The notes beneath the pieces are model-generated. The model was not told where the DNA came from and searched no databases. It saw only the letters and a program-made list of their open reading frames with translations. The translations under genes were made by a program, and so were the position numbers. Of a stretch of DNA of 38,591 nucleotides, positions 1-38,591 are shown piece by piece. Position 1 is the stretch's first letter, and each line of letters starts with the position of its first letter. The stretch comes from Candidatus Brachybacterium merdavium (GTDB lineage: Bacteria > Actinomycetota > Actinomycetes > Actinomycetales > Dermabacteraceae): contig DWZH01000065.1 of the NCBI GenBank assembly GCA_019118275.1, positions 1 through 38,591 on the forward strand, written 5' to 3'.

Positions 1-132
1 CAGCGCGGTGTTGGCACCCTTGACATAGGTGTTGTGGTGCTTGGAGTGGTGCAGCTCCATGATCTGACCAGAGATCGACGGCGCCAGCGCACCGTAGTCG
101 TAGTCGAGATCGGGAAGTGTGTACTCAGCCAT
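1..132 (-). CDS. sodA: Superoxide dismutase (Mn/Fe family), N-terminal 44 residues only
   Basis: Detoxifies superoxide to oxygen and hydrogen peroxide in the cytosol. Only the 5' end lies in the window; the gene runs off the left edge. The translation begins [18 protein letters not shown] and continues through [15 protein letters not shown], the classic N-terminal signature of Mn/Fe superoxide dismutases, with the first metal-binding His at residue 28 and the active-site gateway Tyr at 36. The start is ATG at 132-130, preceded by a GGAAGGG ribosome site and a TACAAC box at 150-155 on the same strand. It is divergent from lhr. Metal preference cannot be judged from this fragment. Confidence 0.96.
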
Positions 133-149
133 GGAGAGGATCCCTTCCT

Positions 150-155
150 GTTGTA
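150..155 (-). promoter_or_regulatory. Candidate -10 box of sodA
   Basis: TACAAC on the minus strand lies 17 bases before the sodA start codon, with an AGGAAGGG ribosome site between them. This gives a short conventional leader. No convincing -35 box is visible. Confidence 0.35.
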
Positions 156-309
156 GGCCGCGGGGGACGCAGCTGCGAACCCCGCCCTTCTGGACCATCC
201 TGCCACGACCACCGCGACCGAGGTCCAGGGCGGGGACCGGGCGGTTCACAAACGGTGGGCCGGGACGCCCGGCCGGATCGCCCGCCGCGCGGGTGTCGGA
301 CCATGCGCC

Positions 310-315
310 CACAAT
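310..315 (+). promoter_or_regulatory. Candidate -10 box for leaderless lhr mRNA
   Basis: CACAAT is followed by six bases and the GTG at 322. This spacing puts the transcription start on or next to the start codon and favours GTG 322 over ATG 340, neither of which has a good ribosome site. Confidence 0.4.
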
Positions 316-321
316 GGGGGC

Positions 322-5060
<4,739 letters not shown>

Positions 5061-5061
<1 letters not shown>

Positions 5062-5924
5062 TGCCCGAGGGGGACACCGTGCACCGGCAGTGCCGCCTCC
5101 TGCACGACGCGCTGGCCGCAGCGGTGGTCAGCAGCATCGACCTACGGGTGCCCAGCGCCGCGACGGCGGACCTCACCGGCTGGTCGGTGCGGGAGGTCCT
5201 CGCCCGCGGCAAGCACCTGCTGCTGCGCTTCGACCCGCCCTCAGGGCAGGCAAGCGAGGCCCTGACCTTGCACAACCACCTGATGATGGACGGCATCTGG
5301 CACATCGACGGGGACCCGCTGCGCAGCCGCGACACCAGCGCCGGGCCACGGGCGGGGCACACGGCCCGCATCGTGCTGCACGCCGACCATGCGGACGGCC
5401 GGTCGGTGCGGGCAGTGGGGTACGACGTCAAGCAGGTCCGACTGCTGCCGACGACGACGGAGGGTGAACTGCTGGGCCATCTGGGACCGGATCTGCTCGA
5501 TCCTCACTGGAGCGAGGCGCACCGAGCCCGCGCGATCGAGAACCTCGCATCGCAGCCGACTCGGCCTCTCGGTCTCGCCCTGCTCGATCAGCGCCGGCTG
5601 GCGGGGATCGGCAACATCTACCGCAGCGAGCTGTGCTTCCTGCAGCGTCTCCATCCCGCCACGCCCGTCTCGGCAGTGGGCGATCTGGCAGCGGTGGTGG
5701 ATCTCGCCCGGCGCCTGCTGCTGCTCAACCGTGATCGCCAGGTCCGTGTCACCACCGGCGGGATGCTGGGACGCGACGGTGATCTGTGGGTCTACGATCG
5801 CGCGGGCCGGCAGTGCCGGCGCTGCCGCACCCGGATCGTGCGCGGTGAGCTCACGGAGCCGGAACTGGAGAGCACCGAGCCGCGGGTCATCTTCATCTGC
5901 CCCCGCTGCCAGGGCGGCGGGTGA
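5061..5924 (+). CDS. nei: Nei/Fpg-family DNA glycosylase/AP lyase (endonuclease VIII type)
   Basis: A 287-residue base-excision repair enzyme expected to remove oxidised pyrimidines and cleave abasic sites. After loss of Met1 the catalytic Pro2 and Glu3 are present (MPEGDTVHR). The beta-hairpin lysine is probably Lys51 (ARGKHLLL), the helix-two-turn-helix has GIGNIYRSE at 182-190, and the C-terminal zinc finger carries Cys252, Cys255, Cys280 and Cys283. The MPEGD-TVHR start is more like actinobacterial Nei than Fpg/MutM, but substrate preference is not proven. ATG 5061 shares one base with the lhr stop (TGATG). The same frame stays open upstream into lhr, but that part is only an overlap. Confidence 0.94.
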
Positions 5925-5946
5925 GCGGCGGAGCCCTCTTAGTCGG

Positions 5947-5952
5947 TAGAAT
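5947..5952 (+). promoter_or_regulatory. Candidate -10 box of the tRNA-Arg promoter
   Basis: TAGAAT lies 57 bases before the tRNA, just after the nei stop, leaving room for a 5' leader processed by RNase P. Confidence 0.4.
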
Positions 5953-6009
5953 CTGCTGTGCATCAGTCGTCCCCCGGCAGCCGCACCGACCCGGACAGCA
6001 GGATGCGTG

Positions 6010-6082
6010 GCCTCCATAGCTCAGCGGATAGAGCAACGGTCTTCTAAACCGTCGGTCGCAGGTTCGAGTCCTGCTGGGGGCG
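6010..6082 (+). tRNA. tRNA-Arg (anticodon TCT)
   Basis: A 73-nt cloverleaf. The acceptor arms GCCTCCA and TGGGGGC pair over seven positions with one T-G pair. The anticodon stem ACGGT/ACCGT encloses loop CTTCTAA, giving TCT, and the T-arm is GCAGG-TTCGAGT-CCTGC. The discriminator is G and no CCA is encoded. It reads AGA codons, which are rare in such GC-rich genes. Confidence 0.97.
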
Positions 6083-6141
6083 CGGAACACCACGGTTGCA
6101 GGAGATCAGCTCGACGAGCAGACCACCGGACGGGAGCCGAG

Positions 6142-7023
6142 ATGTCTGTCCACCCGGAACGCACCTACGTGGTCACCGGTGCCGACAGCGGCATCGGCGC
6201 CCTGACCGCGCGGACCCTGCAGGAGCGGGGCGCGCGCGTGATCCGCTGCGGCCTCGGTGTGGATGTCGAGGTGAGCGCGGACCTCGGCGATGACGAGGGC
6301 CGGGCCCATCTGCTGCGAGAGGTCGAGCGGCTCGCACCGGGTGGCATCGACGGGCTCGCGCTGGTGGCCGGGCTCGGCACGCCGACTGTCGAGACGGTGC
6401 GCGTGAACTACTTCGGCACCCTGTCCGTGCTGGCCGGGCTGCGCACCCGGCTGCGGAAGAAGGAGGCCCCCCGGGTGGTGGTGGTCTCCTCCGCCTCGTC
6501 GCTGACCGCTGGTGACCCGGAGGTGATCGAGGCGTGTCTGCGCGGCGACGAGGAGGCCGCCGTCGCCGCGGCCGAGCGCATCATCGCTCGAGGTGAGGGC
6601 AGCTCCCTGTATCGCTCCTCGAAGATCGCCCTGAACCGCTGGGTGCGCCAGTCCGCGACCACGGACGACTGGGCGGGCACCGGTGTCCCGGTGAACGTCC
6701 TCGCCCCGGGGATCGTGGCGACCGAGACGGCGCGCGAGACGATGCTTTCCGACCCGGCACAGGTCAAAGTGCTCACCACCGCCCTTCCCCAGCCGCTTGG
6801 ATTCCCCGGCCCCGTCCAGGCGGTCGCCGACGCGCTCGTGTGGATGATCGGGCCGGAGAACTCCTTCATGGCCGGGCAGATCATCTATCTCGACGGCGGG
6901 GCCGAAGCCACACTGCGCGGTGACGGCCCCTACCGCGAGGGCATCCGGTACGGCCCGGCCGCGATGGCGCGGATGATCTTCTACTCTCTCGTGTCGAAGG
7001 CCCGGCCCCGCCGGGAGAGGTGA
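6142..7023 (+). CDS. SDR oxidoreductase, 3-alpha-hydroxysteroid dehydrogenase/carbonyl reductase-like
   Basis: A 293-residue classical short-chain dehydrogenase. The NAD(P) motif is TGADSGIG (12-19), the catalytic Ser is in VVSSASS (about 116) and the YRSSK pair is Tyr157/Lys161. The segment between Ser and Tyr is about 40 residues instead of the usual 13 or so, and VAGLGTPT...VNYFGTLSVL resembles the Comamonas 3-alpha-hydroxysteroid dehydrogenase/carbonyl reductase, which has the same long insertion. The family reduces ketosteroids or xenobiotic carbonyls; the substrate here is unknown. ATG 6142 has GGGAG five bases upstream. It follows tRNA-Arg by 59 bases and may be read from the tRNA promoter. 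Confidence 0.88.
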   Translation: MSVHPERTYVVTGADSGIGALTARTLQERGARVIRCGLGVDVEVSADLGDDEGRAHLLREVERLAPGGIDGLALVAGLGTPTVETVRVNYFGTLSVLAGLRTRLRKKEAPRVVVVSSASSLTAGDPEVIEACLRGDEEAAVAAAERIIARGEGSSLYRSSKIALNRWVRQSATTDDWAGTGVPVNVLAPGIVATETARETMLSDPAQVKVLTTALPQPLGFPGPVQAVADALVWMIGPENSFMAGQIIYLDGGAEATLRGDGPYREGIRYGPAAMARMIFYSLVSKARPRRER

Positions 7024-7064
7024 GGCACCTCGGGCGCTGCGGAGGCCGAGGCCGGCTGCGGTGA

Positions 7065-7592
7065 TCAGAGGGCTCGGCTGTGCGCGGAGGACTCCCGGTT
7101 CCAGTCGGCCACCCACTGCGGCACCTCGAGGTCGGCGGGGACCGGCCCGGCCTGGTCGAGCACCTCGCTGACGTCGACCGATCCGCCCGTCCTGCGCAGG
7201 AAGCGAGCCCGCACGATCGCATCGGCGTGGACGGTCCGCCCGACCCGGAAGACCTGCTCCATGTAGATCCAGCGCTCGTCGTACCCGATCACCCGCGTGG
7301 ACAGATCGAACTTCTGGCCCAGGGTCAGGGGCTTGCGGTAGGTGATGGTCTGCCCCGCCACCACCGGGTACCAGCCCTGCCGGCTGATGCGGTCCCAGAA
7401 GCGTGAGCGCAGCATCAGGTCCATGCGCCCGAGGTCCATGATCGACAGGAAACGCCCATTGTTCATGTGCCGCTGCACATCGAGATCGGCGAGGTTGACT
7501 CGGAAGGCCGTGTGGGAGGTGTCCCAGATGCTGAGCCGGCTCGCGAAGCGCACACGGATCATGAACAGCAGCAGACGCAGGTACATGTTCAC
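7065..7592 (-). CDS. THEM6-like hotdog-fold thioesterase (4HBT_2 family)
   Basis: A 175-residue protein with a hydrophobic start (MYLRLLLFMIRVRFA) and then the hotdog signature NLADLDVQRHMNNGRFL, where the Asp and Asn residues of the acyl-CoA thioesterase family are recognisable. Homologues are annotated as acyl-CoA thioesterase-like proteins related to human THEM6; the natural acyl substrate is unknown. GTG 7592 is preferred because GAGAGG lies seven bases before it; ATG 7586 is the alternative. It converges with the SDR gene and diverges from orn. Confidence 0.82.
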   Translation of the reverse strand: MNMYLRLLLFMIRVRFASRLSIWDTSHTAFRVNLADLDVQRHMNNGRFLSIMDLGRMDLMLRSRFWDRISRQGWYPVVAGQTITYRKPLTLGQKFDLSTRVIGYDERWIYMEQVFRVGRTVHADAIVRARFLRRTGGSVDVSEVLDQAGPVPADLEVPQWVADWNRESSAHSRAL

Positions 7593-7740
7593 GGTGGGGC
7601 CTCTCGACGTGGCGGGGCGGACGCTGCCGCGCTGTGTGACTCGATGGTAACCACCAGTTCGGGCCCGGCCGGCTCCCGGGGCCGGGGAATGCGCTCCGCA
7701 CCGCGCCGACCACCCGCCGGGCAGCAGCGCCGGGCCGCGA

Positions 7741-7746
7741 TAGTCT
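7741..7746 (+). promoter_or_regulatory. Candidate -10 box for leaderless orn fusion mRNA
   Basis: TAGTCT is followed by seven bases and GTG 7754. The alternative GTG 7748 is only one base from the box, so this spacing selects GTG 7754 as the likely start. Confidence 0.5.
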
Positions 7747-7753
7747 GGTGGAC

Positions 7754-9658
7754 GTGACATCCAGCTCCACTCGTGCCGCCAATGACCGCATCATCTGGGT
7801 CGACTGCGAGATGACCGGCCTCGACAAGCAGCGTGACGCGCTGCTCGAGATCGCCGTGCTCGTGACCGACGCGGATCTGAACATCCTGGGAGAAGGTGTT
7901 GACCTGGTCATCCGGCCGCCGGCCGCGGCGGTGGAGACCATGGACCCCTTCGTGCTCAACATGCACACCACCTCCGGCCTGATCGACGAGCTGGAGGGAG
8001 GGATGACCCTCGCGGAGGCCGAGGCCCTGTGTCTGGCCTATGTGCGCGAGCACTGTCCCGAGCCCGGCAAGGCACCGCTGGCCGGAAACAGCGTCGGCAC
8101 CGACCGCACCTTCCTGGACCGTGATGTCCCGGAGTTCGCGAACTGGCTGTCGTACCGCACGATCGACGTCTCCAGCTTCAAGGAGATCGCCAAGCGCTGG
8201 TTCCCCCGCGTGTACTACAACATCCCCGCCAAGCACGGCGGCCACCGGGCCCTGGCGGACATCCGCGAGTCCATCCAGGAGCTCAAGTACTACCGCGAGG
8301 TGCTCCTGGTCGCAGAGCCCGGCCCCACCACCGCGCAGGCGCAGGAGGCCGCGCGGGCTCTCGAGCTGCGCTCGGATCAGCTGCCCGAGGCCGGCGCCCT
8401 GCCCGCCCCTGCCGCCCGCACCCCCTGGCTCGACCAGCCCGCCCACCGCACCTGGCTCGAGGGTGAAGGCGATGAACTGCTGATGTTCGGCTCGGAATCC
8501 GTGCGCGAGGACGGCGGCTTCGCCTGGCTCGACGAGAAGGGTTCCCCGGATCTGTCCCGGCCCTCGGAACTATGGATCACTTGCCGCATGACCCACAGCT
8601 TCGCGCTGGGCCACCTGCTCGGCCGTCCCGATTTCGGGCGCTTCGCCGATCACGGCATCACCTCTCTGCGCGGCGCCTTCCGCGACGCCGAGCACGGCGG
8701 CTGGTTCGCCTCGGTCGCCGGCGGCAAGCCGGTCGACGACTCCAAGCAGGCCTACGCCCACGCGTTCGTGGTGCTGGCCGCGGCCTCGGCCACCGCTGCC
8801 GGGCGCCCCGGCGCACAGGAGCTCCTCGACGAGGCCCTGACGGTGCTGGACGCGAAGTTCTTCGACCAGGACGCCGCGATGAGCGTGGACACCTTCGACC
8901 GGACCTTCACCGAGCTGGAGGACTACCGCGGGATCAACGCCAACATGCATACGGTGGAGGCGCTGCTGGCGGCAGCCGATGTCACCGGTGACCGGCACTG
9001 GCTGGATCGTGCGGTGGGCATCGCCACGCGCGCGATCGATGAGTTCGCGCGTGCCAACGACTGGGCGTTGCCCGAGCACTACGACAGCGACTGGAATCCG
9101 CTGCTGGACTACAACCGCGACGAGCCCAAGCACCCGTTCCGGCCCTACGGCGCGACCGTGGGCCACTGGATCGAGTGGGCACGTCTGGTGCTGCACGCGC
9201 GTTCCGCGCTGATCGCGGCCGACGGCGCCGCCCCCGACTGGATGCTCGAGGCCGCCACCGCCCTGATGGAGAAGTCCGCGGCGAGCTTCGGCATCGACGG
9301 GGCCCCCGGTTTCGTGTACACCGTGGACTGGGATGGCTCCCCGGTGGCCCGGGAGCGCATGCACTGGGTGGCGGCCGAGGCCGTAAGCGCCGCTGCGGTG
9401 ATGTACCGGGTCACCGGCGACCGCACCTGGGCCGAACGCTACGAGCAGTGGTGGGAGTACATCTCCACCTACCTGCTCGATGCCGAGACCGGCTCCTGGT
9501 TCCATGAGCTCGACGGCGAGAACCAGCCACAGGGCCTCACCTGGCCGGGCAAGCCGGACATCTACCACGCCTTCCAGGCCACGTTGATCCCGCGGTTGCC
9601 GGTCACACCGACGCTGGCGGCGGCGCTGCGCGATGGGAAGCTCGACTCCCTGCTGTGA
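7754..9658 (+). CDS. orn: Oligoribonuclease fused to a YihS/AGE-type sugar isomerase
   Basis: One uninterrupted 634-residue frame holds two complete enzymes. Residues 10-188 are oligoribonuclease, the 3'-to-5' exonuclease that clears 2-5 nt RNAs and pGpG. Its DEDDh residues are all visible: Asp17 and Glu19 (WVDCEMTGLD), Asp117 (GNSVGTDRTF), His164 and Asp169 (GGHRALADI). An Ala/Pro/Glu-rich linker covers about 188-222. Residues 223-620 match the alpha/alpha-barrel N-acylglucosamine 2-epimerase family, closest in my memory to E. coli YihS, an aldose-ketose isomerase. The motifs ITCRMTH, NANMHTVEA (His399), GHWIEWARL (His471) and KPDIYHAF (His605) match its active-site positions. Free-standing Orn is about 180-210 residues and YihS about 410, so neither half is truncated. 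A physiological link between them is not known to me. Confidence 0.9.
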   Translation: MTSSSTRAANDRIIWVDCEMTGLDKQRDALLEIAVLVTDADLNILGEGVDLVIRPPAAAVETMDPFVLNMHTTSGLIDELEGGMTLAEAEALCLAYVREHCPEPGKAPLAGNSVGTDRTFLDRDVPEFANWLSYRTIDVSSFKEIAKRWFPRVYYNIPAKHGGHRALADIRESIQELKYYREVLLVAEPGPTTAQAQEAARALELRSDQLPEAGALPAPAARTPWLDQPAHRTWLEGEGDELLMFGSESVREDGGFAWLDEKGSPDLSRPSELWITCRMTHSFALGHLLGRPDFGRFADHGITSLRGAFRDAEHGGWFASVAGGKPVDDSKQAYAHAFVVLAAASATAAGRPGAQELLDEALTVLDAKFFDQDAAMSVDTFDRTFTELEDYRGINANMHTVEALLAAADVTGDRHWLDRAVGIATRAIDEFARANDWALPEHYDSDWNPLLDYNRDEPKHPFRPYGATVGHWIEWARLVLHARSALIAADGAAPDWMLEAATALMEKSAASFGIDGAPGFVYTVDWDGSPVARERMHWVAAEAVSAAAVMYRVTGDRTWAERYEQWWEYISTYLLDAETGSWFHELDGENQPQGLTWPGKPDIYHAFQATLIPRLPVTPTLAAALRDGKLDSLL

Positions 9659-9673
9659 CCGCGTCGGGCCGGA

Positions 9674-9691
9674 CACCACTGAGCAGTGGTG
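9674..9691. terminator. Short inverted repeat between convergent genes
   Basis: CACCACT and AGTGGTG form a perfect 7-bp stem around loop GAGC, placed 16 bases after the orn-isomerase stop and ahead of the convergent thiamine-binding-type gene. There is no T-tract, so it is at best a weak bidirectional terminator. Confidence 0.4.
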
Positions 9692-9759
9692 CCGCCGCAT
9701 CCCGGAGATCGGGGCGAGCGGCACCACCGGGCGGGCCCCTGGGATGGGCCGCGCCGCGC

Positions 9760-10110
9760 TCAGGTCTCGTCGCCGCGCTCCAGAGCGGCCTCCAGCCGCT
9801 CCACCTTCCCGTCGAGCTCGCTGGTGTGTCCGGGGCGGATATCGGCCTTGAGCACCAGTGAGACCCGCGAACCAAAGCGAGCGGTCTCGATGGTCGCTTG
9901 ACGCACCACGTCCATCACCTCACCCCATTCCCCCTCGATCTCGGTGAACATCGCGGACGTGCGGTGGGGCAGGCCGGATTCGCGGACCACGCGCACCGCA
10001 GCGGCCACCGCATCGTGCACGCCGGCGCTGTCCGACCCCGGTTCGAGGTCACGGGCGAGCTTCGGGTCGGAGGGCTCCCCGCTGGGCTGGACTGAGAAAG
10101 CGATGATCAT
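9760..10110 (-). CDS. MTH1187/YkoF-type thiamine-binding family protein
   Basis: A 116-residue protein of the small ferredoxin-like family (PF01910) that includes MTH1187 and YqgV, some members of which bind thiamine or related pyrimidines. Supporting features are the start MIIAFSVQPSG, the conserved TSAMFTEIEGEWGEVMDVV segment and the terminal basic/acidic helix. Such proteins are small cytosolic oligomers; the ligand here is not shown by the sequence. The start is ATG 10110-10108, and the codons upstream in the same frame look non-coding. It is a single gene, convergent with the orn fusion and divergent from tRNA-His. Confidence 0.82.
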   Translation of the reverse strand: MIIAFSVQPSGEPSDPKLARDLEPGSDSAGVHDAVAAAVRVVRESGLPHRTSAMFTEIEGEWGEVMDVVRQATIETARFGSRVSLVLKADIRPGHTSELDGKVERLEAALERGDET

Positions 10111-10236
10111 GGACCCAGTCTCGACCGGCCCGTGGCGCAATGCAACGCGTCTCACACGAAGAGGACCTGCTCCCGGGCGATTTCCCGGTGCAGAGACGGT
10201 ATGGTTGTCTGTCGTTGCGGGGTGCGCCTCGCACAT

Positions 10237-10313
10237 GGTGGGCGTAGCTCAGTTGGTAGAGCACCGCGTTGTGGTCGCGGTGGTCGCGGGTTCAAGTCCC
10301 GTCGTCCACCCCA
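10237..10313 (+). tRNA. tRNA-His (anticodon GTG), with encoded CCA and G-1
   Basis: The acceptor GTGGGCG/CGTCCAC pairs over seven positions. The extra G at 10237 faces discriminator C 10310, the identity pair for histidyl-tRNA synthetase. The anticodon stem CCGCG/CGCGG holds loop TTGTGGT, giving GTG. The T-arm is GCGGG-TTCAAGT-CCCGT and CCA is encoded at 10311-10313. Confidence 0.97.
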
Positions 10314-10338
10314 TGTGATGTCTCCGAACATCATGCAC

Positions 10339-10368
10339 GGGTGAGTTCCCAGGCTCCGGGGCTCACCC
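10339..10368 (+). terminator. Probable terminator hairpin behind tRNA-His
   Basis: GGGTGAG (10339-10345) and CTCACCC (10362-10368) pair perfectly over seven bases around a 16-base GC-rich loop. No T-run follows, as is common in actinobacteria. Confidence 0.5.
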
Positions 10369-10612
10369 GCTCTCTATGCGATCGGTGCACTGGAGGCCGG
10401 TGCCCCGCCGCCGAACAGCATGCACCCTCATGGCCGCGCACCCGCCGGCACCTTCGGCCGAGGTCCCGCACCTAAGGGCCGAGGTCCCGCTCCCGGCCCC
10501 GCCCGGCGCGACCTCGGCCCGGAACCCGACCAGCGGGTCGAAGCGGCAGGTGACACGCGACCACCCGGTCGATGCGGCAGGTGCTGCTTGCTCCCCTGGG
10601 CACATCCTCACC

Positions 10613-10618
10613 CATACT
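10613..10618 (+). promoter_or_regulatory. Candidate -10 box, leaderless uronate-dehydrogenase-like gene
   Basis: CATACT is followed by GGCGAT and ATG 10625. A TTGCTC at 10588-10593 could serve as the -35. The same CATACTGGCG string occurs before the CYP152 gene at 24081. Confidence 0.5.
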
Positions 10619-10624
10619 GGCGAT

Positions 10625-11416
10625 ATGAGCGAGACCACAGGAGTCACCCGACGTGTGCTGATCACCGGAGCCACCGGCAGCATCGGCTCCCACCTGGCCG
10701 AGGCGCTGGCCGATGAGTACGACATCGTCCAGCACGGGCGCACCCCGAGGACCGAGGAGCAGGAGAAGACGCTGCGTCTGGCCGATCTCGACGACTACGA
10801 TGCGGTGCTCGCCCTGATGGACGGCGTGGACACCGTGGTGCACATGGCCGGGGCCGCCTCCCCCGACTCGAGCTGGGAGTCCGTGCTGCCGGCGAACCTG
10901 ATCGGCACCCGCAACGTGCTCGAGGCCGCCCGCGAAGCCGGGGTCCGGCGCGTGGTGTTCGCCTCCTCGAACCATGCCATGGGCATGTATGACCGCTACG
11001 AGCAGTGGCCTGTGTATCCGCACCAGCTGCCGCGCGGCGACTCCCTGTACGGAGTCTCGAAGATCTTCGGCGAGAGCCTGGGCCGCTTCTACCATGACGA
11101 GCACGGCCTCGACGTGATCAATCTGCGCATCGGCTGGATGTCCGAGGACCCCCGCGAGGCGGACGAGGAGATCCTCCACGCCATGTGGCTCAGCCCCCGC
11201 GACTGCACCGAGGTGGTGCGACGTGCGATCGAGGCGGAGGTGACCTTCGGGCTCTACTACGCCATCTCCGACAACCCCAACCGGCGCTGGTCGATGACCA
11301 ACACCACTCTGGAGCTCGGCTACCGGCCCCAGGACTCCGTGAACGACCACCTCGGCGCCCCGCGGGTCATCGAGGGCGGGGCCGAGGTGCGCGACGACTG
11401 GCCGCGCGGCTCCTGA
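10625..11416 (+). CDS. NAD-dependent epimerase/dehydratase, uronate dehydrogenase-like
   Basis: A 263-residue extended SDR. The Rossmann motif is TGATGSIG (14-21), the catalytic set is Ser114/Ser115 (FASSNHAMGMYD) with Tyr142 and Lys146 (SLYGVSKIFGESL), and RIGWM follows. The SSNH-x-x-G segment and the overall length match the uronate dehydrogenase family, which oxidises galacturonate or glucuronate to the aldarolactone with NAD+. No other uronate-pathway gene is visible nearby, so the substrate is an inference. ATG 10625 sits six bases after a CATACT box with no ribosome site, suggesting a leaderless message. The next gene is a P450 starting 87 bases downstream from its own promoter. Confidence 0.85.
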   Translation: MSETTGVTRRVLITGATGSIGSHLAEALADEYDIVQHGRTPRTEEQEKTLRLADLDDYDAVLALMDGVDTVVHMAGAASPDSSWESVLPANLIGTRNVLEAAREAGVRRVVFASSNHAMGMYDRYEQWPVYPHQLPRGDSLYGVSKIFGESLGRFYHDEHGLDVINLRIGWMSEDPREADEEILHAMWLSPRDCTEVVRRAIEAEVTFGLYYAISDNPNRRWSMTNTTLELGYRPQDSVNDHLGAPRVIEGGAEVRDDWPRGS

Positions 11417-11490
11417 CCGCCTCAGCTGAGCTGCCTTTTCACGCCCCGACCGGCGTTGCGGCACGGCCCCCGGGGGCGCTGCGACAGGTC

Positions 11491-11496
11491 TAGGGT
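11491..11496 (+). promoter_or_regulatory. Candidate -10 box, leaderless P450 gene
   Basis: TAGGGT is followed by seven bases (GGAGAGC) and ATG 11504. The GGAGAG could also act as a close ribosome site if transcription starts further upstream. Confidence 0.45.
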
Positions 11497-11503
11497 GGAG
11501 AGC

Positions 11504-12688
11504 ATGAGCGCCCCCGTCTTCGACCCCACCGGCCTCGAACCCCGCTCGGCGACGGACGAGCAGCGCGCCAGCGGTCCGCTGGCCCGCACACCGGAGGGGA
11601 CCTGGGTGGTCCTCGGCCATGCGGAGGCGATGGAGGTCGCCGGCGACCACGACAGCTACTCCTCGGCGGTCTCGCGTTTCCTGCAGGTCCCCAACGGCCT
11701 CGACGGCGTCGAGCACACCGCCATCCGCGCGGCCACCGACCACTTCTTCGGTCCCGAGGAGATGGCGGCCTTCGAGCCGGTGCTGCGCGACGTCGCCAGG
11801 GACCTGGTTGAGGAGCTCACCGCGGATGTCGGCCCGGCCGGCACCGAGGTGGACGCGGTCGCCGCCATCGGCGCGGTGTTCGCGGTGCGCGCCCAGACCG
11901 CCTGGCTGGGCTGGCCCGCGGAGCTCGAACCCCAGCTGCTGCAGTGGATGGTCGACAACCACGAGGCCTCCCGCTCGCGCGACCTGGCGCGCACCGCCGA
12001 GGTCGCCGAGCGGTTCGACGCCCTGATCCGTTCCGTGATCCGGCCGCGACGGGCGGCCGGCGCGCACGCTCCCGACGACGTCACCAATCGGCTCATCCAT
12101 CAGCGGGTGGAACTGCCCGACCCCGAGGTGCCCGACAGCACGGAACGCTCGCTGCGCGACGAGGAGATCGTCTCCATCCTGCGCAACTGGACGGGCGGCG
12201 ACCTGGGGTCGATCGCCCTGTGCGTCGGAGTGCTGCTGACCGCGATGTCCACGAGGCCGCAGCTGGCCGAGCGGCTGCGCCACGGAACCTACGAGGAGGC
12301 GGTGGCCATCGTCGACGAGCTGCTGCGCATCGACTCGCCGTTCGTCTCCAATCGCCGTGTGACGACCTGCCCGGTCACTTTGGCCGGCCAGGAGATCGCT
12401 CAGGGCGAGCGGCTCCTGATCCACTGGACCTCCGCCAACCGCGACGAGCGCACCTTCCCCTCCCCCGATGAGTTCGACCCCGCCGCCAACACACCGCACA
12501 ACCTCGTCTACGGGACCGGCAAGCACGTCTGCCCCGGCCGCCCGCTGGCCACGCTCGAACTGGTGGTCGCCCTGCAGGAGCTGCTCGCGGTCGTCGAAGT
12601 CGCCCCCGCCGAGACCCCCGGTGAGCGCGAGATCGCCCCGGTCGGAGGCTGGGCGCATGCCCCCGTGGTGCTGATCCCGCGCACCTGA
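11504..12688 (+). CDS. Cytochrome P450 with atypical I-helix
   Basis: A 394-residue soluble P450. The haem-ligand Cys343 lies in YGTGKHVCPGRPLA, and the K-helix ExxR is Glu272-Arg275. The I-helix reads NWTGGDLGSIAL (228-239). In the usual A-G-x-D/E-T-T pattern the acidic residue is Asp233, but the following oxygen-activating Thr is replaced by Leu234. No ferredoxin or ferredoxin reductase gene is nearby, so electron donors must come from elsewhere. The substrate is unknown. The start is ATG 11504 behind a TAGGGT box, which agrees with where P450 similarity begins. Confidence 0.92.
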   Translation: MSAPVFDPTGLEPRSATDEQRASGPLARTPEGTWVVLGHAEAMEVAGDHDSYSSAVSRFLQVPNGLDGVEHTAIRAATDHFFGPEEMAAFEPVLRDVARDLVEELTADVGPAGTEVDAVAAIGAVFAVRAQTAWLGWPAELEPQLLQWMVDNHEASRSRDLARTAEVAERFDALIRSVIRPRRAAGAHAPDDVTNRLIHQRVELPDPEVPDSTERSLRDEEIVSILRNWTGGDLGSIALCVGVLLTAMSTRPQLAERLRHGTYEEAVAIVDELLRIDSPFVSNRRVTTCPVTLAGQEIAQGERLLIHWTSANRDERTFPSPDEFDPAANTPHNLVYGTGKHVCPGRPLATLELVVALQELLAVVEVAPAETPGEREIAPVGGWAHAPVVLIPRT

Positions 12689-12723
12689 GCGCGCGCCTGC
12701 GCTCCACCCGGATCCGGACTGTA

Positions 12724-12737
12724 CGACCTGTCGGTCG
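12724..12737. promoter_or_regulatory. Inverted repeat upstream of stress-type SDR, possible operator
   Basis: CGACC and GGTCG are perfect inverted arms around TGTC, and the flanks are also nearly symmetrical. It lies about 30 bases before the -10 box at 12766, the right place for an operator of a TetR-like repressor. No TetR gene is in the window. Confidence 0.3.
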
Positions 12738-12765
12738 ATCTCTTCCCAGCCCACCGCCGCCTGCC

Positions 12766-12771
12766 TACCGT
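12766..12771 (+). promoter_or_regulatory. Candidate -10 box, leaderless stress-type SDR gene
   Basis: TACCGT, then GGCGGC, then ATG 12778; no ribosome site is present. Confidence 0.5.
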
Positions 12772-12777
12772 GGCGGC

Positions 12778-13677
12778 ATGGCGACCGACGACCAGCTCAC
12801 ATTCCGCAACCCCGTCACCCGCTTCCCCGAGATCTCCCCACCGAAGCAGCATCAGAGCGAACCTGGCCTGGACGCTGAGCTCATGCCGCAGACCGACCGG
12901 GGTGAGCAGTCCTATCGAGGCACCGGACGCCTCGAAGGCCGCAGGGCGCTGATCACCGGTGCCGACTCGGGGATCGGCTCTGCCGTCGCGATCGCCTTCG
13001 CCCGCGAAGGGGCCGACATCGCCCTGTCCTACCTGCCCACCGAGGAGGAGGACGCCCAGCACGTCAATTCCGTGATCGAGCAGAGCGGCAGGAAGGCGGT
13101 GTTGCTGCCGGGCGACCTGGCCGAGCCCGACTTCTGCCGGCAGGTGGTCGAGGACGCCGCGCTCGAGCTCGGCGGGCTCGACGCCCTGGTCAACAATGCC
13201 GGCCGGCAGATCGCCATCGAGCAGTTCGAGGATCTGTCCGATGAGCAGTGGACGCATACCTTCGAGGTCAACATCCACGCGATCTACCGGATCTCCAAAG
13301 CAGCCCTGGCGCACCTTCCGGCCGGCGCGACGATCGTGACCTCCAGCTCGATCCAGGCGTACGAGCCCTCCCCCACCCTGGTCGACTACGCCTCCACCAA
13401 GTCCGCCATCAACAACTTCACCAAGGGGCTGGCCCAGCAGCTGGCACCACGCGGGATCCGGGTCAACGCCGTCGCCCCCGGTCCGATCTGGACGCCCCTG
13501 CAGGTCTCCGACGGCCAGCCCAAAGGCGCCCTGCCCGAGTTCGGGAAGTCCACGCCGTTGGGACGAGCCGGCCAGCCGACGGAGCTGGCACCGGCATATG
13601 TGTTCCTGACCTCCACGGAGTCCAGCTACGTGATCGGCGAGACCCTCAACGTCAACGGCGGAACCCCGACGCCTTGA
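12778..13677 (+). CDS. SDR oxidoreductase, GsiB/YhdF/YghA-type (general stress 39 group)
   Basis: A 299-residue classical SDR with a roughly 50-residue N-terminal arm containing PVTRFPE and EPGLDAELMPQTDRGE, typical of the Gsp39/YhdF/YghA group. The cofactor motif is TGADSGIG (60-67), NNAG is at 139-142, the catalytic Ser is about 190 and the YASTK pair is Tyr204/Lys208. In other bacteria these enzymes belong to general-stress regulons and reduce aldehydes or alcohols such as short sugars; the substrate here is unknown. The start is ATG 12778, six bases behind TACCGT. An isochorismatase-fold gene follows after 64 bases in the same direction and may be cotranscribed. Confidence 0.93.
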   Translation: MATDDQLTFRNPVTRFPEISPPKQHQSEPGLDAELMPQTDRGEQSYRGTGRLEGRRALITGADSGIGSAVAIAFAREGADIALSYLPTEEEDAQHVNSVIEQSGRKAVLLPGDLAEPDFCRQVVEDAALELGGLDALVNNAGRQIAIEQFEDLSDEQWTHTFEVNIHAIYRISKAALAHLPAGATIVTSSSIQAYEPSPTLVDYASTKSAINNFTKGLAQQLAPRGIRVNAVAPGPIWTPLQVSDGQPKGALPEFGKSTPLGRAGQPTELAPAYVFLTSTESSYVIGETLNVNGGTPTP

Positions 13678-13741
13678 GCCCGGCCATGGGCGAGGAGACG
13701 ACCGATGCGATCCATGAGCAGATCTCCATCACCTGGCCGCC

Positions 13742-14326
13742 ATGACCCGACCTCGTGACGCACTGCTCCTGATCGACCTGCAGGAGGCCTTCTTCGAGTC
13801 CGAGCAGCTGCAGCGCGCCCGACCGGAGCTGGTCGCAGCGGTCCACCGCCTCACCACCGCCGCCCACACGGCAGAGGTGCCGACGTTCCTGATCACGACC
13901 GAGCACAGCCGCGACCGCTCGACCTGGACCCTGACCATGCTCGACGACGATCGAGGGTTCCTCTTCCATGGGGACGAGACCACCCGGGCGATCGGCGAGC
14001 TGGACACCGCGGGCCTGACTCGGATCGAAAAGACCCGCGACAGCGCCTTCTTCGGCACCGACCTGCTGCTGCGGCTGGGGAACCTGGGCGTGGACACGGT
14101 GCTGCTCGCGGGGGTGTCCACGCACGCCTGTATCGCCCAGACCGCCCGGGACGCCTTCGCCAACAACGTGCGCGCCCAGGTGGTCACCGACGCGACCGCC
14201 GACGACCGGCCCGAGCACCACGCGAGCGTGCTGCAGCTGCTGGCGGAGGACCGCCAGGTCGGGATGATGACCGTCGACGAGGCGTCCAAGCGCTGGCTGG
14301 GAGCAGTTCGTCCCGACGAGGCATGA
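13742..14326 (+). CDS. Isochorismatase-family cysteine hydrolase
   Basis: A 194-residue protein with the isochorismatase fold. The Asp-Lys-Cys triad is visible: Asp12 (LLLIDLQEAF), Lys97 (IEKTRDSAF) and Cys130 (GVSTHACIAQTARDA), with the cis-peptide region just before the Cys. Members hydrolyse nicotinamide, ureidoacrylate, N-carbamoylsarcosine or isochorismate. There are no specificity features I can tie to one substrate, so the subfamily is open. No ribosome site or promoter box is visible directly before ATG 13742, which suggests reading from the upstream SDR transcript. Confidence 0.9.
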   Translation: MTRPRDALLLIDLQEAFFESEQLQRARPELVAAVHRLTTAAHTAEVPTFLITTEHSRDRSTWTLTMLDDDRGFLFHGDETTRAIGELDTAGLTRIEKTRDSAFFGTDLLLRLGNLGVDTVLLAGVSTHACIAQTARDAFANNVRAQVVTDATADDRPEHHASVLQLLAEDRQVGMMTVDEASKRWLGAVRPDEA

Positions 14327-14382
14327 CAGTGCACCGCCTCGTCGATGACGCCTGTCACGGGCCTTGCGGAACGGACCCGTCG

Positions 14383-14388
14383 TAGCCT
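14383..14388 (+). promoter_or_regulatory. Candidate -10 box, leaderless alpha/beta hydrolase gene
   Basis: TAGCCT, then CTCCCC, then ATG 14395. The six intervening bases are pyrimidines and cannot serve as a ribosome site. Confidence 0.5.
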
Positions 14389-14394
14389 CTCCCC

Positions 14395-15402
14395 ATGAGA
14401 CGCGTGAGTCGATTCCTGCTCCGGGCACTGACCGCCCTCGTGGTGCTGGTGCTGATCGTCATCGGGGTGCGCCTGATCAACGGGTGGCGATTCGGCGGCG
14501 AGAGCGACGCAGACCCGCAGGACCTGGCCTCCTACGAGCTCGAGCACGAGGGCATGAGCATCGAGCAGCTCGATGGGGACTACCTGAGCGGCTTCCACCT
14601 GGTACCGGACGAAGTCAGCCGGGACGGAGTGGTGGTCACCTTCGGCGGCTCCGACGGAGGTCCGGACTTCGAGCGTGCCGTGGAGCTCGCGGGCGAAGGC
14701 TACGAGGTCTACGCGCTCTTCTTCTTCGGACAGGACGGTCAGCCCTCCGAACTGGACCGGGTGCCGCTGGAATTCTTCGACGAGGTGACCGCCCGGATCG
14801 AGGAGGAGATCGTCCGGCCGGGACCGGTGACCGTGATCGGTACGTCCAAGGGGGCGGAGCTCGCGCTGCTCCTGGCGGCCGAGCACGAGGTGATCGACAA
14901 CGTGGTGACGTTCGCCCCGACCATGCACGCCTACCAGTCCCTGACGTTCGGGGCCGAGACCACCTCGTCGTGGACCCTGGACGGCGAGGCCGTTCCGTAC
15001 CTGTCCTTCCAGCGCGCCTCGATCGGCTCGACCGCCAGGATGTTCGCGGCGCTGGCCTTCAACTACCCGATCGCTTATCGCTCCACCTATGTGAGCGTGG
15101 TGGAGCGGGCTCCGGCCGAGGAGGAGGCGGCGGCGCGGCTGGACCCGGCTGCGGTCAGCGGCTCTCTGCTGGTGTTCGCCGGCGGGGACGACGAGATGTG
15201 GCAATCCGACACCGCGGCACAGCAGATCCAGGAGGCCGCCCCCGAGGCCGAGGTGCACCTGTACCCGCAGGCCGGTCACGCCTTCTCCGGCGACGGACAC
15301 TGGGGCGGTCTGGCGATGGGGGGCACCGCTGAGGCGAACCGGGCCGCCGCTCAGGACTCGACCGCGGTGCTGCACGAACGCCTGGCCACGTGGCACGGGT
15401 GA
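14395..15402 (+). CDS. Membrane-anchored alpha/beta hydrolase, BAAT acyl-CoA thioesterase-like
   Basis: A 335-residue protein with a basic start (MRRVSRFLLR) and one membrane helix at about 8-28, so the catalytic domain is probably outside the membrane or held at its surface. The hydrolase domain has the nucleophile elbow GTSKG with Ser151, an acidic residue in AGGDDEMW (Asp265/266) and His295 in PQAGHAF. The arrangement and the ITARIEEEIV...VTVIGTSKGAELAL-like region resemble the C-terminal domain of bile-acid-CoA:amino acid transferase/acyl-CoA thioesterases. The substrate is unknown. The membrane anchor separates it from cytosolic relatives. Confidence 0.85.
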   Translation: MRRVSRFLLRALTALVVLVLIVIGVRLINGWRFGGESDADPQDLASYELEHEGMSIEQLDGDYLSGFHLVPDEVSRDGVVVTFGGSDGGPDFERAVELAGEGYEVYALFFFGQDGQPSELDRVPLEFFDEVTARIEEEIVRPGPVTVIGTSKGAELALLLAAEHEVIDNVVTFAPTMHAYQSLTFGAETTSSWTLDGEAVPYLSFQRASIGSTARMFAALAFNYPIAYRSTYVSVVERAPAEEEAAARLDPAAVSGSLLVFAGGDDEMWQSDTAAQQIQEAAPEAEVHLYPQAGHAFSGDGHWGGLAMGGTAEANRAAAQDSTAVLHERLATWHG

Positions 15403-15435
15403 GCGCTGGACGCTGCCGCGAACAGCCTGCCGAGC

Positions 15436-16335
15436 TCAGCCGATGCCCTCGTCGATCAGCGCGGCGAGCTCGGCGACGGCCCTGTCGTCACCGGTGATCC
15501 GCATCGGCGGCGTCGCCCCGGCCACCGTCTCCAGGGCGAGGCTGCGGCCCCACGCCCAGAGGTTCAGGGCCTGAGCGGTGCCGGTCACCTCGGCAGCCGG
15601 CAGTTCGCGAAGGCTGCCGGCTCCACGGGCGCCGACCGTCCCTGCTTCGCGCTCTCCCGTGGCGGGCGAGCGGCGCTCCTGCGGCATGGGCTGGGCGACC
15701 GGCACGTCGAGGCTCCTGCCGTCCCGGGGGCGGGTGCCGCGCCACCGCCTGATCAGCACAGTGACCGGCTCTTGGCCGTCCGGGGCGAGGTCCGCCCTCG
15801 CGACCGGGGTGGTCTCGGCCCAGTCGGGGACCCAGTCGAGCTGGGCGGGCCACATCACCTCGATCATGTGCTGCAGTCCAGCCAGGGCGACCGACGGGGC
15901 GATCCGTGTGACCGGCGCTTCGGCGGCCAGCTCGGCATCGACACGATGGATGGTGGCCTCGTGGGTCTGCATCCGGCGGATGATCCCGACGGTCCGGTCC
16001 GCGGCGAACCAGAACCAGGCCGGCTCGTCGTCGCTGCGTCGTGCGAGCTGGCCGAGCAACAGATCGGTGGCGGCGGCCCGGCGCTCGCACAGCTGGGCCA
16101 CGTCCTCGGGGCGCGGGGCGATCTGCTCCTCGACCGATCCGGCCTGCTCATCGGTGAGCGCCCCGGTGGCCAGGATGGCACCCCAGAACTCATGGACTTC
16201 GGTGAGGTGCCACAGCAGGTCCGCGGCGGTCCAGGCGGGGCAGCTGGGCACGTGGCGGTCGGGATCGGTGGCGGTGAGGACCGTGGCGAGGCGGTCCGAT
16301 TCCTCGCGGATGAGGGTCAGAGCATCGTTGCTCAT
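15436..16335 (-). CDS. Maleylpyruvate isomerase-type mycothiol-dependent (DinB-like) protein
   Basis: A 299-residue protein with the DinB-like four-helix N-terminal domain of mycothiol-dependent maleylpyruvate isomerases. Visible are VPSCPAWTAADLLWHLTEVHEFW with the first metal-ligand His at about 42, MQTHEATIHRVDAE with the other two, and a C-terminal domain with LNLWAWGRS. The family uses mycothiol as cofactor or nucleophile; most paralogues have no known substrate, and this one has no maleylpyruvate-pathway neighbours. ATG 16335 is chosen because the upstream codons lack family character. Confidence 0.85.
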   Translation of the reverse strand: MSNDALTLIREESDRLATVLTATDPDRHVPSCPAWTAADLLWHLTEVHEFWGAILATGALTDEQAGSVEEQIAPRPEDVAQLCERRAAATDLLLGQLARRSDDEPAWFWFAADRTVGIIRRMQTHEATIHRVDAELAAEAPVTRIAPSVALAGLQHMIEVMWPAQLDWVPDWAETTPVARADLAPDGQEPVTVLIRRWRGTRPRDGRSLDVPVAQPMPQERRSPATGEREAGTVGARGAGSLRELPAAEVTGTAQALNLWAWGRSLALETVAGATPPMRITGDDRAVAELAALIDEGIG

Positions 16336-16420
16336 GTGCTGATCGAAGCACCCGGGCACCGCCCCGGCAAGAGTCCTCGGTCCTCCGGACCCGGGCGTCG
16401 TCGGGCAGCGGTGCGCTGAG

Positions 16421-16470
16421 GCATCGGGCATCGCGCATCGGGCGTCGCCGGTTGCCAGTCGCCGGTTGCC
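16421..16470. repeat. Tandem 7-bp units followed by a 12-bp direct repeat
   Basis: GCATCGG, GCATCGC, GCATCGG and GCGTCGC run head to tail at 16421-16448. TCGCCGGTTGCC occurs at 16445-16456 and again at 16459-16470. The block lies between the MDMPI gene and the 3' end of the GntR gene and codes for nothing I can recognise. Confidence 0.7.
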
Positions 16471-16488
16471 GGGCGCTGCGCTCCGACC

Positions 16489-16520
16489 AGCCGGTCAGCA
16501 GACCGTCTCAGCCGGTCAGC
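16489..16520. repeat. 11-bp repeat duplicating the end of the GntR gene
   Basis: AGCCGGTCAGC occurs at 16510-16520, where it encodes the last codons and part of the stop of the GntR gene, and again at 16489-16499 beyond the stop. The period is 21 bp, a multiple of three. Confidence 0.6.
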
Positions 16521-17242
16521 ACCCGTCGCATCTCCTGCCAGAAGCCGCTCACATGGGACCGGGCGGCCTGCTCGGCGGCCTCGCCGTCACCGTCCAGGAC
16601 CGCGGTCAGCACGTCGCGGTGCTCGGTGATCGCCTCCTCGAGGCGCCGCACCCGCTCCAGGCCCAGGAACCACAGCCGCAGGCTCAGAGTCAGGTACTGA
16701 CTGAGGGTCTCCTGGAGGTAGCGGTTGTGGGTAGCGCGATGGACACAGTGGTGTACCCGCTGGTCCAGGCGGATCAGCGACCGGACGGGCTCGGGGCCGG
16801 GGGTGGCCGAGAGGGCCGTCAGCGGTGCGGCGCCGATCTCGTCCAGCAGCTCGCGTGTACGGCTGCGATCCGCGGAGTCGGCCCGCTGGGCGGCGAGCTT
16901 CGCCCCGAGGGCCTCGAGGTCGGTCCTGACCTCCGAGACGTGCGTCAAATCGCGCACGTCGACCGGGGCGACGACGGTCCCGCGGCGTGCGAAGATCCTG
17001 ACCAGGCCTTCTCCGGACAGGCGGCGCACCGCCTCCCGCACGGGGGTTCGGCCCAGCTGCAGTCGCTCCATCAGCTGCCGCTCCTCAAGCACGGCTCCCG
17101 GGGGGAGCTCGAGCGTGACCACCAGGTCGCGGAGGCGGTAGTAGGCGACCGCGGACAGTGACCGCACCGGCGTCCCCGGCGGGACCAGGACCGTGAGATC
17201 GGTGAGCGCCGCGGAATGCCCCCTGGAAACTGCGACCCCCAT
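16508..17242 (-). CDS. GntR-family transcriptional regulator, FadR/FCD subfamily
   Basis: A 244-residue regulator. The winged helix-turn-helix spans about 30-93 (LPPGAVLEERQLMERLQLGRTPVREAV region). The all-helical FCD ligand domain follows, with conserved Asp/His positions in LDQRVHHCVHRATHNRYLQ and a later helix ITEHRDVLTAV, which usually hold a metal and an organic-acid effector. ATG 17242 is preceded by GGGAGAGGG, a good ribosome site. The gene is divergent from the dimethylglycine-oxidase-like gene and most likely controls it; a perfect palindrome lies in the 58-bp gap. Confidence 0.9.
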   Translation of the reverse strand: MGVAVSRGHSAALTDLTVLVPPGTPVRSLSAVAYYRLRDLVVTLELPPGAVLEERQLMERLQLGRTPVREAVRRLSGEGLVRIFARRGTVVAPVDVRDLTHVSEVRTDLEALGAKLAAQRADSADRSRTRELLDEIGAAPLTALSATPGPEPVRSLIRLDQRVHHCVHRATHNRYLQETLSQYLTLSLRLWFLGLERVRRLEEAITEHRDVLTAVLDGDGEAAEQAARSHVSGFWQEMRRVLTG

Positions 17243-17258
17243 GACACCGCCCTCTCCC

Positions 17259-17268
17259 TGATATATCA
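17259..17268. promoter_or_regulatory. Palindromic candidate operator for the GntR regulator
   Basis: TGATATATCA is a perfect 10-bp palindrome in the 58-bp gap between the divergent GntR and flavoenzyme genes. It stands out as AT-rich in GC-rich DNA, so it may overlap the -10 boxes of both promoters and give autoregulation plus control of the flavoenzyme. Confidence 0.55.
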
Positions 17269-17300
17269 TCAGCGTACCAGCGGCAGTTCGGGAGGACGCC

Positions 17301-19823
17301 ATGGCACAGATGCCGGACCGTGCAGACATCGTCGTCATCGGGGCCGGGGTGGTGGGCAATGCCGCCGTCAGCCACCTTGCAGAGCTCGGGTGGCGAGACA
17401 TCGTCCAGCTCGACAAGGGGCCGCTGCCCGATCCGGGCGGATCGACGGGCCACGCCTCGAACTTCGTGTTCCCCGTCGACCATTCCAAGGAGGTCACGGA
17501 CCTGACCGTGGACTCCATGCGTCAGTACCAGCAGCTGGGCGTGCTGGACAGCTGCGGTGGGATCGAGGTCGCCCGCAGCGCCGAGCGGATGCAGGAGCTC
17601 ACCCGTCGGATGACCTCGGCCATGTCCTGGGGCGTGGAGGCCGAGCTGCTCTCCCCCGCGGAGATCCAGCAACTGGTGCCCTACTGCGACGCCGGCCTGC
17701 TGGTCGGCGGGTTCCACACCCCCACCGGGGCGATCGTGGACCCGATCCGGGCCGGTGAGCTGATGCGCGAACACGCCCATCAGCTCGGTGCGCTCACCGT
17801 CTGCGCCGAGACCGAGGTGATCGATGTCGAGGTCTCCGGCGGGAGGGTCACGCGGGTGGTGACCGATCGCGGTGAGATCGAGACCGAGAGCGTCGTCCTC
17901 GCCTGCGGGGTGTGGAGCGCGCGCATCGCCGCCATGGCCGGCGCAACGCTCCCGCTGACCCCGGCGGTCCACCAGATGATCGATGTCGGCCCCATCCCCC
18001 AGCTCGGGAGCACCGAGGAATGGATCAGCTTCCCGCTGCTGCGCGACATGGACCGCATGATGTATGAACGCCAGCGTGGAGCCGATCTGGAGATCGGCTC
18101 CTACGCTCACCGCCCGCTCCTGCACCGCCCCGAGGAGATCCCCCCGGTGGGCGATCATCCCGGGCAGGCCACGCCCACCAGCTTCCCCTTCACCGAGCAG
18201 GACTTCGAGGAGCAGATGGGCCATGCCCGGGAGATGTTCCCCCAGCTGCTGAGCGACCCGGAACCACCAAGGACGCTGGCGATCAACGGACTGCTGTCCC
18301 TGACCCCCGACGGAGGCGCCCTGATCGGCGAGCTGCCCGAGGTGCGCGGGCTGTGGTCGGCCGCTGCGGTGTGGATCAAGGAGGCCGCCGGGGCGGGCAG
18401 GATGCTCGCCGAGCTGCTGACCGACGGACACAGCGAGATCGATCCCCACGGGGCCGACCCGGCGCGATTCCCACCAGCGGCGCGCACCCCGGCGCACGTG
18501 GACGCGCGGGCCGCCGAGGGATTCCCGAAGATCTACGGGATCACCCATCCCCGTGAGCAGTGGTTGAGCGACCGGCCCCTGCGCACCAGCCCCTTCCATC
18601 CCCGCACCCAGGCACTGGGCGCGCAGTACTTCGAGACGGCGGGCTGGGAGCGCCCCCAGTGGTACGAGGCCAATGCGCCGCTGCTCGCGGAGTATGCCGA
18701 TCGGATCCCGGCCCGTCCCCATGAGTGGGACAGCCGCTGGTGGTCGCCGATCATCGAGGCCGAGCACCTGGCGATGCGGGAGCGGGTGGCGATGGTCGAT
18801 CTGGGCGCGTTCGCGATCTTCGACGTGAGCGGGCCCGGGGCCCTGGCCTACCTCGAGCACCTCGCACTGGCCCGGGTCGACGTGCGGATCGGCCGGGTGG
18901 TCTACACACCGCTGCTGACCGCGGCCGGCGGGTTCCGCTCGGACCTGACGATTGTGCGCCGCGGCCCGGACCACTTCCGTGTGATCACCGGCGGTGCCGA
19001 CGGCGGCCGGGACTGGTCCTGGTTCGTCCATTACCTGCCGGGCGACGGCTCGGTGCAGCTGACCGACGTCACCTCCGCGGTGTCGACCATCGGGGTGTGG
19101 GGGCCGCGCGCCCGGGACCTGCTCTCCCCTCTGACCGAGGCCGACCTCGGCGACGAGGCCTTCGGTTTCGGCACGGTGCGCGACGTGCAGCTGGACAGCA
19201 TCCCGGTATCGATGCTGCGGATCTCCTACGTCGGCGAGCTGGGATGGGAGATCCATGTACCCGCCGAGCACGGGCTGCGGCTGTGGGACCTGCTGTGGGA
19301 GGCCGGACAGGAGTGCGATGTGCTCGCCGCCGGGATCGGCGTCTACGGCACGACCGGCCGCCTGGAGAAGGCCTACCGCCTGATGGGTGCCGAGCTGACC
19401 GGGGAATACGATCCCGTCGATGCCGACCTCGCGCTGCCGAAGGTGAAGCGGGCCGACTTCATCGGCAAGCAGCCCTACCTCGCTGCCCGGGAGCGGGGGG
19501 CGAGCGCCATTCTCTGCACCCTGGCGCTCGAGGACCGGCACGGGGGCGGGGACAGCCCTCGGTTCCCCACCGGCGGGGAGCCGGTCCTGACGCCCGACGG
19601 ACAGGCGATCATCGACGCACAGGGGCGGCGATCCTTCGTGACCTCGGCCGGTCCGGCGCCCTCCCTCGGCCGCTACCTGCTGCTTGCCTACCTGCCTCCC
19701 CAGCACGCCGAGGCGGGCAACCGCCTCCAGACCCAGTACCTCGGCGAACGCCTTCCGGCCACGGTGCTGGCCGTGGGACGCACACCCGCCTTCGATCCCG
19801 GCGACACCCGGATGAAGGGCTGA
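17301..19823 (+). CDS. Dimethylglycine oxidase/sarcosine dehydrogenase-like flavoenzyme with GcvT domain
   Basis: An 840-residue two-domain enzyme. Residues 8-380 form an FAD-binding amine oxidase: GAGVVG (14-19), then GGSTGHASN, where His51 sits at the covalent-FAD position, and His224 and Tyr255 align with the catalytic His225 and Tyr259 described for Arthrobacter dimethylglycine oxidase. Residues 420-830 are an aminomethyltransferase (GcvT-like) folate domain with Asp548 (GGFRSDLTIV) at the position that activates folate, and YVGELGWEI. The family oxidises an N-methyl group and channels the iminium to tetrahydrofolate, giving 5,10-methylene-THF. Length and order match that enzyme (about 830). 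The exact N-methyl substrate is not proven. Confidence 0.9.
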   Translation: MAQMPDRADIVVIGAGVVGNAAVSHLAELGWRDIVQLDKGPLPDPGGSTGHASNFVFPVDHSKEVTDLTVDSMRQYQQLGVLDSCGGIEVARSAERMQELTRRMTSAMSWGVEAELLSPAEIQQLVPYCDAGLLVGGFHTPTGAIVDPIRAGELMREHAHQLGALTVCAETEVIDVEVSGGRVTRVVTDRGEIETESVVLACGVWSARIAAMAGATLPLTPAVHQMIDVGPIPQLGSTEEWISFPLLRDMDRMMYERQRGADLEIGSYAHRPLLHRPEEIPPVGDHPGQATPTSFPFTEQDFEEQMGHAREMFPQLLSDPEPPRTLAINGLLSLTPDGGALIGELPEVRGLWSAAAVWIKEAAGAGRMLAELLTDGHSEIDPHGADPARFPPAARTPAHVDARAAEGFPKIYGITHPREQWLSDRPLRTSPFHPRTQALGAQYFETAGWERPQWYEANAPLLAEYADRIPARPHEWDSRWWSPIIEAEHLAMRERVAMVDLGAFAIFDVSGPGALAYLEHLALARVDVRIGRVVYTPLLTAAGGFRSDLTIVRRGPDHFRVITGGADGGRDWSWFVHYLPGDGSVQLTDVTSAVSTIGVWGPRARDLLSPLTEADLGDEAFGFGTVRDVQLDSIPVSMLRISYVGELGWEIHVPAEHGLRLWDLLWEAGQECDVLAAGIGVYGTTGRLEKAYRLMGAELTGEYDPVDADLALPKVKRADFIGKQPYLAARERGASAILCTLALEDRHGGGDSPRFPTGGEPVLTPDGQAIIDAQGRRSFVTSAGPAPSLGRYLLLAYLPPQHAEAGNRLQTQYLGERLPATVLAVGRTPAFDPGDTRMKG

Positions 19824-19866
19824 GGGACGCGCTGCGAGCCGGCGGGCGGCAGGAGAGCGGCACCAA

Positions 19867-19911
19867 CGGTTGACCCTGGCTCGGCAGGGCTGACTGAGGG
19901 TCCCTCAACCG
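19867..19911. terminator. Hairpin between convergent flavoenzyme and IclR genes
   Basis: CGGTTGA (19867-19873) pairs with TCAACCG (19905-19911), and CCCT (19874-19877) pairs with AGGG (19897-19900), with a four-base bulge. The right arm overlaps the IclR stop codon. It could end transcription from both sides. Confidence 0.45.
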
Positions 19912-20678
19912 GTGACGCCGGCGCGGTGACCCAGGCGCCTGGAGATCTCGGTCGCGGCACGGATCAGCTCCGCTCCCGCTCCCGGCAGGTCGGCGGGCCC
20001 GAGGCGGTAGGTGGGCCCCGCGACCGACAGCGCAGCGATCACGGTCCCCTCCGGGCCCCGTACCGGTGCAGCGGCCGCATTGAGCCCTTCCTCGAACTCT
20101 TCGACGACTCCGACCCAACCATCACGGCGGGCACCGTCGAGCTGCTCACGCAGCACCCGCGGGTCGGTGACGGTGCGCTCGGTGAAGCGATCCAGGGGCG
20201 CGGCCAGCAGCTGATCGCGCTGGACGTCGTCGAGATGGGCCATCAGCATCTTGCCGCTCGACGTGGCGTGCAGGACCGTCCGGTCCCCGACCCAGTTGTG
20301 CAGGGCCACGGTGCTGGCGCCCTGGGCCTGGTAGAGGTTGATAGCCGCCCCCTCGCGGAAGACCGCCACGTTGACCGTCTCCCCCAGGCGCTCCGCGAGC
20401 GCGTCGCACACGGGCCCCGCCTGCGCGGTCAGATCCAGACGAGACCGGGTCGCAGCGGCCAGCCGCAGCACCCCGACCCCCAGGCGGAGGGAGGCGTCGC
20501 CCTCAGTACGTTCGACGAGGTCGTGGGCACGCAGCGCGCTGACCAGCCGAGAAGCCGTGGAGCGGTGGACTCCGAGCTCACGCGCGAGCCGTCCCACTCC
20601 CGACTCCCCGTCCCGGGCGAGGATCTCGAGCACCCGAGCGGCTCGGTCGACCGACTGCACAGCTCCTGACGTGTCCAT
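19905..20678 (-). CDS. IclR-family transcriptional regulator
   Basis: A 257-residue regulator with an N-terminal winged helix-turn-helix (about 8-65; GVGRLARELGVHRSTASRLV is the recognition region) and a C-terminal GAF-like effector domain with HATSSGKMLMAHL and the acidic EEFEEGLNAAAAPV segment typical of IclR. Members bind small organic metabolites and often control the divergent catabolic operon. ATG 20678 lies seven bases after a TAGGCT box. It is convergent with the flavoenzyme gene and divergent from the DmdA-like/MetF-like operon, its likely target. Confidence 0.93.
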   Translation of the reverse strand: MDTSGAVQSVDRAARVLEILARDGESGVGRLARELGVHRSTASRLVSALRAHDLVERTEGDASLRLGVGVLRLAAATRSRLDLTAQAGPVCDALAERLGETVNVAVFREGAAINLYQAQGASTVALHNWVGDRTVLHATSSGKMLMAHLDDVQRDQLLAAPLDRFTERTVTDPRVLREQLDGARRDGWVGVVEEFEEGLNAAAAPVRGPEGTVIAALSVAGPTYRLGPADLPGAGAELIRAATEISRRLGHRAGVTG

Positions 20679-20685
20679 GCCGGGG

Positions 20686-20691
20686 AGCCTA
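20686..20691 (-). promoter_or_regulatory. Candidate -10 box, leaderless IclR gene
   Basis: TAGGCT on the minus strand is followed by CCCCGGC and ATG 20678. It lies just beside the repeat-containing operator region. Confidence 0.5.
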
Positions 20692-20698
20692 CCTCATG

Positions 20699-20732
20699 TT
20701 GCGCCATACGCATGCCATTGCGCTCTATGCGT
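20699..20732. promoter_or_regulatory. Candidate IclR operator with direct and inverted repeats
   Basis: TTGCGC occurs at 20699-20704 and 20718-20723, 19 bp apart, about two helical turns. ACGCAT (20708-20713) and ATGCGT (20727-20732) are inverted 6-bp arms. The site lies in the 100-bp divergent gap between the IclR gene and the DmdA-like gene. Confidence 0.5.
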
Positions 20733-20778
20733 CACGGATGGGACAGTGAGGTACAGAACACGACATATGGAGGCAGAG

Positions 20779-22008
20779 ATGCCCATCAACCCCGCACCCC
20801 AGGTCCTGCTCTATCCCCGCATCCGCAAGTCCCCGTTCTTCTACGCCTCACGGCGTCACGGGGTCGCGATGTACAGCGTCTACAACCACACCTACCACCC
20901 CCGCCACTACGGAGATCCGATCGCCGAGTACTGGGCACTGCTCGAGGGCGTGACCCTCTGGGACGTCGGCGTCGAGCGGCAGATCGAGATCTCCGGCCCC
21001 GATGCCTTCGACTTCACGAACCTGCTGATCACCCGTGATCTGAGCAAGTGCAAGGTCGGGCAGTGCAAGTACGTCTTCCTCACCGATCAGCACGGTGGGG
21101 TCCTCAACGACCCGGTCCTGCTGCGGCTCGAGGAGAACCGCTTCTGGCTCTCCCTCGCCGACAGCGACATCCTGCTGTGGGCGCGCGGCGTCGCGACCTT
21201 CGCCGGCATGGATGTCACGATCCGCGAGGCCGACGTCGGTCCCGTCCAGGTGCAGGGCCCCAAATCCTATGCGGTGATGCGCGACCTCCTGGGCGAGGGA
21301 GTCGCCGACATCGGCTACTACTACCTGAAGGACTTCCAGATCGAGGGGATCGATGTGACGGTCTCTCGCACCGGGTACACCGGGGAGCTGGGCTACGAGA
21401 TCTACGTCCACAATGCCTCGCGCAATGCGCAGCGCCTGTGGGCCCTGGTCTGGGAGGCCGGCCTGCCCCATGGCCTGCAGGTGATCGGCCCCAGCCACAT
21501 ACGGCGCATCGAGGGTGCGATGCTCGCCCACGGCGCCGACATCACCGTGGACACCAATCCCTTCGAGGTCGGCATGGGATACGACTGGATGGTCGATCTG
21601 CGCCAGGAGGCCGACTTCATCGGCCGCGCTGCGCTGACCCGGATCAAGGAGAGCGGTCCGGTGCGCCGGCTGGCCGGGGTGGAGATCGGTGGAGCGGCAC
21701 TGGGCACCTACAACGACGGCTCGATGATCGACGTCTTCCCCGTCCACCACGACGGCCATCGGGTCGGTCAGGTCACCTCGGCCTGCCACTCGCCCCGACT
21801 GGAGAAGAACATCGGGTACGCGATGGTGCCCACCGAGCTCTCCGAGCCGGGCACGGAGCTGCAGATCGACACCGGTCAGGGCCTGGTGGACGCGGTCGTG
21901 GTGCCCAAGCCGTTCATCGATCCCACGAAGGATCAGCCGAAGACCGATGTGAGAGGACTGGATTCCCCCGAGGCCCCGCTGGCCGGCACCGTGGCCGACG
22001 GGGACTGA
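20779..22008 (+). CDS. GcvT/DmdA-family tetrahydrofolate-dependent demethylase
   Basis: A 409-residue protein of the aminomethyltransferase fold, closest to the DmdA subfamily. VERQIEISGPDA, GGVLNDPVLLRLEENRFW and LADSDILLWARG resemble the Pelagibacter DMSP demethylase as I recall it. Asp111 is at the GcvT catalytic-Asp position. At 198-207 the protein reads TGYTGELGYE, the ordinary GcvT folate-glutamate motif (Glu203), where the Pelagibacter DmdA has SKQGG; I therefore do not call it a DMSP demethylase. The expected reaction is methyl transfer from an S-, N- or O-methyl donor to THF. ATG 20779 has GGAGG five bases upstream, so the earlier ATG 20767 is rejected. The downstream MetF-like gene begins five bases after its stop. 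Confidence 0.88.
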   Translation: MPINPAPQVLLYPRIRKSPFFYASRRHGVAMYSVYNHTYHPRHYGDPIAEYWALLEGVTLWDVGVERQIEISGPDAFDFTNLLITRDLSKCKVGQCKYVFLTDQHGGVLNDPVLLRLEENRFWLSLADSDILLWARGVATFAGMDVTIREADVGPVQVQGPKSYAVMRDLLGEGVADIGYYYLKDFQIEGIDVTVSRTGYTGELGYEIYVHNASRNAQRLWALVWEAGLPHGLQVIGPSHIRRIEGAMLAHGADITVDTNPFEVGMGYDWMVDLRQEADFIGRAALTRIKESGPVRRLAGVEIGGAALGTYNDGSMIDVFPVHHDGHRVGQVTSACHSPRLEKNIGYAMVPTELSEPGTELQIDTGQGLVDAVVVPKPFIDPTKDQPKTDVRGLDSPEAPLAGTVADGD

Positions 22009-22013
22009 GCGGC

Positions 22014-22874
22014 GTGGCCTCGTCAGCGGACCGGGGAGCGGGATCACCGAGCGCGACCACCGGCGCGCAGTTCGAGGTGATCCCGCTGCCCGGGGTCGAG
22101 GAGGACGTGGTCCGCCACCTGCCCGCAGCGGCACGTGTGACCATCACCTCCTCACCCCGTCAGGGACCGTCCGCCACCATCGACCTCGCGTGCGCCCTGG
22201 CATCCCGCGGCATGACCGCGGTGCCGCACCTGGCCGCCCGGGCCCTGCGCGACGAGAACCAGCTGGCCGGGATCCTCGACTCCCTGTCCGAGGCTGGGGT
22301 CGGGGAGCTGTTCGTGATCGCCGGGGACCCCGCGCAGCCCGCCGGGGACTTCATCGGCAGCCTCGATCTGCTCACCGCGATCACGGAGCACGCTCAGCCC
22401 TTCGTGATCGGAGTGGGCGGGCACCCGGAAGGGCACCCCTTCCTCGACCAGGAGGCGGCGCTGCGGGAACTGGCGCAGAAGTCCGCCCACGCCTCGTACA
22501 TCGTCACCCAGATGTGCTTCGAGGCGGCCCCCCTGCTGGCATGGATCAGCAGCGTGCGCGACCAGGGCATCGAGCTGTCCGTGCGACCGGGCGTCGCGGG
22601 GCCGGTGGGGCTGGGGCGCCTGTTGCGCATCGGGACCCGGGTGGGCGTGGGCACCTCGCTGCGGATGCTCGGCTCGCAGGGCTCGGGGATGCGCCACCTG
22701 GTCACTCCGGGAACCTGGGCGCCCGAAATCCTGCTCGATGACCTCACCGAGGCTTACGCCGATCCCCGGTACGGGCTCGATGGCGTGCACATCTACACAT
22801 TCAACGCCCTGGAGCAGACCGCGCGCTGGTGGGACGAGCACAGCGATCGCCGGCGGCACAGCGGACGCCGGTGA
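22014..22874 (+). CDS. MetF-like methylenetetrahydrofolate reductase
   Basis: A 286-residue flavoprotein of the MetF TIM-barrel family. Glu21 (FEVIPLPG) is at the catalytic Glu position, VPHLAAR and LFVIAGDPAQPAGDF (flavin/folate Asp) follow, and YTFNALEQTARWW ends the barrel. It interconverts 5-methyl-THF and 5,10-methylene-THF. Because it follows the DmdA-like demethylase by five bases, it most likely runs in the oxidative direction, recycling methyl-THF made by demethylation, as MetF does beside LigM in aromatic O-demethylation clusters. The start is GTG 22014 with GGGGA upstream. It is probably a catabolic paralogue and not the biosynthetic enzyme. Confidence 0.88.
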   Translation: MASSADRGAGSPSATTGAQFEVIPLPGVEEDVVRHLPAAARVTITSSPRQGPSATIDLACALASRGMTAVPHLAARALRDENQLAGILDSLSEAGVGELFVIAGDPAQPAGDFIGSLDLLTAITEHAQPFVIGVGGHPEGHPFLDQEAALRELAQKSAHASYIVTQMCFEAAPLLAWISSVRDQGIELSVRPGVAGPVGLGRLLRIGTRVGVGTSLRMLGSQGSGMRHLVTPGTWAPEILLDDLTEAYADPRYGLDGVHIYTFNALEQTARWWDEHSDRRRHSGRR

Positions 22875-22905
22875 CACACGGACGGTTGGTGAGGCACTGG
22901 CCGGC

Positions 22906-22958
22906 GGTGGGCAGTCGCCCGGTAATGGGGCACCGAGCGGTGGTGGGCGGTCGTCCGG
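22906..22958. repeat. Imperfect 17-bp direct repeat between convergent genes
   Basis: GGTGGGCAGTCGCCCGG (22906-22922) and GGTGGGCGGTCGTCCGG (22942-22958) agree at 15 of 17 positions, 36 bp apart. They lie in the 99-bp gap between the MetF-like gene and ldh. No clear terminator hairpin is seen. Confidence 0.5.
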
Positions 22959-22973
22959 AGAGCACGGACAGGC

Positions 22974-23921
22974 TCAGCCCCGCAGATCGTCGGCGACGGC
23001 CATGAGCGCCTCGGCGGAGCTGCGCAGCTTGCCGAGCTCCTGCGCGGAGAACGGGGTCTCGAGGATCGGGTGGGCACCGGTGGAGTTCACGATGCTGGGC
23101 ACCGACAGCGCGACCCCGTCGATGCCATGGAAGTCCGAGAGCACCGGGGCAACGTTGAGCACCGCGTTCTCGTCACGCAGGATCGCCTCCACGATCCGGG
23201 CGCTGGACAGGCCGATCGCGTAGTTCGTGGCGCCCTTGCCCTGGATCACCTTGTAGGCGGCGTCGCGGACGTCGACCGCCAGCTCGTCGAGCTCGTCCTG
23301 GGTGAACAGCGGCTTGCCGTCCTGCTGCCAGTCGAGGATCGGCACGCTGCCGATGCGGGCCGCCGACCACAGGGGGAACTCGGTGTCGCCGTGCTCGCCG
23401 ATGATGTGGGTGTGGACACTGGCGGGTGAGACGTGGGCGCGCCGGGCGATCTCCCAGCGCAGCCGGGAGGAGTCCAGGACGGTTCCCGAGGCGAAGATCC
23501 GTTCGGGCGGCAGCCCCGATATCTCCTGGGCCAGCATGGTCAGCACGTCGCACGGATTGGTGACGACGACGATGATCGCCCGCGGAGCGACCTCGAGCAC
23601 CTGCGGCACCAACGACCCCATGATCTTCGCATTGGTGGCCGCCAGTTCGACGCGGGTCTGACCCGGACGCTGCTTGGCACCGGCGGTGATCACCACGACA
23701 TGGGAGCCTTCGGCCACCGCGATGTCGGATCCGCCGTCGATTTCGCTGCTGCCGGTGAACAGGGTGCCGTGGGCGAGATCGAGCACCTCGGCCTCGGTCT
23801 TCTCCGCGGCGATGTCGTAGAGCGTGATATGTCGCGCCGAGCCACGGATGAGGGCGGCGTAGGCGACACTCGACCCCACAGCGCCGGCACCGATGACTGT
23901 CAGTTTCGAGTTCTCGATCAT
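22974..23921 (-). CDS. ldh: L-lactate dehydrogenase
   Basis: A 315-residue NAD-dependent enzyme converting pyruvate and L-lactate. Visible are GAGAVGSS (11-18), the loop AGAKQRPGQTR with Gln84 (the residue that favours lactate over malate) and Arg90, the NP of VVTNPCDV, Asp150 and Arg153 (VLDSSRLR), and the catalytic His177 in IIGEHGDTEF. It is cytosolic and fermentative or overflow metabolism is its usual role. ATG 23921 sits six bases after TACCTT, so it is probably leaderless. It stands alone, convergent with the one-carbon operon and divergent from the CYP152 gene. Confidence 0.97.
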   Translation of the reverse strand: MIENSKLTVIGAGAVGSSVAYAALIRGSARHITLYDIAAEKTEAEVLDLAHGTLFTGSSEIDGGSDIAVAEGSHVVVITAGAKQRPGQTRVELAATNAKIMGSLVPQVLEVAPRAIIVVVTNPCDVLTMLAQEISGLPPERIFASGTVLDSSRLRWEIARRAHVSPASVHTHIIGEHGDTEFPLWSAARIGSVPILDWQQDGKPLFTQDELDELAVDVRDAAYKVIQGKGATNYAIGLSSARIVEAILRDENAVLNVAPVLSDFHGIDGVALSVPSIVNSTGAHPILETPFSAQELGKLRSSAEALMAVADDLRG

Positions 23922-23927
23922 GGGGTC

Positions 23928-23933
23928 AAGGTA
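23928..23933 (-). promoter_or_regulatory. Candidate -10 box, leaderless ldh
   Basis: TACCTT on the minus strand, then GACCCC, then ATG 23921. Confidence 0.5.
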
Positions 23934-24080
23934 ACAGGGTGCCGGCCCCTCGGCCGCGATGTGCTGGGATCCGTCCCGCGGGTTTGGTGTGCGCCCTTAT
24001 GAGCTCCGCCCCGCGGATCTCGTGCGCGGCCGCATCGGCCCGGCCGACCGGACGGTCCCCGTGCCCGCCCGGGCCCCGCC

Positions 24081-24086
24081 CATACT
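24081..24086 (+). promoter_or_regulatory. Candidate -10 box, leaderless CYP152 gene
   Basis: CATACT, then GGCGCC, then ATG 24093. The CATACTGGCG string is shared with the promoter at 10613. Confidence 0.5.
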
Positions 24087-24092
24087 GGCGCC

Positions 24093-25322
24093 ATGGTCTC
24101 CATACCTGTGGACAGCACTCTGGCGTTCCTGCGCGAGGGCTATCCCTTCGCGTCCAGCCGGTTCGAGGCGCTCGGTGAGGATGTGTTCACCACTCGTCTG
24201 GTGCTGCGGCCGGTGACGTTCCTGCGAGGAGAGGAGGCGGCCGCCATGTTCTATGGCGGGGACCGCTTCACCCGGCAGGGAGCGATGCCCGCCACCGTCC
24301 AGCATCTCCTGCAGGACAAGGGGTCGGTGCAGGCCTTGGACAGCGCCGCTCATCGCCATCGCAAGCGGGCTTTCATGGCGTTGATGGGCCCGGCCGCGAT
24401 GGAGCGGATCGCCGAGATCTTCGACCAGGAGTGGCATCGGGCCCGCGACCGACTCCGTGGCGAGGACCGCGTGCTGCTGCACGATCTGTCGCGGGTCGTG
24501 CTCACCCGTACGGCAGCGCGCTGGGCCGGGATCCCCCTGTCGGAGGCGGACCTGCCCCGGCTGACCACCGAGCTGAGCCTCATGTTCACCCAGGTGGCGA
24601 GGTTCGGGCCCGCGAACTGGTACGCCCAGCGGCGGCGGCGCGGCACGGAGCGCTGGGCCGCCGACCTGGTGCGACGGGTTCGCTCCGGGCAGCTCACCCC
24701 CGATCCCGGCACCACCCTGGCGGTGTTCGCGGACCACCGGGACGAGTCAGGCCGCCGGCTCCCGGAGGAGGTCGCCGCGGTGGAGATCCTGAACATCCTC
24801 CGTCCGATCGTGGCGGTCTCGCTGTTCATCGAGTTCGCGGCCGTGGCCCTGATCGAGCATCCTCGGTGGCGCCGCGCCTTCGGTGCCGGCGAGGAGGGCG
24901 ACCTGGAACCCTTCGTCCAGGAGGTGCGCCGGCACTATCCGTTCTTCCCCGCGGTGCCCGGACGGGTCCGCGAGTCGTTCGACTGGCGCGGGCATCATTT
25001 CGGCACGGATGACTGGGTGGTCCTGGACCTGTACGGCACCTGCCACGATCCGCGCCTGTGGGAGGACCCCGGCGCGTTCCGGCCCGAGCGCTTCCGCGGC
25101 TGGAGCTGGCAGGAGCACCCCCACACGCTGATCGCCCAGGGCGCCGGACGCCATGAGGAGGGTCATCGCTGTCCCGGCGAGTGGAGCACCGTCGAACTGC
25201 TGAAGCAGTCGGTGCGGCTGCTGTCCACCTCGGATCTGCGCGCACCGGCGCAGGACCTGTCGATCCCGCTCGACCGGTTCCCGACCAGCCCACGCAGCGG
25301 CGTGGTCCTCCAGCGGGCCTGA
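24093..25322 (+). CDS. CYP152-type P450 fatty-acid peroxygenase
   Basis: A 409-residue P450 that follows Bacillus P450 BS-beta (CYP152A1) along its whole length. It shares LREGYPF at the start, DRFTRQGAMP, DSAAHRHRKRAF, NILRPIVAVS, VQEVRRHYPF, LDLYGTCHDPRLW and HRCPGE. The haem ligand is Cys360, ExxR is Glu277-Arg280, and Arg237-Pro238 match the Arg-Pro pair that replaces the Asp/Glu-Thr of other P450s and anchors the fatty-acid carboxylate. CYP152 enzymes use hydrogen peroxide directly to hydroxylate fatty acids at the alpha or beta carbon, or decarboxylate them to alkenes, so no redox partner is required. Which product forms here is not decidable from sequence. Confidence 0.94.
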   Translation: MVSIPVDSTLAFLREGYPFASSRFEALGEDVFTTRLVLRPVTFLRGEEAAAMFYGGDRFTRQGAMPATVQHLLQDKGSVQALDSAAHRHRKRAFMALMGPAAMERIAEIFDQEWHRARDRLRGEDRVLLHDLSRVVLTRTAARWAGIPLSEADLPRLTTELSLMFTQVARFGPANWYAQRRRRGTERWAADLVRRVRSGQLTPDPGTTLAVFADHRDESGRRLPEEVAAVEILNILRPIVAVSLFIEFAAVALIEHPRWRRAFGAGEEGDLEPFVQEVRRHYPFFPAVPGRVRESFDWRGHHFGTDDWVVLDLYGTCHDPRLWEDPGAFRPERFRGWSWQEHPHTLIAQGAGRHEEGHRCPGEWSTVELLKQSVRLLSTSDLRAPAQDLSIPLDRFPTSPRSGVVLQRA

Positions 25323-25446
25323 ACCCGGCCCTCAGCGCGGTGACCGGCCCCGGCGCAGGGGCGCATCCCGGCCTCCGGTGCAGGGCCGATGCGGAATGGT
25401 GCCTGATGCGGCGTGGTGGCGGATTCAGCCCGGCGGCCGATGCACC

Positions 25447-25731
25447 TCACTCCAGGTCGACGACCTCGAATTCGAGCAGTCCCTCGGCGCGGGAGACCGT
25501 GGTGGCGGGGTCGCGCTGCTGGCGCTGCGCGGCCCAGGCCTGGAAGCTCTCCTCATCGGCCCAGCGCGTGATCACGAAGTAGCGCCCCTCCCCCGCGACC
25601 GGACGCAGCAGTTCGAAGCCTTCGAAACCGGGGGCCTCGTCCACGGAGTGCTTGCGGGCGGCGAAGCGCTTCTCGAGCTCGGCGTGCTGCCCGTCGGGGA
25701 CGGCCAGCTGGTTGATCTTCACGATAGTCAT
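25447..25731 (-). CDS. ABM-family, MhuD/IsdG-like haem monooxygenase homologue lacking the haem histidine
   Basis: A 94-residue antibiotic-biosynthesis-monooxygenase-fold protein that closely resembles mycobacterial MhuD. It shares VKIN at the start with Asn7, LEKRFAARKHSV, PGFEGFELLRPV, GRYFVITRWADEESFQAW with Trp66, and LLEFEVVDLE at the end. Asn7 and Trp66 of the MhuD active site are kept, but the helix that carries the proximal haem ligand His75 is shorter here and reads AAQRQQRDPATT, with no His. It may have lost haem degradation, use another ligand, or be a different ABM oxygenase. ATG 25731 has GGAGGAA just upstream. It is a single gene, convergent with CYP152. Confidence 0.85.
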   Translation of the reverse strand: MTIVKINQLAVPDGQHAELEKRFAARKHSVDEAPGFEGFELLRPVAGEGRYFVITRWADEESFQAWAAQRQQRDPATTVSRAEGLLEFEVVDLE

Positions 25732-25949
25732 GGGTTCCTCCACAGCAGTTGACGCGGGCCCTCCATCGTCCCGCATCAATCCCGCGCACGCAGGACGATC
25801 GGCCCTCGCGGTCAGCGCCGATCGCCGGCTCCCACCGAGAGCAGGGGGCGTGCAACCGCGGGAGTGTGCCGTTGGCCACACGGGGGTGAGCCGACGGCGC
25901 TGGAGAGACGAGAAGGCCCCACCGTGACGGTGAGGCCTTCTTCTGCGGG
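25732..25949. other. 218-bp intergenic region, mostly featureless
   Basis: Between the MhuD-like start and tRNA-Lys. It holds the MhuD-like ribosome site at its left end and the tRNA-Lys terminator at its right end. I see no gene in it. Confidence 0.5.
25910..25943 (-). terminator. Strong terminator hairpin behind tRNA-Lys
   Basis: GAAGGCCTCACCG and CGGTGGGGCCTTC on the minus strand form a 13-bp stem with one mismatch around TCA, followed by TCGTCTC. It starts seven bases past the tRNA 3' end and could work in both directions. Confidence 0.8.
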
Positions 25950-26023
25950 TGCGCCATCAGGGACTCGAACCCCGGACCTACTGATTAAGAGTCAGCCGCT
26001 CTAACCAACTGAGCTAATGGCGC
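25950..26023 (-). tRNA. tRNA-Lys (anticodon CTT)
   Basis: A 74-nt cloverleaf on the minus strand. The acceptor GCGCCAT/ATGGCGC pairs perfectly, the anticodon stem GCTGA/TCAGT holds CTCTTAA, giving CTT, and the T-arm is CGGGG-TTCGAGT-CCCTG. The discriminator is A and CCA is not encoded. Confidence 0.97.
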
Positions 26024-26187
26024 GAACAGGAGACGACATTACACCCGCCCGGGCCCACCTCCAACACTTGAACACACTCTGTGAGCGAGCCGACAGGTCA
26101 CGGGGCGCAACTCCGATCCCTTAGAATCGATCGTCGCGGGGTCATCGTTGCAGGAGACCCCGGTATTCGTCGGCGGAGGAGGCCAGT

Positions 26188-27084
26188 GTGAGGATCGCCG
26201 TCACCGGAGCCACAGGGGTTCTCGGCCAGGAGGCGCTCGAGGCGCTCGTCGCCGCGGGACATGAGGTCACCGGTGTCACCCGCCGTGACTCGGGTGTCCC
26301 CATCATCGAGGGCCGAGGCGGCAGCGCGGTGGTCGCCGACGTCTTCGACGCCGATGACCTGGCTCGCGCCTTCCGCGGCCACGAGGTCGTCATCAACGCC
26401 CTCGCCCACCTCCCGGTCGGCATGGCCGGGCTGCGCCCTCTGGCGTGGCGTGAGGATGACCGGCTCCACCAGGAGGCCTCCGTGGCGATCGCCACGGCTG
26501 CCACCCGTTCCGGGGTGCGCAAGCTGATCCAGGAGTCCACGGTCTACCTCTACCCGGACAACGGCTCCGACTGGATCAGCGAGGACACCCCGCTGGCCGT
26601 GCGGAACCAGGCCTTCCGTCCCCGCGTGCGGGAGATGCGGGCCGCTGTGGACTTCGCGACCTCCGGCCGCAGCGCCGTGATCCTGCGGCTGGGCCAGCTG
26701 TTCGGCCGGGACCCGCAGACCACCCACGCCCTCAAGGCCACCCGCGATGGTGACCCGATCCTGCTCGGACGGCCGGAGCACTACATCACGCTGCTGCACC
26801 ACAGCGACGCCGGACGGGCTTTCGTCGCGGCCCTGCGGGCGGGCAGCGGCTTCTACAACGTGGGCGGTGAGCCCATCACCCGCGGCCGCTGGGCGAAAGA
26901 CCTTGCCATGGAGGCCGGGGCGGAGGCTCCGGCGAAGTTCTACCCCGAGATCACCCAGGCGATCGTCGGCACCCGCCTGGAGGTGCAGCGGCGCTCGCTG
27001 CGGGTCTCCTCGGTGCGGTTCATGTCCGAGACGGGCTGGTGGCCGACGGTCGGACCCTCCACCAAGGGCTGGTCGCGCCGCTGA
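26188..27084 (+). CDS. NAD(P)-dependent epimerase/dehydratase-like extended SDR
   Basis: A 298-residue Rossmann protein: TGATGVLG (6-13), a VVINALAHLP strand, QESTVYLYPDNGSDW, LRLGQLFG and HHSDAGRAFVAAL. The usual Tyr-x-x-x-Lys pair cannot be found at its expected place after the STVY segment (the region reads FRPRVREMRAAV), so it belongs with the atypical NmrA/extended SDRs, and catalysis is uncertain. GTG 26188 is chosen because GGAGGAGG lies just upstream; a TAGAAT box at about 26123 gives a leader of about 55 nt. The substrate is unknown. Confidence 0.85.
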   Translation: MRIAVTGATGVLGQEALEALVAAGHEVTGVTRRDSGVPIIEGRGGSAVVADVFDADDLARAFRGHEVVINALAHLPVGMAGLRPLAWREDDRLHQEASVAIATAATRSGVRKLIQESTVYLYPDNGSDWISEDTPLAVRNQAFRPRVREMRAAVDFATSGRSAVILRLGQLFGRDPQTTHALKATRDGDPILLGRPEHYITLLHHSDAGRAFVAALRAGSGFYNVGGEPITRGRWAKDLAMEAGAEAPAKFYPEITQAIVGTRLEVQRRSLRVSSVRFMSETGWWPTVGPSTKGWSRR

Positions 27085-27105
27085 GCTGATCCCCGGACCG
27101 TATCC

Positions 27106-27234
27106 TCATTTCCCGGCCGGCTCCGTCTCCACGCTGACGATCAGTCCCGGCTCCTGCCCGTAGAAAGTGCCGGGAAGCGCCCAGGCGATGTGCTCGGCGC
27201 CGGTCTCACCGTGGGTGACCGGGTGGCCATCCTC
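27106..27234 (-). pseudogene. Probable remnant of a gene 3' end
   Basis: A minus-strand frame between TGA codons at 27237-27235 and 27108-27106 encodes 42 residues, including HGETGAEHIAWALPGTFYG and ending VSVETEPAGK. The composition and codon third-position GC look like real protein, but there is no start codon with a ribosome site and an in-frame stop closes it upstream. I do not recognise the family. It lies between the epimerase-like gene and the GNAT gene and may be the tail of a decayed gene. Confidence 0.4.
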
Positions 27235-27270
27235 TCAGAACCCCGCGGCGAGCAGAGGCCGGCCGTCCGC

Positions 27271-27780
27271 TCAGCGCGGTAGCCGCATCCCCAGGCTGGG
27301 GTCGGAGTCCACGAAGCCCAGAGAGCGGTACAGACTCTGCCCGGGAGGGTCGGCCAGCAGGGTGATGTAGGGATGCGGGGGCGCTGCGGCATCGATCCGG
27401 GCGATCAGGTCCTCCACCACGGCCCGGCCCAGTCCACGACGCTGATGGTCGGGATCGGTGGCGACATCGGCCAGATGGAAGTACCAGGTGCCGTCCCCGA
27501 TGACCCGTCCCATGGCCGCCAGGTCCCCGTCACGGTCGCGCACGATCGCCCAGGCCCAGCTGGCCATCAGCGCGCCGGTGGCCTGCTCCGGAGTGCGTGG
27601 GCTGAGTCCGCTGATCCGCCGCAGCCGTAGGTACTCCGGTGACCGGGGAGGCTCCCACAGCAAACGGCAGCCCTCCGGGAGCCGCGCAATCTCACGAGCG
27701 CGGGGGCCGGCGGTCGCCGGTGCGTCCGCGGTGGTCGGCCCGGGAGGCTGCTTCGAGGGATCGATCTCGCGTCGTGGCAT
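27271..27780 (-). CDS. GNAT-family N-acetyltransferase
   Basis: A 169-residue acyltransferase. The acetyl-CoA binding motif A is LADVATDPDHQRRGLGRAVVEDL (about 103-125), with the Q-R-R-G-L-G pyrophosphate loop. The C-terminal SLYRSLGFVDSD is the typical motif B. About 40 N-terminal residues, rich in Pro, Ala and Arg, precede the domain and may be disordered. The acceptor substrate cannot be inferred. It is divergent from the YchJ-like gene, only 37 bases away. Confidence 0.88.
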   Translation of the reverse strand: MPRREIDPSKQPPGPTTADAPATAGPRAREIARLPEGCRLLWEPPRSPEYLRLRRISGLSPRTPEQATGALMASWAWAIVRDRDGDLAAMGRVIGDGTWYFHLADVATDPDHQRRGLGRAVVEDLIARIDAAAPPHPYITLLADPPGQSLYRSLGFVDSDPSLGMRLPR

Positions 27781-27805
27781 GTCACGATCCTGCCAGGTGG
27801 TCACG

Positions 27806-27811
27806 GATAAT
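27806..27811 (+). promoter_or_regulatory. Candidate -10 box for the YchJ-like gene
   Basis: GATAAT, then CGAGGG, then ATG 27818. Either a leaderless start or a very short leader with GAGGG as ribosome site. Confidence 0.45.
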
Positions 27812-27817
27812 CGAGGG

Positions 27818-28255
27818 ATGAACGCTGATGTGGAGCACCCGTCCGATGAGGACCGCTGTCTCTGCGGGAGCGGCGACATTTTCGGGGCCTGCTGCGGGCC
27901 CCTGCTGCGCGGTCAGCGCCGTGCCGGCACCGCCGAGGCGCTGATGCGCTCGCGCTATACCGCTTTCGCCACGCGCGATCTGGAGCATGCGCTGGCGTCG
28001 TGGCATCCCGATACCCGGCCCCGGCGTTCGGCCCTGGCCGCCACCTTGGATGAGGAGATGCGTTGGCTGCGCCTGGACGTGCGGTCCACCACCGACGGTG
28101 GTCCCTTCGACGACGAGGGGACGGTGGAGTTCGTGGCGACCGCTCGGACCGAGCAGGGACGGCGCGAGCTGCACGAGATCTCCCACTTCGTGCGGGAGGA
28201 CGGCACGTGGCGGTATGTGAGCGGTGAACTGGGTGCTGCGCACGGTCGTCAATGA
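27818..28255 (+). CDS. YchJ/UPF0225-family protein with SEC-C-type zinc motif
   Basis: A 145-residue protein. The N-terminal CLCGSGDIFGACCGPLL (15-31) carries the metal-binding cysteines of the SEC-C type, followed by the conserved AEALMRSRYTAFATRDLEHAL and W-H-P segments and an NTF2-like C-terminal half ending EISHFVREDGTWRYVSGEL. YchJ family members are conserved bacterial proteins without a firm function; the NTF2-like fold may bind a small ligand. It starts at ATG 27818. Confidence 0.92.
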   Translation: MNADVEHPSDEDRCLCGSGDIFGACCGPLLRGQRRAGTAEALMRSRYTAFATRDLEHALASWHPDTRPRRSALAATLDEEMRWLRLDVRSTTDGGPFDDEGTVEFVATARTEQGRRELHEISHFVREDGTWRYVSGELGAAHGRQ

Positions 28256-28330
28256 CCCCGCCCCAGCCACGGCTGTCCCGCCGTCGGTGCCCCGACGCCT
28301 GGACGGTGAGCCTGTTCCCCAGGAGCGGAC

Positions 28331-28678
28331 TCACTCCTTCTTCGCGCGCTGATCGGCGCGCGAAGGCTTCGCGGACTTCTTCCCTGCGGATTTCTTCTCC
28401 TCGCCGTCGCCGGAGAGGGCGACCACGGCGGCGATCCCTGCTCCGAGGACGATCACGCCGATGACGCCGCCCGCGATCGCCACCGGGAGCGTCGCGGGGG
28501 TCTTCCCGTCACCGGCCTCGGAAAAACTCTTCACCGAGCCGACGATCTCGTTCTTCCAGCGCTGGGCCGCGTTCTTGGGATTCACGCGGTCGATCAGCTC
28601 GTCGATGTCGGACGCGAGATTGTCCTGCCGGCGGTATGCCTCATCCCGCATCTCGTCCAGGCTGTTCTTCTTGGCCAC
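28331..28678 (-). CDS. DUF3618-type single-pass membrane protein
   Basis: A 115-residue protein: an acidic/basic amphipathic N-terminus (SLDEMRDEAYRRQDNLASDIDELIDRVNP), one hydrophobic helix at about 65-89 (VAIAGGVIGVIVLGAGIAAVVAL), and a very Lys-rich tail. This layout is that of actinobacterial DUF3618 membrane proteins of unknown role. The second of two tandem GTG codons (28678) is preferred because GGAGG is five bases before it and only two before GTG 28681. A TACGAT box lies at 28716-28721. Confidence 0.8.
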   Translation of the reverse strand: MAKKNSLDEMRDEAYRRQDNLASDIDELIDRVNPKNAAQRWKNEIVGSVKSFSEAGDGKTPATLPVAIAGGVIGVIVLGAGIAAVVALSGDGEEKKSAGKKSAKPSRADQRAKKE

Positions 28679-28715
28679 CACTGCCTCCGGGGGTCGTCAG
28701 GGCTTGCGTGCGCTG

Positions 28716-28721
28716 ATCGTA
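28716..28721 (-). promoter_or_regulatory. Candidate -10 box of the DUF3618 gene
   Basis: TACGAT on the minus strand gives a leader of about 30 nt that contains the GGAGG ribosome site. Confidence 0.35.
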
Positions 28722-28776
28722 TCGTGAGCGGCCCGGTCCCCCAGAATCGCGGGCCGGGCCGCTTCGACGATATCGC

Positions 28777-29538
28777 TCAGGCCTCGCCCTCGGTCCGGGC
28801 CAGGAAGTCATCGGCCCCGCCCACCAGTTCGACGTGCCCGGTGGGGACGTCGGCGGTGGCCATCGCGGCCACCTCGGAGGCGAACTCCTCGACCGAGTAC
28901 AGGCGACCGGCGGCCTCACGGCGGGCTTCAAGGGCACCCGGGCGCGCGCGGTTGAGCAGCGTCGCGGTGACGGTGCCCTCGATCATGTCCCCGGAGACGA
29001 CCACGAACGACACCCCCTTCTCGGACATCGCCGGGAGCTGCTCGGTCAGCGCATCCTCGCCGGCGCGCTTGGACCGTGCGACCGCCTCGTACTCGGGCAT
29101 GGTCTCCACCTCATGGATGAAGTGGGCCTGATGACTGGTGACGAACACGACCCGGCCGCCGGTCGACAGGTGCTCCAAGCCCGCGGCGAGCGCGTCGACC
29201 TGCGCGTCGCGGTTCAGGCGCATCGCGTAGTCCTCGCCGAGGTCGGTCTCCATACCTCCGGAGGCGTTCAGCACCAGCAGGTCCAGGGAGCCGAAGGTGT
29301 CCACTGCGGTGCGCATGAGGTCGCGCACGCTCTCCGGGTCGGTCAGGTCGGCGCCGACGGCGATGGCCTTGCCTCCGGCGGCCTCGATCTCGGTGACCAC
29401 CTTGTTGGCGCGCGGAGCCTTCTGGCGGTAGTTGATGACCACATTCGCACCCATCCCGGCCAGCAGCTTCGCGGTGGCAGCTCCGACTCCCCGGGAGGAA
29501 CCGGTGACGACAGCGGTCTGACCTGCGAGGGGGCTCAT
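28777..29538 (-). CDS. SDR-fold protein with catalytic tyrosine replaced
   Basis: A 253-residue SDR. Cofactor motif TGSSRGVG (12-19), LNASGG at 90-95 in place of NNAG, and Ser135 in VFVTSHQAHF are present. In a normal SDR, Tyr lies four residues before the active-site Lys. Here the segment is EYEAVARSKRAGEDAL, so Lys157 is preceded by Val153 at the Tyr position, and the nearest Tyr is 150. I recall similar proteins in other actinobacteria, so this is a conserved variant and not a sequencing fault. It may use Tyr150 or lack reductase activity. ATG 29538 has AGGAG five bases upstream. Confidence 0.87.
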   Translation of the reverse strand: MSPLAGQTAVVTGSSRGVGAATAKLLAGMGANVVINYRQKAPRANKVVTEIEAAGGKAIAVGADLTDPESVRDLMRTAVDTFGSLDLLVLNASGGMETDLGEDYAMRLNRDAQVDALAAGLEHLSTGGRVVFVTSHQAHFIHEVETMPEYEAVARSKRAGEDALTEQLPAMSEKGVSFVVVSGDMIEGTVTATLLNRARPGALEARREAAGRLYSVEEFASEVAAMATADVPTGHVELVGGADDFLARTEGEA

Positions 29539-29621
29539 GTGTACTCCTGACGATTCGAGGTGTGGGGAACGGGCACGAGCCTACCCGGAGCATCTGGCGA
29601 CAGCCGGTAGGCTGTGCCCGC

Positions 29622-29703
<82 letters not shown>

Positions 29704-30001
29704 CGCATGGATCCTCGTGTGACGAGAAGGAACACACTTGGCGAGCGGGAGGAGGATCTGGGCTCCCTCGCGCCCCGGTCACTCGGCTCATGTCACTCGG
29801 CTCGTGCCACGGCAGTCCCACGGCCTGACCCGTCGGTGGCCTCGCGTCGCGCTCCGGTGGACCTGCGGTTATGCTCGAAGCACCGCGCGTCCGCCGGACA
29901 GTCAGCGCTTCCCGGGCATGGCCAGGGCTCTGGCTCAGCCACGATGGCGCATCTTCGTCGGCAGGTCCGCGGCCCACCACCACTCAGGAGTGAGCACCCG
30001 C
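29704..30001. other. 298-bp region between tRNA-Leu and histidine phosphatase gene
   Basis: No credible gene. It has a short hairpin CTCGT-GTG-ACGAG (29714-29726) behind the tRNA, a 12-bp direct repeat GTCACTCGGCTC at 29778-29789 and 29792-29803, a TATGCT box at 29870-29875, and a CAGGAG ribosome site near 29985. The leader of the phosphatase gene would be about 120 nt. Confidence 0.5.
29870..29875 (+). promoter_or_regulatory. Candidate -10 box for the histidine phosphatase operon
   Basis: TATGCT lies about 127 bases before ATG 30002. No clear -35 is visible; the assignment rests on the box alone. Confidence 0.3.
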
Positions 30002-30649
30002 ATGACCCTCTTCGGCCTCGTCCGGCACGGCCAGACCGACTACAACCGGCAGCACCTCTTCCAGGGATCCAGCGACATCCCGCTGAACGACACCGGCCGC
30101 GAGCAGGCCCATCAGGCACTGGCCACGGCAACTCCCGTGGCCTGGGACGCGGTGATCACCTCCCCGCTGGCTCGCGCCCAGGAGACCGGACGCATCATCG
30201 CCTCGGATCACTCGCTGTCCTTCGAAGGGACCGATCCGCGTCTGGTGGAGATCGACTGGGGACAGGCCGAGGGCCGCAGCGTCGCCGAGATGGAGGCGCG
30301 CTACCCCGGTCGTAGCTTCCCCGGCCGCGAGGACCTCCACTCGGTGGTCGACCGCGCCTGCTCAGCGCTGGACGAGCTCGCCGACGCCCGGCCCGGGCAG
30401 TCCGTGCTCCTGGTCGCTCACGGCACCCTGATCCGGCTGCTGATCTCCGGGGTCACCGGCGAGCACCTGCCCTCCCTGCCGAACGGCGCGCTGTCGCTGC
30501 TGGAGGTCGAGGATGACACCTGGACGGTGCACGTGATCTCCGGCCGGCAGATCGAACCGATCTCCGCTGCGCTCCCCCGTGACCACCGTCCCCGATTCAC
30601 CCTCGACGACGACCATCTGACGCCCTATGTGCCGGCCCTGACCCACTGA
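30002..30649 (+). CDS. Histidine phosphatase (phosphoglycerate mutase-like) family protein
   Basis: A 215-residue member of the branch-1 histidine phosphatases. VRHGQTDYN carries the nucleophile His9, PLARAQETGRII the second Arg, LVEIDWGQAEG the acid Glu, and LLVAHGTLIRLL the second catalytic His. Substrates in this family range from 3-phosphoglycerate to alpha-ribazole phosphate and other small phosphomonoesters, and none is indicated here. ATG 30002 is used; an in-frame GTG 29990 lacks a ribosome site. The DUF4916 gene follows after 28 bases, probably in one operon. Confidence 0.92.
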   Translation: MTLFGLVRHGQTDYNRQHLFQGSSDIPLNDTGREQAHQALATATPVAWDAVITSPLARAQETGRIIASDHSLSFEGTDPRLVEIDWGQAEGRSVAEMEARYPGRSFPGREDLHSVVDRACSALDELADARPGQSVLLVAHGTLIRLLISGVTGEHLPSLPNGALSLLEVEDDTWTVHVISGRQIEPISAALPRDHRPRFTLDDDHLTPYVPALTH

Positions 30650-30677
30650 CGCGTCCCGACCACCGCGAGGAGCACCT

Positions 30678-31214
30678 GTGAACCGCACCGCTGTCGACTC
30701 CGAAGGCGCCTGGTTCGAGCCCGAGCACATCGCCGAGCTGCGCCGTCGTCTCCCGATCCCCTACGTGGACATCGTGCCGGTGCGCACTGATGTGGACGGG
30801 GCCATCAGCGAGGTGGGGCTGCTGCTGCGCGCCTCGGGCACCGGCCAGATCGTGCGCGCCATCATCTCCGGCCGGGTGCTGGTCCACGAGACGTTGCGCG
30901 AGGCCATCGCCCGGCACATCGAGAAGGACCTGGGACCGATGGCGATGCCCCGGGTGCCCGCCTCCCCAGTGCCGTTCACGGTCGCCGAGTACTTCCCCAC
31001 GCCAGGGCAGTCGCTGTTCACCGACCCGCGGCAACATGCGATCTCACTGGCCTACATCGTGCCGATCGACGGGGAGACCGAACCTCAGGAAGACGCGCTC
31101 GAGCTGTCCTGGCTCTCGGTCCAGGAGCTGTCGGAGACCACGATCCTCGAGGAGATGGATGGCGGGCACGACATCATCGTGCGCCGCGCCCTGGCCCACG
31201 CCGGGATGATCTGA
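30678..31214 (+). CDS. DUF4916 (NUDIX-like) protein with degenerate Nudix box
   Basis: A 178-residue actinobacterial protein with a Nudix-type fold pattern: PIPYVDIVPVRTD, VGLLLRASG, and RAIISGRVLVHETLREAIARHIEKDLG in the place of the Nudix box. The canonical box G-x5-E-x7-R-E-U-x-E-E-x-G-U is only partly kept: R-E is present, but the E-E pair is replaced by R-H before EKDLG. Pyrophosphohydrolase activity is therefore doubtful. GTG 30678 has GAGGAG six bases upstream. It is cotranscribed with the histidine phosphatase, which hints at a shared phosphate-containing metabolite. Confidence 0.85.
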   Translation: MNRTAVDSEGAWFEPEHIAELRRRLPIPYVDIVPVRTDVDGAISEVGLLLRASGTGQIVRAIISGRVLVHETLREAIARHIEKDLGPMAMPRVPASPVPFTVAEYFPTPGQSLFTDPRQHAISLAYIVPIDGETEPQEDALELSWLSVQELSETTILEEMDGGHDIIVRRALAHAGMI

Positions 31215-31217
31215 CCC

Positions 31218-31265
31218 TCACCCCAGGATCCGCGCGATTCCTCAGCCCAGGATCCGCGCGATGTG
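31218..31265. repeat. 24-bp tandem duplication at the 3' end of rdgB
   Basis: TCA-x-CCCAGGATCCGCGCGAT occurs at 31218-31238 and 31242-31262 with one mismatch, in tandem with period 24. On the minus strand it repeats the last codons and stop of rdgB (IARILG-stop, then G-IARILG-stop), in the same frame. Confidence 0.85.
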
Positions 31266-31874
31266 GTCGGCGATCGCCCGGAACGCCTCCCCGCGGTGGG
31301 AGATGGAGTCCTTCTGCTCGGGGGTGAGCTCGGCCGCCGAGCGGCCCTGCCCGTCGGGCAGGAACAGCGGGTCATAGCCGAATCCGCCGGCGCCCTGGCG
31401 CTCCCGCAGCAAGCGGCCGTGCATGGTCCCGGTCTCTACCTCCTCGGTGCCGTCGGGCGCGACGAGCGCGGCGGCGCAGACGAAGCGGGCCTTCCGGTGG
31501 GCGTCCGGGACATCGGCCAGCTGGGCCAGCAGGAGATCGTTGTTCGCCTCGTCGTCGCCGTGGCGTCCGCTCCAGCGGGCGGAGAAGATCCCGGGTGCCC
31601 CGCCGAGCACGTCGACGGCCAGCCCCGAGTCGTCGGCCACGGCCAGCAGTCCGGTCGCCCCCGCGGCGGCGCGGGCCTTGAGCAGGGCGTTGCCCTGGAA
31701 GGTGACGGCGTCCTCGACGACATCGGGCAGATCGACACCCGCGGCGGAGATCACCTGCTCGGTCTCCAGGTCCGGCACCGCCGCCACCAGGATGCGCTGC
31801 AGCTCGGCGAGCTTCTTGGCGTTGTGGGAGGCCAGGATGATCCTGGCTCCGTCCGGCAGCCCCGCAGCGCTCAT
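31242..31874 (-). CDS. rdgB: RdgB/HAM1 non-canonical purine NTP pyrophosphatase
   Basis: A 210-residue enzyme that hydrolyses ITP, dITP and XTP to monophosphates, keeping deaminated purines out of nucleic acids. Motifs are LASHNAKKLAEL (substrate phosphate loop), ADDSGLAVDVLGGAPGIFSARW (catalytic Asp pair), GGFGYDPLF and ISHRGEAFRAI. The start ATG 31874 overlaps the rph stop (TGATG), giving translational coupling, the usual rph-rdgB arrangement. The 3' end has been duplicated just beyond the stop codon. Confidence 0.97.
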   Translation of the reverse strand: MSAAGLPDGARIILASHNAKKLAELQRILVAAVPDLETEQVISAAGVDLPDVVEDAVTFQGNALLKARAAAGATGLLAVADDSGLAVDVLGGAPGIFSARWSGRHGDDEANNDLLLAQLADVPDAHRKARFVCAAALVAPDGTEEVETGTMHGRLLRERQGAGGFGYDPLFLPDGQGRSAAELTPEQKDSISHRGEAFRAIADHIARILG

Positions 31875-32647
31875 CACTGCTGCTCGAGCGCCTTGCGCTG
31901 GAGCCCGTCGAGCCGGCGGCAGCCGTCCTCGGCCAGGTCCAGCAGCGCACCGAGCTCGCTGCGGTCGAAGGGTGTGCCCTCGGCAGTGCCCTGGACCTCG
32001 ACGAAGGAGCCCGATCCGGTGACCACGACGTTCATGTCGGTCTCGGCGCTGACGTCCTCCCGGTACTCCAGGTCCAGCAGCGGGCGCCCCTCGACGATGC
32101 CGACGCTGATCGCGCTGACCGAGTCGGTCAGGATCTTGCGGGTGGCGGGGATGGAGGTGTGGCGCTTGCCCCAGGACACCGCGTCGGCCAGAGCGACATA
32201 GGCGCCGGTGATGGCCGCGGTGCGGGTTCCACCGTCGGCCTGGAGCACGTCGCAGTCCAGCTGGATGGTGTTCTCGCCCAGCGCGTCCAGGTCGATCACC
32301 GCGCGCAGGGAGCGGCCGATCAGACGGGAGATCTCGTGGGTGCGGCCCCCGATCCTGCCCTTGACGCTCTCGCGGGGCGAGCGGGTGTTGGTCGAGCGGG
32401 GGAGCATCGCGTACTCCGCGGTGACCCAGCCGGAGCCCGAACCCTTCTTCCAGCGCGGCACGCCCTCGGTGAAGGAGGCGGCGCACAGCACGCGGGTGCG
32501 GCCGAACTCGATCAGCACGCTGCCCTCGGCGTGGTCGAGCCAGTCACGGGTGATGCGCACCTCGCGCAGCTGCTCGGGCGTGCGACCGTCGGCACGGTCG
32601 CCCCCGGCCGGCTGGGAACTGCTGGAGGTGTGGCTGTCGGAGTTCAT
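31874..32647 (-). CDS. rph: Ribonuclease PH
   Basis: A 257-residue phosphate-dependent 3'-to-5' exoribonuclease that trims tRNA precursors. Family landmarks are [72 protein letters not shown] (phosphate site) and the C-terminal [15 protein letters not shown] 32647 is preferred, with GGAAG about seven bases before; ATG 32665 would add six residues. The 20-residue N-terminal Ser/Gly-rich arm is not part of the fold. It is the third gene of the murI-MBL-rph-rdgB run. Confidence 0.97.
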
Positions 32648-32688
32648 GGCACCGCTTCCGGTCATCAGGGGTGGGTCAGGTCTTGAGG

Positions 32689-33471
32689 TCAGAAGGACAC
32701 GTCGAGGATATCCATCGGATGGACCACCTGGATCGGCCCCTGATGGACCGCTCGCGCCTCGGCCAGGGTCACCTCGGGGTCGGTCCAGGCGGGGATGTGG
32801 GTCAGCGCCAGCCGCCGCACGCCGGCGCGGGCCGCGCACTGCCCGGCCCGCCGGCCGGTCAGGTGCACACCGCTGAAGCGGTCATCGCGCCCTTCGATGT
32901 AACCGGCCTCGCACAGGAACAGGTCCGCGCCGGCTGCCAGCTCATCGAGCGCCTCGCAGCTGTCGGTGTCCCCGGAGTAGGCGAGCACCTCCTCCCCCGC
33001 GGTGATGCGGAACCCGTAGGACTCCACCGGGTGCAGCACCTCGCGCACCTGGATGTGCAGGGGCCCGATCTCGAAGGTCTGGTGATCGCTCAGGGTCTGG
33101 TACGCGAAGGGCACCTTGTCCACGCCGTCGGGCACGCGCCCGCGCCGGGCCAGCACCGCGGCGAGCCGGTCGGGCAGGTCCCAGGGGGCGTGGATCGGCA
33201 GCTGCGGCAGGTCAGTCCGGGAGTGGTAGGCCCAGAAGACTTCCAGCCCCGTCAGGTCGAGGTAGTGGTCCGGGTGCAGGTGGGAGACGATCACTGCGTC
33301 CAGCTCGGTGGGGTCGATGATCGTCTGCAGGGGCCCGAAGGCTCCTGATCCGAGGTCCATCAGCAGCCGCCAGGTGTACCCGGCCTCGTCCTCGTGCTCG
33401 ATCAGGTAACTGGAGGCGGCGCCTCGCGGGCCCGCGAAGCTCCCACAGCAACCGATGACATGGATCCTCAT
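32689..33471 (-). CDS. MBL-fold metallohydrolase (cyclic-phosphodiesterase/RNase Z-like)
   Basis: A 260-residue metallo-beta-lactamase-fold hydrolase. The metal motif is HLHPDH (64-69), with later ligands expected in [20 protein letters not shown] and LTHIPAWTD. The family is conserved beside murI and rph in actinobacteria and is annotated as cyclic nucleotide-degrading or phosphodiesterase-like; I know of no firm substrate for this subgroup. Its ATG overlaps the murI stop by four bases (ATGA), and rph starts about 41 bases after its stop. Confidence 0.92.
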
Positions 33472-34280
33472 GCGGGCACCACCGGCAGGGTCGAGGTCAT
33501 CGTGACCAGGGGGCCGAGGAACCGGCGGGACAGGCCCGAGAAGGACCCGCGGTCCGGACCGGTGGCGGTCTCGGCGAAGACATGGTTGGGCGGCTGGGCG
33601 GCTGCGCGCAGCTGGTCGTTGCCGCGCAGCTGGCGGAAGACGTCCAGCGCGGTCTCCTCGGCGGAGGAGACCAGCGTGACGTCGGGGCCCATCACGTAGC
33701 TGATGGCACCGGCCAGCATCGGGTAGTGGGTACAGCCCAGCACCAGGGTGTCGACCCCGGCCTCCCGCACCGGCGTCAGATACTGCTCGGCGACCTCGAG
33801 CACCTCGTCGCCGGCCGTCACACCGCTCTCGACGAACTCCACGAAGCGCGGGCAGGCGGCGGTGGTGATCTCCAGATCCGGGGCCGCGGCGAACGCGTCC
33901 TGATAGGCGCGAGAGGTCACCGTGGTCTCGGTGCCGATCACCCCGACCCGGCGGTTGCGGGTGGCGGCCACCACGCGGCGCACGGCCGGCTGGATCACCT
34001 CGACGACCGGCACCTCGTACCGCTCGCGGGCATCGCGCAGCACCGCCGCAGAAGCCGTGTTGCAGGCGATCACCAGCATCTTCACCCCTCGGTCGACCAG
34101 GGAGTCCATGATCTCCAGGGTCAGCGCGCGCACCTCGGCGATGGGGCGCGGCCCATAGGGGCTGTGGGCGGTGTCGCCGATGTAGAGGAGTTCCTCATGG
34201 GGCAGCTGGTCCAAGATGGCACGGGCGACCGTGAGGCCACCCACCCCGGAGTCGAGGATCCCGATCGGCGCGTTGTTCAT
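33468..34280 (-). CDS. murI: Glutamate racemase
   Basis: A 270-residue cofactor-independent racemase supplying D-glutamate for peptidoglycan. Key features are [12 protein letters not shown] with Asp10 and Ser11, [19 protein letters not shown] with Cys73, and LGCTHYPML with Cys183 and His185, so both catalytic cysteines are present. ATG 34280 lies seven bases after TACGCT on the minus strand, with no ribosome site. The last bases overlap the MBL-fold gene. Confidence 0.97.
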
Positions 34281-34287
34281 CCGGTTC

Positions 34288-34293
34288 AGCGTA
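34288..34293 (-). promoter_or_regulatory. Candidate -10 box, leaderless murI
   Basis: TACGCT on the minus strand, then GAACCGG, then ATG 34280. It would give murI-MBL-rph-rdgB its own promoter inside the longer clpS run. Confidence 0.5.
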
Positions 34294-34342
34294 GGCTCCG
34301 TGATCGCCGTCAGCAGTGAGGACGCGCTCAGTGGGGCGAGGC

Positions 34343-34972
34343 TCACAGCACCCTCAGCAGGCTCTCCTGCAACCACGACAACAGCTCGTAGACCGCGATG
34401 ACGATGTCAGCGCCGGCGTGCTCGTCATCGGGGGCGGAGGCCTCCTCGACCCGTTCGCCGATCTGCTGCAGCATCCGGACGGTGTCGAAGTCCCCGTCGC
34501 GCTCCAGCCCCAGCCGGTCGGCCAGGACGATCCGCACGTCGTTCAGGGCCCGCAGCAGGACGATCGCCTCCTCCTCGTCGACCACCACCTCGCTGTGCTC
34601 AGGCCCGGTGGCATCGATCAGCGAGATGACCGTCTGCAGGTCGGCGAGCTTGGTGTCCGCGAGATCCTGCTGGCCCAGCCTGCGGTACTCCTCGGCGAGG
34701 TCGGGGTCGCTCGAGGCGGCCGGGAACAGGCGCTTGACCGCCGAGTCCGAGGGTTCCCGGGCGCTGCGGCCGGCGAACTCGGCCTCCAGGCGGCGCAGCG
34801 GGTCCTCGCTGTCGGCGGCCCGCCGGATCGCGCCGTGCTCGGAGCCGATCCCCAGGTCCGCGCGGATCAGATCCGCGGTCTCCTGCGCGACCTGCGCGAT
34901 GATGGCCTTCTCCTCGCCGTCGAGACGGCAGGCCAGGGTTCCGTCGGGCCGGTTGCGGAACGCATGGGCCAT
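34343..34972 (-). CDS. DUF2017 family protein
   Basis: A 209-residue actinobacterial protein of unknown function, regularly found directly behind clpS. It is acidic and largely helical, with a start [21 protein letters not shown] and a conserved middle and end ([32 protein letters not shown]). There is no signal peptide, membrane helix or catalytic motif I can identify. Its ATG overlaps the clpS stop by one base (TGATG... arrangement), so the two are translated together; a role linked to ClpS-dependent proteolysis is only an inference from that. Confidence 0.88.
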
Positions 34973-35295
34973 CAGCTCTCCCCCGCCTTCTCCAGAGTGG
35001 CGTTCAGCCCGTAGGAGTGCATCGCCTGCACGTCCCTCTCGGCCCGCTCACGCGAGCCTCGCGAGACGATCGCCCGGCCCTCGTGGTGGACCTGCTTCAT
35101 CAGCCGTTCCGCCACCGCCCGGGAGTACCCGAAATGACGTCGCAGGACGAACACGACGTAGCTCATCAGGTTGACGGGGTCGTTCCACACCACCGTGCAC
35201 CAGGGCCCTGTGGACTGCATCGACTCCTGCTCGTCCAGAGACGTGACGGTCACCCCACCCACATCGGGCGCAGCCCGCGGCAGATCGACCGGCAT
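34972..35295 (-). CDS. clpS: ATP-dependent Clp protease adaptor ClpS
   Basis: A 107-residue adaptor that delivers N-degron proteins to ClpAP/ClpCP. After a roughly 30-residue flexible arm comes WCTVVWNDPVNLMSYVVFVL with Asn38-Asp39 of the N-degron pocket, followed by MKQVHHEGRAIV with His70, and the terminal AMHSYGLNATLEKA. ATG 35295 has AGGAGGAGG seven bases upstream, the strongest ribosome site in this region. It is divergent from pncB. Confidence 0.96.
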   Translation of the reverse strand: MPVDLPRAAPDVGGVTVTSLDEQESMQSTGPWCTVVWNDPVNLMSYVVFVLRRHFGYSRAVAERLMKQVHHEGRAIVSRGSRERAERDVQAMHSYGLNATLEKAGES

Positions 35296-35416
35296 CCGTC
35301 CTCCTCCTGCTTCCTGACGTGCGCCGAGCCCGCGGCACGTTCTCGGATCTCTGCTCGGGGCGCAGCTCGTACGAGTCTACGGGGCGGGCTGGACAGTCAG
35401 AGATCCCGGCACGCAC

Positions 35417-35422
35417 TACGGT
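35417..35422 (+). promoter_or_regulatory. Candidate -10 box, leaderless pncB
   Basis: TACGGT, then GGGGACC, then GTG 35430. Confidence 0.5.
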
Positions 35423-35429
35423 GGGGACC

Positions 35430-36809
35430 GTGACTTCTGCCCTGCTCACCGACCTCTACGAGCTGACGATGCTGCGCGCCGCCCGCGACGCCGGCATCGA
35501 CTCCCGGCGCTGCGTGTTCGAGGTGTTCACCCGCTCCCTCCCCGACGGCCGCCGCTACGGGGCGCTGGCCGGCACCGGACGCATCCTGGAGGCGATCGCC
35601 GATTTCCGCTTCGACGAGGCGGATCTGCGGTACCTGCGCCGCACCGGTGCCCTGGACGAGGGCACCCTCGACCACCTCGCCGAGTACCGCTTCACCGGGG
35701 ACATGCACGGCTACGAGGAGGGGGAGCTGTACTTCCCGGGCTCCCCGGTGCTGCGCGTCGAGGGCACCTTCGGCAACGCGGTGCTGCTGGAGACGGTGAT
35801 CCTGTCGATCCTCAACCACGACAGCGGGGTGGCCTCGGCCGGCTCCCGCATGGTCGCCGCCGCCCGAGGGCGGCCCTGCATCGAGATGGGCGGCCGCCGC
35901 GTGCACGAGGACGCCGCGATCGCCGCCGCCCGCGCCGCCTACGTGGTCGGATTCGACTCGACCTCGAACCTGGCCGCCGGAGCCCACTACCGGGTGCCCG
36001 TGGCGGGCACCGCGGCCCATGCCTTCACCCTGCTGTTCGACAGCGAGGAGGAGGCATTCCGCGCTCAGCTGGCCTCCCAGGGGGCCGGGACCACGCTCCT
36101 CGTGGACACCTACGACGTCGAGCACGCGGTGCGCACCGCCGTGGAACTGGCGGGCCCCGAGCTGGGGGCGATCCGGCTCGACTCCGGCGACCTCCTGGCC
36201 CAGGCCGGGCAGCTGCGCCGGCTGCTGGACTCGCTGGGGGCCACCGACACGAAGATCACCGCCACCGGCGACCTGGACGAGCACCGCGTCGAGGAGCTCG
36301 CCGATGCCCCGATCGACGGCTACGGGATCGGGACCAGGCTGGTGACCGGCGGTGGGCACCCGGCGCCCGGTTTCGTGTACAAACTGGTCGAACGGGAGGG
36401 CGACGACGGGCTGATGCATCCGGTCGGCAAGCGCTCCCAGGACAAGGCGACCCCGGGATCGGGCAAGAGCGCCTACCGCATGCTCGTCGAGGGGCGGGCC
36501 CATGCCGAGCTGGTGCTGCCGGGAGAGGAGGAGGTCGCGCAGTTCGAACGGGAGCTGACCGCGGAGCTGATCTCCACCGATGCCTCCCCTGCCTGGCAGC
36601 GCACCGAGCTGCGGGCGCTGCAGGTGCCGCTGATCCGCGGCGGAGAGCCGCTCGATCCGCAGCGCGCGCCCGAGCTGGCTCGACGAGCCCGTGAGCGGCA
36701 TGCGGCCTCGCTCGCCGAGCTGGGACTGTCGGCCGCGGACGGCCCGGACGGTCCGGTCGCGATCCCTACGGTCACCGACGGCGCGGAGGCAGCGCACGTG
36801 CTGCGCTGA
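35430..36809 (+). CDS. pncB: Nicotinate phosphoribosyltransferase
   Basis: A 459-residue enzyme joining nicotinate and PRPP to nicotinate mononucleotide, the first step of the Preiss-Handler NAD salvage path. Features are LLTDLYELTM at the N-terminus, NHDSGVASAGSRMVAAARGRP near the active-site His region, GFDSTSNLAAG, IRLDSGDL, YGIGTRLVTGG and VGKRSQDKATPGSGKSAYR. GTG 35430 is chosen from the TACGGT spacing; the upstream frame is not family-like. Length matches bacterial PncB. It is cytosolic and monocistronic here, convergent with the helicase gene. Confidence 0.96.
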   Translation: MTSALLTDLYELTMLRAARDAGIDSRRCVFEVFTRSLPDGRRYGALAGTGRILEAIADFRFDEADLRYLRRTGALDEGTLDHLAEYRFTGDMHGYEEGELYFPGSPVLRVEGTFGNAVLLETVILSILNHDSGVASAGSRMVAAARGRPCIEMGGRRVHEDAAIAAARAAYVVGFDSTSNLAAGAHYRVPVAGTAAHAFTLLFDSEEEAFRAQLASQGAGTTLLVDTYDVEHAVRTAVELAGPELGAIRLDSGDLLAQAGQLRRLLDSLGATDTKITATGDLDEHRVEELADAPIDGYGIGTRLVTGGGHPAPGFVYKLVEREGDDGLMHPVGKRSQDKATPGSGKSAYRMLVEGRAHAELVLPGEEEVAQFERELTAELISTDASPAWQRTELRALQVPLIRGGEPLDPQRAPELARRARERHAASLAELGLSAADGPDGPVAIPTVTDGAEAAHVLR

Positions 36810-36851
36810 CGAGTGCGTCCGACGCGGCCCGGCATCTTCAGGGAGCGGCGG

Positions 36852-38591
36852 TCAGCGGCGGCCGACGAACCATCCGCGCACGGTGTCGATCCGCGCCTGG
36901 ATCTGGTCGGCGCTGGCCTGGGCCACCGCCGGGCCCCCGCAGCGGCTGCGCAGGGTGTTGTGCACCGAGCCATGAGGAGAACCGGACCTCTTCGACCAGG
37001 CCGATACCAGCGCGCTGAGCTCCTTGCGCAGGTCCATCAGCTGCCGGTGGTCGACCGCCGACGGGGTCTGCGGTCGCGTCGTGCCCCCATCGCGCATGCG
37101 CTCCTGCTGCTGCGCCTGGTGCTGCTGGAGGACCGTGCGCATCTGATCGGCGTCCAGCAGCCCGGGGATGCCCAGGTACTCCTGCTCGTCCTCGCTGCCC
37201 GCCATCCCGCCTGCCCCGTATTCGCCGCCGTCGAACAGCACGCGGTCGAACGAGGCCTGCGACTCGAGTGCCTCGAAGGTCATCTCCAGCTGGTCGGAGG
37301 CCTGCTCGCTGCGGTTCGCCTCCTCCAGCAGGGACTCGTCCAGCCCGGTGAGCTCGTCGCCGGTGTCGGGGCGACGGTCGAGGACGTGGTCGCGCTCCTC
37401 CTCCATGGCCGCGGCATGGGCCATCAGGATCGGCACCGAGGGCAGGAACACGCTGGCGGTCTCGCCTCGGGTGCGCGAGCGCACGAAGCGCCCGACGGCC
37501 TGCGCGAAGAACATGGGAGTGGCGGTGGAGGTCGCGTAGACGCCCACCGCCAGCCGAGGCACGTCCACACCCTCGGAGACCATGCGCACCGCGACCATCC
37601 ATCGGTCGTCGGAGGTGGAGAAGTCCTCGATGCGCTGACCGGCTCCGACGTCGTCGGACAGCACCACGGTCGGTGGCTGTCCGCTGATCTCCTCCAGGGT
37701 GGCCGCGTAGGCGCGCGCGGCCTTCTGGTCGGTGGCGATCACCAGTCCCCCGGCATCGGGCACGTGCCGGCGGACCTCGGTCAGGCGCCGATCCGCGGCC
37801 GAGAGGACCGACTGGATCCATTCGCCCTTGGGGTCCAGTGCGGTGCGCCAGGCCTGCTGGGTGATGTCCTTGGTCTCGAGCGCACCGAGCTGCGCGGAGA
37901 CCTCGTCACCGGTCTTGGTGCGCCAGTGCATGCGTCCGGAGTAGGTCATGAACAGCACCGGGCGCACCACGTGGTCGCGCAGCGCCTCGCCGTAGCCGTA
38001 GGTGTAGTCGGCCTTCGAGTGCAGGAAGCCCTCGCCGTCCTCCTCGTACGTGACGAAGGGGATCTCCGCGTCGTCGGAGCGGAACGGGGTGCCGGTCAGC
38101 GACAGCCGGCGGGTCGCGGGGTCGAAGGCGTCACGCACGCCGTCCCCCCAGGTCAGCGAATCGCCCGCATGGTGGATCTCGTCGAGGATCACCAGGGTGC
38201 GGTCGGCCTCGGTGCGGGCGCGGTGCAGGGCGGGGTGCATGCCGACCTGCGCGTAGGTCACGGCCACGCCCTGGAAGTGGGAGCCGTGGGCGCCCTGCGC
38301 ATTGGTGAAGTTGGGGTCCAGGGAGATGCCCACCCGGGCGGCGGCATCAGCCCACTGTGTCTTCAGATGCTCGGTGGGGGCGACCACGGTGATGCGGCGG
38401 ACCGTCCCCTCGGACAGCAGGCCGGCGGCGATCTGCAGCGCGAAGGTGGTCTTGCCCGCGCCGGGCGTCGCCACGGCCATGAAGTCGCGCGGCGCCGCGG
38501 TGCGGTACTGCTCGAGCGCTTCGGCCTGCCAGGCGCGCAACTTGGGGACGGTGCCCCAGGCGGCTCGCTCGGGGTACGCCACGGGCAGCGA
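36852..38591 (-). CDS. Actinobacterial DEAD/DEAH-type SF2 helicase (5' end may lie outside window)
   Basis: At least 576 residues of a superfamily 2 helicase. It contains YPERAAWGTVPKLRAWQAEAL near the start, Walker A ATPGAGKTT (38-46), VVAPTEHLKTQW, DEIHHAGD, LSLTGTPFRSD and QAVGRFVRSR. The last quarter is Gln/Glu-rich and then basic, unlike the core. Homologues sit near pncB, clpS and murI in many actinobacteria; the role is presumably in DNA or RNA metabolism but is not established to my knowledge. GTG 38582 could be a start, but the frame stays open to the edge and homologues as I recall them have extra residues before YPERAAW, so I treat it as running off the right end. Confidence 0.93.
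   Translation of the reverse strand, partial: SLPVAYPERAAWGTVPKLRAWQAEALEQYRTAAPRDFMAVATPGAGKTTFALQIAAGLLSEGTVRRITVVAPTEHLKTQWADAAARVGISLDPNFTNAQGAHGSHFQGVAVTYAQVGMHPALHRARTEADRTLVILDEIHHAGDSLTWGDGVRDAFDPATRRLSLTGTPFRSDDAEIPFVTYEEDGEGFLHSKADYTYGYGEALRDHVVRPVLFMTYSGRMHWRTKTGDEVSAQLGALETKDITQQAWRTALDPKGEWIQSVLSAADRRLTEVRRHVPDAGGLVIATDQKAARAYAATLEEISGQPPTVVLSDDVGAGQRIEDFSTSDDRWMVAVRMVSEGVDVPRLAVGVYATSTATPMFFAQAVGRFVRSRTRGETASVFLPSVPILMAHAAAMEEERDHVLDRRPDTGDELTGLDESLLEEANRSEQASDQLEMTFEALESQASFDRVLFDGGEYGAGGMAGSEDEQEYLGIPGLLDADQMRTVLQQHQAQQQERMRDGGTTRPQTPSAVDHRQLMDLRKELSALVSAWSKRSGSPHGSVHNTLRSRCGGPAVAQASADQIQARIDTVRGWFVGRR

Follow-up and report, generated by a model that had tools for sequence, protein, structure and literature searches.

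In Candidatus Brachybacterium merdavium, an oligoribonuclease (Orn) and a YihS/mannose-isomerase-type sugar isomerase are encoded by one gene, and this orn-manI fusion is a genuine gene with two domains that belongs to the genus Brachybacterium. The gene occupies positions 7754..9658 of the forward strand in the 38,591-nucleotide stretch of DNA analysed here (the window). Its translation is an unbroken frame, as claimed in a first-pass annotation of the window, with 634 codons and a single stop at the terminus, corresponding to a protein of ~70.0 kDa; the earliest possible GTG of the frame is found at 7748, two codons before 7754. Orn is usually studied as a small stand-alone enzyme, and here an entire genus appears to live with an Orn bearing a 45-kDa passenger. 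No published mention of the fusion was found in a search of the literature on the pairing, in which subscription papers were mostly beyond reach. The best explanation of the observations, to which a probability of about 0.75 is assigned, is that a true gene of the genus arose by the merger of orn and manI and encodes one chain whose two enzymes act independently.

The reality of the junction was assessed in relatives. A first search covered 98 genomes, including 38 of the genus (G000-G037) and nine of other genera of the family Dermabacteraceae (G038-G046). ORF analysis shows an unbroken junction in 37 of the 38 genus genomes (loci L001-L030, L118-L121, L045, L049, and L050), while G006, a genome that is 88% complete, gave no match to the fusion protein. 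Loci L015, L049, and L050 reach contig ends, and L045 has an open junction followed by a later break within the isomerase. Among the nine genomes of other family genera, one (G038) carries the fusion and eight keep orn and manI as distinct genes side by side. A list of the taxa with both domains in one protein, a check that had been suggested along with the original annotation, thus holds 37/38 genus genomes and G038. All counts of fused genes given below refer to 35 of the 38 fused loci, namely 34 of the genus and that of G038; L045, L049, and L050 (from G022, G005, and G003, respectively) are omitted. Third-codon GC in these 35 genes is 0.943 in the Orn part, 0.888 in the linker, and 0.946 in the isomerase part. 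The open junction in nearly the whole genus, together with the high third-codon GC throughout, therefore argues that the fusion is not due to chance. The source assembly is a draft in 137 contigs, and a sequencing or assembly error could in principle have deleted the stop between two ordinary genes. However, the junction is equally open in independent genomes, some of them single-contig assemblies, and such an artefact was rejected as exceedingly improbable. Near 8310-8420, where a stop or frameshift had been named as an objection, the translation stays open. The fusion is thus genuine and long-lived in Brachybacterium-type bacteria.

The oligoribonuclease domain, including its C-terminal tail, comprises residues 1-204 (7754..8365, forward strand). 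Its residues 9-193 are matched by PRK05359 at 242.4 bits, above the equivalog cut-off of 106, and the DEDDh set (D17, E19, D117, H164, and D169) is kept in 20/20 Orn rows of alignment A1, which has 34 rows, 20 scored for Orn and 29 for the isomerase. Score and residues bear out the earlier description of a complete Orn with all five DEDDh residues. The solved Orns of Mycobacterium smegmatis (MSMEG_4724, 7wik) and Blastococcus (9f7m) have the DEDDh residues and 52-53% domain identity in common with the fused Orn; sequence homology to them reaches residue 202-204 and takes in their C-terminal tail region, which can be aligned by sequence with the tail of the fused enzyme. The 7wik and 9f7m chains are 210 and 219 residues long, whereas the tail of the fused Orn runs on into an isomerase of 410 residues. 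The source genome holds one match to the whole fusion protein and one further PF00929 match, on C80, and no match to the DHH (NrnA-type) family. Because of this count, the fused Orn is probably the sole Orn- or NrnA-type dinuclease encoded in the source genome, although a second orn copy could conceivably have been missed in an assembly so fragmented. For the gamma-proteobacteria studied, Orn is described as a dedicated dinuclease (PMC6613908). A second Orn-like match, 38-41% identical and with an internal stop, is present in two family genomes (G023:C2:1707277-1707879 and G040:C13:382699-383301).

The C-terminal domain, of the YihS/mannose-isomerase type within the AGE fold, spans residues 225-634 (8426..9655, forward strand). 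PF07221 matches residues 254-609 at 380 bits against a cut-off of 23.4, and four solved YihS sequences are matched by this half at 402-407 bits. The NCBIfam model for D-mannose isomerase, NF051846, covers profile positions 1-400 of 401 and scores 486.7 bits, below its cut-off of 600. For annotators this means that the Orn equivalog passes and the mannose-isomerase model fails, so that the isomerase may go unnamed. R278, H281, H399, H442, H471, E474, and H605 are kept in all 29 isomerase rows of A1. H399 and H605 presumably correspond to histidines of the YihS active site, and H471 aligns to the position that the H248A mutation alters there (7ag4). YihS enzymes have a three-histidine active centre (PMC7762179), and H399, H471, and H605 are present in 29/29 rows. 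PF07221 and Foldseek both place the domain among the YihS-type (alpha/alpha) barrels, and the complete alpha/alpha-barrel with active-site histidines that had been read from the sequence is well founded on these matches and the 29 rows. YihS structures (PDB 2zbl, 2rgk, and 7ag4) share 44-46% identity and the active-site histidines with the fused isomerase and superpose on it with a TMt of 0.94-0.97, and the D-mannose isomerase 5x32 has the AGE fold in common with it (TMt 0.89-0.90). All four are single-domain chains, whereas the Brachybacterium isomerase is preceded by Orn. Its substrate could be mannose, glucose, lyxose, or sulfoquinovose.

In an AlphaFold2 model computed from A1, mean pLDDT is 89 and pTM is 0.67, with values below 50 at residues 1-9 and 208-220. 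Foldseek matches the Orn part of the model to the Blastococcus and M. smegmatis enzymes with a TMt of 0.75-0.81. The model deviates from these actinobacterial Orns with an rmsd of 7.4-8.1 over 193-198 columns, compared with 2.7-3.5 for three REXO2 matches; the modelled tail superposes poorly on the 7wik and 9f7m tails and is therefore placed unlike them. The mutual placement of the Orn and isomerase domains is not established by this prediction. Residues 193-202 (8330..8359, forward strand) form a C-terminal tail helix according to DSSP of the model, and this helix aligns in sequence with the partner-packing helix of M. smegmatis Orn. In that enzyme, a helix of the extended tail lies against the partner subunit and makes the dimer more stable (PMC9676404). 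The linker, residues 205-224 (8366..8425, forward strand), is predicted to be disordered. It had been described as a stretch of ~35 Ala/Pro-rich residues and is in fact shorter, given that Orn homology extends to residue 202-204 and the isomerase begins at W225; among the 35 fused genes its length ranges from 16 to 52 residues. In 12 pairs picked by the analyst, dN/dS is 0.025-0.184 for the Orn domain, 0.048-0.293 for the isomerase domain, and 0.03-1.5 for the linker. These ratios indicate purifying selection on both domains, and the connection between them is therefore under little sequence constraint. A stop in the linker would spare Orn, yet the isomerase is constrained, which suggests that the isomerase is kept for its own sake.

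Outside the genus, the parts of the fusion can be followed separately. A manI match is present in 46 of 47 family genomes, compared with at least 41 of 244 sampled genomes of the class outside the family. Among the matches listed for these 244 genomes, where up to five candidates were scored in each, there is no fusion, and among those listed for 246 class genomes it occurs in just two, both of the genus. In 15 of 16 chosen order-level loci outside the family, the next gene after orn is a same-strand tRNA-His, ~70-215 nt past the aligned end; L193 is the one locus lacking it. In four family loci (L110, L111, L112, and L114), orn is followed by manI and then by tRNA-His on the same strand, with 113-177 nt separating manI from the tRNA gene. 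The tRNA-His gene is on the opposite strand ~960 nt downstream in L113, L116, and L117, and likewise opposite, 144 nt downstream, in the fused locus of G038 (L109); no tRNA-His was seen behind the orn-manI pair of L115. The opposite orientation in L109, L113, L116, and L117, unlike that in the other family loci where tRNA-His was found, is a rearrangement common to these four and may mark kinship. In the window, tRNA-His(gtg) (10238..10313, forward strand), which corresponds to the gene next to orn in relatives beyond the family, lies 579 nt downstream of the fusion on the same strand, past a gene of the thiamine-binding-protein family (PF01910; 9760..10236, reverse strand) that stands between the two and is outside the system. 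Outside the family, tRNA-His thus adjoins orn in nearly all of the chosen loci, and none of the 53 manI loci there has orn in the flanking sequence retrieved, which reached 5 kb at most and was shorter for several. Comparison of gene order therefore shows that manI took its place between orn and tRNA-His in the ancestral Dermabacteraceae genome and that the frames merged later. The unfused pairs of Dermabacter and other Dermabacteraceae (L110-L117) have the same gene order as the fusion; in all eight, orn ends in a stop codon of its own, and manI is preceded by a Shine-Dalgarno (SD)-like site and has its own start codon. By this comparison, the two frames merged when the orn stop codon and the start region of manI were lost. 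Its stages, namely tRNA-His as neighbour, an adjacent pair in which manI has its own start, and a fused frame, are legible in living relatives, and the gene fusion can therefore be traced stepwise and tested for benefit.

How often the frames merged was addressed with trees. A marker tree of RpoB, RpoC, EF-G, and EF-Tu from 20 genomes, which replaces a tree of rpoB only, has the unfused G040 branching off first and G039 with G041 next. Unfused Dermabacter, whose genomes include G042 and G044, forms a sister pair with the fused G038 (100/100), and the position of this pair within the genus lineages is weakly supported. A single clade of fused rows is rejected on this tree (AU p 1.8e-5). It is rejected as well (AU p 0.0045) on an isomerase tree of 36 rows, which includes 16 of the 53 outside manI loci; here the genus rows are monophyletic (100/98), and G038 falls with Dermabacter as before. 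The pairing of G038 and Dermabacter agrees with the opposite-strand tRNA-His in G038 and three Dermabacter loci. The placement of G039 and G041 differs between the two trees, and the signal of the Orn tree is too weak to decide the fusion history. Two state changes are needed: the frames fused twice, or they fused once and separated again in Dermabacter. On the marker tree both histories are equally costly, and the isomerase tree leans towards two fusions. The unfused isomerases of L113, L116, and L117 (Dermabacter hominis type) sit on a very long branch of 0.93 changes per column; the L116 isomerase, the row used for this group, retains the tested active-site residues.

A single reading frame might still yield two proteins, if translation also began within the Orn tail or if the linker were cleaved. 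The start signals bear on this alternative. Ahead of the fusion, the -10-like TANNNT element TAGTCT (7741..7746, forward strand) ends 7 nt before the GTG start and represents a probable leaderless promoter. Such an element ends 5-9 nt ahead of the start in 35/35 fused genes, against a background of 0.006 per position, which indicates a message that is probably leaderless and begins at the orn GTG. A scan of 7500-9900 for sigma-70 promoters and terminators found nothing. An SD-like site with a start codon lies at most 17 codons before the isomerase in 8/8 unfused but 3/35 fused genes (Fisher p 1e-6, with kinship ignored), and at most 5 codons before it in 5/8 unfused and 0/35 fused genes, a difference that speaks against a retained manI start. 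Two separate products would be favoured by the predicted disorder of the linker, by a GTG that persists two codons ahead of the conserved W in 16/35 fused genes and is perhaps a relic of the former manI start, and by a start with an SD-like sequence at most 60 codons before the isomerase in 24/35 fused genes, 20 of these being 37-51 codons ahead, in the Orn tail. However, GA-rich stretches are common in this coding sequence, the count of 24/35 is uncorrected for them, and the position of the candidate site varies among relatives. The window gene has no in-frame ATG, GTG, or TTG between residues 184 and 243; widening the stretch to residues 175-243 adds a single candidate start, the GTG at 183, which no SD-like sequence precedes. 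The objection of a separate internal start, raised beforehand, thus fails for the window gene at the DNA level, where no SD-preceded start is found within 60 codons ahead of the isomerase, although relatives may have one. Altogether, two products from the fused gene seem improbable.

On the preferred reading, in which the chain carries two enzymes that work independently, the N-terminal half would serve as the cell's Orn and degrade dinucleotides left from RNA decay to mononucleotides, and the C-terminal half would interconvert mannose-type aldoses and fructose-type ketoses, as family, residues, and fold suggest. A leaderless message driven by a housekeeping promoter would yield the two domains in equal amounts. 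Because the tail helix packs on the partner subunit in mycobacterial Orn, an isomerase carried on a disordered linker behind that helix may result in an Orn dimer bearing two barrels. This reading involves neither a common metabolite nor a channel between the domains; expression would be shared, and dimerisation possibly too. The first-pass annotation had anticipated a bifunctional protein, shared control, or a nucleotide-sugar connection. Its covalent fusion of two apparently intact enzymes stands, and a bifunctional protein under shared control would follow from the fusion itself. A pGpG or nucleotide-sugar link is unsupported. No GGDEF domain was found in a search that covered 28 of the 38 genus genomes and was confined to the genus within the family; pGpG turnover is therefore unlikely as the reason for the fusion, and a role in pGpG/c-di-GMP metabolism as its main cause was rejected. 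The settling of manI behind orn and the later merger of the frames in turn explain the pairing without a pathway link. A functional coupling, selected more than once because the joining is itself useful, is a less likely alternative: hexose entry and isomerisation could be tied, in either direction, to RNA turnover or the dinucleotide pool, or the Orn dimer could assemble or stabilise the barrel. Two independent joinings are conceivable, as the fused rows do not form one clade on either the marker or the isomerase tree, and both the retention of the fusion across the genus and the prevalence of manI in the family relative to the class would fit. However, the equal cost of one fusion and one Dermabacter re-split on the marker tree, the lack of GGDEF, and the variable sequence and length of the linker weigh against such coupling, and the Orn and isomerase substrates are not known to have a common step. 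We regard useful joining as doubtful.

Several other genes of the window were recorded in passing. A frame of 1579 residues at 322-5061 (forward strand) contains a large Lhr-type helicase domain set (DEAD, WH_Lhr, DEAD_assoc, and further winged helices). Two cytochrome P450-type genes are located at 11456-12688 and 24093-25322 (both forward strand), and short-chain dehydrogenase-type genes occur in the same region at 6007-7023 and 12778-13677. A gene combining an FAD oxidoreductase with GCV_T lies at 17301-19823. Finally, a frame of 608 residues at 21048-22874 (forward strand) matches methylenetetrahydrofolate reductase on residues 364-516 only (56 bits), its first 360 residues being without a Pfam match at 1e-6.
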